Position numbers and translations under genes: made by a program. From Emydura subglobosa (taxonomy: Eukaryota > Chordata > Testudines > Chelidae), in assembly GCA_007922225.1 (NCBI GenBank), contig ML680053.1, positions 8,168,217 to 8,232,216 of the forward strand: 64,000 nt of DNA, written 5' to 3'. The notes under the pieces are model-generated. The model was not told the origin of the DNA and ran no database searches. It was given only the letters and a program-made list of their open reading frames with translations. This document shows, in pieces, positions 1 through 64,000 of the stretch (position 1 is its first letter; the number at the start of each line of letters is the position of its first letter).

Positions 1-210
1 TTAGAACCGATGATGACTCTGAGTCACCACAGTTCCTTCCCTGGCTCCCCTCTTGCTCCAGGGAAATTATTCCAGCTCCCCTTTAGTCTCCAGCAGATCG
101 TAGGGCACTATCAAGGCTTAGCACCCTGCCCACCCAGCTCTGCATGGTTGGGGGACTAGTGGTGCTGTCCAGCCCTGTCCAGTGCTTCATTTGTGCCCGG
201 GCTGAGCCCC

Positions 211-320
211 GGCACCTCTAGGCTTGACAGTACATAGCCCCAGAACCTCTGGGCTTGACAGTACATAACCCCGGAACCTCTGGGCTTGACAGTACATAAC
301 CCCGGCGCCTCTGGGCTTGC
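211..320. repeat. Tandem repeat, 31-bp unit, about 3.5 copies
   Basis: Units read approximately AACCTCTGGGCTTGACAGTA followed by CATAACCCCGG. Copies begin near 213, 243, 274 and 305; the last is partial and ends in GGGCTTGCC. The array sits inside the GC-rich repeat and is seen directly. Confidence 0.85.
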
Positions 321-901
321 CACATGAGTTACAGAAGCAAAAACTTACTTGAGTTCTGGCACCTCTTTCATTACAAGAAAAGCACTGGCCCTGTCTATCC
401 CCTGTTCTCAGACCGGTGATGTAGCACAATAAGGGTGTGGGCGTGTGGCCCGACCCAGCAGGGGGGTGGGTTACAGCTGTTCCTCAGGCCCAGGCTCTGA
501 GGAAGGCCCCAGCGCCTTAGTCTGTGGCAGGAAAAAGCTAACGGTTGGCGAGTCTTTAGCCCCCAGCCCCTAGGCGGGGCGGAGCTGACAAGTAGTTTGT
601 AGTCCCCCGGAGACTCGAGCAGGATGGGGCAGGCCAAAGCAGTCTGTAGCCCCCTGGCCTTCTGGCAGGCAGGGGTGGCAAGCTTGGTATCCTCTGGCAG
701 GCGGGTTCAGAGGAGCCAAGCACTCCTGGGGTGGTTAGGGAAGGGGGGAGGGGGACGCAGGCCCACCTGGCTCCACTGCGTCCCAGCCCAGGGCCCTACC
801 AGTGGCAAAGCCGTTTGCCACTGAGTCAGCGGACCTCCAGCCGCAACACACTGACTGGTTCGGCCACAGCCTGCGCCAAACTAGGTTGGGCTGTCCCTGA
901 G

Positions 902-1567
902 CTACTTCCTCCCACCCTGTACCCAGGTACCTGCAGCCAGGGGGTCTTCCTCCAGGTCACTAGGGTAGACAGCGAGCGGCAGGTCTGGAAACTCCTCGGG
1001 GTCGTCAGCAGAGGGCAGCTCCTCCAGGTCACAGGGTCCCAGCAGGTCCTCCAGTATACCGGGCTCAGGCAGCTCCAGTGGGTCCCCAGCATTGGGCAGT
1101 TCTTCCAGATCAAGGCCAGCCTCGGGGGGTTGCTCCCATTCAGTGGCCTCAGGTAGCTCTTCCCAGTCACTAGGGCTCGGCGGCCCTATCCAGTCACTCG
1201 GGCAGGCCTTGGAAGCTTTGGTCCGTGGGGCAGTTGCTCTGCACAGTTCCGGGCCCAGGCCACAGCCTCGGAGAGACCCATCTGTCTCCAGCAACAGCTT
1301 CCCCCTGACTGAGCTGCTAGGCCGGCCTTTTATATTGGCCTTTCCTGTCCTGGCTCCGCCCCTTTTCTCCCAGGGTATTCGGCCTGCAGGGCCTTGTTCT
1401 GCCCTGCAAGAGGGTTTTGCAGGGCCTTGATCTACCCAGTTGGGGAGTTGCAGCTTGTCCTTGGGCCCAGACTCCGAGGAAGGCCACAGCGCCTTGCTAC
1501 AAAGGGCAAAAAGGAGGCATGTTATGTTGCCACATTTTCCAGTGTAGACACACAAGGCAAGTGACAT
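902..1567 (-). other. Repeat-borne acidic ELP-rich reading frame (221 codons)
   Basis: An open minus-strand frame whose C-terminal half is very acidic and repetitive. It holds several copies of DLEELP/DWEELP-type segments (for example CDLEELPSADDPEEFPDLP, then YPSDLEED). A homologous frame exists at 7762-7944 (CDLEELPSAEELPNLP, then DYPSDPED), so the coding sense of this segment is shared by two repeat copies. The N-terminal half overlaps the TATA region and is probably not coding. I recognise no family and find no catalytic motif. It may be a fragment of a retroelement gag-like protein, or only a GC-rich open frame. Confidence 0.3.
1324..1360 (-). promoter_or_regulatory. Candidate repeat-borne promoter: GC box, CCAAT and TATAAAA
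   Basis: On the minus strand, GGCGGAGCC (1352-1360) is followed by CCAAT (1334-1338), which overlaps TATAAAAGGCC (TATAAAA at 1328-1334). This is the arrangement of an RNA polymerase II core promoter, and the acidic frame lies downstream. Whether it is active is unknown. Confidence 0.5.
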
Positions 1568-2571
1568 TCTTGCTCTTTGTTAATTTTTGTTACACTTACT
1601 CTCTTGCACTTCTGTTCTCTTTCTGTTTTTTCCACTCCACTCCATTTGTCACTATATTTCTTCACTTGATATATTCACTCTGTCCTGTTTCTATGCTTTT
1701 CCCCTCTATTCCCCTTAATCCCATCTATGCAAAATACAAAGCAAGCAATGGCTCAGGTGAACTTTTGAACCAGCAGTGTTTGAAAACCAGACCAAATGAG
1801 CCCCTTCCTCCCTCGCCCCCTCCCCTCCCCCCCCCATAAAGCACTGCATTGCTGCTGCAGTATAATTATATTATGTAAGCATGGTTGGTGGAGGATAATT
1901 AGCGCTGAAAAAAAGGATCTTCAGAATAATAACAGACGTTATCACATTGTGCTGACAGATCCTGATTGACAGGAAGAGACAGGCTATCCCATTAAGAGAA
2001 AACATGAAAGCTAGGGAGGACTGCTGCAATAATAATACTGTAAAATTGAACTTCTGGCCCTTTACATTTCAGAGATCATAAAATCTTGCTGCTTTTTTTT
2101 CAATATTTGAGAGTTGAAACACTTAATTTAATTAACTGCTTACCCTCAAAGGAACTCATTTAGCATCTGTATCAAAGCTTTTAACTCCAAAATTGGAGGA
2201 TTATCACTTGCTAGGTGATGTGAGAAATGTCAGAAAATTCTGGAAACAGAGGAGGGACAAAACAGCTAGTCACTCTTGTCATCAAATAGTTCTCCTGGAT
2301 CAAAGACTGACTTCCAAGTTCGACTTCAGAAGAAACTTCATGTTTAACATGAATGTAACTTAAACTAGCAAAGAAAACCCCAATCCCTAAATAGGCCAAA
2401 ATATATATGCACCAGATCTCTGATCAGTTGCAAGCCCATATATGCATGTGAAATTATTGCCTTTGTGTGTGCAAATCAGCTGATTGTAGGTGCCAATGGC
2501 TAGACAGGCACCTTATTGACTGATTTCATGCGCAATTCCCTACATTTTGCACACAGTATTTGCAAACAACG
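1561..2571. other. No recognisable gene or repeat
   Basis: AT-rich unique sequence with a pyrimidine-rich, C-rich run near 1805-1836. No coding signature or known repeat was recognised. Confidence 0.6.
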
Positions 2572-2573
2572 TG

Positions 2574-2838
2574 TGAGGAAGGGTGGTGCAGTGAATAAGC
2601 ACAGAACTGGGACTCAGGGGAGCTGGGTCCTATCCATGGATCTACCCTGGCCTGCTGTGTGAAGTTGAGCAAGTCTCTTTCCCCTCTCTGTGCTTTTATT
2701 TCCCCTTTCTCTATTCAGACTGTACGTTCTAATGGCAGGAATGTTCTCTTGTAATGTGCATGTACAGTGCATGGCACGGAAGGGCCCTAGTCTCAGTGGA
2801 GCCCCTAGGCTCTAATGTAATAGAAATAATTATTTTGA
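2574..2838 (+). mobile_element. tRNA-derived SINE with LINE-like tail
   Basis: The 5' part has a tRNA-like head (GTGGTGCAGTGAATAAGCAC, A-box region) and then GAGCTGGGTCCTATCC near the B box. A MIR-like core follows (GTTGAGCAAGTCTCTTTCCCC, then TCTGTGC). The 3' part resembles the tail shared with a partner LINE (GTGCATGGCACGGAAGGGCC) and ends in AT-rich sequence. Turtle genomes carry abundant polymerase III SINEs of this build; the family call is by eye. Confidence 0.75.
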
Positions 2839-3049
2839 GTTTCTAAAATTTAGGTGGAGGTGCTCATTTAATATGATGCATGCAAACATAGCTGTGTAGT
2901 CACACGTTCACGGCTCAGCACCTTTGTTAAATGTTCAATCCAAGATGTTTTTCAAATGCTATTTTAGGAAACTATTCAGTGAGCACCTGTGAGTGACATG
3001 CTGTACTCCATGTTCACCCTTATAGTGTAACTGTGTAGTGTCTAATGCA
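2839..3049. other. No recognisable feature
   Basis: Short AT-rich unique spacer between the SINE and the LTR-like segment. Confidence 0.5.
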
Positions 3050-3950
3050 AAGTATGTCATGTAAGGCGTTTTCGGAATGCTCATGACATCCTGAACATTA
3101 TTGTTATGGTAGTTTGCTTCTTACAATGTCACATATGTATAGATATGAAGCTCTGCTGTGTAATATTCCCAAATGTGTGTCTCACGTGGCTTGAATAGAT
3201 CCAGACAAATGCCAAGCAAAAGAAAGGTTCAAACCTTTCTGAGGCATGCATACAGCGACAATGGACTGGCCACAGCACCTGATAAGGCAACGCTCATTTG
3301 ACTCAAGCGGAGGAAATCATGACCATTGCTGGACATGGCGATCACCTGACCCCAGGGGGTGACAAGGAAACATGTTAAAGGCAGAGGCATTTTTGTTTCT
3401 CTAGCTCTCCCTTGGAATCCATCTACGAAGCAACAACAAGCAACTGACAGACTGCCCACGGGGGGAGTCAGCTAGCTTGTGTGGTAAGATTAACCATCAA
3501 ATACTGTATGGCTACTGAAGTGTTGAGTTTAGTTTAGTATGAGATTTGTTTTATTTCTTCCTAATCAATCGACCTTATATCATTCTGGTTTATAATCACT
3601 TAACATCTTCCTGTACTTAATAAACTTGTTTTTTTCTTCCTAGAGCAGTGCATGTGGTTTGGGTGTGTGTAGAGACTTCATTTATAGTGGCAGAGATGCT
3701 GCACATCAATTTCTTTGATAAATTGACTAACCAGTGAGCTTGCAGAGTCCAGTGGGCAGCACTGAACTCTAAGATGGCAGTTCCTAGGGTAGCGTCTGGG
3801 ACTGGGGATGTTGACTGGGGGGTCACACCATTGCATAATCCCATGAGTGGCTGACCGGAAACACTCACTCACTGAAATAGGAGCCGCTTATCTGCAAGAG
3901 CCTGTGAGTAAACTGACCCAGGAGTGGGGGTTCACACACAGTAGGGAAAG
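3050..3950 (+). mobile_element. LTR-like segment with polyadenylation signal
   Basis: The segment contains motifs that I associate with reptile LTR elements: AAGGAAACATGTTAAAGG near 3366, and an AATAAA at 3619-3624 in CTTAATAAACTTG followed by a T-rich run. GT-rich sequence (GTGTGTGTAG) follows near 3664, as expected after a polyadenylation signal. I found no matching partner LTR, primer-binding site or coding region. It may be a solo LTR of an old endogenous retrovirus or Gypsy element; limits are approximate. Confidence 0.4.
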
Positions 3951-4550
3951 TGCAAGGAGTGGGGGGTCAGGTTGACACAGCGACATACCAGTCCAGACTG
4001 TTCCTGGATTTTCTTGTGGATTTTTACACAAAAGGTAACACCATTTTGCTTTTTATCACCGATGTTGAAGACATTGTGGGCCAGAACAGAGAGATGCATG
4101 GCTGAACACAGGCACAAGCATGGACAAGAAGTGTCCAGGCCCTTCTGGGGCTGAGTGAAGGCCTCCCAGAAAAATCCAGTATGGTGAATGCAAACCATTG
4201 GACCCCTCCTGCATCAATTAATGGAGAGAAGATTGTGCATGATCCTTTGGGTACCTGGAGCATCTCTGTGTGATGCTCCCCTAAGGGCTCTGTACCACTG
4301 CACTGCCCACCAATGCAGGGCAATAGCACCAAAACAACAGTCTGGACTGACATATTATAGAAAGCACTGTGATATGCAAGTGGCTTAGAAGAGAGTCATG
4401 GGGGTGTATATCAGAAATCAAACGTGGACTGGAATTATCCTTGTTTCCCTGCAAAGGCCACAGCTGGACATAACTGTTTACTGAGGCTTTTTGCTTGCCT
4501 TCTCAGTGTGGAAAATGAAATCACAGCAGAAAATGCCATCATATAACCCA
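3951..4550. other. No recognisable gene or repeat
   Basis: Both-strand open frames here (3932-4353) are short and overlap each other on opposite strands, with no family resemblance. Treated as non-coding. Confidence 0.5.
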
Positions 4551-4769
4551 GAGAGAACAAGGTGGATGAGGTAATATCTTTTATTGGATCAACTTCTTTC
4601 AGTGACAGAGACAAACTTTTGAGCTTACACAGAGCTTGAAGAAGAGCTCTGTGTTTCTCAAAAGATTGTCTCTCTCATTAACAGAAGTTGGTTCAATAAA
4701 AGATATTATCTCACCCACCTTGTCTCTCTAATATCCTGGGACCGACACAGCTACAACTACATTGCACAT
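4551..4769. mobile_element. Palindromic repeat with degraded hammerhead remnant
   Basis: The left arm (about 4551-4597, containing ACAAGGTGGATGAGGTAATA) is the inverted copy of the right arm (about 4683-4728, ending ACCCACCTTGTCTCTC). The centre holds GAGCTTACACAGAGCTTGAA and its partner. On the plus strand, TTGAAGA (4636-4642), a GAGCTC-rich stem and AAAAGATT (4660-4667) match CTGAAGA / stem / GAAAGCTT of a hammerhead, each with changed core bases, so this one should be inactive. A related palindrome is at 23422-23604. I propose a Penelope-like origin. Confidence 0.65.
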
Positions 4770-5284
4770 CTTATTACCCAGACATTTCAACCAGTCTCAC
4801 TTATTCTTTGTTCTTCCTGACTTCACTCCCTAAAACAATGTCTCTTTTTTTTTTAATTATTCCTATTGAACTCAGCTGATTATTCAAAAAATGCCACCAT
4901 GGCTAAACAAAGTAAAAGAGGCAGTTAGAGGCAAAAAGGCATCCCTTAAAAATTGGAAGTCAAATCCTACTGAGAAAAATAGAAAGAAGCATAAACTCTG
5001 GCAAGTCAAGCACAAAAGCATAATTAGACAGGCCAAAAAAGAATTTGAAGAGCAACTAGCAAAAGACACACAAACAACAACAACAAAATTTAAGTATAAC
5101 AGAATCAGGAAGTCTGCCAAGCAATCAATGGGGCCACTGAGTGATTGAGATGCTAAAGGAGCCCTCAAGGAAGACAAGACCATTGTAGAGAAGATAAATG
5201 AATTCTTTGCATCGTTCTTCAGTGCAGAGGATGTGAAGGAGATTCCCACATCTGAGCCAGTCTTTTCAGGTGACAAAACTAAGG

Positions 5285-5380
5285 GAAAACAAGGAGAGTC
5301 CTGTAGCACTTTAAAGATTAACACATTTCTGGGGGCATAAGCTTTCGTGGGCTGCAACTCACTTCGTCAGATGCATGAAT
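5285..5380 (-). mobile_element. Short hammerhead-bearing insert nested in CR1
   Basis: An insert of about 96 bp flanked by CTAAGG at 5279-5284 and 5381-5386, a likely target-site duplication, because the CR1 text continues across it. On the minus strand it starts with the hammerhead motif and ends with a tail (GTGCTACAGGACTCTCCTTG). It is the same family as the inserts at 6245-6325 and 53338-53457, and lies opposite in orientation to the former. Confidence 0.75.
5331..5378 (-). ncRNA. Hammerhead ribozyme motif (near-complete core)
   Basis: Minus strand: CTGACGA (plus 5364-5370), then stem II GTGAG/CCCAC (one A.C mismatch), then GAAA (plus 5343-5346). A short AGCT (plus 5340-5343) follows in place of a stem III hairpin. 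Stem I is GCAT/ATGC, with perfect pairing on both sides of the core. All invariant core bases are present. A four-base palindromic stem III is too short to close alone, but would pair between two molecules or two adjacent copies, as known for dimeric hammerheads. Activity is inferred only. Confidence 0.65.
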
Positions 5381-6244
5381 CTAAGGTATTAGAGGAGGTT
5401 TTGGCAAATTGATAGATTAAACAGTAATAAGACACCAGGACGAGATGGTATTCACCCAGAGGTTCTGAAGGAAATCAGATATGAAATTGCAGAACTACTA
5501 ATTAACTGTGGTATATTATCTATAATTTAAATCAGCTTCTTTACCACATGACTGGAGGATAGCCAGTGACACCAATTTAAAAAAAAAAAAAAAAAAGGCT
5601 CCAGAGACAATCCTGGCACTTACAGGCAGGTAAGCCTAACTTCAGTACCAGGCAAACTGGTTGAAACTATAGTAAAGAACTGAATTATCATATACACATG
5701 ATTTGTTGGGAAGAGTCATCCTGGTTTTTGTAAAGGGAAATCATGCCTCACCAATCTATTAGAATTATTCGAGGGGGGTCAACAAACATATAGACAAGGG
5801 TGATCCAGTGGATATAGTGTAGCTGGACTTCCACAAAACCTTTGACCAGGTCTCTCACCAAAGGCTCTTAAGCAAACTAAGCCGCCACAGGATAAGAGGG
5901 AAAATCCTCACATGGATCAGTAACTGGTTAAAAGAGAGGAAACAAAGGGCAGGACTAAATGTTCAGTTTTCAGAATGGAGAGAGGCAAATAGTAGTCTCT
6001 CCCAGGGGTCTGTAGTGGTACCAGTACTGTTCAACATATTCAGAAATTATCTGGAAAAAGGGGTAAACAAGGAGGGGGCAAAGTTCACAGACAATACAAA
6101 ATTACTCAAGAGAGTTAAGTTCAAAGCAGTCTCTGAGCTCAAAGGCATCTCTCAAAACTGGGTGACTGGACAATAAAATGACAGATTCAATTCAGTGTTG
6201 ATAATTGCAAAGTAATGCACAGTGGAGAACACAATCCCAACTAT

Positions 6245-6325
6245 CTTACAAAGTCTGACGAAGTGGGTTGCAGCCCACGAAAGCTTATACCTGCAGAAAT
6301 TAAATTTGGACTCTTGTTTTTTTTT
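6245..6325 (+). mobile_element. 81-bp hammerhead-bearing insert with 12-bp target duplication
   Basis: The CR1 sequence AATCCCAACTAT occurs at 6233-6244 and again at 6326-6337, exactly flanking this segment. The insert begins CTTACAAAGTCTGACGAAG and ends with GGACTCTTGTTTTTTTTT, so it has a hammerhead at its 5' end and a T-rich 3' end. It shares both ends with the insert at 5285-5380 but lacks about 20 bp in the middle. No protein is encoded, so mobilisation must have been in trans. Confidence 0.85.
6253..6289 (+). ncRNA. Hammerhead ribozyme motif, weakened stem I
   Basis: CTGACGA at 6255-6261, stem II GTGGG (6263-6267) paired with CCCAC (6274-6278), GAAA at 6279-6282, and an AGCT palindrome at 6282-6285. 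The core is intact and stem II perfect. Stem I is poor here (T6254-A6287, then a G.T wobble), so cleavage is doubtful in this copy. Confidence 0.6.
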
Positions 6326-7168
6326 AATCCCAACTATGCATACAAAATGATGGGGTCTAAATTAGCTCTAAATTACCACTCAAGAAAAAGCTCTCATTGT
6401 CATTGTGGCTAGTTCTCTGAAAACATCCACTCAATGTGAAGCAGCAGTCAAAAAGCTAACAGAATGCTAGGAAACATTAGAAAAGAGACAGATAAAAAGA
6501 CAGTAAATATCATAATGCCATTATATAAATTCATGGTATTCCCACACCTTGAATACTGCATGCAGTTCTAGTCACCCCCATCTCAAAAAAGGTATATTAC
6601 AAATAGAAAAGATACAGAGAAGGGCAACAAAAATTATTAAGGATCTAGAGCAGCTTCCATATGAGGAGAGATTGTTCAGCTTGGAAAAGAGAGAAATAAG
6701 GAGAGATATGATAGAGATCTAAAAAATTATGAATGGTATGGAGAAAGTGAATAAGTAAGTGCTGTTTACCCGTTCACGTAACACAAGAATCAGGGATCAC
6801 CCAATGAAATTAATAGGCAGCAGGTTTAAAACAAACATAAGGAAGTACTTCTTCACACATTGCACAGTCAAGTTGTGGAACTCATTTCCAGGGGATGTTG
6901 TATAGGTCAAAACTATTCAAAAAAGAATTAAATAAGTCCCTGGAGAATAGGTCCATCAATGGCTATTAATCAAGATGATCAGGGATGCAACCCCATGCTT
7001 TGAGTGTCCCTAGCCTCTGACTGACAGATGCTGGGACTGGATGATGGTGGATGGAACACTTGATGATCACCCTGTTCGTTCCCTCTGAAGCATCTGGCAT
7101 TGGCCACTGCCAGAAGACAGGACACTGGGGTAGTTGGACCTAATTCAGTATGGCTGTTCTTATTCTGA

Positions 7169-7784
7169 GTGGACTCAGACATTAAGGGACACACAGCACA
7201 ACTACCATGTACAGTAGTGCCAGTCCCAAGAATTCCAAAATCATGAGTCAGTCTCCTCCCTCCCCAAAAGCAATTGATTGTCTTAAAAAAAGTGAAATTT
7301 TAAAAAATTATAGGTTTGTGAGTGGCTGCCTTTTGGTCTTGGAGCCATTAGATGCCATGTTTTCAAGCTTTTCTCCACAGCCAGAAGGATAGAAATTTAC
7401 TTTAAAGAGAAAAATGAAAGCTGTGAGTCTGAAGCAATCACATGAGTGCAGGAGCTAGGGCTTTAAGAGGAGAAGCGAATATTGCAAGACTGACAATAAA
7501 GTAGTCAACGCTGTGATGGTTGCCATGGAAGTACCTAATATAAATAAATATAATCCTCTCTCAACGAACCTCACTCATATTTAAAACCCACCATGAAAAG
7601 GAACCTCATAACAGAAGAGTTCATGACATCAGCACAAATTGTTTCCTAACAATCACTGCTCCTTCACAGACGCACTTTAAATCTCAGTGTAGGATGGTTT
7701 GGAGAGCATCTGGTATGAGCTGAATGTTTCATGGAACTTTAACATTAATGCTTTGAACTTTTCATCTCCAGAGCTGTATGCCAG
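7169..7784. other. No recognisable gene or repeat
   Basis: AT-rich sequence between the CR1 3' end and GC-rich repeat copy B; nothing identified. Confidence 0.5.
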
Positions 7785-8515
7785 TGGTACCTGTGTCTTC
7801 CGTGTCCTCGGGGTCACTGGGGTAGTCGGCATGCGGCAGGCTCACCAGTCCCTCTTTGTCGACCGGCGGCAAGTTGGGGAGCTCCTCTGCGGAGGGCAGC
7901 TCCTCCAAGTCACAGGGCTCCTGGGTTTCCTCAGCATTAGGCAACTCCTCCAGGTCACAGGGCTCTGGGGGCTCGGCATCAGGCAGCTCCTCCAGGTCAG
8001 GGCCGGCCTCAGGGAGTATCTCCCACCCATGGGCCTTGGGGGGCTTGGTCCAGTCACTGGGGCCCAGAGGCCCTATCCAGTCCCTGGGGCTCGGTAGCCC
8101 GGTCCAGTCACTGGGGCCGGAGGCCCTACACAGTCCCTGGGGCTCGGTAGCCCGGTCCAGTCACTGGGGCCCAGAGGCCCTGCCCAGTCCCTGTGACTTG
8201 GTAAGTCGGGCAGCTTCAGGTACCTTGGCTCTGGGAGGCGGTTGCTGGGGGAGGCTGCCCGGCTGGGGTCAAGCCTACGCTGCAGCCGGCAGGATGGCAC
8301 ACTCCTACTGAGTGGCAGGGCCTGTCTTCCTTCCTCTGTGGAAGCTCCGCCCCTCTGTTGCTGGGCAGACTGGCCTACCGGCCCTATCACTGTCTGGCTC
8401 CTCGGTTGCCGGGCAGACTGGCTTGCCAGATCTGTTCCTTCTGGCCCGGGCGTTGTGGCCCTTCCTCGGGCCCAGGCTCCGAGGAAGGCCATGGCGCCTT
8501 CCTACAGGAGCACTT
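7785..8515 (-). mobile_element. GC-rich LTR-like repeat, copy B
   Basis: A second copy of the GC-rich repeat seen at 1-1560. The acidic ELP-type frame is present at 7762-7944 on the minus strand, and a second frame (8073-8492) reads through proline-rich SDWTGLPSP-type repeats encoded by the tandem array. The outer end carries the shared CCGAGGAAGGCC motif near 8478. The TATA promoter of copy A is not seen here. Family unknown. Confidence 0.4.
8047..8201. repeat. Tandem repeat, 53-54 bp unit, about 3 copies
   Basis: Units start GGTCCAGTCACTGGGGCC at 8047, 8101 and 8154 and contain CAGTCCCTGGGGCTCGG; the third is partial and diverges. The unit length changes from 54 to 53 bp, so any reading frame across it is shifted between copies. 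Confidence 0.85.
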
Positions 8516-8834
8516 TGCTGTACTAACTAGTTTTTCCTTGCAACAATGCTGTGATAGTTGTAAGTATTTTCATTCTAGCTTTTTCAGATGAGCCACGGAA
8601 GCCAAGAGATGAAGCAATTTTGCCCAGTGAGGCCATGGACCACATCATCATCAGACCAGCTGGGATTAGGGATGCTGCCATCCATGTGAGGAGCTCCCCA
8701 CAAACATCCACAAGCCACCTTATTGTCCTCCTCCAAAAACTTCCTTCATATGCTTCTTTGGCATGATTCTTGTAAAAAGCTTGATAACTTCTAGGAAACT
8801 GGTGAGCAGAGACCATTGCCTATTATCCTAACCT
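8516..8834. other. No recognisable gene or repeat
   Basis: Opposite-strand open frames overlap (8523-8816 and 8551-8766) with no family signature. Nothing supported. Confidence 0.5.
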
Positions 8835-9020
8835 GTACTGCCTCATTGTTTCTTTGTACTCCCCCATCTGTCAGTACATTTCTTGTCTCTTGCTTAGATC
8901 ATAAGCTGTTTGTGGCAAGGACCATCTCTTTGTTCCGTTTGTCCAGCACCTAGCACAATGAGGCCATGGTCCATGACTATGACTCCTATGCACTACAGTA
9001 ATGCAATAATAAACAATAAT
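8835..9020 (+). mobile_element. LINE/SINE 3' tail (L3/CR1-like)
   Basis: Contains the conserved tail CCAGCACCTAGCACAATGAG followed by GCCATGGTCCATGACT and a final (ATAA)-type end (AATAATAAACAATAATTA). The same tail is found in antisense near 35880, 39500 and 47030. No tRNA-like head is visible, so this may be a truncated SINE or the partner LINE. Confidence 0.75.
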
Positions 9021-10599
9021 TATAGTAATTAGTGCCGATATCCTAGATCTCCTTGATCACACTTCCACCACTAGAACACGCCCATCGTAATTCCTCCCTT
9101 TCTCCACAAGTACAGTTTTGTCCATCCCTACATTTAGGACCCGAATGATATGCCAAGTGGCAATATCTTCACTTGCTTTGAAGTTACAGAGTGAATTTAT
9201 TGGGGTTTTCTCTAAGTGTTGATATAACAGGATGGCAACCCGGGCTTGAAGCATTGATATGACGGATACAGACTAAAATCCTTCAGATGGCAAAACCGGT
9301 GTGCGGGTGACCTGCGTCTATGGGGATTTCCAAACCTTTCCGTTAATTCTGAAGCTTTCCTTTGGCTGAGGTTCTCCCTGAGAGGAGGTGGATTAAAGGG
9401 GCCAACTCCAAGTCAGGGTGACCGTTTGCTGACCTGGCCAATGTTTGTCGGGCGAGACTTAGCACACTTTCAGATTTTCCTGCATTCCAGGGAAGCCCAC
9501 TGTGTCCTGTGAGCTAGGTTCATGGCTGTGGAAAGGCAGAGGCTGCAGATGCCAGGTCATTGGGCAACCACAGGTGTCTTGGGAAATGAAGCCCAAAGAG
9601 ATTGCACTGGGAGTGGAAATCAGAAAGCCTGTCCTATTCACAACCCAAGAGGGAGAGGGGAATTTTCTAGCTGGCAATGTTAACGTGGAACACTCTGCTC
9701 TGGCAGAAGGTGGTGTTCATGCTGGGGGAACGTTAAGTGAGTTCTGCTCACTCACTAAGGTAGGTGCATCTTTATTTCACCTGGAAACAGAGAAGATACC
9801 TTTTTGAAGAGAGATGATTAAGGGTTTGGGCTAAGCAATGCTTAGGAAGGAAACCTAGGAGCAGCAAAGTCTAGGGAGAATCTGTGATCTGATTTTTATA
9901 TCATCTTTTGTTTTCTTCATGAATAAAGCCAAACTCCAGTTAGAGTGTGAGTTTGGACCCTGTTTGGTGTGTGGACAGTAGCTGGGAATGCACTTGCTCA
10001 CAATAAGCTGTGCTACTATGCAAGCTAAGAGAAGATTCTTAGTTCACAGCAGGTTAATTTTTCTCTTCCATGCTGTAAACTCAGAATGACCTGCCTTTAT
10101 CACAGTTAACCTCCGGCAAGTTTATTTTCATTTTTACAGTGATTGATACAGAAATGATAAAAGCACCTAGGTAACCAGCAGGTTTGTTCAAAATAATACA
10201 AGAATTTGAACTCCTGCTTGTATCTCAATCTTCATAACAAAAATGTAGTCCAAAAACAAACCAATACCTGAGAAAATATTCTAGACTTCCTCCCCACTCC
10301 TAGAGTGATTCAGCACAATAAAAGCCATTGACCCTGACAACTAAATGCATCCCATCCTGAAGTCTGGACAAACAGCTGGGCTTTGCAACAAGTCCTGATG
10401 GCCAGCCAAGTTAGCTTATTTCAGACCAATGAAGGGAATGAATTACTTCTCAGAAGCCCTTCAAGGACAAAGGCTTGCTAGTATCTCCCTCTTTTTAAAT
10501 CCACTTATACGGTACTTTTTACTCATGGATCCTGAAGTCCTAGCCAAAAATTACTCCTGGGATTTTCAAGGGAGCTAGACACCAAATCCCCATGGCTTT
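9021..10599. other. Mostly unassigned; one possible LTR-type end
   Basis: No coding signature. An AATAAA near 9923 in CATGAATAAAGCCAAACTCC could be a polyadenylation signal of an old LTR or retrogene, but no other support was found. Confidence 0.4.
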
Positions 10600-10762
10600 A
10601 AAACTCTTAGCCTACATCACCTCTGTGAGATAGATATTGACATCCTAACTTTACAGATGGAGAAACTGAAGCATAGAGAGGTTGCCTGTGGTCATGAAGG
10701 AGGTCTATAGCAAAGCGAGGAATAAACCTAGCCAATCCTGAGCTTTAATTACAAGACCATCT
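10600..10762 (-). mobile_element. MIR-like SINE core, antisense
   Basis: Contains TTTACAGATGGAGAAACTGA and GCATAGAGAGGTTGCCTGTG, which match the conserved core of MIR/CORE SINEs in reverse orientation. Old and diverged. Confidence 0.75.
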
Positions 10763-10824
10763 TTCTCCTCCTTTTCCATCAATGCTGGTTTAGAGGAGGG
10801 AAAACCCCATGAGCATTCACCTTC

Positions 10825-11124
10825 ATAGGCTACATCTACACTACGTGCCAGAGCTGTGATACCCAGCTCTTGTACACATACTTGTGCTAAAGAGGGATGT
10901 AGCAGCACAGGAAGCAGAAGCACAGCCTAGTTGTGCTGAGTACAAACCTGCCTGAACCCCATGTGTATGTAGTCAACATGGCTAGGTAAATACTAGGGGA
11001 GCTGTTGCCCAGGCTACTGCAGATCCACTGCTATTTATACTTATGCTGTCTCTCATCATGCCAGTGCAACTATGTGCTTGCAAACTGGGATTCACACCCT
11101 AGCCCACAGCATAGATGTAGCTAT
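10825..11124. mobile_element. MITE-like element, 300 bp, terminal inverted repeats
   Basis: Begins ATAGGCTACATCTACACTAC and ends GCATAGATGTAGCTAT; the ends are inverted copies of each other over about 15 bp. No transposase is encoded. Elements with related ends (GTCTACAC-type) are at 21190-21468, 27788-28063 and 56982-57270. Confidence 0.65.
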
Positions 11125-12034
11125 AGTTTCCAACAGGGTTCACCAAACCTCCACAACAAATTCTGGCTCCTGTATCTTTTGTGAGTTTGAATCCTGAATT
11201 AGCAGCAGTCACTTGATAGTTATTTGCATTAGCAGAGTTATTGCTACTAGTCAGAAACTTGAAGTACCTCCAGGAACTTGTGTAAAATTCCTGGCAACAC
11301 ATTTGTTATTCAGTGACAAATTTTTCAGTAAAAATGAACACCCAAAATGTTACTGGAACTTATTTCGTCATGCTCTCCAGGATCATCAAAATGTTCTTTC
11401 ATCTGTTCAGGTTGATGCTCACATGTCTTATTTTTGGAAGTTTGAGGGGCTGCAATTTTTGCAGCTTTAGCTCAAAATGGAAATGATTAAATTTATCAAG
11501 GTGTCATTTAATGAAAGCAATAAAGGAGTTTAGCATCTTGACTACAGAACATAGATCAATAAACTTCATGTGGTTAATATGAATGCCATTAAGCCAGCAT
11601 AAAACAGTACAGAAGAATATTGCACAGTATAGCACAACTCGTATTTCTTATTCTTTTGGGGCCTGATCCAATTTCTGCTGAAGATCATAAGAGTCTTTTC
11701 AATTACTTTAATGTGAGTTGTATTGGATCCATAAGGTTCATCCAAAGAGGTAAATTTGAGGCTTTCCATTTACTTCAATGAGCAATGAATAAGACATTTA
11801 TTTGGTATGGATAAAAGTGACCCAGATATAAGACTTAAGTAGTGCTTAAGTTTTCTACTGTTCCTCTGTAGAGAGATGAATTTTACCGTAAAAACCTATT
11901 TCTAGACTAGCCAAAGTTAAATGGGTGAGAATGAGCCTAATTATTCAGGGAAAAGTGGGTTTTGTACCAAAAACCTGCAAAAATTACATTTTCAATGGAA
12001 AAACAGACAATTTGATCGGAATGAAAAAGCAAAA
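11125..12034. other. No recognisable gene or repeat
   Basis: Unique-looking AT-rich sequence. Frames at 11099-11302 and 11213-11470 overlap on opposite strands and show no family motif. Confidence 0.5.
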
Positions 12035-12265
12035 TGTATTTTATATGTATAAAATAATAATATAATGTGTTAATAATATTAATTCATAATTATTAATAAA
12101 TAATCAATAAAGAAACAATTATATTAATTATATTTATTATTTAATATTTATTTGACATTAATACTAATTAATAGTAATAGTAAAATAATATTAATGCTAT
12201 TAATTGTATTAATAATAGAATGTATTACTGTATTATAATACATTATAATATAATGTATTTTACAA
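12035..12265. repeat. AT-rich low-complexity island
   Basis: About 230 bp made almost only of TAATA/TTAAT-type words, with very few G or C bases. Likely decayed microsatellite. Confidence 0.9.
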
Positions 12266-13650
12266 AGTAATTTTGTCTATACCTATGTTCTGTGCATGTG
12301 TATGAAAGTGCCAGTCTTTTTTTTTCCTTGTTTTTTCCTTGGTTTTTTTCCTTGTTGGTTTGGTGTCTCCAAAACTCGAGATACCCGTTTTCTATAGGTT
12401 GTGTATAGTTCCTTTTATTCTCATTAGCATTGACACACAACCTGTATCCTGTAGTTAAAGCACGTGTTAGACAAAAATGAGCTTCGAGAGCATTTCTGTG
12501 AGGTAAAATTAATTTTCCAGCCAATTTTTTGCAATTTCATCCCTTGACACATCTTTTCCCATAATCTTATGGCAGTGGGTTATTCTTCAGTCACTTACTA
12601 CGTCAGTATTTCTTATCTCTAAAGCCTATAATAGCTAAGCTAAAACCTTCAAGGCTTTAGCCTATAGGCCTTTTGTTTCAGCCTTCCTTACTTACTTAGA
12701 TACCTAATACAAAATTATCACTTCTAAATGCTGATCAATTTTTTACTTTTATAGTCCTATCACTTAACTTCAGGTAGCATACAATGATTCTATAAAACAG
12801 GACCTGTTAGTTAACCATGACATCACACAATTAATGAATAATAAACTGAAATCAGAAAATCATTGGCTATAACGGGAATGGTGTAGATTGGCCACCTCCT
12901 CCAAGGTGTGCTGACCCTGTTCCACAGATCAGCATGGAACCTTGTCTCCACTCACTCTCTGCTCTCCCATGGATCTTAGAGTACTAGACTTCCCTAGGGA
13001 GTAATTAGGGAGCAGTCAAGGCTCTCCCCTGAATGCAGGGACTGCAGTTTTACCCAGATGTTACACAGGCCGTGTATGTGTGTGGGATGCTCGTGACTCC
13101 CAGCTCCCCGACTTAACCATCACGAGAGGGCTGGGCCGAATCTAGCCCTGCATTCTGGTAGTCTCAACCCTCAGTCTCAGACCTTACTTGGTGGCCTAAT
13201 AGAACTGCTCCATCTCAAATTCCGATGATTCATTTGCCGGGGGCAAAGGAGGCATGAAGCAGTTAGACCAATCTATGACTGTTAAATGGCTTTTAATGCT
13301 AGTGAGGCATATTCTGACTGTTCAGTAATAATGTTTTCCATTAATGGTGGAGATGACATATGTCCCATCACCTTGCTCCTCACAGGATGCTCTGATAAAG
13401 GCCAGCAGCAATGTTTGGTAAAATGGATCAAGGTTTCAAATCCTTGCTACCTTTCTTAGCCCTGCTCAGTGTATGACTGTGGCCATTGAGAGGAGAAAGC
13501 AAGGGCTGATTATCCAACACGCCCTACTACAAGCACGTGAATGGCCAGGGGAGAGAAGTGGGGTATTTGGCTTATTTCCTGCCTGGCCAGAGCAGTCAGC
13601 CGGCCACACAGGGTGTGCTCCATAAAAATATGTCACACACGCCAACACCC
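12266..13650. other. No recognisable gene or repeat
   Basis: Unassigned; includes a TTTTTTCCTTG-type repeated stretch near 12317-12356. No coding evidence. Confidence 0.5.
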
Positions 13651-14433
13651 ATAGAATCATAGAAGACTAAGGTTAGACGGGACCTCAGGAGGTCATCTAG
13701 TCCAACCCCTGCTCAAAGCAGGACCAACCCCAACTAAATCATCCCAGCCAGGGCTTTGTCAAGCCATGCCTTAAAAAACTCTAGGGATGGAAATTTCACC
13801 ACCTCCCTAGGTAACCCATTCCAATGCTTCACTCCCCTCCTAGTGAAAAAGTTTTTTCTAATATCCAACCTAGACCTCCCCCACTGCAAGTTGAGAACAT
13901 TGCTTCTCGTTCTGTCATCTGCCACCACTGAGAACAGCCCAGCTCCATCCTCTTTGGAACCCCACTTCAGGTATTTGAAGGTTGTTATCAAATCCCCCCT
14001 TACTCTTCTCATCTGAAGACTAAATAAGCCAAGTTCCCTCAGGCTCTCCTTCTTAAGTCTTGTGCTCCAGACTCCCTAATCTTTTTTGTTACCCTCCATT
14101 GGACAATCTCCAATTTGTCCACATCCTTCCTACAGTGGTGGGCCCAAAACTAGACAGAGTACTCCAGATGTGACCTCACCAGTGCCAAATAGAGGTGATT
14201 AATCACTTCCTTCTATCTCTTGGCAATGCTCCTATTCATGCAGCTCAATATGGCAACAAGGGCACATTGATGACTCATATGCAGTTTCTTATCCACTGTA
14301 ACCCCCAGGTTCTTTTCTGCAGAACTGCTGCTTAGCCAGTTGCTCCCCAATCTGTAGAAGTGAATGGGATTCTTCCATCCTAAGAGCAGGACTCAGCAGG
14401 TGTCTTTGTTGAATCTCTTCAGATTTCTTTTGG
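13651..14433 (-). mobile_element. CR1 LINE 3' portion, antisense
   Basis: The 3' end lies at 13651 (ATAGAATCATAGAA) and the copy is 5'-truncated near 14433. The C-terminal CR1 ORF2 segment is readable on the minus strand at 13734-14012 (92 codons), with the family sequence [19 protein letters not shown]. Upstream CR1 text continues in other frames, so frameshifts are present. This is the subfamily with the CCTCAGGAGGTCATCTAGTC 3' end, common in turtles and crocodilians. Confidence 0.92.
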
Positions 14434-15072
14434 CTTAGAGCATGGAGGAATTGTCAGTCTGTCAGAGTTAGTTTTCTGGTCTGCTCTTGGGCCAGTGCAG
14501 CTACATGCTGTCTCTTACTCAGGGCAGATTGTAAGATTATAGTCCACCCCTAAGAGCCTTATCCAAATCTTACTGACAGCCAAGAAAAGCCTCCCATTGA
14601 CCTCAATGGGCTTTGGACCAAAGTCTTAAGCAACCAGTTATGCCATCTTTCCTCACATTAAATAGCATCTTATTCAACAATCAGTCCTGTGAAATTGCAG
14701 ATACACACAGAGGCCACATTTGGATCTGCTGGTGCAAATCTCTCTCTCTCTCTCTTTTTTTTTTCTTTTTTATTAATTTGGCTGAATGAAATTGCAAGTC
14801 CAGATGGTTTGCAGAGAACCCCTTCAGCAGGAGGGAAGGGAGAGGGCTGATTTTCTTTGAAAGCCAAAGGATAATGACTCCATTCAGTAGGTATTAGACA
14901 GAGCCAAAACCATATCTTGACAATTTGGACAGAGAAACTGGTGGATTGTGGATACCTGGAGGCATGAAAAGCCTTTTTGGCTGGAGTTTTCCAGCCTACT
15001 AGCATATGTGTTGTTGTCACCAGCAGCCACTGGCCAGGGTTCATGCTATTTCCTTTTTGAAAGAGCTGCAAT
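14434..15072. other. Unassigned, with (CT)n/T-rich microsatellite
   Basis: A (TC)n run followed by a T run lies at about 14739-14772. Otherwise no recognisable feature. The minus-strand open frame (14670-15071) crosses the microsatellite and is not credible. Confidence 0.5.
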
Positions 15073-15420
15073 AAGGGTTGGTCAAAAATTTTCCATTGAT
15101 ATTGCTTTGATGGAAAATTAGGTTTTTGTTTAAACTATTTTTTCATGAAAAGTGCCTCCCATTATGCATCATTGCCAGAGATACCTAAGGTGCACCACTT
15201 AACAAGAGAGGAGAAAGCGGCGTATCATGGCAGATGTAGTCCAGCCAGAAAACCAGGCCCATAGAGAATGGGAGCTTAAAACACCTGAACTACAACTCCC
15301 ATGAGTTACCATTACATAATTTTGAATCAGAATATTTCAGGTTTTGGCCCTACTATTTTGGGGTTTGATATTTTTCAGAGACTCAAAAAAAAAGTGTTGT
15401 TTTTTTTTACCAGTTCTAGT
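15073..15420. mobile_element. Fold-back repeat with degraded inverted ends, copy 1
   Basis: Begins AGGGTTGGTCAAAAATTTTC and ends TTTTTTACCAGTTCTAG, an imperfect inverted pair. The interior holds GCAGATGTAGTCCAG and ACTACAACTCCCATGAG. A related copy is at 50200-50670 with the same interior words in the same order. No coding capacity. Confidence 0.6.
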
Positions 15421-16299
15421 TGCAATACGTCTTTAAGTGCGTCTTTGTTGCCCGCCTGGTCAGCATGATTCCTGTGGCAGCAGTAATATTTGCTGTTGTT
15501 ACGTACTCCCACTCAGAGCACTAAATGGAGCAAAATGGATCCCTACGTCTGTGCAATGCTGTCATTCCTACAAGAATATATTCAGTACAGTGCTTCCAAT
15601 GCTGGACACATGATCCATCTATACCATTACCCAAATATATACCAGGCATCTTCTATCAATTCTCTCCAACAAGCTCTGTCCCAGGTTGATGTATTTATGT
15701 TTTAAACTTCACTGGGAGCAAAGTACTGTGGCATATGGAGAAGATGGAAGGCCTCTGCTCTATCCATTTTTACATTAAAAATCCATTACAGCTTTGCGTC
15801 AAAAGTCAAAGTCAATTGTGGGAAATTATATAATAGGAGACTGAAAATATTGGAGAAAAGAAGCCTTAGGAAACCATATATCTCCTGAATTTGATCTTTG
15901 CTTCCTTTTCCTTAATTACCTGGGAATTTTTATGATACCTGAACTATCCCAGTATTTGTATACTAGGTTTAAGGCAGTCATAGAAAATTTAAAAACAAAC
16001 CTAATCAGAGCCCAAGAGGAGATGGATATGGTATTTATTTGGGTTCCGGTTGTGCTATCTTTAATCACCTGCTCATGCAAGAAGTCCCACTGAAATTCAT
16101 GTGAGCAAGTGCTCATTAATGTGAAGTGAGTGCTGCAAAATCTGGCCCTTTCCCCCTGCTCCTATATACAAAAACTTTACAATCCAGAGTTTATGGGGAG
16201 ATTTTGATAGAGTAGTAAAAAACCCGGGTCCATCTGATAGTGTAATATTGATTATCATATTTGTTGCTAACAGCAGCCAAAATCGGCAGGCCATTCTGC
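15421..16299. other. No recognisable gene or repeat
   Basis: AT-rich unique sequence; nothing identified. Confidence 0.5.
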
Positions 16300-16985
16300 A
16301 GGCCTGTGCAGCCTTCGCATAACTAAGTCAGGAGGGGAGGGGGCTTGGGTGATCACAGAAAGGCAGCCTCTTGTTCAACCCTTGCCTGACCCTGTGCCCT
16401 TCCCTGATGAAGTCTCTGGAGGATATGCTGGGATCTGTCTTTTAGGAGAAGCTTATTTATGCATGCCCTCTGGGAGATGTTTGTCCTGGCCTTAAGGTAT
16501 GCAGATTCTGAAGGAACACATCTAGTTAATTAGTACTCTGGCGACCTTAGGTCTAGTTTTTGAAACTGTCGGCCGAACAATTTTTTTTCTTTTTTGACAT
16601 TTTGTCTACTAACAAGGATAAATGTGAGGGAAGGCTTGAACTCTTTGGGATCTCTTCTTGGGCACGGCTTCAGGATCTTTCAACGACAACTGGAAGATCA
16701 GCCAATCAGAAAGCTGTCGCTGTTTCCACTCAAAAACCACCACAAACTTTGGTGATTATTGAGGATTGGGGATGTTTTACTAACCTGTTGCGGATGTGTG
16801 TAAATGCTTGAGTCTAAGTAAAGTATAGCTTTAAAGTAAGAGCATTCTTGTGTTATACTGTTTCTACCAGTCCATCTGTCGCTGGACAGCCATGTCTCCA
16901 TTTGATTTATTTCCTGACACCACCTCGCACAGACTAAAGTTACCAAGAGCTTTGGGTTGGCAGAACCACAGGTAACAAGAGTATA
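16300..16985 (+). mobile_element. Possible LTR segment
   Basis: Contains an ATCAGCCAATCAGAAAG (CCAAT-type) region near 16698. A run near 16805-16850 (AAATGCTTGAGTCTAAGTAA) looks like an R/U5 region, and CCTGACACCACCTCGCACAG occurs near 16911. I associate this with reptile LTRs, but there is no partner LTR, primer site or coding sequence to confirm it. Confidence 0.3.
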
Positions 16986-17080
16986 AAATCATTGAAGTTA
17001 GGGATAGGAAACACGCATTAGGTCATCTCATCCCTTCTGCGGTGAACAGTGCACGTTAGTAGGCCCTGAAATGTTTCTCT
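16985..17080. other. Possible old LINE fragment
   Basis: Text such as TTAGGTCATCTCATCCCTTC resembles the antisense 3' end of an old CR1/L3 copy. Too short and diverged for a firm call. Confidence 0.25.
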
Positions 17081-17164
17081 GAAGACTGGGAGATTGTTGA
17101 TCAATGTTTGGTCACCAGGCTGATGGCATTAGTCATGATTTCTCACTTAACAGAGTGGGCCATG

Positions 17165-17826
17165 TGAAGGTTGCCATCTTCTACCCCATCAAGGGTCAAC
17201 CTGGTCCAGAAACTGGTAAGCACAAACTGGAGGGCATCAGTGCTATGGACGTCAGCGATGGCCCTCGTGTATGCTGTAGCCAAGTACTGTGCACCAGTAT
17301 GGACCAGAAGCCGCCATACTCGACCAGAAGATCGTGGAAAACAAACGTCTTCCCATCCACCAGGACCTTAACAACATCCCTAATCACTGCTTGAAGTAAT
17401 GTAAGCCTTTGGGACCCACGCGTTTAACCTTCAACAATGCAACCTCAACCCTGATGAAGCTTGGAAAGCCAAATGACGTTTACAAGAAGTTACAAATAAA
17501 CACCTCATAAAAAACTCGACACAGAAGATCCCTGGCTTCGATCTCCCACAAAGCTTATGAACAACCCTAAACCACATCTGCACAAACCATGGCAGATGAA
17601 GATACTTGCTGCACAAATGGAAAATTAAAGACTCTCCAGTGTGCGACTGTGGTCACCTAGAACAGAACGTGGAACATGTAACTCAATGCCCAATTCACAA
17701 CTACAAAGGAGACAACACAGCAATACATTCTGCTACTCCAGATACAATTATTTGGCTTAACCATCTTGAATGTAAAATTACAGTTCTTGCTCTACATTTA
17801 CATCAGCCATACTAAGAAGAAGAAGA
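17165..17826 (+). mobile_element. Non-LTR retrotransposon C-terminus (RTE-like), degraded
   Basis: Translation in one frame (17171-17371) gives MALVYAVAKYCAPVWTRSRH. This resembles the AEYCAPVW-type block downstream of the reverse transcriptase in RTE-class LINEs. A second frame (17606-17815) begins MLHKWKIKDSPVCDCG and continues HVTQCPI, the Cys/His cluster (CxCG, H, C) at the C-terminus of such proteins. Frameshifts separate the blocks. The 3' end is a short (GAA)n tail near 17813-17826. No upstream RT or endonuclease is present, so this is a 5'-truncated dead copy; clade assignment is tentative. Confidence 0.75.
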
Positions 17827-17855
17827 GCATGATGTGTGAAGGCCAAGACTGTAAG

Positions 17856-18098
17856 GGGGTCAAAAAAAGAACTAGTTAAGTTCATGGAGGATAGTTCTAT
17901 CAATGGCTATTAGCCAGGATAGGCAGGGACTGCTGTTTGCCAGAGGCTGAGGATGGGCGATGGGATGGATCACTTAATGATTACCTGTTCCGTTCATTCC
18001 CTCAGAAGCATAGGGCATTGGCCACTATCAGAAGACAGGATACTGGGCTAGATGGACCATTGATCTGACCCAGTATGGTTTTTCTTATTTTCTTATGG
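17856..18098 (+). mobile_element. CR1 LINE 3' end
   Basis: Contains the family 3' signature: CATTGGCCACTATCAGAAGA, then CTGGGCTAGATGGACC and a TTTTCTTATTTTCTTATGG end. Same subfamily as the 3' ends at 7168 and 29193, but severely 5'-truncated. Confidence 0.92.
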
Positions 18099-20059
18099 TG
18101 CCTGCCATCCCTTTTTCAACTGTTTTAAAAACTGATCTGATAACAGAGTGCAGCTTCTCTTGCTCATACTACTAAGTAACACCATTGGAGGCAGCTATTT
18201 CTTATTATGGTGAAAGAGCAATTGAAGAAAGCAATGACTGAAACTATACAACTAGGATCTCTGAGTGATAATGGGGTGATGAAAGAAATCTTCAGCTAGT
18301 GTAAGTCAGTATCCATTGGTATCAATGGAGTTGTACTGATTTACAACAGCAGAGGAACTGGACCAATATTTTAAGTCTGATCAGGATTTTTTTTTTTTAA
18401 ACTTCAGATTTACTGTGTATACAATTCAAGCACTGTAACTTTTGTAGAATATAACATATGCCATGCTGGCATGATTTCATAGCGTTTCTTCTTTGATATT
18501 ACACAAGATTCAGGCCTACTCACAATATTTCATCAAAATATTCATCTAGTATGTTGCATGTGTTAAAAACTTAACATGCATGTATGCCTTCTTTGCACAG
18601 TACATTTGTGTTACAGGTGGCTGCTGATTCTGCTCTGGATTTCCAAACCTAAAATCATTGCAAGAGAAGAGTGAGAAAAATCGACTGTGATTATTTCAAA
18701 TGAACACAGATATATCCTAACTCTTCACCAAATTGTGCTTGTATTAACTGTCCAGAATGGCTGTGGAAGCTTATATCAGATAAAAAGAGATAACCTTAGT
18801 TGCTAGAATTCTTCATCAAAGTCAAAGAATAGGATTCATGACGGTAACAATTTTTAGATAATTCCATCTCCTCTTCAATGAATGGTATTAATGACCTTTC
18901 GGGGAGACTGGTGTAACTCCATGACAATCACACCAGCCAAACAATGATTCTCCTGTATTTTAGTTGAACAATATCATGTTACCACCTAATCCTGACCTAC
19001 CATTAATCACCGCAAAGCTAGCCACAGAGAAGAAAAAAAAATAGCAATCAGATAGAAAGGCCTGGAAGGAAAGAGGCACCATTGCCTGACAGAAGCAGAA
19101 GTAAGTGCTCTGGCAGGCTGTTCAGATTTGGAAAGTTCCCTTTGTCTAGCAGTGCTCTCAGACCAAAAAGGATCAATACAAAAATCAAAGGCATTATCTT
19201 TGTTTACATCCCAGGCACAACAGTGTGAAAATCCTCACCAGGCTAAGGACCCGGACGGCATGTGATGGATGCCCTGTTTAAATGATGCCTTTGAAAGCTT
19301 TCACAATGCTCTGACAGAGGACTCACTGGAGAATAAATGACTTTCCTTTAAATTACAAGAGCCTGCGTTGAGAAGACAGACAGAGTGAATATCGTGCTAT
19401 AAATTCAATGTATTCCACTGCTGCTGATGCTAAAGAGTAATTGTTAGTGGTGGAAACAGGTCCAAGATTGTCTTTGAACCGAGGAAGTTTTGGTTATCAG
19501 TAATGAAAGATCCAGGACATTTTCATTTGAATTATTTTTTCTACTTACAAAATATAGTTGTAATAAACAATAGAAATGTGCTTTAGGCTTGAATTTGCTA
19601 TGCTGGCAATCCATATAAAAATAACACATACAGATCCGATGAAAGTACTCAAGTGTGCATTGTGTATTATTCTTAAGTGCATACTGACAGCACACCACTA
19701 TAACTATTTGGTATATTAAGAGTGCTATGAAGCCTTAAAATAAAATGTGAAATATCTAGAGATGGCAACTTTTAAACAAACACAGCCTTTCATTAGACAC
19801 AGAAGCTATATTTCACCCAAGATATGGGCATTATTTGTATGGAAACACTTAAGCTCTGTATACAATGTGCACAGTCACTTTTTCCCCAATATGCTATGAA
19901 GTTAGAATAAAAACACCAACTCCTCCTTGGAGTGACGTACATAGACTAGTAAGCCTACTGCTTCAACATTTGCTCTTCTGGGTCTTCAGCATCAGTGTGG
20001 AATCTCTCCTAAACAGACACAGTTTGCTCCTAATGGGACCAGAAATAGACACCTACATG
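18099..20059. other. Mostly unique; small fold-back near 18296-18350
   Basis: No coding signature. A small fold-back (GTGTAAGTCAGTATCCATTG with its inverted partner ending TACTGATTTACAAC) lies at about 18296-18350. 19010-19440 is repeat-free and of mixed composition. Confidence 0.5.
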
Positions 20060-20235
20060 GGACCAGATTTTCAAGAGAGCTCAACTCCTACTTAGACACC
20101 TATATAAGAGGCCTAATTAGGAGATGATCTGTTCTGAAAATCTTCCCACTGATGTAAAACTTCTGGCAGCCAAATCTGGTTGGAATTTTTCAATGTTTTT
20201 CTTTGGAAAATGCTGATTTGTCAAACATGCTCCAG
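20060..20235. repeat. Fold-back repeat fragments
   Basis: GACCAGATTTTCAAGAGAGC (from about 20058) pairs with TTCTGAAAATCTTCC near 20134 as a short fold-back. It is followed by GGAATTTTTCAATG and GGAAAATGCTGATTTGTC, which belong to the same type of AT-rich repeat as 15073-15420. Confidence 0.5.
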
Positions 20236-20269
20236 AATATCCAATAGCCTAGTCACTCAATTAGCCTGT

Positions 20270-20362
20270 GGTAAACCTAGGTTTAAATCCCTGTCTTACA
20301 GTAGGGAGTTGAACCTGGGTCTCCTGCATCCTGGCTGAGTGCCTTGGTTATTGTGGGGCAGT
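20270..20362 (-). mobile_element. SINE tRNA-like head, antisense
   Basis: Minus strand: AACCAAGGCACTCAGCCAGG, then GGAGACCCAGGTTCAACTCC, which is a tRNA-like head with a B-box (GGTTCAACTCC). It resembles the head of the SINE at 38146. Truncated. Confidence 0.6.
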
Positions 20363-21110
20363 GCTTACTCTCTGTTTTTTGTGAAAAATTTGGAAAGATC
20401 TCAGTTTGTCCCAGTGTGGAACAGGAAGAAACAAAAAAAGAAATCTCAAAAATAAATTGGTAGCATTTGTGCACTTTGCCATACCAACAAAGTTATTCAC
20501 ATTGCAGAAGAGGTACAAATATTTACATGTCTCATGAATGCTTTCTTAAAGCCCACATTGGCAAAAGATGTGTGACAGACAACTGAAAACAAATGTCTGT
20601 GAAGAACTGGGAGGAACCTCATCAAGGAGAATGTAATAACAAAGCAGATGAAATTGAATTATTTTGCAAGAATCCAAAAATGGGGCACCAACTATTTATT
20701 TTTTTCACCATTTAAAACAATCTATAATATTATCTCATCCCTGTATCTATTGATTCAAGGGTGGTTTTATATGCATTATCTCTGCTGTTATTCCATAAAG
20801 GTATGGATAACATTGGCCTGTAGCTGTAGCAATGGTTGATTTTTAGGATAAAACATATTAAAAGAGTATGCTATAAAGTTATCATAGAGCATAATGTGCG
20901 AAACATATTTGTTTTTAGTTCATTCTCACATGCCTGGGTCCAGGGCTGTGCATTATGCGTGTTGTGAATTAATAGTAAGAAAAGTAAGCCAAACCAAGCA
21001 AAAGCTTTACCCACCTAAACCATAGCCATAAAAAATGAAACAATATGAGGCCAATATTTGGCTCTTCCATGGCACCCACTTCCTTGAAGCCCCATAATCT
21101 GTAACAATTA
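20363..21110. other. No recognisable gene or repeat
   Basis: AT-rich unique sequence; nothing supported. Confidence 0.5.
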
Positions 21111-21114
21111 TCCT

Positions 21115-21575
21115 CATAACACACCTGTGAGGGAGGGAAGTGCTGTTATCTCTATTTTATAGATGGAGAACAGCTGCAGAGAGAGACTAAAGGCTTGTCT
21201 ACATGGGGACACTCAGGAAAGCTACAGTGAAGTAACTAAAGGAGTGAAGCTAAAGTAAATGACGTTCCACCCTGTGTGGACCCTCTCAATCTGAAGTTAA
21301 GTGGCCTTGGTTCACCATATTTTCCTTTGAAGGCAATTAAGTTACAGCAAACTAAGGCTTCTTTACTTCTGAGTAAGACTTTCCACACAGGGGTGTAATG
21401 TGCTTTAACTTAACACCTTTAGTTACTTCACCATAACTTTCCTGAGTGTTTCCTGTAGATATGCCCTTAGCGATTTGTTCAAAGTCATACAGGAAGTCTG
21501 TCACAGTACAGAATTGTACCCAGGTCTCCTGAATCCCAGGCTACTGCCCGCGACTGGGTGGTCCTTCCTTTCACT
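21115..21575 (-). mobile_element. SINE with MIR-like core, antisense, split by a MITE
   Basis: The left part (21115-21189) holds TTTTATAGATGGAGAACAGC and GAGAGAGACTAA. The right part (21469-21575) resumes with GATTTGTTCAAAGTCATACA and ends with the tRNA head (GTACCCAGGTCTCCTGAATC in antisense). The core reads through when the insert at 21190-21468 is ignored, which dates the SINE as older than the MITE. Confidence 0.8.
21190..21468. mobile_element. MITE-like element with 29-bp inverted ends
   Basis: The left end AAGGCTTGTCTACATGGGG continues to CACTCAGGA. The right end is its inverted copy (TCCTGAGTGTTTCCTGTAGA, then TATGCCCTT). It also shows inner symmetry (AGTTACTTCA near 21421 against TGAAGTAACT near 21229). 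It is inserted in a SINE with a likely 3-bp target duplication (TAA/TAG). Confidence 0.8.
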
Positions 21576-22364
21576 GATTGCAATGAAAGTACACAAGAGA
21601 TGATTCTGGCTTTTTAAAATGTGGGATCTGACCTGCAGCCCTCTTGTAAATCATAACTTCCATGGAATTTAGTGTGGCAAAATACAGGTCTCCATAGGTC
21701 TGAGAACCTCTCCCTAGAGCAACAAAGTATATCAAAGAAAGACTGAGCTCTCCCCCTCACTGCCTTCCTCTCTATAGCTCTGATAAGCGACTTCCAGGTA
21801 TCAATTACTTCATTCTGCAACCTCCTCTCCCCCGAGGGGCCAGAACTAGAATATTGTAGTAACATTATGTGAGATTCAACGGGCTCATATTTCAATGATA
21901 GTGCTAAGGAAGCTTTGGCCTCGAACAATGGTTAGCATGAAACACAAGCTTGCTAAGTGCTGAGGGTGAAACAGCAGCCTAATAAACATGTAATAGCAGG
22001 TAGCAATACACCCAGAACAAGTTGGTAGTCACAAAAAGGCTGAACGTTTTGACTGACAAAATTAAAAAAACAGAACATTTTAGGTGATGTTTTAGGTGCA
22101 AATTTTATGACAGCAATATCATAAAAAACAAGGATTGTCCAAACAAAACCAGGATGTACAGTCTATTTTTATATACAATAAATGCAGGATTAGGCCATTT
22201 AAGCATAAATTACCAAGAAACTCAAGATTTATAAAGCATAAATGGGAGCAGAATAAGGTCCACTATATGTAGACGAGTGAGGAGGCAAATTCACTGCTGC
22301 CCTGAATTCCACTGAGTTTGCACCTGCTTATGTCAGTGGCCATTTTCAAAAATGTTGACCTAAG
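21576..22364. other. No recognisable gene or repeat
   Basis: A 104-codon minus-strand frame at 21614-21928 shows no family resemblance. Nothing else found. Confidence 0.45.
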
Positions 22365-22465
22365 TGACTTGGGCCCTTATTCAGTCAAACATTTAAGCAT
22401 ATGCTTAAATTTAAGCATGTGCCTGAGTCTCATTGAGGTTATGAAGTATTTTGCTGAACTGGGGT
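22365..22465. repeat. Short fold-back repeat (half-site)
   Basis: CCCTTATTCAGTCAAACATT and the nested palindrome AAGCATATGCTT belong to the GATTCAGCAAAGCACTTAAG-type fold-back family also seen at 23630-23870. The second arm is decayed. Confidence 0.5.
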
Positions 22466-23421
22466 CTTGGCTAAAGTCACATGATGGACCAGTGGGACAG
22501 AATCCAAGCCACTGGATCCCTAATTTTATTCCCTATCCATTGAAGCATGTTGTCTCAGGTAGATCCACTGTCAATATCCTAAACAGACTGAGCCCAGTGC
22601 TACAGGATTAGGCCCAGTTACTTGATCTATCCACTCTGACAAACACGTGTACACACTGCCATGCCAATATAGTTACTGAAATTGAAATTGGATTGTCTAC
22701 TTTAAACATGGGAGAGACTAAAATGAATCAGGAAGGCGTGGGAAGGAAATGTGCAATATGTTGACTACTGCAGATCCTGCTACGTAATTATATTTCTTTA
22801 TACTGTAGTTATTTGAAAACACTTTGCAGTCAGAGCACATCATTTTTTTAAAGGAAATTTACTGTTGAAGGTAATGGGGTGTTAATAAAAAATAAATCTG
22901 CTGGCTGTTTGTTGAGTCTTGTGGATAGTAAAACACAAGCAATTATTGCTTTGAGTGTTCCACTGAAAAACTGTTGTCTCTGGAAATATTTTCTTAAACA
23001 ATATTATTTGGTATATGTAGAATCTGGAGAGCTGCTTTGCAGGGAAAATATTTCTGTAATAGAGAGGGGGGGAAAGTGCAAACTACAAATTATGGGAAAA
23101 AGAAAAAAAGACCCTCTTTGTACAGTGCAGTTGAATGAGCTTAAATCATGGTCTGTCTAGATAGTACCGTAGGTCTTTTCTAGCTCTAATCTCTATGATG
23201 CTGCAATCACATAAATCATAGGCAGTTTGTGTCTGTGAAAGTGTCTTTATATTGTATGAAAATTAAATTTGGGAATAACAAAAGAGGTGGGGAGTGAAAG
23301 GTTAATAAGAAAGTTTTATTTTTCATCATCAACAGGACTTTGCCCCCAGTTCAGAAAGACACATTGGGTATGCTTAACTTTAAAAATGTGAGTAATCCCA
23401 TACTGGTCCAATAACATATTT
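22466..23421. other. Mostly unassigned
   Basis: No coding signature. 23345-23415 (CAGTTCAGAAAGACACATTG) is a possible further half fold-back. Confidence 0.45.
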
Positions 23422-23604
23422 AGAGAGACAAGGTGGCTGAGGTAGTATATTTTATTGAACCAGCTTGTGCTGGTGAAAGAGACAAGCTTTGGAACTTTGT
23501 GTAAGTTTCCAAGTTTGTCTCTTTCCATACTAGAGGTCAGTCCACTAAAAATATTACCTCACCCACCTTGTCTCTCTAATATCCTGGGACCAACACATGT
23601 ACAA
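23422..23604. mobile_element. Palindromic repeat, second copy of the 4551 type
   Basis: The left arm AGAGAGACAAGGTGGCTGAG pairs with the right arm CACCCACCTTGTCTCTCT. The inner parts GACAAGCTTTGGAACTTTG and CCAAGTTTGTCTCTTTCC are also mirrored. It ends TAATATCCTGGGACCAACAC, as does the first copy. The GAAAGCTTGTC side of the hammerhead survives in altered form, but the CTGANGA side is lost. Confidence 0.7.
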
Positions 23605-23629
23605 CGCCTCTGCAATCAACAATAAAACA

Positions 23630-23870
23630 CTGACACCCTGATTCAGCAAGGTGTTAAGCAGGTATGATCTGACTTACAGTTCTTGAATGGTCCCGTTAAA
23701 GTCCCATGGGGCTACTCACTTACTGAAATGTAAACATGCTTACGTACCTTAAGGACTCCGGGCCTTAAGCACATTCATCACTTGAAGCCTGTATTTAAGT
23801 CATTGAAACTCTCCTGTGCTTAAAGTTAAGCACATGCTTAGATGCTTGCTGAACAGGGATGGACATACTT
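23630..23870. repeat. Fold-back repeat of the GATTCAGCAAGG type
   Basis: Begins CCTGATTCAGCAAGGTGTTA and ends with the inverted partner (AAGTTAAGCACATGCTTAGA, then CTTGCTGAACAGGG). Further arms near 23760 suggest two overlapping copies. Non-coding. Confidence 0.7.
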
Positions 23871-24499
23871 GCATGCAAATTTTAGCATATTATTAAGAGC
23901 TTTGCTCAACCAGAACCTTTCTGAGTTCACAGGATTCAGGCTCACAACAGGGAGAGATTACAGAGTGAGAGGTTGCTGCATGTTCCTGGCAAGGTATGCC
24001 GTAAAATAATAGCCAAAGTAGCCTGGAGCAGAAAAAAATCACTGGTGACAAATATGGTGGAAACATCTGCAAAATGTGAGTGGCTGTTTTTCGTAGGGCA
24101 GCAGGTCCAGGAAAGGCCAAGTGCTGTCAGAGTAGCTCAAGCTGTTGTAGTAGATGTGGATATTCTAGTCACGTTATGCAAAGGCACCAGCACACCTAAT
24201 CCATCCGTGTCAAGATCTTAATTGCAGGAGTTCACTAATGTGAACTTAGCTTTCAGTGTTTTCAGGCTAGTTCCTAGCAATCAAGGGTCACCAGTGCAAC
24301 ACTGCCATTAACTGAGGTCAATGGAGATTGCGTGTGTGGGGCATTTGCAGGACTGGGCCTTTTTTAAAGCACTCTGAAGAGCGAAGCCAAGTATGGTGAC
24401 TGGGCCTGGCACTCTTTCAGCTGAGTCTGCAATTTCCTTCTCACACAGTGTACAGTGAGCTTGTGGCAAGATGTCATTGAAGCCTAGTGCTTAGTGGGA
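23871..24499. other. No recognisable gene or repeat
   Basis: Overlapping opposite-strand frames at 23893-24221 show no family motif. Unassigned. Confidence 0.45.
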
Positions 24500-24519
24500 T
24501 TAAGAAAAGAATTGGGTAT

Positions 24520-24802
24520 TTCTATAGACAATAAGAAGATAGAGGATGAATTTTTAAAAAATAAGTAAAAACCCAGAGATTTGGGAGGGACAGAAACCCT
24601 CATGCTCAGGGAATAAGCCAAATATCTAACTACTGGGGAATTAGAAACTTCCCAAATGGTCAGGCTATAACATGGCTATTTCACAGCTTTTTGCAGCCTT
24701 CTCTGAAGCTTCTGGCACCTGGCACTGTTGGAGACAGGATATTGGACTGGATGGACCAGGAGTCTGATCCAGAATGGCCATTCTTATGTTCTTATTGGGT
24801 TG
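24520..24802 (+). mobile_element. CR1 LINE 3' end, diverged
   Basis: Ends with TATTGGACTGGATGGACCAG, GTCTGATCCAGAATGGCC and ATTCTTATGTTCTTA, the CR1 3' signature. The upstream part is diverged, so the left limit is approximate. Confidence 0.75.
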
Positions 24803-24840
24803 CATTTCAAATGGAACCCAATAAGAACATAAGAATAGCC
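24776..24840. repeat. Near-perfect hairpin at a CR1 3' terminus
   Basis: Arm 24776-24801 and arm 24815-24840 are inverted copies at 25 of 26 positions, separated by a 13-base loop. The left arm is the CR1 3' terminus (ATTCTTATGTTCTTATTGGG); the right arm is the same terminus inverted and then cut short. Confidence 0.9.
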
Positions 24841-25339
24841 ATGCAGCTATGCTCAATGACTCATAATAGGGCTAGTTCCCATAGAGCTGCTGCCAACAGC
24901 AATCAAAACAGCACTGCCCAATAGGATGAACAGCATATCTGTGGCAGTAGAAAGTACTGTGGTCACCCACCGGCTAATCTGACCAATTCATACTTTAAAA
25001 AGTGCTCATGCAAATGTATTTATACTGGCTGGATCCAGCAAAGCCTTTCTCCTATGAGCAGTCCCACTGGTACACATAGTCCTGTTCATTTTCATAAGAC
25101 TGCTTTTAAGAATTAGGTCCTACAAGATTAGGCTCTTAATTTGAGATCAGTGCTACCTTTTATGCTCTCAGGATGAGCTGCGTTTCCTTCAAGACATCAT
25201 CTGTGAATAAAGGAAGGGTAGTCTTGAGGTTAAATCAAAGAAATGGGAGATGAGACTGGGGCAACTTCATTAGCTGGGGCAAACATCAATTTATACCAGT
25301 TTAAGACATTGCTCTTAGATTTTTTCCAAGCTTTTAGAT
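24841..25339. other. No recognisable gene or repeat
   Basis: Unassigned, with possible fold-back remnants around 25020-25140. Confidence 0.45.
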
Positions 25340-25410
25340 TCCTCTCGCATGACCTTGAGCAAGGTCACTTAACTTGTCTGCACCTTAGTTTACTTACCTC
25401 ACACTGGCAG
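25340..25410 (+). mobile_element. MIR-like SINE core fragment
   Basis: CATGACCTTGAGCAAGGTCA, CTTAACTTGTCTGCACC and TTAGTTTACTTACC match the MIR/CORE-SINE core. Both ends are missing. Confidence 0.65.
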
Positions 25411-25431
25411 CTTGACTCATGAAGCCAGAGA

Positions 25432-25656
25432 AATTCAGACTGGAAATACGGTGTACATTTCTAGCAGCAAGGGTAATTAAACACTGGAACAACTTCACAA
25501 GAGCTGACAACTTTTAAATCAAGATGGGATGTTTCTCTGAAAGACATACTGCAGTTCAAACGGGTGTTATTTCGGGGATGTTCCACAGTCTGTGTTATAC
25601 AGGAGATCAGACTAGAAGTTCATAGTGGTCTCTTCTAGCCTAACATCTATGAATAT
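25432..25656 (+). mobile_element. Old CR1/L3-type LINE 3' end
   Basis: Contains TTAAACACTGGAACAACTTC, GGTGTTATTTCGGGGATGTT and GGAGATCAGACTAGAAGTTC, ending TAACATCTATGAAT. A different subfamily from the younger copies; a related 3' end is at 47640-47752. Confidence 0.8.
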
Positions 25657-26422
25657 TTGCAAGGCTCCTTAAGACCCACAAATAGAAGGCACCACAGAAG
25701 AGCAATATTCCTTAAAGCTTGAGATATGTTCTTGCTTTATAGAACCTTTAAAGAAGTTTGTATAGTCCTTCCACGCCCAGTACATTTGAAATCAAGGAGG
25801 CAATGTTATTTCCAACCTAAGATCTCTCATAAACTGATGTATAGTGAATATAACAGGAAGAATTTATTATAAGATTGTGTAAAAGTGCACACTGCTGAAT
25901 GTTTAATTAAGTGTGAAATTATAAAAGTCAACACAATAATAGTAAGAGGGGGAAATAAAAGCAACTGTCAGTGTGTGAGATGATAAAAGGAAGTTGACAA
26001 AGGTGGTGTCTGTAAGCCTAAAAGAAAATAAACCAGTAATATAAAGATAAACAAATATGAAGTTTATGATTAACTCAGCTCTAGGGACAATATCCAAGTG
26101 ATGTATTTCAGTTTGAATTTGGAAAGCTATCTGCAGTAAGGGCCTGATCTAAAACCCATCAAAGTCAGTGGGAGACTATTGGCCAAGATGATAAAAAAGA
26201 GAAACAAAATGTGAAATATTCCATAGCAACCTTAATGCAAAATGTCAGTCTCACTGCTGTATTAACATAGACTTTAAAAAACAGTCCTCTGTTTGCGACA
26301 TTAATAATAAATGCTGTGGCAACCAATTGTGATGCCACAAAAAAAAAACTATGACTTAATGCAGGAAAGAAACAGAAAGGGCCAATGAATCATTACAAAA
26401 TACTGCACATTTAGCCTCATGA
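25657..26422. other. No recognisable gene or repeat
   Basis: AT-rich unassigned sequence with an A-run near 26340. Confidence 0.45.
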
Positions 26423-26974
26423 AAATATCCAACCTAGACTCTCCTGCTGCAGCTTGAGACCATTGCTCCTTGTTCTGTCATCTGCCACACTGAGAACAGC
26501 CTAGCTCCATCCTCCCTGAAACCCCCCTTCAGGTAGTGGAAGACTGGTATCAAATCCCCTCTCACTCTTCTCTTCTAAATAAACCTAGCTCCTTCAGCCT
26601 CGCCTCGTAAGTCATGTGCCCCAGCTCTCTAATAATTTTTGTGGCCCTAATTTGTCCACATCCTTTCTGTAGCGGGGGGCCCAAAATTGGAGATAATACT
26701 CCAGATGTGGCCTCACCAATGCCGAATAGAGGGGAATAATCACTTCCCTCGATCTGCTGACAATGCTCCTACTTATGCAGCCTAATATGCCGTTAGTTTT
26801 CTTGGCAATAAGGGCACACTGTTGACTCTTATCCAGCTTCTTGTCCACTGTACCACCCAGGGACTTTTCTGCAGAGCTGCTGCTTAGCCAGTTGGTCCCT
26901 AGTTTGTAGCAGTGCATGGGATTCTTCCATCCTAAGTGCAGGATTCTGCATTTTTCCTTGTTGAACCTCATCAG
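26423..26974 (-). mobile_element. CR1 LINE fragment, antisense, missing both ends
   Basis: The minus strand encodes, at 26612-26971, the RT C-terminal extension: MRFNKEKCRILHLGWKNPMH, then EKSLGGTVDKKLD and [17 protein letters not shown]. This is the conserved CR1 block after the FADD motif. Unusually for CR1, the 3' UTR is absent: the copy stops near 26423 inside coding sequence. Confidence 0.9.
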
Positions 26975-27637
26975 ATTTCTTTTTTATGACAGCTTTTCAA
27001 GTATTTGAAGACATCTATCATTTCCCCCCTTAATCTCCTCTTTTCCAAACTAAACATACCCAGTTCCATCAGCCTTTGTGCATATGGCTTGCATTCCATC
27101 CCTTTGATCATCTTTGTGGCTTGCGTCTGGATTCTTTCCAGATTCTCCACATCCTTTTTATACATTAGTGACCAAAATTGGATACACCAGCTGAGGCATA
27201 ACCAGCACCGACTATAGCAGTACTATCACCTCCCGTGACTTGCTCGCTATGCCTTTGTTAATGCAACCTGAATTTGCATTTGTTTGTATTGAAACAGCAT
27301 CGCATTGCTGACTCATGCCGAGGTTGTGACTCACCACTACTTCCAGATCTTTCTCAGCAGTGCTTCTGCCAAGCCAGTTATCTCCCATTCTGTATTTGTG
27401 TATTTGGTTTTTCTTCCCTAAATGTAGCACCTTACATTTGTCTTTGTTGAATTCTGGTTTTTTTTACTATAGCTCATTCTCCAATTTATCAAGATCCCTC
27501 TGAATTTTAGCTCTCTCCTCCAAAGTTCTGGCAACCCCCCCAGTTCATGTCCTCTGCAAATTTGATCAGTAAGCTTGCTATTCAAATTAGATCAATATGC
27601 TTTCTATTCCTAGATCCAGGTCATTAACAATTACATA
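26975..27637 (-). mobile_element. Second, older CR1 subfamily fragment, antisense
   Basis: Directly abuts the previous CR1. Minus-strand frames at 26971-27165 (MYKKDVENLERIQTQATKMI, then FSLEKRRLRGEMIDVFKYL) and 27212-27430 (MLHLGKKNQIHKYRMGDNWL) encode the same region as the neighbour, but from a different subfamily. The 3' UTR is again missing. It is 5'-truncated near 27637. Confidence 0.88.
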
Positions 27638-27689
27638 CCAGCTATGTATTTTGAATAGTCATGATTGAGTTTATAAGAGATATCGTTTG

Positions 27690-27775
27690 CCCCCCTTTAG
27701 GGTCAATTCTGCCCTCAGATGCATTGAAGTTAATGAGAGACCCATATTCATCCTTGGTGTAATTCCACTGTCATC
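27690..27775. repeat. Short fold-back repeat
   Basis: GGTCAATTCTGCCCTCAG and CATTGAAGTTAATGAGAG are words of the fold-back family centred on a CCATTGACTTCAATGG-like palindrome. Diverged. Confidence 0.5.
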
Positions 27776-27787
27776 AATAAAGTTAAA

Positions 27788-28063
27788 CTAAAGCTATGTC
27801 CACACTAGAAGTGTTTTACCGGTACAGGGATACTGATACACTATACTGGCAAGGCTCTGTTAGTGTGGAAGCAATATCTGCAAAACTGCACTTTGTACCA
27901 GTACAATAAAACCAGCCCCCAACCAACTATTCTAGTACACAGTGCAGTTTGGTTGGCACAAGATGTGTCCGCATTAGGCGCTTCTGTTGGCACAGCTACA
28001 TAGGTCAGGGATCACATGGACATAACTATACCAGCAGAAGTTTGTAGTGTAGATCTGGCCTAA
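27788..28063. mobile_element. MITE-like element
   Basis: Begins TAAAGCTATGTCCACACTAG and ends AGTGTAGATCTGGCCTAA, an inverted pair with mismatches. No coding capacity. Confidence 0.65.
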
Positions 28064-29192
28064 GGCTGATTTTTATGCAAAAATATGCATATCTATTTAT
28101 CTATATTGTCCACAGTCAGTACCCTGGCATCTTCACATCCATGTAGAAAAATCTCTCTCATGCAGAACTGCTATGAGAAATCACATTCACTCTATAGCAC
28201 TTTTTAGTACCAAAATAAACAACAAATAATATTTTCCCCTAAAGAATTCAAAGCAGAATTGCAAATATTCTCTTCAAAACTGCACAAGTGAAATTGTTCA
28301 GCAGATACTGTACCACTGGTGCATCTGGACAGGTGCCGTTAAGATTTGTTTAATTATTTCTTATACTATAATATAGTCCACAGAGAAAAATTAATTGCAA
28401 ATTGTATCTGTCTTATGGGTAAAGTAATACCAGCTAGGATAAGAGCTGAAGCTTTTTCAATTAAAGCTGCTGTCAGTAAAGAGTAGTATGGGATTGCAAA
28501 TGCAAAAAATCAGTTTAACTATAGATCTTTTGCAAATTCACCAAGGACTGGGTATGTGTAAACCATCTGCCCAAATACTGGTCAAACTGATCCTTTTAAT
28601 AATTATATAAATTCAGACACACTGCCACCACGACATGCAGTGTAATCTTGTTGCGAGGTTCCCCTAAGAGAAGCAAAATATCTGTTTATACCTGAGGCAT
28701 TTGCTCAATATTTACTCAGTTCTTTCATTGGGAGTGTATCTGAGTATGGACCGACTACAACTCAAGGAAAAGCGTAAGCAAGAATGGACAAATCCCTGAC
28801 ATAGCCAAACTGTCACTGAAAAAGTTAAATTCCATTTGGTTCAGAAGAACGCATGGGAAGATACAGCTGCTGTAAAATGTCCTAGATTCATAGACTTCAA
28901 AGGAGTTATGACACTTTATCCCAGCTGAGGAGTCGCCCCATAATTTCCACTCTATTAATACTATTTAATTAATTATCAGAATCTTTGTTTAAAAATAATC
29001 AGTTAGTTCATTTTACCAAGGGGAGACGTTTTGTTAAATACTGTGGTAAATGGAGAGTTGCTGGCTAGTTCAGTGCCAGCTGGTTCATAATAGCTGCTTA
29101 CTGTGCCTGCGGGAGACATTTCTTCCAAAAATGAGAAAACAAATACAGGCCAAGAATTTTTAAAAAATAGGTGCCTAAGGCTAGATTCCTAA
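28064..29192. other. No recognisable gene or repeat
   Basis: AT-rich unique sequence; no coding evidence. Confidence 0.5.
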
Positions 29193-29645
29193 ATAAGAAC
29201 ATAAGAATGGTCATACTGGGTCAGACCAATGGTCCATCTAGCCCAGTATCCTGTCTTCCGACAGTGGCCAATGCCAGGTGCTTCAGAGGGAATGAACAGA
29301 ACAGGTAATCATCCAGACGTCCATCCCATCGTCCATTCCCAGCTTCTGGCAAACAGCAATCCCCGCCCATCCCGGCTAATAGCCATTGATGGACCTATCA
29401 CCATGAATTTATCTACTTCTTTTCTGAACCCTGTTATAGTCTTGGCCTTCACAACACCCTCAGGCAGGGAGTTCCACTGGTTGACTATGCATTGTGTGAA
29501 GAAATACTTTCTTTGTTCGTTTTAAACCTGCTGCCTATTAATTTCATTTGGTGACCCCTAGTTTTTGTGTTATGATGAAGGAGTAAATAACACTTCCTTA
29601 TTTACCTTCTCCACACCAGTCATGATTTTATAGAGGATTCTGTGA
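29193..29645 (-). mobile_element. CR1 LINE 3' end, antisense
   Basis: Begins AATAAGAACATAAGAATGGT and continues CATACTGGGTCAGACCAATG, the inverted CR1 3' terminus. Downstream text (GGCAGGGAGTTCCACTGG, then TTAATTTCATTTGGTGACCC) is the 3' UTR and C-terminal end. Little diverged, so relatively young. It has interrupted a small repeat (AAAAATAGGTGCCTAAGG) at its left flank. Confidence 0.92.
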
Positions 29646-29989
29646 TTTGCACTTGGATCTGCTACTCAAGTATCTGAGTATACAATGAAGGCTCATTTAA
29701 AAGAAGTGTGAAGATCACATGTTATGTGCAGACAAATGACATTCTTCTGGTGAAAAAACAGTGTAACAACAAAATCAATTATAGGACAAACCCTCTTTCA
29801 TTCAAACACGGTAGTTGTGCAAGTTCATCCAGCTAACCAGGGGGCTAATTTAGGCCCCTACTACTGACACTAAGACAAACATGCTTACTTTCAGAAAAAG
29901 TGGAAAATGGTACTCCTGAGATATGTTAAACACTTTTGCTTGCTACACAGAGATACAGCTGAGTGAAAAAAACTATATTTCAGTTCAAT
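29646..29989. other. No recognisable gene or repeat
   Basis: Unassigned short unique stretch. Confidence 0.45.
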
Positions 29990-30360
29990 AGCTGAAAAAT
30001 TAGGTTAGTTTTGAACCAAAACTGAATTTTCGCATTTTTCTCGCTGAAATGAAAAAGCGAAACAAAAATGCATTTGAATCAAACAAAATGTTTCAAATAT
30101 CAATTTGAAATGACATTTCTGAAATGAAGTGTCAATTTGCAGAAACATTAGGTTTAAAAAACATCAGTTTGAAATGAAATTTTGAAGCAGATCATTCTGA
30201 AAATATTGAAATAAAAATATTTGATATTTCTGAAATGTTTCTTTCCTTTTTTTTTTTTTTTGGCCAAAACTATTTGTCAAATTAGACCCAAATTTGCAAA
30301 CAGTTTTGGTGCCTCCAAACATGCATTTTGCAGCTAATTTGTTATTTAACAAAAACATGT
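29990..30360. repeat. AT-rich repeat of TTTGAAATGA words
   Basis: Repeated TTTCAAAT/GAAATGA/AAACAAAATG words with several short inverted pairs. Probably related to the AT-rich arms of the fold-back repeats at 15073 and 50200. Includes a T-run at about 30247-30261. Confidence 0.55.
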
Positions 30361-30394
30361 TGCCCAGTCCTACATGCAGATCCAGTAGCTTCCA

Positions 30395-30835
30395 TTACTG
30401 GACACCAAGAAAGTCTTGAACTGAAGAGGAAGAGAACATTCAATTACATTGCAAGGCAAGTTAAATCATTTAAAGGAAATGTTTTTAATCTGTGGAACTC
30501 ACTACCACAGGGTACTATTGAAGTTCAGAACTTCGCAGGAGTCAGAAAAGGATTAGACCTTAATATAGATAATGAAAACATCACAGTTACATTAGATGGG
30601 ATAAAAAAAAATAGATAGGATATAAAGCGTCAGGTTTCAAGGCATAGGCCAACTGCTAAATGACTCATGTTAGGAAAACTAAGTTCCTTTATTAGCAGAT
30701 TATTTCACATCTGTCCACCACAGGGTTTATTATACCTTTTCTCTGAAGCTGTAGCTTTGGCTAAAGTCAGTATACCAGACTCGATGACTGCATGGTCTGA
30801 TCCAGTTTGGCTATTCCTATTTTCCAATGTATAGA
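30395..30835 (+). mobile_element. Old CR1-like LINE 3' end
   Basis: A plus-strand frame at 30328-30618 includes TFNYIARQVKSFKGNVFNLW, then NSLPQGTIEVQNFAGVRKGL. This resembles the LINE C-terminal block W(N)xLPxxV...F...KxxLD. The 3' end reads GCATGGTCTGATCCAGTTTG, then GCTATTCCTATTTTCC. Diverged. Confidence 0.75.
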
Positions 30836-31250
30836 GATAGGCAGGAAAGAGTTTTCCCATCCCACAAGAGTTTTCAAGATTTTGAATTTTTTTCCTATCT
30901 CAAATCAGGAAAAAAAGTCAAAATCTTGAAAATTTTTGCAACTCAATAATTTGAAAAAAACTTCAGATTAGGTCAATGAAAACATTTTGCTTCAATCATT
31001 TTGAAACAGGTTGTTTTGGTTTCTGCCTTTTTTATTAGCATAAATTAACTAAAATTTCAAAAACAAAATCATTTCACACTGAAAAATGAAGTTTTTTACT
31101 TAGAAAATGTCAACAAGATATTTTGAAAGCTTTTCCATTTTTTCTTTTCATTTGGGAGATTCACCGAAACCAGCCCTTTCTCAAACAGTTCCAGTGTTAA
31201 TGAATTGATATTTTCCAGAGAAAAACCATTTTGTTGGAAAATTCCCAACC
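30836..31250. repeat. AT-rich fold-back repeat
   Basis: AAAATCTTGAAAA and AAGATTTTGAATTTTTTTCC words are inverted around 30865-30935. The right end GGAAAATTCCCAACCAGCTC is the end type of the TGGTCAAAAATTTTCC-like family. Confidence 0.5.
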
Positions 31251-31254
31251 AGCT

Positions 31255-31390
31255 CTATCTATGGATTCAAGCATCAATGGGCTGAGTCTACGCTAACTCA
31301 TACTAGTTTTACACAAATGTAACCCTGCTGACTTCAAGGGAATTACTCCTCATTTACATCAATGTAACTGTGAGGAAAATCAAGCCCATG
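31255..31390. repeat. Short fold-back repeat
   Basis: GTTTTACACAAATGTAACCC and its partner TTACATCAATGTAACTG surround GACTTCAAGGG. This is the same fold-back class as 33740-33815 and 34880-34960. Confidence 0.5.
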
Positions 31391-33550
31391 TCAGTGAAAT
31401 TCACACTATGTAATCTATTCCTTTTTCTCACACAGAAGATGTGTTAGTCGATTCTTCAGGCTGAACAGCATGGGCTACTCTAAAGCCCTTAAACGTTAGC
31501 CACCAATTGTCTCTAATCCAGACCTCTACAAATGTAAATTATTAGTGAAAGTGCTCTTAATGGAGTATAACCCACCACGTGATTGGATCCCGATTTCATT
31601 TAAGTGACACTGACATTGGCCCTTGCTTAGGACTCTAATCTGCTTCCTAGCAAACTCAAGGATTTCTAGCCAATGAAAGAATGAGCCCTGGCAACTCTCA
31701 ACTTTCAAAGCTAACATTCAGTTTTAGAGGAACTGCCCCTGCTATTCAACTCACCTGGAGAAGTTTTCTGCTCCACGGTGCATTTAAAAGGCCAGCTTGT
31801 AGAAAAGGGATGGTAGCTCTCTCCACAATGGGAGAATTTTCAAGATGGAAGCAGTGGTTCTTGGATTCAGGTCTTATCAGACTGGATCCTTTTGAAGGGG
31901 AAGGAAAAAATAAAAAGAGAAGAGTGAAGTAGTGAAGTTCCACACTGATCTTTCTCTCCCCTGTCCCTCCAAACTTCAATGTTCCTGTAGCAAAAAATTG
32001 TTGTTTGCTGACGGAAAAGTAAGAAACTTCACCAGTGAAAAAGTTGGCTTTTTTATGAAATCAGCAAACAGACACAATCTGACATTGTCACTTGCCCAGA
32101 AAGGCCTTTACCCAACTATACATAAAAGATATTTTATCTCTGGATCACAGTAGGCCGGAGCAATGAAGAAAAAGCTCCCAAGGGACCTCACACCACTAAC
32201 AAATTGGCATTCGTTCATTTCCTGGATTGTATCATTCAAGGGGATTGTGATATAATGTTTGGATTACTGTTTATTCATGAACGCTGTAAGTCTTATAATA
32301 TATATTTTCTCCCTATGAATACGCCTATGCATTAATGCCACTTAATAGTTATAAAATGTCTTTTTTCCCCAAATACCGCTGTTCTACTTCATAGAAATAA
32401 ATTAATGACAAGGGTCTGGGCATAACCTCAGCATCTATATGAGATTTACATGGCGTGGTAATCAATAAATGGGGCTGATAGGCAAATTATTCATTTTAAA
32501 TGTCTGTAATGAGACCTTTGCTGAGAAAAATATATTTTATCTAACACTACTACATGAATTATTCTGAGGCATTTTTTGGTTTTAAATGACCATTTCATAA
32601 AAATGTTTTATAGAGTTGTTTTTATGCATGATGATTCCATTTTTCTTTCCCGGTTATTTTCTCTTTTATTACAAACAAAAATATGTTTGGCTAAATTGCA
32701 CATAAAATTGTTTATTGCTGCGTAAATCTCCAGAAGATTTAAAAAAAACAAACCTGCAGTAATTCTCATTCAGACTGGCCGAGGATCCCCCCACTTGTTA
32801 TATACTATGGTCTACCTCCTCCTGCAGCATGAACAATAGTGTGGCCCTAGCACTCAAGGGTGATGCACTACACCGTATGTTGTAGCTTCAGTGGGCACAG
32901 GGACCAGTTATGACACTACGTGACCTTTTGAGCTATGTTGCTTATTGTAGCACCCTGGCTAGTTTCAAGGCTTCAGAAATTTGCCTGCCTTATTCAGATG
33001 CCTAAGACATAAATAGCAGGGGAGGCTGGGTCACGAGCCTCACTGACTTGTCAGGGCAACCAATGGCAGGTCTAGGATAGCTTGTAGAATGGCTGGGTCT
33101 ACCCAGACGTCTGCACTGAGCCCAGATGGGCACAGTGTTCCTGGGGAGGAAGTCAGCTTTCAGCAGCAGGAGATGCAGCCCACTCCCCACTACACCCTGC
33201 TGCTGCCAAAGGGAAGGCGAGAAGGTGCACAGAGAACCCAGATAAGCCCACTGGTAAGGAGGATTAATTAGACCCTATCATTGCTGGGGGTGATCCAGGA
33301 GCAGCCGAAGTACTGAAACCCTTGAATGTAAGGTGGTATAGAAGTGCAAAACATTATTATTAGACCAATTGGTTTTTGTCGGTGCAGGACCTGTTTTCTG
33401 GATATCAGAGCACAGAGACACGCGAGACTTGCTTATCAGTCCCTAGAGGCATTTTTTGGAGAGGTCTAGCACCCAGAAAGAGCGCTGCTTTGGGTGGATC
33501 CTTTACTAGTCTCCCCCACACATAGCAGTTTCCACTTCATGGTTATATAA
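31391..33550. other. Long repeat-poor stretch
   Basis: No coding signature and no recognised repeat over about 2.1 kb. 32190-32760 is AT-rich but non-repetitive, with TAAT-type words. Open frames at 31681-31979 overlap on opposite strands and are not credible. Confidence 0.45.
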
Positions 33551-33554
33551 AAGG

Positions 33555-33950
33555 GCCAAGATTTTCAGGTGTGACTAGTGATGATTTTTGGATGTCTTGC
33601 CTTCTGGGTGCTCAGCTTGAGACACCTTAAAGGTATCACCACTTAGTGTCTGAAAATCAGGCCCCTGGAAGGTGCCTGAAGCCGGGCAGCCAAAATCACT
33701 TGTCATTTTTTACAATCTTAGGCATTGCATAGATGCAGAGCCAAACGTTCAGCTGGTGTAAATCCGGTGTAGTTCACTGATGCCACTTTTACACCAATGG
33801 AAGACCTGGTCCCTAAAGTGCAAATTGTTAAAAAAAGAGCTAAATAAACTGCCGTCTTTAAAGAGTTTTGCCCTTAGGGCCTGATTCTCCTCCTATTGAA
33901 GTCAATGGCAAAGCCATCATTAACTTAAATGGCACAGAATTAGGCCATTA
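33555..33950. repeat. Cluster of three fold-back repeats
   Basis: 33555-33705: GCCAAGATTTTCAGGTGTGA against TGAAAATCAGGCCCC. 33740-33815: AGCTGGTGTAAATCCGGTG against TTTTACACCAATGG. 33870-33950: GGGCCTGATTCTCC against ACAGAATTAGGCC, around TATTGAAGTCAATGGC. Each is a separate short palindrome. Confidence 0.65.
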
Positions 33951-35611
33951 GTGTCTCCTAGTCTAACTCATTTGTCCTAAGCCTCCTACAGAGACAAACT
34001 ATGTAACTGTAGAAGAGGAGACATTTGCTTTATTTTTGCTTATTGGAGGTAACAAAATCTGGCACCAAATGCATTTGTGTGTCTGCCTGTAATTATTCCC
34101 ATCTCAGAGGATTGCTGTTCCTCTCTCCCCTCAAGACCATTAAGGTGTTAAGTACAAAGATGCTGCTTGATGGAAGGAGGCTCCAGACAGTCTGAGATGT
34201 GAAAAATCAGTGTTGTGAGAGAGTTACCACATTAGGCTGTTGATTAAACATGAAGTAACTCAGTACAGCATTGCCAACAAAGAAGGGAAAATAAAGATGA
34301 TAATAATAGTGGAAATAGACAGAAAGTCCTGCCCATCTTATTTTTCAGAAAATTGGCTCCCCTTTGTTTTCTTGTCCCTTAACCTCTCTCAAGGCAGGAG
34401 TTTAATATTTCTATTGAATATAATCACAGCTTTGTTGGCGGTAACAATTTATAAGGGAAAGAGAAGCGAGACAGAAGCTAGATGTAAAGGTTTCCATATA
34501 TAACCAGCTGCACTCCGAACATGATCATGGGGTTGCAATATTACTGAGGTTTTTTTCCCCATTGTCTACAAGGACAATCATTCATCTCATCATAGAAACA
34601 CACGCACAGGAAAGATGCCTCTATCTTCACAATAAATTGACCTGGATATTAAAATGCAAATCCATCACCACAAACCTCTAGAAATTCACTTGGATAATAA
34701 CAATTGGTGTGGAGCTAGCTTAAGGCTTTGAATAATGAATATTTTTAAAAAAATAATATTGCTTTCTTTCCCCCTTGTTTACCTGCTCTTGATTTATCTT
34801 GTGAGCTTAACTCTTCTCCATATTCTCAGACAAAGTCTGCAAACTAATTTCCTGCGAGGAAGAGGAAAAAAGGTAAATAGGACCAGATCCTCAACTGGTG
34901 TAAATCAGCATGATGACAAAGTCAATACAGCCACTCTAATTTGCACCAACTAAGGACCTGGACATCAATGTTTAGCATTTTTATCATAATCTACAATGAT
35001 GTCTTACTCAACAGTGTTAAAGTGTCTCTGTTCTGTCAGTGTAGACTGCTGGACTTGTGGCATCCTAGATACATTTTACTATCACCTGGGAAAGGTATGA
35101 AGCAGCTCGTGCAGTAGGTCTGAAGAGACATGTTTAAAATACAGTGAACTGAAAGGAAACTTTTAAATTTCCCCAGGGGCTTTAACTTTAATAAGAAAAT
35201 TTTATAATTTGAGAAGACAAGCTTTTTACTGGTATACATCCATGCAGGGCTAGGATTGATATTGGTTTTGAGATCTTATTACAAGAAGAATAAAGCATTT
35301 CTCAGATCAATCACTGACCATTTGGGGCTCAGCCTTCTCTTTTTCTAGAGTTATTTGTTTAAACAATAAAGCTGTGATTTAGAAGCACATTGGAAAGGGA
35401 CATTTTGGTTTAATATGCCTGGTGGCTGAAAACGATGGGGGCAATTTGAAGCACTTGTTCTTTCTTTCTAAGGGGGAATGGATAAAAGAAGAACATTCAG
35501 AGCAGTGGAGGTCACAAGGCTATAGTAAGGCCGTGCCAGTTTTTCTATTAAAAGTTTATCACCCAGCCATAAATGTGTACTCCACAATGAGAGATCCCAA
35601 GCCAGTAGAAT
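33951..35611. other. Unassigned, with a fold-back at 34880-34960
   Basis: GACCAGATCCTCAACTGGTG and its partner at the right (GCACCAACTAAGGACCTGG) form a diverged fold-back. The rest is AT-rich unique sequence without coding evidence. Confidence 0.45.
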
Positions 35612-35735
35612 CCAAAGTTCCAATCCTGCAAATTGTCCCATGTTAGTGTCCATCTACGGCTCCATTAAATCAATAAGGCTTCACATGGGTTCAGGAGTCC
35701 ATTTACATGGAGTAGTTTGCAGGATCGGTGACTAA
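35612..35735. repeat. Fold-back repeat
   Basis: CCAATCCTGCAAATTGTCCC pairs with GTAGTTTGCAGGATCGG across TAAATCAATAAGGC. Non-coding. Confidence 0.6.
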
Positions 35736-35879
35736 TCAATTAAATCCCTTTGTTTCCCACTTCCTTACACTGGGTTCGTTACTGGCAATGATGCAATCCA
35801 ATATAGCTTCATATCAAGAGATCAATTGCTACCCTTTTTGTTTGACTTTCTTGGTAATATTAATAACCTAGCATCTAAC

Positions 35880-35980
35880 ACTATTAGTAATGCCGAGAAG
35901 CCCTAAACAGGATTGGGGCCCCACTGTGCGAGGTGCCATACACACGCACCTGAAAAGCTTGCCATCTAAGAATTCTAGTG
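35880..35980 (-). mobile_element. LINE/SINE 3' tail fragment, antisense
   Basis: GGGGCCCCACTGTGCGAGGT followed by GCCATACACACGCACC is the antisense of the LINE/SINE tail seen at 8935. Short fragment. Confidence 0.65.
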
Positions 35981-37055
35981 AACTACCGTTTACCACAGAA
36001 ATGCCTACCTTCACCCCACACCTCCCGATTGAACTCACACACAGTCAATCTCAATGCTTCCCTTTCACCTCACTGAGATAACCAGCAACTTATGAGAAGT
36101 GCCTGTTAGCAGTCGGTTATCACGTACTATGATCGCTAGACCAGAAGTCCCGCTTGGCATTTAGTTGTCAGACATTAGGAGGTAGATAGACTAGTTTCCA
36201 TTCTGGTGGGCCTCGTGAAAGGAAAGTGGGATTTTCTTGCATTGGGAGAAAGCTGAGGGTTAACCCAGGTACTCACATTTTGGTATGCAAATATGGCATG
36301 GGCCTCCCCTGTAATTGGCAATAATAATTATAATCTGTCATTTTTAATCAGGAATTTTTCCTGAACTTGCATAGAAGGCTTGGAGTGAGAAACAAAGTGA
36401 CTGAGGTTTCACTCACCAAATGAGTTTATTCTCCTTCAATTCAGTGGAGAAAGCAACCACCTAAACTGTTTGCATGGTTTCCCAGATGAAAATAAAAGTC
36501 TCTCTGTTTAGACTTTTCATCAGGTAGAAGTCATCTTGACTCCCTCGCATGCCACACGATTAAATCATCACCACATCATTGCAAGGATAATGTGATGTGT
36601 TGAAATGAGAGAATGCAGATTCAGCTCCCAGAAACAAGAGGCATACACTCATTTTCTGTGGGGGGAACAATGAAGCAAAGGCAGTGTACCAAGGCTGCTG
36701 CAAGATGATTGATAACTGGGGCAGATTATTTATAGTGAGCTTATGATGTGACTTTTTGTAGAGCTCCGTCCGTGAGAGATCAAACTCGACTCATGATTTT
36801 ATCTCTGCTAGAACCAATGAGCCACATCTAAAATAGTATTGTTAGTTCAAATAAAGGCTCTGTTCTGAAGGAAAAGTAACATCTTGTGCCGGTCTGTTTC
36901 TTTTTTTGCAGGTAGGATCTTGTTTCATTTGAAATATGACAAACCAGTACTGTGCAACCTCCATTTCTTTGTCTGCAAAGGGGCACTCAGCTCTGTCTGT
37001 ACAGCAGGTGCACATGGCTTCATAATGTGTAAATAGGGTCACCACCATTGTGACT
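35981..37055. other. No recognisable gene or repeat
   Basis: Unassigned unique sequence; no coding evidence. Confidence 0.5.
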
Positions 37056-37328
37056 GATGCCTTAAACCCACTTGGCGTTCCCCAGGTTCCGACCTCAGTC
37101 GGGCAGCTCTCCTAGCTGCAGGACTTTCTCAGTCCTCGAGGGTAAAGAAGGTAGTGTCCCCACCATCTGACAACACCTCTAGTTGTCACAGGAACTACTT
37201 CCTGGTTGTGATTACACAGCTGGCCATCTCTGAGGTCAATAGACCTCCTTGATCCTGTTGCAAAATTAAAAGAAATCCAGGAAAACCTACCAATCCCACA
37301 CAGGGGTCCCACCAGAGTCACCAAATCT
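37056..37328 (-). mobile_element. Retroviral-type leader with candidate primer-binding site
   Basis: This lies just 3' of the LTR on the minus strand. TGGTGACTCTGGTGGGACC (plus 37305-37323) begins with TGG, as a tRNA primer-binding site does, six bases after the LTR's terminal CA. The sequence then runs about 250 bp and ends abruptly near 37056, before any recognisable gag. The element is therefore truncated. I cannot assign the tRNA. Confidence 0.55.
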
Positions 37329-37459
37329 GTTAGACCAAGAAGGGGGAATTTTACTTTGGCTCTGAAAACACCTTCTCTAGTGGTGTGAGTTTGGAACCCC
37401 ACCCGTTTCTGTCACTGGGGTGGAGTGAGGGGTTGATCCCAAATGATTTAACAAAGAGA

Positions 37460-37465
37460 TTTATT
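37460..37465 (-). terminator. LTR polyadenylation signal AATAAA
   Basis: AATAAA on the minus strand, about 300 bases downstream of the TATA box and within the LTR. Confidence 0.65.
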
Positions 37466-37770
37466 GAAAATCCTCTAAGGTCAAACAAAAATTAATATGC
37501 AACAGGATCCTCAAGGGACATAAACCCAAATTAACTAAGAGTAATGTTACAATTTATCTTCATCCTCCAAGACGCTGAACCCCGTCAGGAATGAAGGCAC
37601 CCCAGACGCGTTGTCCTCCACAAGTTCAGTGATCTTGGCCTCTCAGGAACACTAGACAGCTTTCCCTTCCTCTTCTTAGGTCTCTCGTTGTCTCTGGAAC
37701 AATAAACTTAACGTGCACGCATACAACTGTCACTCAGATGGACAGCAACAGCCCTTGGGGTTGCTTTTCC

Positions 37771-37804
37771 TTATATACTCTCTTTCCAGTTAGATCCAAC
37801 CAAT
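37771..37804 (-). promoter_or_regulatory. LTR core promoter: inverted CCAAT and TATATAA
   Basis: Minus strand: GATTGGTTGG (inverted CCAAT, plus 37800-37804), followed about 20 bases later by TATATAA (plus 37771-37777). Typical of a retroviral U3. Confidence 0.65.
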
Positions 37805-38044
37805 CAGCTAACAGGGATTTTCCCACTCTAGATGCCTTTGCACATGACCCCAAGCTGTGCAATTGTCACTACCTCTGCAGGTGTCCCGCCTTTCTAGCTG
37901 TTACTAGGCAGAATATAGCTCTTCGCATCCTGCCAGGCATCCTGAGATGTCCGCCCTGGGCATCAACACATTAGTCCATACAGCTTTTAAAATGCAATAA
38001 GTAATTAACCCAAACATTCAATTTTTTAAAACTTTTAACCTACA

Positions 38045-38107
38045 GGGGATTGAACTAGGGACTTCGGGAGAAGAAATTTGAGTTGCCACAACTTGAGCTA
38101 AAGAGCC
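38045..38107 (-). mobile_element. tRNA-like SINE head, antisense
   Basis: Minus strand reads GGCTCTTTAGCTCAAGTTGT, then after an anticodon-like region CCCTAGTTCAATCCC. TAGCTCAAGTTG is a near-canonical A box and GTTCAATCC a B box, spaced as in a tRNA. Arms are too decayed for a functional tRNA. It abuts the LTR end exactly. Confidence 0.55.
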
Positions 38108-38145
38108 AGATTTTCTAGGGAAAGGAGTGTCAGAGCCCTTTCAGG

Positions 38146-38400
38146 AAGAATAGTCCATTAGTTAGGGGCACAAATCTATTACTCAGGAGACCTGGATTTA
38201 ATTCCCTGCTCTCCTACTGACTCTCTGTGTGGTCTTGCTCAAGTCATTTAGTCTCTCTGTGCCTCTGCTCCCCATCTGTAAAGGGGACTAATAGCATTTC
38301 TTTACCTCTCAAGGGTGTTGTGAGGATTAGCAAGATTGTGAGAGGCTCAGATACTGATGTAATGGCCGTTGAAGCACCAAAAGATACTGTACATTTGTGG
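38146..38400 (+). mobile_element. tRNA-derived SINE with MIR-like core
   Basis: The head TAGTCCATTAGTTAGGGGCA (A box) is followed by GACCTGGATTTAATTCCC (B box at 38194-38205). The core TGGTCTTGCTCAAGTCATTT, CCCCATCTGTAAAGGGG and GGTGTTGTGAGGATTAG follows, then AGGCTCAGATACTGATG. Nearly full-length. The open frame at 38227-38490 merely crosses it. Confidence 0.85.
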
Positions 38401-39490
38401 ATCAGACACAGGGAGAGACACATAATGTGCACACTGAACTGTGGGTTACACACTTCCTCTGGACAAAGGAAGCTAGTCCCACGTTTCTGAGATTCACAGC
38501 TGTTTGAATCATAGACAAGCTCCCACTTTTGCAAGGGCTAATACCTGATTTTGAGTTAAAAACCTTCAGATCTAAACATAAGTCTCTGCAGCTTGGGTTG
38601 CAGATAAGAAATCAATAGCCTATAGAAAAAATCCAGGTGTTGAATCCCACACTGACAGCAGACACATCTCCTGGTCTTGCGCAAGTCAACTGAAGCCATA
38701 GACCTCTCAATAATTCATGCATTTATTAACGTTGCTGTTGTTGGGCAGTAACTGGGGACTCAGCTCCCAGACTCTATATGTAAGCCATGCAAAACTGCTT
38801 TCCCATAAAAGTGGCTTTCACTACAGTTTCAAGAAAAGCTATCGAGCATGTCAAAACTGCTACACCCTTTTTCTCGGCACTTTTAGCTAAATTACCCTTC
38901 CCTGTTGCTCTCTACATTTCTGCAGAAACACAGATGATTTAAACAAATCCATTCTTCCTCCTCACTATTTCTTTCCATTTCTGTGGGAAAAAAGTAAAGT
39001 GCTAGCATATAAAGCATATGTGCTACATAAAAATGACCAGAGAGGGAGGTAAAAGAGGGAAGAATCTGAAATTCAATTCACATTTTATATTTGCTTATAA
39101 CCAATTAGAGCTATCCAAACTTTGCAATATATGGCCTATAATGATATGTTTACTTACGGTACATTTTTCAGCCAATAGACGTTTCTGAGTGCTGTAAAGA
39201 GTTGCAGACAGGATGAAGTTCCTGGTAAACAACCCACACAAAGCTTGAACTTGAGCTGTGTAGAAGCCTATTTGTTTGCCTCAGTAGTCATAGCTCTTTT
39301 GTTTAAAATCCTCTGTTTAAAACAGTGTCATTCTATATATCATGACAGAGACAAAATCTTTTTAGTGCACTTAGCCACCATGGCTGACACTCTTCTCCCT
39401 TTAATGTTCATGTCTAGAAGGCATATAGAATTTACACAAAATAACAGTGTAATTCTGTAATATTAATTTATTAATTATTATCATTATTAT
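38401..39490. other. No recognisable gene or repeat
   Basis: Unique AT-rich sequence; no coding evidence. Confidence 0.5.
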
Positions 39491-39494
39491 TTGA

Positions 39495-39790
39495 ATTACA
39501 GTGGTGCCCACAAGGCCCAGATTGCTTATGCTAGGTGTTGTATAACAAAAACATGGCTAAAGGCACTCCCTGTTTGAAGATCTCACAATCTAAATAGACA
39601 AGACAGACAAAGGGTGAAAGAAAAGAAGAATTATTATCCTTTTTTTTTTTTTCGGATGGGGAACAGAAGTATAGGGAAATGAAGTGTTTTGTTGAAGCTC
39701 ACATAGGAAGTCTATCATGATCTGGGAATTTAATTCAGATGTCCTGAGTTCCAGCCCGTGCTTTAACTCCAAGCCCATCCTTTCATCCTG
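39495..39790 (-). mobile_element. tRNA-derived SINE, antisense, near full length
   Basis: Order in antisense: LINE-like tail (GTGGTGCCCACAAGGCCCAG, GATCTCACAATCTAAATAGA), core (GGAAATGAAGTGTTTTGTTG), then tRNA head (GTCCTGAGTTCCAGCCCGTG). A T-run at 39641-39653 lies inside. Confidence 0.75.
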
Positions 39791-40205
39791 TAATTCTGCA
39801 TGGCTAAACCTCAGAGCTGTGTGTTAGGCTATGTGTAAATGGCTAATTAATTTTTGAAAGGGTGTAATCAAAATTGTAGTTGGCCTACTCACCATTCTTC
39901 ATCAAGATATACACAAATAATTAAATATTAGAATGAAATTAATTAATTAGACCATATCCATCTGAGAAAAAAATCATCAGTCATGAAGGGGAATTTTTGT
40001 ACTGAAATAACATTAGATTTAATTACTTAAAAACACAAGAATGGAAAAAAATATTTTGGAAGAGAGAAATGTTGTCCCAGTAAACCTAAGTACATTAATA
40101 CCCCATAATCAACTGAGATAAAAACACTTGGTTTGTGCCCTCTGTCAGGTGATTGTGATTACATACATTTTTGCTTTAACTAGCATCATCACAATTAGCA
40201 TCTTT
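39791..40205. other. No recognisable gene or repeat
   Basis: AT-rich unique sequence. Confidence 0.5.
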
Positions 40206-40207
40206 TT

Positions 40208-43062
40208 CATAGACTCATAGAATGTTAGAGTTGGAAGGGACCTCAGGAGGTCATCTAGTCCAACCCCCTGCTCAAAGTAGGACTAACCTCAGCTAAATCA
40301 TCCCAGTCAGGGCTTTGTCAAGCCACATCTTAAAAATCTCTAAAGATGGAGATTCCACCACCTCCCTAGGTAACCCATTCCAGTGCTTCACCACCCTAAG
40401 TGAAAAACCTTTTCCTAATATCCAAACTAGACCTCCCTCACTGCAATTTGAGACCATTGCTCCTTGTTCTGTCATCTACTACCATTGAGAAGAGCCTAGC
40501 TCCATCCTCCCTGGAACCCCTTTCAGGTAGTTAAAGGCTGCTATCAAATTCCCCCTCATTCGTCTCTTTTGCAGACTAAACAAGCCTAATTCCCTCAGCC
40601 TCTTCTCAAAAGTCATGTGCTCCAACTCCCTAATCATTTTCGTTGCTTTCTGCTGGACTCTCTCCAATTTGTCCACACTCTTCCAGTAGTGGGGGGGGGC
40701 CCAAAACTGGACACAGTATTCCAGATGTGGCCTCACCAGTGCCGAATAGAGGGGAATAAGCACTTCTCTTGATCTGCTGCCAATGTTCCTATTAATGCAG
40801 CCCAATATGCCATTAGCCTTCTTGGCAATAAGGGCACACTGTTGACCCAGGTCCAGCTTCTTGTCCACTATAACTCCTAGGTCATTTTCTGCAGAACTGC
40901 TGCATAGCCAGTCGGTCCCCAGTCTGTAGCTGTGAATGGGATTCTTTTGTCCTAAGTTCAGGACTCTGAACTTGTCCTTGTTGAACCTCATCAGACTTCT
41001 TTTGGTCCAATCCTCCAATTTGTCTAGGTCACTCTATATCCTATCCCTATTCTCTAGAATATCTACCACTCCCCCCACCTTAGTGTCATCTGCAAACTTG
41101 CTGAGGGTGCAATCATCCAGATTATTAATGAAGATGCTGAACAAAACCGGCTCCAGGACCACCCTGAAGCACTCCGCTTGTGACCGGCTGCCAGCTAGAC
41201 ATCGAGCCATTGATCACTACCCATTGAGCCCGGTGATCTAGCCAGCTCTCTATCCATTTTATAGTCCATTCATCCAACTCATACTTCTTTAACTTGCTGA
41301 TAAGAATACTGTGAGAGACTGTATCAAAAGCTTTGCTACAGTTAAGGTATATAACGTCCTCTGCTTTTCCCACTTCCATACAGCCAGTCACCTCTTCATA
41401 GAAGGCAATCAGGTTGGTCAGGCATGACTTGCCCTTGGTGAATCCATGTTGACTATTCCCGATCACCTTCCTCTCTTCCAAGTGCCTTAAAATGGATTTC
41501 TTGAGGACCTGCTCCATGATTTTTCCAGGGATTGAGGTGAAGCTGACCGGTCTGTAGTTCCCTGGATCCTCTTTCTCCCTTTCTTGAAGATGGGCACTAT
41601 ATTTGTCCTTTTCCAATCATCAGGGACCTCCGAGCTTTCAAAGATAATAGCCAATGGCTCTGAAATTACATCAGCCAACTCCCTCAGCACCCTTGGATGC
41701 ACTGCATCTGGCCCCATGGACTTGTGTATGTCCAGCCTTTCTAAATAGTCCTGAACCTGTTCCTTCAGTACTGAGGGATGTTCACCTCCTCCCCATTCTG
41801 TGCCGCCCAGTGCAGTAGTCTGGGAGCTGACCTTGTCTGTGAAGACAGAGGCAAAAAAGGCATTTAGTACCTTAGCTTTCTCCACATCCTCTGTCACTAG
41901 GTTGCCTCCCCCATTCTGTAAGAGGCCCACACTTTCCCTAATCTTCTTGTTGGTAACATACCTGTAGAAACTTTCTTGTTCCCCTTCACGTTGCTTGCTA
42001 GCTGCAACTTCAATTGTGCTTTGGCCTTCCTGAATTCATTCCTGCATTCCTGAGCAGTATTTTTATAATCCTCCCTAGTCATCTGACCAAGCTTCCACTT
42101 CTTGTAAGCTTTTTTTGTGTTTAAGCTCACCAAAGACTTCTTTGTTAAGCCAAGCTGGGTGCCTACCATATTTGCTATTCTTTCTGCACATTGGGAGGGT
42201 TTTGTTCCTGTGCCCTCAATAAGGTTTCTTTAAAATATAGCCAGCTCTTTTGGGTTCCTTTCCCCCTCACATCAGCCTCCCAGGGGATCCTGCCCATCAG
42301 CTCCCTAAGGGAGTCAGTTTGCTTTTCTAAAGTCCATGGTCCGTATCCTGCTGTTCTCCTTTCTTCCTTTTGTCAGGATCCTGAACTCTACCATCCAATG
42401 GTCACTGCTGCCTAGGTTGCCACCCACTTCTACTTCCCCTACCAAATCTTCCCTGTGTGTGAGCAGCAGGTCAAGAGGAGCACGGCCCCTAGTTAGTTGC
42501 TCCAGCACTTGCACCAGGAAGTTGTCCACAACACTCTCCAAAAATGTCCTGAATTGTCTGTGCTCTCCTGTATTGCTCTTCCAGCAGATGTCAGGGTGAT
42601 TGAAGTCCCCCATGAGAATCAGGTCCTGTGAACTGGAAACTTTTCCTAGTTGACTGAAGAAAGCCTCATCTACCTCGTCCTCCTGGGCTGGTGGTCTATA
42701 ACAGAAACCCACCATGACATCACCCTTATTGTTCTTGCTTCTAAGCTTAAACCAGAGACTCTCACCTGGCTTATCTCCAGTTTCATAAAATGGAGCACAG
42801 AGCAATCAAATTGGTCTCTTACATACAGTGTAGCTCCTCCACTCTTTCATCCCTGCCTGTCCTTCCTGAACAGGTTATACCCATCCATGACAGTGGTCCA
42901 GTCATGTGAGTTACCCCACCAAGTCTTGGTTATACCAATCATATCATAGTTTATTGACTGTGCCATGACATCCAATTCCTCCTGCTTGTTTCCCAGGCTT
43001 CTTGCATTTGTGTATAGGCACTTGAGATAACTGGCCGACTGCCCTACTTTCTCAGTGCAATT
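40208..43062 (-). mobile_element. CR1 LINE, longest copy, antisense, 5'-truncated
   Basis: ORF2 (endonuclease plus reverse transcriptase) read from right to left on the minus strand. Endonuclease: KCLYTNARSLGNKQEELD (frame 43104-42847), LILMGDFNHPDICW and LGSSDHW (42805-42314). Linker: 42169-41897. RT: SMGPDAVHPRVL and WKRTNIVPIFKKG (41930-41487), then NSQHGFTKGKSCLTNL and YLNCSKAFDTVSH (41616-41125). The catalytic Asp expected in the latter motif is Asn. FADDTK lies at plus 41079-41096 and [15 protein letters not shown] at 41018-40479. The C-terminus [11 protein letters not shown] is at 40475-40293. Frameshifts separate the segments and a TAG follows FADDTK, so it is dead but young. The 3' end at 40208 shows the ATAGACTCATAGAATG repeat. 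Confidence 0.96.
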
Positions 43063-46000
43063 CATATATGACAACACATTAGAAGTAGCAAGATAAATGT
43101 GCACTGCAATTAAAGCAAGGAATGCCTGAGGAGTATGGTAATGGCAGACACAGTCTTTTCCCTATAGTTCACTATTCCAAATCCAGTCTTAGGAAGAAGT
43201 GATTAAGGATGATGGTTATACGGTAGCCCATGTTAAAAATCACCTTGAGAATTTATATAAAAGATCAGTGTTGTTAATATTATTAGTCTTAGTCCCATTC
43301 TAACGGGCAACAGCCTCCATCCCAATTAACACAAAGTGGCAATCTCTGCAGAGAGGCCAAAGACAGAATAAATATGGATAATGACCTAATTCTTCCCCTT
43401 CAGACCTTCAATACTGGGGATAATTAAAAGGATGGAAAGTACCCAGCTTGACTCTCTGATCCCAGGTAGAGTCCACAGGGCTGCCATTTAGACAATTGAA
43501 AACAAACATTTTTTTACTTGTAAACTGAGCCTGGCTTGATATGGAAATTATTGAGGTATTAAAAGGATGGTGAATCACAATGCCATTTTTACAAAAGGAT
43601 TTTTCAGAGTAGAACCACACCTTAAAACTAGTTTCTTCAGGTAACTGGTATCTGGACTATAAATTAGAATGAAAGATATCTCAGGTATCCCTGGATAATA
43701 AAAAAACTGGTAATTCCAAATATAGAGGTATTTGGGCCTAGGGTTATTTTTATAGTTATACTTTTGCCTTCAACTTGTTTCTCAATTTAATTTTCAGAAA
43801 TACTGCCTGTCATGTGCAAAAGTGATATTACAGGATCAGAAACTATGGATCTGCCAGTGCCATAACACCCTTTCCAAACAGAACTGAGGAAAAAGTTCTA
43901 GCCAATAACAAAATGACTCAAATGGGTCTGAGTTTCAAATCATTTTTTCCTCCTTTCTTAAATTTTTGGTCAAAATTAAAGGCCCATTTTTAGTGGCTAA
44001 AAAATGCTGTTTTAAACAGAGAGCTCCACAATGCAACAAACCCAACTGCTTTCAAAGTGAAGACTGGCAGATTTGCACAGCTTTGTTACCAATACTACTC
44101 CGAGAAGAAATAATCTCATCATTCAGTGCCCAATCCGGAAACCTGGCCAGGATTACTATAGGGTTTAGCACCACCTGCAGAGTGCAGAGAGCCTCAACTC
44201 CTATTGAAGTCACTTTGCAGGGTGTAACCCTTGGTAAACCCACACACGCAAAGTAAACAGTTGTGAATATCAATACTAATTAATCTAATACTTGCACATC
44301 TCAAATTCGAACAGCTATTAATGTATGTGTGAATATATACTCCTTGGTTTCTTTAATACTAACGAAGAAGGATACAGAAGAATAGCCAAAATCAAGATCT
44401 TCTTTGGACTGACTAAGCATCTAGGGGGTACAATGGATGAGAAGTATAACCAGTACTTCCTTGTAGATAGCACACTAACCTGGATGACTTTCACCTAGTT
44501 TCTGGGTACTGTGCCTTCTGGAAATTAGGATAAAGTTTATTTCTTCTGTTATAATTGAGAAACAGAATGACATATTGTACGTAAATTGAATGCTGACGTC
44601 TCTCATGTTTACTTGAACTTGGCATGCTATCAATCTTTTATGCCCTATGTTTACAGACTCCTCCTTTAAAAAACCAGTATCAATTTTGAACATGGAGCAA
44701 GCTTTAGCAATTTAAATATGGGATCTTGGGTGTAAGCGTAACCCAGGCTGAGGTTATGTGGACTATTGTCACTGTTTAGTGGACATTCAACAGCAGGGTT
44801 AGGGCAAAATCTTGGCTAAAGAAAAGTCAATGATAAACTTGTCATTAATTCAGTGGGACTAAGATTTCACTTTTAGTTTAAACAATGTTTTCAGTAGGAG
44901 AGGTCTTAGTGTGATTGGTTATATAAAGTTTATATAAGTTTATATAAATATAATTTTGGGCATTGTTTGTTTGTTCTGTCTTGTATCCTGCATATCTCCA
45001 AGCAGAAAAATTTCTAACTTGGGCATTAAGCCTGCTACGAGTAACATGCAGACTCACATTCTGCCTCTATTTTTAGCTCCAACTCAGCATGGTTGTATGG
45101 AGAACTGGAAGCAGAATTCTGCCATGAAAAATCATCACTCTGATATCCTCATATTGCATAGCAATGTTGCATCAATCACCAATAACACTGCATTGACTGT
45201 GGCATTGATGCAACCTTCTGAGATAAATGTTACGATTAGTGCTGGTTAAATTTTTTAGGTTTTTTTTTTATTTCAACATTTTTTCATGAAAATTTACCAT
45301 CACTTTCTGACCAGGTCCAGGAACAAGGCATTGACAGGATATTATGCCCTGAATATTTTGTGGCTCTCTATGACTTTATTCAGTTAAATATATCTCTTTC
45401 TTTTGAAGTCAGGGGGAATTCTGGATAGACGGCACATCTGTAATTTAGGCCCTAGGTACCTCATGCTGGAAATGTAGATCAATGCAGTGTTATCTTCCTA
45501 TCTATGAAAACAGCTTTAGAAATCTGTGGTCAGAGAGGTCTGAACTGCTCCTATGGAACTCCTGGGGTGTTGACTCTGAAACCAAATAACATCATCTTTC
45601 CATGTCAATGCTATGTCTTTGCAGCTCATTTGAGCAGAATCATTGAGCTAGTGCACTTCTCGAACACTTTTTGATATGATTGCTGATACAGGAGTTGCAG
45701 GCAGAGAGGTGGCTGGATGTGGAAAATGGTGGCTAAGATGAAGAACAAAGGAATTCAAACCCCTCCAAAAATTCAAGTCATCTCTGGTCTTGCCCATGAA
45801 TGGACATGAAAATCCCCTCCCTTAAAGCTTCAACTCCCTTCTGGGTGCCAAAATCCCACATGTGACTTTTCATGCACTGTCACCTAATGTCCTGGTGTGC
45901 CATGTAAATGAAGATGTCTTATCATGGAATTTAGGTCCCCCTAGACACAAGGAAACTTGTCCCTAGTCTTTTGAACTCATTGCTGTAAGAAATGAGCAAT

Positions 46001-47000
46001 TCTAGTAAGTTGTCTTATAATAATATTCTGGTTTTAAATAGCATTCAGGATGAACCGTCAGTTGTTCACATTGAGGCATGGTATATGTTTAAAAGCCTGA
46101 AGTTAAAACCCCTTTATAAATGCAATAGACCTGACTATCAAATTCACAATATAATGATCATGTGGCTAATAAAGAGAAATCTTCTTTTGAAATCCTATTC
46201 AGAGTTTAATACCAAATTCAATGTATCCAAAAGTAACTGAGTAGGATTCAAACCTACAAGTATAAAAGCCCTAAATATGGTGCTAGACCCATGGTATTAA
46301 ATTATGGTGTCAGAAACATGAATGTAATATGCAGTCAGTGGTATAAATAACTGAAAAGAGATTATAGGTGTAACTAGTTGTAGAATGTAATTAAAAGTAG
46401 TGTGTATACAGAGTAAGAGAATATATGGCACTAAATCTAATAGCACCATCTTGTTTTTCAGCTCTACGCTAATAAGTTAAATCTACAGCATTTCGAAGGA
46501 CATATGACCATAAATAGCACAAACATATGCAAAGTAGAAATCTATTAGCTTTTATGTTATAAGTGAAAAAATTACATGATTCCCTTACTGAGATAAGTAG
46601 TAAAAAACTAAACAATTTTAACAGAGTCATACAGCATCTTCGCTGCACATTACATTGTGCTGTATGTTAAATTATGCACACTTCTATTAGCATAATGTTT
46701 TGAAGATAATTTATTTCCCCCATGTCAATGACAGGACCCAGAAAGATCCCTGAGATATGACATGTATTATCCATAAGTGCTTCCATCCAGGCATATTTTC
46801 CTGTTGTAAGGAGCTTAAATATAACAAACCCACATTTCTTTTGCTTAAGCTATCACAGTATCATCATATACAAATCTGAATAGATTCATTAATAGCTTGT
46901 GATTTGCTTCCCTAATATCAAGCATTTTCTGCTCTCCCAAAAAGCTGGTCAGGTCTTTATAACTCCGTTTCATTAAGATTTAATAGTATTTATTGTCATT
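43063..47000. other. Long repeat-poor stretch
   Basis: No coding signature. Small repeat-like pieces only: 44110-44225 (a possible fold-back with CTATTGAAGTCACTTTGC) and 45233-45310 (AT-rich end resembling the 15073 repeat). The rest looks unique. Confidence 0.45.
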
Positions 47001-47004
47001 ATGA

Positions 47005-47540
47005 ATTATAACTTATTTATATTACACTAGAACCTAGAGGCTCCAATCAAGGATCTGGGTCACATTGCACTAGAAGCTGGACAATGAAAAAAAAGGTTTT
47101 CCCTCCCTCACAGAGTTTAAAATCTAAGATTTGGACCAGGTGAAACAGGTAGAAGAAATACAAAATGGTTGTATGAGGGCACAGAAGGAGTAGGCAATAG
47201 GAACAGTATAAAACAAGTATATTTTACATAACCATAGTCTCAGCCTCACCATTATCATGGCAGTGTTCTACAGGCATTGCAGTGGTGAAGGGCCTTAAAA
47301 GTGATGTGATGGAGAATAGGAGTGCTAATGGAGGGATGCAAAGAGTGTGGCAACATCTTCAGACCGGTGAAGGCTTGAGGAGGGCTCATTGTTGGAAGAG
47401 TCAAGTCCAGAGAGAAAGCACCTGTGTACAGAGATAGACTTGCGTTAGCAAAGAGATGGTAGTCAGGTCACATATGCAGATAAGAGTGGCTGGTGTGTAG
47501 AGGATGAAGAGGTGGGAACCAAGGACAGAAGAATAGATGC
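47005..47540 (-). mobile_element. Old LINE/SINE tail and flanking repeat, antisense
   Basis: ACTAGAACCTAGAGGCTCCA and ACAGAGTTTAAAATCTAAG are the antisense LINE/SINE tail. The following GTGAAGGGCCTTAAAAGTGA and AATGGAGGGATGCAAAGAG belong to a repeat that I have seen linked to this tail in reptiles. Highly diverged. Confidence 0.55.
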
Positions 47541-47639
47541 TACTCTGTCCTCAAAATCCTGTGGACCTCTATAGACCATTGATGGACCATGGACAGAAGC
47601 TTCAGAAACATTAAAGTAAAATGAAATTTAAGATTTCAG

Positions 47640-47752
47640 TTTAATATTTCAAATGGGAATTAATTCAGGGAAGTCCTATGGCCTATGTTATGCAGGAGGT
47701 CAGACTACATGATGACAGTGGTCCCTTCTGGCCTTATAATCTATGTGAAATA
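47640..47752 (+). mobile_element. Old CR1/L3-type LINE 3' end
   Basis: GTTATGCAGGAGGTCAGACT followed by ACATGATGACAGTGGTCCC and TTCTGGCCTTATAATCTATG. Same subfamily as 25432-25656. Confidence 0.8.
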
Positions 47753-48080
47753 ACATTCGTGCCATAATTGAAATCAATTTCCTCATGCTCAAAAAGGAGA
47801 TAGTAATTGAACAGGAAGAGCTCCTTGCAGTACAGAGCTCAGGAAGGCTCACAGCTCATGCAGTATGGGGCATGCCAAAATCTATGCCTACATTATGCAA
47901 TCACCGTAGCTCACTGTTCCCAGACCAACTCTTCCATTCTAATAACACATAGAAACGAATTTAAGAGAGATGTCTTGAAAGATTCATAATGCTCCCCCAC
48001 AACCTTGCACATTTGTTTCAATTGCATTCTCTGGTGTAAATACTAATATTCAGATTAAAATGTGAGACAATCATTTTAAA
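47753..48080. other. No recognisable gene or repeat
   Basis: Short unique stretch. Confidence 0.45.
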
Positions 48081-48215
48081 TCATAGAATCATAGAATATT
48101 AATGTTGGAAGGGACCTCAGGAGGTCATCTAGTCCAACTCCCTGCTCAAAGCAAAACTAAACTCAGCTAAATCATCCTAGCCAGGGCTTTGTCAAGCCGT
48201 AGCTTAAACACCTGA
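48081..48215 (-). mobile_element. CR1 LINE 3' end, antisense, short
   Basis: AATCATAGAATCATAGAATA, then GGGACCTCAGGAGGTCATCT and GCCAGGGCTTTGTCAAGCC. About 135 bp of the young subfamily. Confidence 0.92.
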
Positions 48216-49421
48216 GAAATATTTTATTAGACATTCTTGTGCAACAAAGTTGGAATGTTGGTTTCTGTGTATTTCAGTGAGGACGGATTATTTTTTCTTG
48301 CGTGGGATAGGGGATGTTGGGTAAGGAGGAAAGGAAAAACCTCTACATATTTTTAGTTTAAGAGCATGATGGGCACTTCACTTCTCAGATACAGGCAGCA
48401 GCCAAAGAGAAACAGATGCAGGACCTGATTCTCCCCTCTGTTGTGCCATTCTTCAACCAAACACCTGCTCATTGAATTATTTCAAAACTAGAGAGACCAT
48501 TATAATCTGATCTCCCAAACAACAATCCAGAGCTTTTCACCCAGTGCAGTGGTGGGAAGTGTTCCACCAAAGGCCATTTGTAGTCAAGAAAAGTGCTTTG
48601 TGAGTAACAAGTACAAGACCAGACCATTTCTGGAAGAATCTTCAATATACACCACAGATAAGCAAATGTTGATCATGGTATGTTTGTATAGGCTACTCCC
48701 ATACATTTCCCAGATGTTACTACCCTAGTTTTATCTAACCCCTAAGAACATAATTGTATTCAACAGGCATTCAGAAAATGTATATAAGAGTTAAAGATTG
48801 TCTAAGTGAAAAATAGATTGTTCTTTCAAGAAAAGGTTTCATTTCCCCCCCCTGGAATTTTCATAGTAAAAGTCTCTCAGGACAGCTGATAAAAAGAAGT
48901 TGAAGTGTTTAATCTATAGATTTATCTAGAACTGCAAATAACCTGCACAAGAAGTCGTAATTCATAGGAGACAAAGAAAATGGTCTCAGTTCCAAGTAAT
49001 GAATCAGGCATTTTCTTTTTGAATTGTTATTTAAGTTTGGCAGGTTTACAGAGTTTTGAAACATTGCACACATTGACTTAGTCTTTTTTTTTAATTGCAC
49101 GTTAACCTAATATATTGTCACGCTCTCCAACAGGATGATGTATGTCCGTTTCTTTCCTCCATCAAGTTCAGTACTGGAGGCCATTTATCTTCAAAAGAAG
49201 ACAACTCCCATTGCAGCAAGGAAGGAGTCTCTTCCATGCAGAGCTGAGATTTTATTTGGCATTTCAAGTCTTTATGCTTTGGTTTTGTTTCCTTCCTTTT
49301 AATCCACTGAATTATCTTAGAACACAGCAGCTTTTGCCATCATCAGTACGATCAGTCAATCCTTTATTTGTATTCTTCTTAATCCAGAGGATGAATTTTC
49401 AAATGCTCACAGTGCTGGCCT
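48216..49421. other. No recognisable gene or repeat
   Basis: Unassigned, with a C-run near 48844. No coding evidence. Confidence 0.45.
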
Positions 49422-49495
49422 AACTCTGCTGCTATTGATATCAATGGTAAATCTCTCATCATCTTCAGTGGGAGAAGAGTTAGGCCAAAGCTTAC
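49422..49495. repeat. Fold-back repeat
   Basis: TGGCCTAACTCTGCTG at the left pairs with AGAAGAGTTAGGCCA at the right; TTGATATCAATGG lies in the loop side. Clear short palindrome. Confidence 0.75.
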
Positions 49496-49857
49496 TGCTT
49501 TTGAAACTCTCACCCACAATCTTTAAAAGAATCTCAATTTTATGGACACTGATCTTATAAACAATCAGTTATGCAAACCATTTTTCCTGAAGGGGGGGAA
49601 AAACACATAACAAAAGTGATGTTGATGAAGAACAAATCGACATCCCTTCACATTCTGATGCATTCCAAGTACTAGAAATAGTTTTGCAGTGGTTTGAAGG
49701 AGAAGAAGAAAGTGATGCAACGCACCATACTGCAACTTATGCACTATACCTACTATAATTTTGAGATGTTCAATTTTATGAACTCTTCAATCCCCAATCA
49801 GTTAAAAAAACAGAGGTTCTACTGTCCAATTTCTAGGTATGGTGGACAAAATTTACA

Positions 49858-49925
49858 AACTTGGGTGTCAAAAGTTAGGCACCTAAATCCATATTTAGGC
49901 AACTAAATTTTCTGATTTTTCAGAG
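49858..49925. repeat. Short fold-back repeat
   Basis: AAGTTAGGCACCTAAATCC pairs loosely with ATTTAGGCAACTAAATTT. Fragment of a GTGCCTAA-type repeat. Confidence 0.5.
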
Positions 49926-50199
49926 TTGCTGGACAGTCACCATTCCTGCTGGACCCTACAAACAGGGAAATTACCTAATGGCAACTTTTATATTTATACA
50001 GCCTGCAATGAAGGTAGTCAAATTCCACTGTCATCCAGAGCATGCGATTGTTGCAGGGGTCAGGAATTTTCTCCCGCATACAGCAATGCAGGACAGCTAG
50101 AACATCAGGGTGCAGTTCACCTTCCTCTAAAATATAACACTTTGGCTACTGCTAGAAGATCCCAGACTAGAGCCAGTTGAACATTTTCTATCTGCACTA
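49926..50199. other. No recognisable gene or repeat
   Basis: An 84-codon plus frame (49926-50180) shows no family motif; treated as non-coding. Confidence 0.4.
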
Positions 50200-50670
50200 T
50201 TTTTCATAGTTAATTGGGTTTTTGACCAAACAATTTTTTAATGAAAATGGTCTGCTTTTTATGGAAAATATTGATTTTTCATCAAAAAATGGAATATACC
50301 AGAACTGAAATATCTCAGTTTGTATATTCTGCTACAGTGTTTCATGGGGCTTATAATTCGGCTGCCCCATTCTCTGTTATGAGCCAGAGTTCCTGGGCAT
50401 ACTACGCCTCTCATAACACACTCCACCCAGGAACTCCCATGATGGACTGCTTCCCATGATGCACTCCAAGAGGTGAGATAATGATACGTTATGGGAGATG
50501 TAGTCCAAGTAGGAAGCGAGGCCTATACAGGGGAATGGGAGCATGAGGCACCCAAATTACAATTCCCACAATGCACTGCACAGTATTGACAAATCTATGT
50601 ATTTTAGTTTTCAGCTTAAGTATTTTGGTATTTTCATTTTTGCTGAAAAAACCAACTTTTCCATGGAAAT
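50200..50670. mobile_element. Fold-back repeat with AT-rich arms, copy 2
   Basis: Shares with 15073-15420 the interior words GGAGATGTAGTCCAAG and GGAATGGGAGCATGAG followed by ATTACAATTCCCAC. It has AT-rich arms (TTTTTGACCAAACAATTTTT at left, AAAAAACCAACTTTTCC at right). An inner inverted pair (AACTCCCATGATGG) is also visible. Confidence 0.6.
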
Positions 50671-52150
50671 ATTTTTTCCCAGTGATCTCTGTTCCAGACT
50701 TGCTTTTCTGATCTTGTATGGCAAATCCTATGTTCCTGGCATGATTGTATAATTCTGTGTAAGAGATGAGAAAAAAAGTTATTCTTCAGCGTTCCTGGAA
50801 ACCAGTAAAATGTTTTCAACAATACTGTCATGACATGGCCTAAAATCTCTTCTGTGAGCCCATTCAACATCAGATGCCCTCTCCCCAAATCAACCAAACA
50901 CCTGCTCATTGAATTAATGCAAACAAATTAAAACCTATTTATAACTATGCCAGGAACTAGGTCACCAGACAGGACGACAGGAGAAGAGTGACTTTCTGGT
51001 TAACGGACAGATCTGACACAGCAAAGTATTTTCCTTTCTAGACAGTGTGTTTCTCAGTGATCATACGCTTCTCTTCTTGTCCCTCTCTGTGTTGTATGAA
51101 GTAATTTCTACCAAATAACTGCAATATACGTATATCAATCAGTACATAAAGCTCCTGGTGACCAATTAAATTTTATCATTTAGGATCCAGCCCACTGGAT
51201 CAAAATGTAAAAGCTTTTCTCTCTCATACTACCTATATATCAAAATTGTTATCTACATAGAAATCCCTTCAGAATAAGCAAGAAGTTCAGCAAACTGGAC
51301 CAATCTAGAAATATTTAGTAAACCTTTTGCCATCTCCCCCACCCATCCACTGCAACTTCAGAGATGCTGGGATCCAGGTCTGAGCCAATCCTGGTTGTGG
51401 TTTAGCCTCCATTGCAAGGCCAAAAAGTACCTCTTCTCCTCATTGTATCCAGAGATATGAGCCTGTCCTAAACTGAATCCTTATACACACAGCCAGCAGG
51501 ACTTTTTCCACTAATTTAACAAGCACTGGATCATGCTTCCAGTTACCACCACCTCAAAACATAGTGGTTCAGATTAAATGTAATCCAGAGTACACTTGAC
51601 ATGCATTTTTCCAAACCAAAACACATCTCCTGTTTTTTGCCCATCTCTTTTCAGTACGACACACAAAATGTTTGTATTATTAAGTAAGTGCAGGCAGCTT
51701 TCAGGTTCATTTCAAATAGCTAAATCCAAGTCAAATAATATAGAACAACTTCCTATTCTGAAACCCTTTGATGTGCTAATGCAGCAGTGTAAATTTCAGA
51801 CTTGAATCCAGATTAATATACATTAATTACTCACAAAATAGGTGAGGGTCTCTCAGTTTTACTGCCCTCATTTACAGATGAAAGACACAACTCATCCCTG
51901 ACATCAAAAATATTGTTTAACCTGTTGAATTTATCAGAAGGAATAAGCCCATGTTGCAATTAAAATAATTGTTAATTGTCAACGTTTTAAAACTTTGTCA
52001 AGCATTTGAAGAGTAGTGTAATGACCAGCTTTGTATATGACTGCAGACGCTTGAGGGAATTAATGGGAAGTGGTATGAACAATAATAAATCCTGCCATGT
52101 AAGTATGAAAACTTGGAACAGATCCTTAGCACAGCCAGTAGAAGTATTCA
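50671..52150. other. No recognisable gene or repeat
   Basis: Unique sequence, no coding evidence. Confidence 0.5.
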
Positions 52151-52154
52151 TTAT

Positions 52155-52300
52155 GAATAATGGGCCAAATTCTGCCATTCTTATTCACATTGAGTAATGC
52201 TCTACTCCATGAATAGCCCCACTGAAAGCAAGGGAACTAGTTGTAGAATAAAGTATTATTCAACAACTTGTGTTAGGATACCAGAATCTGACCCAATATT
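52155..52300. repeat. Fold-back repeat
   Basis: TGGGCCAAATTCTGCC at left and its inverted partner CCAGAATCTGACCCA at right enclose GCCCCACTGAAAGC. Diverged arms. Confidence 0.65.
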
Positions 52301-52324
52301 TATTACTAATTTAGGACATGCTTA

Positions 52325-52445
52325 TAAAAGCCCTTATGCATATGCATAATTTTATTAATGGGAGTAGTCCCACAAAAGTCAATGAGGGCTACTCAAATGA
52401 GTAAAATTATGCAGATGCATAAATGTTTGTGGGATCAGAGCCTTA
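52325..52445. repeat. Fold-back repeat
   Basis: TTATGCATATGCATAATTTT with GGGAGTAGTCCCAC pairs with GGGCTACTCAAATGAGTAA and AATTATGCAGATGCATAA, around AAAGTCAATGAG. Clear palindrome. Confidence 0.75.
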
Positions 52446-52596
52446 GCTGCCATTTTTGGTTAGCAAATCATTTGGGAACCAATCCTGATTTCTGCAAACA
52501 TATTAATTATTTGTAAGTATTGGCTGAATAACTTCAATGATAATTGTAAGCCTATTGATTGTTCACAAACTGTTTCCTTGAGACGGTCAGTATTTG

Positions 52597-52718
52597 TTAT
52601 TAATGATATGTGACTGGTCACCTAAAAATTATGGTATTGTTTCTATTCATTGATTAGATGCTGAAGGTTCTAAAGAGGAAAACAACAAAGGATGGATAAA
52701 AAAAAAACAATTTACAGG
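52597..52718 (+). repeat. Direct duplication, copy 1
   Basis: About 122 bp (contains GTTCTAAAGAGGAAAACAAC) repeated at 53459-53579 with few substitutions. No coding capacity. Confidence 0.92.
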
Positions 52719-53337
52719 CTGGTTTTCAAATGAATATTCTTGTTAAAAAGCTGTGAAATTTAGAATTCTCATTCTCATAGGAACAACTAATACAATCCCA
52801 AGGCAATGGAACTATACTAGGTATTGATCCAATCTGTTTGTGTATCTCAACATTTCCATTTTATTTCAACTGGAAATAGAATTTTCAGCCGTTAATGGGT
52901 TTTGTCCTGTCTTCAGACTCAAAGAGCTAGATTCTGCTTCCCTTCAAATCAATAACAAAACTTCCCTTGTCTTTGGTGGGAGAGGAACTGGGCCCTAATT
53001 GAGAACTTCTCCAATAATGATTGGGTTACATGAAAGAATTTCCTTACTCTCTCAGCCAACACAAATGTGTTTGATAAAATGATATTGTTTGTCCATAGTT
53101 ATCCTGCAAAACCCCCTCATTTATTGACAAGTAAATTGTTTTGAAGTTACTTTTTCAACACAAAACGTTTTTCCTCCTTTGAAACATGAAGCAAAGAACA
53201 TTCCCAAGTCATCTTGGTTGAAGGACATCACTTTTACCAATGTCATAAATACACTGGAAAGCCTATACACATTCTCAGTTAGCTGTTGTGTCAGAGATGT
53301 TGGCGTCACTCTGAAGAAAAAGCAAATCATTATTGAG
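52719..53337. other. Segment between duplicated copies
   Basis: AT-rich, non-coding. 52925-52998 resembles a fold-back fragment (GCTAGATTCTGCTTCCC). Otherwise unassigned. Confidence 0.4.
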
Positions 53338-53457
53338 TTCCAGAGGGCTGTGTTAGTCTGTTTTTAGCAAAACAGCGAGAGTCCTGTGGCACCTTAAAGA
53401 CTAACACATTTATTTGGGCATAAGCTTTCCTGGGAAGAAACCCACTTTGTCGGATGA
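53338..53457 (-). mobile_element. Hammerhead-bearing element, third copy
   Basis: On the minus strand it starts with the hammerhead motif and continues to GTCTTTAAGGTGCCACAGGA, then GACTAACACAGCCCTCTGG. It is longer than the two CR1-nested copies and includes a region they lack. ATTATT occurs at both sides (53329-53334 and 53458-53463), a possible target duplication. Confidence 0.75.
53418..53456 (-). ncRNA. Degraded hammerhead ribozyme motif
   Basis: Minus strand CCGACAA (plus 53447-53453) stands where CTGACGA is expected, with two changed core bases. Stem II GGG/CCC, GAAAGCTT (plus 53422-53429) and a 3-bp stem I (CAT/ATG) remain. Expected to be inactive. Confidence 0.55.
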
Positions 53458-53458
53458 A

Positions 53459-53579
53459 TTATTAGTGATGTGTGATTGGTCACTTAATTATTATGGTATT
53501 GTTTCTATTCCTTGATTAGATTCTGAAGGTTCTAAAGAGGAAAACAACAAAGGATGGATAAAAATAACCAATTTATAGG
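53459..53579 (+). repeat. Direct duplication, copy 2
   Basis: Begins immediately after the hammerhead-bearing element. Differs from copy 1 by scattered substitutions and a shorter A-run near 53560. Confidence 0.92.
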
Positions 53580-54226
53580 ATATAAATAATTATTTACAGG
53601 AATAAATTCACAGAAATAAATCATTATTCATTGCTTTGGCATTCATAGTAATAGTATTAGCCATGATTAACTCAATTTGTACCAAGGTGGATGCACCATT
53701 TACTGGATAGCACTTCACTAGGAAGTTTAGTACAGTTCATACTCTCCATTTCTGGCTGTAAATAATTATTTAAATGAACAAGAGCAGCATTTAAAACTAC
53801 ACTAGGTGGGTCAAAAGTGTGACCAGTATTATTTACTCTCAAGCTTCAAAGTAAAAGCAGTGATGACAGGGTTCTGAGAGCAAGGTTGAAGAAGTCTGAG
53901 GCACAGGTTGAGGTCTCATCCATCCTTCCAGCTGAGGATAAATGTCCAGACGAGTGACCCACACATCTGGGGGATGAATGCATGGCTGCACAGATGGTGT
54001 CGAGTGGAGGGCTTTGGATCGTTTGACAATAGGATGTGGTTCCAGGAAGAAGGTTTGTGGACAAGAAATCATGGACAAGTTGTGGACAACTTTTCCAGCT
54101 GGTGAAGAAGGGGAAGAGCATCTACTTGCCAAGCTACTGAGGAGGGCAGGCAGTTTCTCAAGAAGAGAATACGAAAGAACATCTGGAAAGTGTCTCAGTG
54201 TGAAGGAAAGATAGGAAGAATAGTCA
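53580..54226. other. Unassigned; moderately GC-rich segment 53836-54226
   Basis: 53836-54226 is open in several overlapping frames on both strands, so no frame stands out. It lies directly upstream of a sense CR1 and could be its 5' part, another repeat, or unique sequence. Confidence 0.35.
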
Positions 54227-54229
54227 GAG

Positions 54230-56140
54230 GCCAATATAACTCCATCAGGAGCTCATTAATGACCTGAAAAATAAAAAGGAGTTCTACAAAATGTGGAAAC
54301 ATGGACAATTTACTAAAGAGAAGTATGAAAGCAAAAACATGCGGGGTCAAAATCAGAAAGGCTAAGGCACCAAATGAGGCACCTAACAAGGGACATAAAA
54401 GGCAATAAGAAGAGGATCTTTAAATGATTAGGAGCAAGATAAAGGGAAGTGTAGATCCTCCACTTAGCAAAGAAGGAGAACTAATAACTGGTGCCATCAA
54501 GAAGGTGGAGAGGGAAGAAGTATGGCTATTTTGTGTCAGTCTTCATTAAAAAGGTGAACAGTGACCAGATACTCAACGCAATTAATACTAACAACAAGAG
54601 GGAAGAAACAAAAGCCAAAATAGGGAAAGAAGAGATTAAAGCAGATTTAGATAAATTAGACTATTCGAATCGGCAGGGTTTGATGAAATTCATCCTAGGG
54701 TACTTAAGGAACTAGCTGAAGCAATGCTGAAACCACTAGCAATTACCTCTGAGAACTGATGAATGACAGATGTGGTTCCAGAGGATTGCAGAAGGGCAAA
54801 CATAGTATCTATCTTTAAAAAGGAGGAAAAAGAGGACCTGAGGAATTATAGAACCATCAATCTAACTTTGTTACTTGCAAAGATATTGGAACATATTATT
54901 CAACAATCAATTGGTGAGCACTTAAAGGATAACAGTGTTGTAAGGAATAGCCAGCATGGATTTGTCAAGAACAAGTCATGCCAACCCAACCTAATTTTCC
55001 TTTTTGATAGGGTTACTTGCCTAGTGGATATGGGGAAGCAGAAAGGTGATATATCTTGACTTTAGTAGGGCTTTTGACACAATCCTACATGACATTTACA
55101 TAGGAAAATGTGGTCTAGATTAAATTACTATAAAGTGGATTGACAATGGATTGAAAGACCATACTCAAAGACTAGTCAAACTGGGGAGAAGTATCTACTT
55201 GGGTCACACAGGGGTTAGTCCTGGGTCTACTACTATTCAATATTTTCATTAATAACTTGGATAATGGAATGGACAATACACTTATACAATTTATGGATTA
55301 CACCAAGATAGGAGGGATTGCAGGAATTTTGGGGGACAGGATTAGGTTTCAAAATGACCTTGGAGAATTGATCTGAAATCAACAAGATGAATTTCAATAA
55401 AGACAAGTGCAAAGTATTACATTTAGGAAGAACAAATCAAAGGCACAAAATGGGGAATGACTGGCTAGGTGGTAGCACTGCAGAAAAGCTTCTAGGGGTT
55501 ACAGTGGATCATAAATTGAATAGGCGCCAACAATGTGCTGCAGTTGAGGAAAAAGCTACTATCATTCCTGGGTGTATTAACAGGAGAGTTTTATGTCAGG
55601 AGGTAACGTCCCACTCTACTTGGCACCAGTAAGGCCTCATCTGGAGTACTGTGTCCAGTCCTGGGTATCACACAATAGCAAAGATGTGCACAAATTGGAG
55701 AGAGTCCAGTGGAAAGCAACAAAAAAAATGTTAAAAAGTTTAGAAAACCTGATCAATAAGGAAAGATTAAAAAACTGAACAATTGATAACCATCCTCTTT
55801 ATAACTGCCCTTAACATATTTCAAGACTGTTATCGAGTCCCTCTATAGTCTTCTTTTATCAAGACTGAACATTCCCAATGTCCATTGAAGGTAAGACAAG
55901 AAGTAATGTCTGTAGCAAGGGAGATTTAGGTTCGATATTAAGAAAAACTTTCTAACTATAAGGGTAGTTAAGCCCTGAAATAAGCTTCCAAGTGAGGTGG
56001 TGGAATCCCCATTTAAAAACATGTTGGACAAACCTCTTTCAGGGATGGTCTCGGTTTACTTCCTCCTGTCTCAGACCAGAAGGCTGAACATGTTGACTTC
56101 TCAAGGTCCTTTTCAGCCCTACATTTCTATTCTATGAAAA
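54230..56140 (+). mobile_element. CR1 LINE, older subfamily, sense, RT mostly present
   Basis: Readable pieces in order: linker and N-terminal RT (54491-54715: KAKIGKEEIKADLDKLDYSN). Then 54763-55059: CRRANIVSIFKKEEKEDLRN, followed by NSQHGFVKNKSCQPNL. An FSRAFDTILHD-like motif A follows in another frame near 55060. C-terminal region at 55387-55632: MNFNKDKCKVLHLGRTNQ, then HKLNRRQQCAAV, continuing at 55593-55778 ([16 protein letters not shown]). The 3' end is near 56140 (TTTCTATTCTATGAAAAG). Many frameshifts and stops; endonuclease absent. Confidence 0.92.
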
Positions 56141-56981
56141 GTTGATAGGCATGAATAATTCCTTCCACTGCAAAAATTACCGGGTGAAATTCCATGTCCT
56201 GGGTTATCCAAGAGTTCAGGCTAGATGCTGGGCCTTTCTGGCATTAAAAATCTACAAATTTATAATTAAACAAAGTGGAATTAAACCAGGACAATCAGCT
56301 GTAATCTTGAGACAAGTTTCATGGGAACTTTATCATTTAAGAAGTCACACCACCTCCAGAAACAGATTAGAAGTCTAGGATAACTGCTCTCTACCACCAC
56401 CTGGGAGATTTGGTTGAATACTGACTTATAATGAAGAATCTCATCTACTGAAATCCCCATAACATTTTATGCAGCAACTGAGATTTTCTTGCATGGCTTT
56501 GTTGCAAGTATTTTCGTAGATCAAGTGTGCCTATCTTTTGGGCTCTGATGGGATCTCAGATTAAGGTGGTCGATTATAAACTTCATCGTATGCTGTCTCT
56601 GTATCTTGGAACCTAAGTGGTACACACTGAGGTCTAACCCTGAATGTAAGGGCAGACTTTTAGATAAAAGCATTAGCCTGAAAGCATCCAGCACTGACAG
56701 GCATAAGAGTATGCAGAAGTTAAAGAAAAACTGATGTAAAGCCAAAAGGATGTGCAGAAAAGAGGAGACATAAGATGCTGTCAAAAAAAAAAAAAAAAGA
56801 AAAAAAGAAAACCACAGTGCAGAAAATCTCTTTTAGGGCCAGTTCCTGCACAAGTGTTTCAGTGGGAGTTTTGCCATTGACTTCAATAGGAGCTGGATAG
56901 AGTCCTCCCTACCATCTGTTCTATAGGAGTCCAAGGCCAATGGATGTTACTTGCTGAAACCTTGCCCAGATATTCACTCAC
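56141..56981. other. Unassigned, with A-run and a short fold-back
   Basis: A-rich run at 56780-56809. 56833-56905 (GGGCCAGTTCCTGCACAAG with GCCATTGACTTCAATAGG) is half of a fold-back. No coding evidence. Confidence 0.45.
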
Positions 56982-57270
56982 AGGGTATGTCTACACAGCA
57001 AGCAGGATCCCACAGCAGCAAGTCTTAGAGTTTGGGTTTACACTTAGGTCCAGGGGGCTCTTGCTGCAGCGCTAAAAATAGCTGTGTAGACATTTGTGGT
57101 TGGGCTGGAGTTTAGGCTCTAAAGCCTAGGGAAGGGCTGGGTTTCAGCCAGAACCCAAACATACACAGCTATTTTTAGCACTATAGCACAAGTCCTGTGA
57201 GCCAGAGTCTGCAGACCTGGGCCCTGAGACTTGCTGCCATGGGATTCTGCTCACTATGTAGGCATACCCT
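56982..57270. mobile_element. MITE-like element, 289 bp, 31-bp inverted ends
   Basis: The left end AGGGTATGTCTACACAGCAA and the right end CACTATGTAGGCATACCCT are inverted over about 31 bp. A second inner inverted pair (GCGCTAAAAATAGCTGTGTA with TACACAGCTATTTTTAGCAC) makes almost the whole element foldable. No transposase. Confidence 0.85.
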
Positions 57271-58900
57271 AAGAAACACCCAGAAGTAGCACTGTATTGA
57301 CTTCTATATGTGAATGAATATAAAAAGGAGCAATTAAAGTTAGATCACCTCAGGTCTTTGAAACCTCAAAGGTCTTTCTTGAGCCAGGGTGGCTGGGGTG
57401 GCTCAGAAAGCATCAATTCCTTGTCTTCATTTGGATCCGAGCAATTCTCAGCGGCTGTAGAAGGTTTTTTGAAAACATGGTGTCTGGGAAGTACCCTGCA
57501 GCAAGAATGTAGTAGGGTAATAATTAGACGTAGGCAGAAAAGAACGCTTGAGAGCTAAGCATCCCTGGACTTGCGGAAACCCAGTTCTGGTCCTGAGCAT
57601 CAGCAAATGGAGCCCATCTCAATAGTACACCAAACCAAAATTCTGGATTTCAGTTCTCTCAAGCTTCAGGAAAGTTTGAGTACAGAGCTCGAGAAGCACT
57701 GTGTCTCAGGTATATTTTTATAATTTTTTACAATTTTTACAATTACATCAATTGGTAACAAAACTCTCTTTTTAAATTGTATTGGATACATAGGGCAGAA
57801 ATGAAAGTAATTTCATGTAACAAGGCACAAAACAGTGAAAAAGATTTCTCAAATAAGTTGAGAGTTACTCCTCATGGAACACTCTGCTTGCAGACCTCCT
57901 ACCTGGAAGGGCATCAGGAAGTGGTTAAATGCATTATTATGAGTCAGCAGTATTTTCCTATGTTAAAATAAAACATTTCAGAATGGTACGTTCTAGTGCA
58001 CAGTGCCTTTGTGATATTTTTCTTTGTGGCCCAGATATGTATGTTTATTTTTAAAGGCAATAAATATATAAATACTATCCACGTTTACTTTTCTCTCCAT
58101 TGGAATGGTAATGTTGTTGGAGGACACCAATAAAAATGTGTACTCGTACTATCGCACACATGTAAAAAGTAATTTAATCAAGCAGATACAGCAATATTAT
58201 TAATGGTCCGTATAATATAAAGAGATCCTTAAGTAATGTGCATTGTCTAATTCATTCACATGCCTCTTAAACACTGAGACTCCATTGCCTACTGAAACTC
58301 CGTAGGGAGAGGACAATGTATGGTCAATTAGGAGCAATATTAGCAGTCCAAGGCAAGATCCTGCAACCATTATTATTAATTATTTTTCATGATGTTGCTT
58401 TTTATTGAAGTCGTAGCTATAAATCTTCTACAAATCAGGCTCATAATGTACATTCAAAAATACACTCAGCTCATGCAGTCATCATGGAATCTAAAGTTTT
58501 TTGTCATAATGCCCATGTTCTGTATTTGTCAAATGGAACTTAATTTTTTTTTTAAATCACTGTATCAAATAACAAATCACAGCCTCTATAAAAATTAAAA
58601 TTGAAAAATAACATATCCCATATCATGATACTAAGTAGTGGTACTGTGTACACCATGAAACTATCATACTACTCGCAAGTAATTTGCCATTATACTCAAT
58701 AAACACTCAACTTTTTAAAATAGTGAACTAAGATGAGTCCCACTTCAGTTAATATAACTCATCTGTCCATTTCTTTCTTCTTCTGCAGAACTTGCAAAGG
58801 TTCTGCCACATCATTTAAGAAAGAGGTCCAAACATCAATTAAAGTTCTTTTTGGTTATGGAATGAATAGGTCCAATGTCCAAACTGATTGCCTTCTATGT
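57271..58900. other. No recognisable gene or repeat
   Basis: AT-rich unique sequence; the 82-codon frame at 57310-57558 lacks family resemblance. Confidence 0.45.
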
Positions 58901-58903
58901 TGA

Positions 58904-59195
58904 GATGACTGGCTCTGTGGATGCAGGGAAAGTGGTGGACATGATATATCTTGACCTTGGGGGAGGTCTAGGTTGGATATTAGGAAAAACTTTTCCACTA
59001 GGAGGGTAGTAAAGCCCTGGAATAGGTTATCTAGGGGGGTTGTGGAATCTCCATCCTTAGAGTTTTTTAAGGACTGGCTTGCTAAAGCCCTGGCTGGGAT
59101 GATTTAGTTGGGGTTGGTCCTGATTATAGCAGAGGGGTGGACTAGATGGCCTCCTGAGGTCCCTTCCAACCCTAACCTATGATTCCATGAATGTT
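58904..59195 (+). mobile_element. CR1 LINE with internal deletion
   Basis: 58904-58958 (GATGCAGGGAAAGTGGTGGA, then ATGATATATCTTGACCTT) matches the RT segment just before and into motif A. At about 58959 the sequence jumps to the C-terminal/3' UTR part (GGTTGGATATTAGGAAAAAC). It ends at GGCCTCCTGAGGTCCCTTCC and ATGATTCCATGA. Roughly 1.5 kb of a normal CR1 is missing between the two parts. Confidence 0.85.
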
Positions 59196-59759
59196 CCATA
59201 TCCACTGTGTCATGTGCTGTGTAACCAGCCATTATGATTCAGACTTCCAAACTCTAACTTTAAAATGTCTCCCTGCTATAAAGATGCTTGACAGAACAAA
59301 TAGACGCTCTCCATGCAACAGAGAGATCACAGATTAAAAGTGGATAAAAGATGTAATTAGCCCTGCAGAGGCAGTACATCTGTGGCAGAGATATTGTCTG
59401 GCACATCATCAAATTTTTGGCTTAATTGGTGATGAGCAAAAGAGCTCCAACCAGTGGCCCTGAGTGCCCGTGTCAAGATCCTGACAGTTCTCCCCTCTAG
59501 GCTTGGCCAGCTGTGCAGGCAACTGTAGTAGAGTTGGGGGAATTGACCCAGTCCAGTCCTGATTCCTCCCTTTGGATAGATTAGTACCTCTGTCAAAATT
59601 AGTCCCAAAAAGTTCTTATTCTCAGCGGAGCTCAAGGGCTCAGTTGTTCCCAGCACCTCCTCATACAGGTTGTAAGAGAAATAGGAAAAGTTCCTTATGC
59701 CTCTCTCCATTCTTGTGTATCTGTTCAGGGCTAGGCACAATCTGGATCATTTTTAAAAA
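59196..59759. other. Unassigned
   Basis: A 127-codon minus-strand frame (59357-59740) is the longest here, but shows no recognisable domain, and an opposite-strand frame overlaps it. No support for a gene. Confidence 0.4.
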
Positions 59760-59764
59760 GGGAG

Positions 59765-59985
59765 TGGGGTGTAGTATTGGGAGAAAAACAGGACTCCTTA
59801 GCTCTCCTATGTGACTTCAAACAAACGACTTAAATCCATCATGCTTCAATTTCCCCATCTATAAAATGGGTTGAAACTTTACCGCACAGAAACATTGTGA
59901 GAATCAGTGAGTGATTGTAGTACATTAATATCCTTGGATAAAAGGTGGTATAGATATTTAAAGTATTATTAACATACCATTTTTC
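59765..59985 (+). mobile_element. SINE with MIR-like core, partial
   Basis: Partial head (AACAGGACTCCTTAGCTCTC), core TCAATTTCCCCATCTATAAA and ATGGGTTGAAACTTTACC, then tail CATTGTGAGAATCAGTGAG. Confidence 0.75.
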
Positions 59986-60984
59986 TTTTATGTCTCTCCC
60001 CCGTCCCCCTTCCACTGTGTCTGCTGCTGTTCTGTATTTTCCTCATCAGAGGAGATTCTGGATTCCATGAAGAAATCTTTCCCCACAGCTGACAACTCCT
60101 AAATGTGGAATGTTTTATTTATTTGTTTATTTGTCTGCTTGGGCAGAATGCTTCTGATGGAAAGCATCCTCTCCTTAACGGAGCAGCTCTGTTTTTAGTA
60201 TCTTTATTATGCTAGAAATGTGGGCTTGAAAAGAGCTGCCACTGGGCTGATTAAATTGCCTGGGATAGTGTTAAAATGTGCAACAAGCTGATTAGGCCAG
60301 TCAGTGTCAATGACAGAGCAAGAGCAAAAGATTTAGCATCAGAGGAATTGCAAGGTTTATCTGGGAAAAGTCAAACACTCAGCCTTATTTGCTTTAATGT
60401 AGCAAATATTTTCTCCTAACACTGCCACTTGTAACACACATTCCAGGCTGCAGTAAAGGCACAGATGTGTATCTTTTTCATGACACACTTCAGCTTCATT
60501 ATCACTGACTGTAGGATCCCAGATTTTCTGCTAGGGTTGAGACAAGGCTACTGCAGAGAAAACCAACAGAATGCTAGGCTGCGTTAGCAAACGAATAACT
60601 TGTGCAATTGTCACAGAGGGGGTTCTCCCTTCACAGAGATGGGAGCAGCCTATACCAAGACAAAGACAACAAACCCAAAGTCTTCCCTAGTGTAGGGTGT
60701 AATAAGCTGTACAGCAACGATAAGTAAAGCCTTCTCTCTGCTACAGTGTAAACAGCCCAGATATATGCCCATTTCTCTGAAGGGTTTACCCCCAAGTCTT
60801 TTAGAATAAACTTCTAGAAACCAAGCAGGCACATAACCTCTCTCAGCCCACTCTCTCCATTGCCACTGATTGCTTGTTTGTTCTATCTCCAGCAGTTGAG
60901 CCTGACACTTTATTATTCCCAGCTACTCGTGTTCCATTGCACACCCATTAACTCTTCTTTGCAGAGCCCAGGGGTTTAAACTAC
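59986..60984. other. Repeat-free stretch, possibly constrained
   Basis: No repeat or coding signature. 60190-60420 is unusually even in composition, with homeodomain-like words (CTGATTAAATTGCC, AAGCTGATTAGGCC). It could be a conserved non-coding element; this is only an impression. Confidence 0.3.
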
Positions 60985-61206
60985 AGCATAGCAGATTTAG
61001 ATTAAATCTCAGGAAAGACTTCCTAATTGTAAGAAGAGTAGGACAATGGAACAGACTGCCTAGGGAGGGCGTGGAAGCTCCTTCACAGGTGGTTTTCAAA
61101 AGGAGGCTGGATAGCCATCTGTCTTGGATGGTTTAGACATAACAAATCTTGCCTCTTGGAAGGCTGTTGGACTAGATGACCCTTACAGTCCCTATGATTC
61201 TATGAT
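60985..61206 (+). mobile_element. CR1 LINE 3' end
   Basis: AGATTTAGATTAAATCTCAG, GGAACAGACTGCCTAGGGAG and GGACTAGATGACCCTTACAG, ending CCTATGATTCTATGATT with two copies of the terminal ATTCTATG-like repeat. Confidence 0.9.
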
Positions 61207-62739
61207 TAGGAAATGGAGTGTTGTGCTGGGACTTGCCAGGTGATTCCTAGGCCTGCTGGATAGTACACTCAGTTACACTCCTAAAACAATGGGTAAGCCC
61301 CAAACACACACATCCTGCTCTGCTATGGAACTGCTGGTCTGGGAAACGAAAGCAGCACTGCCGCTCTCTTTTTCAGAACATTTCTGCACTCAGAAGCGGG
61401 AGGACTGCAGTGCTGGGTACCAGTTGAAAATGCTGGGATTGATCACAGTTTGCAGTGACCAGAAGTGTCGTGGTTAGTGACCAGAATGAAGGGAGACCGT
61501 AGCTGTGCTGTGTTGGGTAAACTGGTTATGTGTAAAGACAAAGTGTTAAGTGACAGAAGTCAGTACTACTTTCACGTGCATTGAAACTTACAGTTAACAC
61601 ATTCAGTGCCTTTCAGCACATATCCTCACTTAACTTTACACACACACACATTGCGTGATTATTGCACGGTCATAGAATTTATCCAAATTTACTGATGATC
61701 ATCATATACATCTTTTTATTTTACAGTAATCTCCCCGTGAAGGCTCTGTGATGGATCATGCTTTTTTGTTATTTCAAAAAGGAACTCAGATGTACCACTT
61801 GCTTTTTCTTTTTTTTAAAAATCTTCCATTGTTTCTGTCTACTGTTTTTTTCTTAAATGTCAACAACATGGAAAAGACAAAAGTTCGGAGGCAAAGAAGA
61901 TGGGGGCAGATTGTTCCATTAGTTTCCTTTTTTGAAATCTTTCCCACACAACCTGTCAGCAGCAACTGAACTTAGGGGAAAATTGGGTTTTCTTATTCTT
62001 TTTTAAAATGTAGATCAAGCAGAATTGTCAAAACGTTCTCACTTCTGTCAAATATCATGATCCATTCTCTTGTTCCTAGAAATGTTCAAGAACCACATCT
62101 TTTGCCACACATAATGCAACAATGCCCCTTTGTCCGTAAGTGTGGTTCTGTGACTCCTTAAGAGATATGGCTAGAATTCAGTATTATTCATGCTGCTTAA
62201 GAAGTGTGCATGATGCCTTACAAATGTTTATTGGATGGCAGATCCCCACTCAAAGAAATTTGCAATGGACGGTATGAAGATATTGTGCAAAGTAATCACA
62301 GCAAATCTGACATCTAATGTTGCCCACGCAAACCAAATAGCCAGTGATTGTAACTTTCACAATGAATGTACTGTGCCTACATGTTTTTTTTTTAAATTGT
62401 TATACTGTCACATGGCGATAGGATTAAATATTTAATTTATATTGACAAGAAATAAAAATGCAAGGAATTATTGACTTCTATTACCATTGCACCTAAAGAT
62501 TCCAATCGCAATCAGGATCCCCTCACACTCGGCACCGTACAAACACAAAGTGAATGACAATATGCAACCTTGTCACAGGATGTGCTCCATTCCTGCCTTC
62601 TAGCATCACAGAAACCACTCCGATTTCACCAGTTGTGTACCACACCATCTTGTTAATGTATGGCTCCTCATACCGCCACCTTGACAGTACTGTGCATCAA
62701 TGCTGTTTACAATGCCCCGTGCTTTCAATCCTTTCCTCA
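61207..62739. other. No recognisable gene or repeat
   Basis: Unique sequence, with a (CA)n run near 61635-61650. No coding evidence. Confidence 0.5.
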
Positions 62740-63010
62740 AGGCCTGAGAGGGGCAGAGGTCTCCCTTCTCTGAGACTGGGCTCACTTAGGCCTGTTCCTG
62801 CTCTCTCTCTCTCTCTCCGCCACGCCTATCCCTGCCCATCAATCTTGAGTTCATGCGCTAATTGGCTTGTTAGCTCGGCCAGCCACCCTCTACCTGATTA
62901 GATAATTAACTTCAATTTCCCCAGTCAGCCTTTTCCAGGGGAACCTATTGGGACCTTAGCGATCAGCATGCAGGCTCACCTGTTAATTTGCTGCATTCTG
63001 TGACAGACCC
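62740..63010. other. Repeat-free stretch with homeodomain-like sites
   Basis: After a (CT)n run (about 62801-62818) the sequence has GCGCTAATTGGCTTG, CTGATTAGATAATTAACTTC and CTGTTAATTTGCTGC. Clustered TAAT/ATTA cores in mixed-composition sequence are seen in enhancers, but no comparison was possible. Confidence 0.3.
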
Positions 63011-63054
63011 CAAGAATTAAAATAGAAACAGACGGGACAGACAAAGGATGGGAG

Positions 63055-63165
63055 AAGAAACAGTCAAAGAGAGATGAAATGACTTACCCAAGGCCACAGA
63101 GCAGGTTAGTTTTAAAGCCAGAACTAGAACCCATGTCTCCTGAGCCCCCGACCAGTCACTATTCA
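63055..63165 (-). mobile_element. MIR-like SINE, antisense
   Basis: GAAATGACTTACCCAAGGCC followed by ACAGAGCAGGTTAG and GAACTAGAACCCATGTCTCC match the core and head in reverse orientation. Confidence 0.75.
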
Positions 63166-63604
63166 TTATGTATATACAATATCCCATAAGCCACAACTAA
63201 CATTGGTGCCATTGTATAATATACATAAGTAGAGGAGAGATAAGGTACATACCTAGCTGTTACTGCAAAGTTATCTATAATTATACTTTAAATCCTAATA
63301 ATATTCATTTATGATTGATATTAAGTCTTCCATTGCCATTGCCATAACTCTGGTGTTTTGCAACTTTCTTTCTTTAGTGAATATATAATTCATTTAAAAT
63401 GCTACATTTATAGCCCTAGAGTAAGGTCGCTCTGATCCATTTAGCATTTTGTTTACACTGAGATTTAATTGCCCTTATCCTTGTATAATGTCAATGGTAA
63501 ACACTGGAACGGAAATTAAATTAAATGTGATGGAATAGTCTAGTAACAAAAACATGAGTGAATAGACGTAATGCGTGAAATTGACCAAAATGAACCTTTG
63601 AGTA
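63166..63604. other. No recognisable gene or repeat
   Basis: AT-rich unique sequence. Confidence 0.5.
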
Positions 63605-64000
63605 GAATATAAGAAAGACTTCCCAGCAGGCCAGCCGACAAGGGGTGGGGGGAAAGGTGGAGGCAAAGGAAGCAATTACCCAGGGGCTCAACATTTAAAA
63701 GGGCCTGGGCAGATGGGAGGATAGATACATATCCTCTTCTCCTCCACACACACCCTTCTCCTGAGGCCTCTGCCACTCGTGCTCTCCACCCCTCCCTGAG
63801 CTGAGCTTATTTATTATGTGCCATGCAGGTTCCCGGGCAGCTGAGGAGGTAGTATTTGCTACTCAGCTTCCCAGGTTCATCAGTAATCTCCTTGGGGAGT
63901 CCAAGGGACCCAGGAAGCTGAGTAGCAGATATCGTCTCCTCAGTCAACCAGGAACCTGCATGGCACGTAATAAAATAAGTAAAAACGTCTGGCAGAAGCC
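63605..64000. mobile_element. Dispersed repeat containing a 70-bp-arm hairpin
   Basis: 63620-63715 (CAGCCGACAAGGGGTGGGGG, then TTAAAAGGGCCTGGGCAG) resembles a repeat that I associate with reptile genomes. 63807-63875 and 63910-63979 are inverted copies (TGCCATGCAGGTTCC against GGAACCTGCATGGCA) around a 34-base spacer. The element may continue beyond the window. Confidence 0.65.

Follow-up and report, generated by a model that had tools for sequence, protein, structure and literature searches.

Short hammerhead-bearing inserts in the turtle Emydura subglobosa as probable leader-only copies of a Penelope-like element

The 81-bp hammerhead-bearing insert found in the window, the whole stretch of 64,000 nucleotides of Emydura subglobosa DNA analysed here, is an ordinary, decayed member of a Penelope-like element (PLE) family. 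We consider it probable that the insert is a leader-only copy, made by reverse transcription that began inside the mRNA leader of the parent element and ran off at the RNA 5' end, a position corresponding to the left edge of the hammerhead. Rather than a ribozyme element standing on its own, the insert is probably a by-product and a dead end. The initial annotation had read the insert as a ribozyme-only, SINE-like element mobilised in trans; a mobile, retrotransposed, hammerhead-bearing insert flanked by a target-site duplication (TSD) remains of that reading, and the separate element mobilised in trans is not supported. The features on which the analysis rests are as follows; in the family coordinate, counting starts with the C of CTGACGA (window base 6255) as position 0, and negative values lie upstream.

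6233..6244, plus strand: left copy of the target-site duplication (AATCCCAACTAT), from repeat comparison with a grafted-flank control
6245..6325, plus strand: 81-bp PLE leader insert of the short 3'-end class, from alignment to 16 long PLE copies
6245..6254, plus strand: ambiguous left edge, either CCTTACAT-like element sequence or target-derived, with a 6-nt word common to both readings
6255..6261, plus strand: hammerhead core CTGACGA, whose C is position 0
6263..6278, plus strand: stem II GTGGG / CCCAC with loop TTGCAG
6279..6291, plus strand: GAAA (6279-6282), GCTT (6283-6286) and the predicted cut between 6286 and 6287 (GCUU/AUACC)
6308..6309, plus strand: junction left by an internal deletion of 21 bp, from comparison with relatives such as L021
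6309..6325, plus strand: the family's short 3' end (GACTCTTGTTTTTTTTT), read as an internal reverse-transcription start
6326..6337, plus strand: right copy of the target-site duplication
5400..7200 (approximate span inspected), plus strand: CR1-type LINE hosting the insert, from an RVT_1 match and the resumed frame
5285..5380, minus strand: second family copy, B-type, starting at the ribozyme edge, with a weak 6-bp repeat CCTTAG
about 53336..53456, minus strand: third family copy, C-type, with the long 3' end and a mutated core (CCGACAA), its start lying at the ribozyme edge

The insert lies within a LINE, as first annotated. The left flank reads as reverse transcriptase (RVT_1, E=1.2e-10), and the host frame, which ends ..CTVENTIP to the left of the insert, picks up again as NYAYKMMGSKL.. 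from the second repeat onward. We take this LINE to be a CR1, a name given by recognition of its translated reading rather than by a library match. The perfect 12-bp direct repeat reported around the 81-bp insert is present, with AATCCCAACTAT at 6233-6244 and again at 6326-6337; the copy has a TSD and is free of any inverted piece. Its left edge can be placed in two ways. The first 9 nt, CTTACAAAG, include a 6-mer that occurs both in the element's own CCTTACAT and in the CR1 to the right of the second repeat, GCATACAAAATG, and because this word fits element and flank alike, the insert starts at either about -10 or about -2. The size of 81 bp results from the internal deletion, by which the insert lacks 21 bp present in its relatives. 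The deletion junction occurs at two places genome-wide including the window, and an autonomous 81-bp unit was rejected because the junction is nearly private to this copy. The sole other site is G000:C135:3440636-3440656, where the deletion could be related or independent. The T-rich tail that had been noted at the right end is there, but it is the family's ordinary short 3' end (..GACTCTCGTTGTTTTT).

The description of the hammerhead core as intact was too strong. The conserved core letters (CUGANGA at 6255-6261 and GAAA at 6279-6282) and stem II are in place, but helix I is limited to a U-A and a G-U pair followed by two mismatches, its partner being mutated to AUACC where the family has AUGCC, and helix III is absent in a single copy (monomer). 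Helices I and III, which an active hammerhead needs, are thus unable to form in the window copy. Rfam hammerhead models gave no match around the insert, even at E<=10. The family's GCAT form, by comparison, is able to pair as GCAU/AUGC, and AAGCUU may provide helix III in a dimer; on the model of the dimeric PLE hammerhead, the cut would fall between 6286 and 6287. A minimal hammerhead without helix III within the pseudo-LTR (pLTR), as is typical of PLEs, is thus found in the family. One copy, L114, carries stem II as GTGAG/CTCAC and the core as CTGAGGA, so that both sides of one pair are changed together with the free position of the core; this paired change is a single case, short of a covariation test.

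The family is large. In the genome searched (1.93 Gb in 1268 contigs), the core pattern has 1331 exact matches, compared with 0 for the reversed control, and a 32-base stretch just downstream of the core has 1685. Two samples, which overlap in part and come mainly from contigs C1 and C2, were analysed. The exact-core sample comprises 71 distinct copies, of which 3 were unaligned under the anchor rule. The downstream-stretch sample comprises 92 distinct copies at 86 loci, from the first 100 places listed (contigs C1 and C2), and its selection favours neither the ribozyme nor its left edge. Copies less than 150 bases from the end of a stretch were omitted. At least three subfamilies (A, B and C) are distinguished by the stem II loop and by the sequence after the ribozyme. 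Subfamily C has 121 cores genome-wide, 55 of them with 16 further downstream bases kept, and 28 of these 55 places entered its edge analysis.

The link to Penelope-like elements that had been suggested is borne out by the long relatives, and the insert family is assigned to the PLEs because these relatives continue upstream into a decayed open reading frame (ORF) with reverse transcriptase (RT) and GIY-YIG parts. About 30 of the 71 exact-core copies extend upstream, some with up to ~1400 bp in common. In three A-type long copies, about 160 bp separate the end of the decayed ORF from the ribozyme; the terminal part of the ORF matches GIY-YIG (PF01541, E=5.5e-6, above the cut-off), and an upstream part gives a weak RVT_1 match (E=0.0082, below the cut-off). 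The ORF was read in A-type copies, the C-type long copies being covered for 85 bases upstream. In long A-type relatives the RT and GIY-YIG ORF is continuous with the pLTR, and it is absent from the insert itself. In L021 and L030, the search found neither a complete 5' end of a long element nor, further upstream, a leader; L030 borders on a 57-nt piece of the tail in inverted orientation. On the other side, colinear continuation past +135 was seen in 0 of 71 flanks.

Minimal PLE hammerheads, their dispersal in animal genomes, dimeric cleavage, the tail, inverted pLTRs and TSDs have all been published already (PMC7761336, PMC6155905, PMC3846280, PMC11167929). The closest likeness is to Poseidon of Anolis carolinensis (PAc, of Penelope/Poseidon type), which combines an RT and GIY-YIG ORF with a pseudo-LTR bearing a minimal hammerhead, and which has two 3' ends set apart by a 30-40-bp tail, inverted end pieces and target duplications (PMC11167929). 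The PAc ORF is said to start at stem II; an unsystematic look at the turtle copies did not identify such a start codon. The turtle family differs from PAc in its large leader-only class with a reproducible 5' edge at the ribozyme.

The 3' ends of the 92 copies in the downstream sample fall into two groups, 55 at +79..+100 and 31 at +120..+129, with 6 between. The preferred ends near +90 and +125 lie 35 nt apart and match the PLE tail; the family therefore has the optional 30-40-bp 3' tail characteristic of PLEs, and the window copy is of the short form. At the 5' side of the same copies, 27 start at -11..+5, 0 at -16..-12, 12 at -131..-17 and 29 further up; about 12 copies with a start near -225 were probably cut by the 371-base fetched stretch and were counted only as long. 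The remaining 24 start at +6..+59, inside the ribozyme region, and 20 of these have an inverted piece upstream. In the exact-core sample, 34 of the 68 aligned copies start at -11..+5. In subfamily C, 25 of 28 copies lose similarity at -10..0 and 3 run on. Alignment-derived 5' ends are fuzzy by a few bases; where the repeat score is at least 9, 7 of 15 simple short copies start exactly at -6..+2, and in the remaining 8 additional or filler bases extend to -11..-37. Random fragments with no common ends, named in the initial annotation as the outcome that would refute it, are not what is seen: many short copies do have common ends.

Upstream of the edge, most long copies have TATATATA about 30-40 bp from the ribozyme, and this TATA region lies outside the short inserts. 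Of 27 long copies, 19 have TATAWA, whose last occurrence begins at -34..-38, and 8 have no strict form of it; among the long C copies it is found in 2 of 3, at -37..-43. The spacing from TATA to the edge is variable and on the long side. Long relatives that continue through the TATA region make up 17 of 29 copies in subfamily A, 13 of 31 in B and 3 of 28 in C, short copies being commoner in C than in A and B.

Target duplications are frequent in the family. A repeat score of at least 10 was reached by 46 of 124 family copies (a few of which are two halves of one insert or one locus sampled twice) compared with 2 of 370 grafted-flank controls, the usual score being 12-13. Of the 92 copies, 36 have an inverted 3' piece on their upstream side (score of at least 14), a score that 3 of 60 shuffles reach. 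The family accordingly shows the combination of TSDs and inverted end pieces that marks PLEs. For the anole PLE, both strands were found to be cut and extended in vitro (PMC11167929), and since inverted 3' pieces occur here, this analogy suggests that both DNA strands were primed where such a piece is present. Head-to-head copies, as in L019 at 1430-1570 (also in L013, L029 and L062), form long near-perfect hairpins, and the two halves in L019 join at an ATGCAT palindrome. Rfam matches of L019 to miRNA precursors were set aside, being below the gathering score and reflecting the long hairpin only.

Based on these ends and considering the mapping of the anole enzyme, whose reverse transcription starts internally and for which the two ends of the tail are RT start sites inside the RNA (PMC11167929), we propose the following hypothetical sequence of events, in which (i) the PLE reverse transcriptase would start within the 5' leader of the PLE mRNA, the 3' ends of the inserts corresponding, by analogy with the in vitro mapping, to the start sites; (ii) the enzyme would head toward the 5' end of its template, as suggested by the shorter products that 5'-shortened templates give in the anole system (PMC11167929); (iii) it would run off the 5' end of the transcript, yielding promoterless inserts of ~80-125 bp; (iv) where an inverted piece is present, both strands would have been primed. 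The 5' pile-up would then represent a transcription start fed by TATATATA ~30-40 bp upstream, as its position suggests, and the left edge of the insert likely marks the start of the parent element's RNA. Since the copied stretch does not include the TATA region, the inserts would have no promoter and would be dead ends. The template RNAs would have carried an uncut ribozyme, since the copied stretch crosses the predicted cleavage site.

The pile-up at the ribozyme might also have been set otherwise in a PLE-derived copy, by a stop of the reverse transcriptase at the ribozyme fold, by a bound protein or by an RNA-processing cut. The edge does coincide with the ribozyme, and the anole PLE protein binds this region of its RNA and assists its ribozyme in vitro (PMC11167929). 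However, an enzyme moving from 3' to 5' meets the 3' side of the fold first, at about +19..+27, whereas the starts accumulate beyond its opposite side, where copying of the ribozyme is already complete. Self-cleaved RNA used as a template would place run-off starts at +32, and only 4 of 92 starts lie at +29..+36. We therefore regard such a block or cut as unlikely, though still worth some weight. Ordinary 5' truncation that happened to stop near the ribozyme is familiar from PLEs, whose copies are often truncated in this way, and the sample holds both the 41 of 92 starts upstream of -16 and the 24 inside the ribozyme region. Any single copy, taken by itself, cannot be distinguished from such a chance event. 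The population argues otherwise, since the 17-base interval -11..+5 receives 27 of the 63 starts within -131..+59 where 5.6 are expected (p about 8e-13, under a uniform model), and the C copies concentrate at -10..0 as given above; random truncation is very improbable as the source of the class.

A ribozyme-only, SINE-like element that forms a lineage of its own and depends on the PLE protein for mobilisation in trans would account for many short copies with recurrent ends, and it gains some appeal from subfamily C, which is mostly short (25 of 28) and whose short copies cluster on the tree. Resolution of that tree is poor, with stars on 2 of its 67 inner branches; in it, the A-long copies and the C-short copies cluster more than shuffled labels. 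The B copies, however, whether short, inverted or long, are intermixed, the short copies are without the TATA region, and the deletion junction behind the 81-bp form of the window insert has just one other occurrence genome-wide. A subfamily C made up strictly of short copies was considered and rejected: a first count gave 0 of 11 long copies, against 30 of 60 in A and B combined (Fisher p=0.0017), and the larger one gave 3 of 28. Because long relatives occur in all three subfamilies, C included, a separate ribozyme SINE is disfavoured, and we judge it quite improbable. Still further from the evidence, and scarcely credible, is a metazoan non-LTR retrozyme moving through circular RNA. The insert resembles metazoan retrozymes in being a small, non-coding, TSD-flanked retroelement with a hammerhead. 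These have tandem repeats of 150-450 bp, canonical type I hammerheads with loop contacts and usually a helix III, and circular RNAs (PMC7229834). The turtle insert, in contrast, is 81 bp with a single minimal hammerhead and no tandem unit, and its family is directly continuous with a PLE; the retrozyme was rejected on these grounds.

The leader-only origin that we favour can be set beside two further known systems. Penelope of the rotifer Adineta vaga (PMC3846280) likewise has a pLTR with TATATATA and an initiator-like site, a 31-bp tail, an inverted pLTR on the 5' side, a TSD of 9-10 bp and solo pLTRs. Some of its solo pLTRs are described there as having no TSD and are ascribed to recombination or deletion; in the turtle, by contrast, TSDs are frequent among the short copies, whose starts fall at the ribozyme edge. 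The turtle copies also resemble the dispersed minimal type I hammerheads of animals, which have no helix III and are scattered in non-coding DNA, and of which some lie in PLE pLTRs and are thought to cleave as dimers, according to a review (PMC7761336). Whereas the review calls the role of the dispersed motifs unknown, the census presented here assigns an origin to the short hammerhead copies of this genome.

For the minimal hammerheads of one genome, the census thus offers a concrete origin, and it predicts, with an uncertainty of a few bases, where transcription of the parent element starts. The census is also relevant to the question whether cleavage of PLE RNA precedes reverse transcription, as the inserted copies extend across the predicted cleavage site. 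An uncut template agrees with in vitro work that showed unprocessed RNA to be the anole enzyme's main substrate, and in which ribozyme mutants also inserted normally (PMC11167929). We tentatively extend the proposal, at somewhat less than even confidence, to leader-only insertions as a general and recurrent PLE product, comparable to integrated strong-stop DNA. Such a product could explain the thousands of minimal hammerheads scattered through animal genomes; it would also preserve a fossil map of PLE transcription starts and show template ribozymes to have been uncut. Our search, outside which the primary PLE-hammerhead papers lay, found no published account of leader-only inserts that begin at a fixed 5' edge, though one may be in print. 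The insert class, whose sharp 5' edge likely reflects the transcription start of the parent element, is a variant that merits testing.

Two further family copies, both on the minus strand (5380-5285 and about 53456-53336), are present in the window in addition to the one initially annotated, so that all 3 of its 3 copies start at the ribozyme edge. The repeats of these two are short (CCTTAG, at 5285-5380) or unclear (at 53336-53456). The window stretches 6868-7026, 17837-17928 and 29484-29374 match the upstream, non-leader part of the L053 reference; this part is probably a CR1-like stretch rather than PLE sequence, of which the window apparently holds several.
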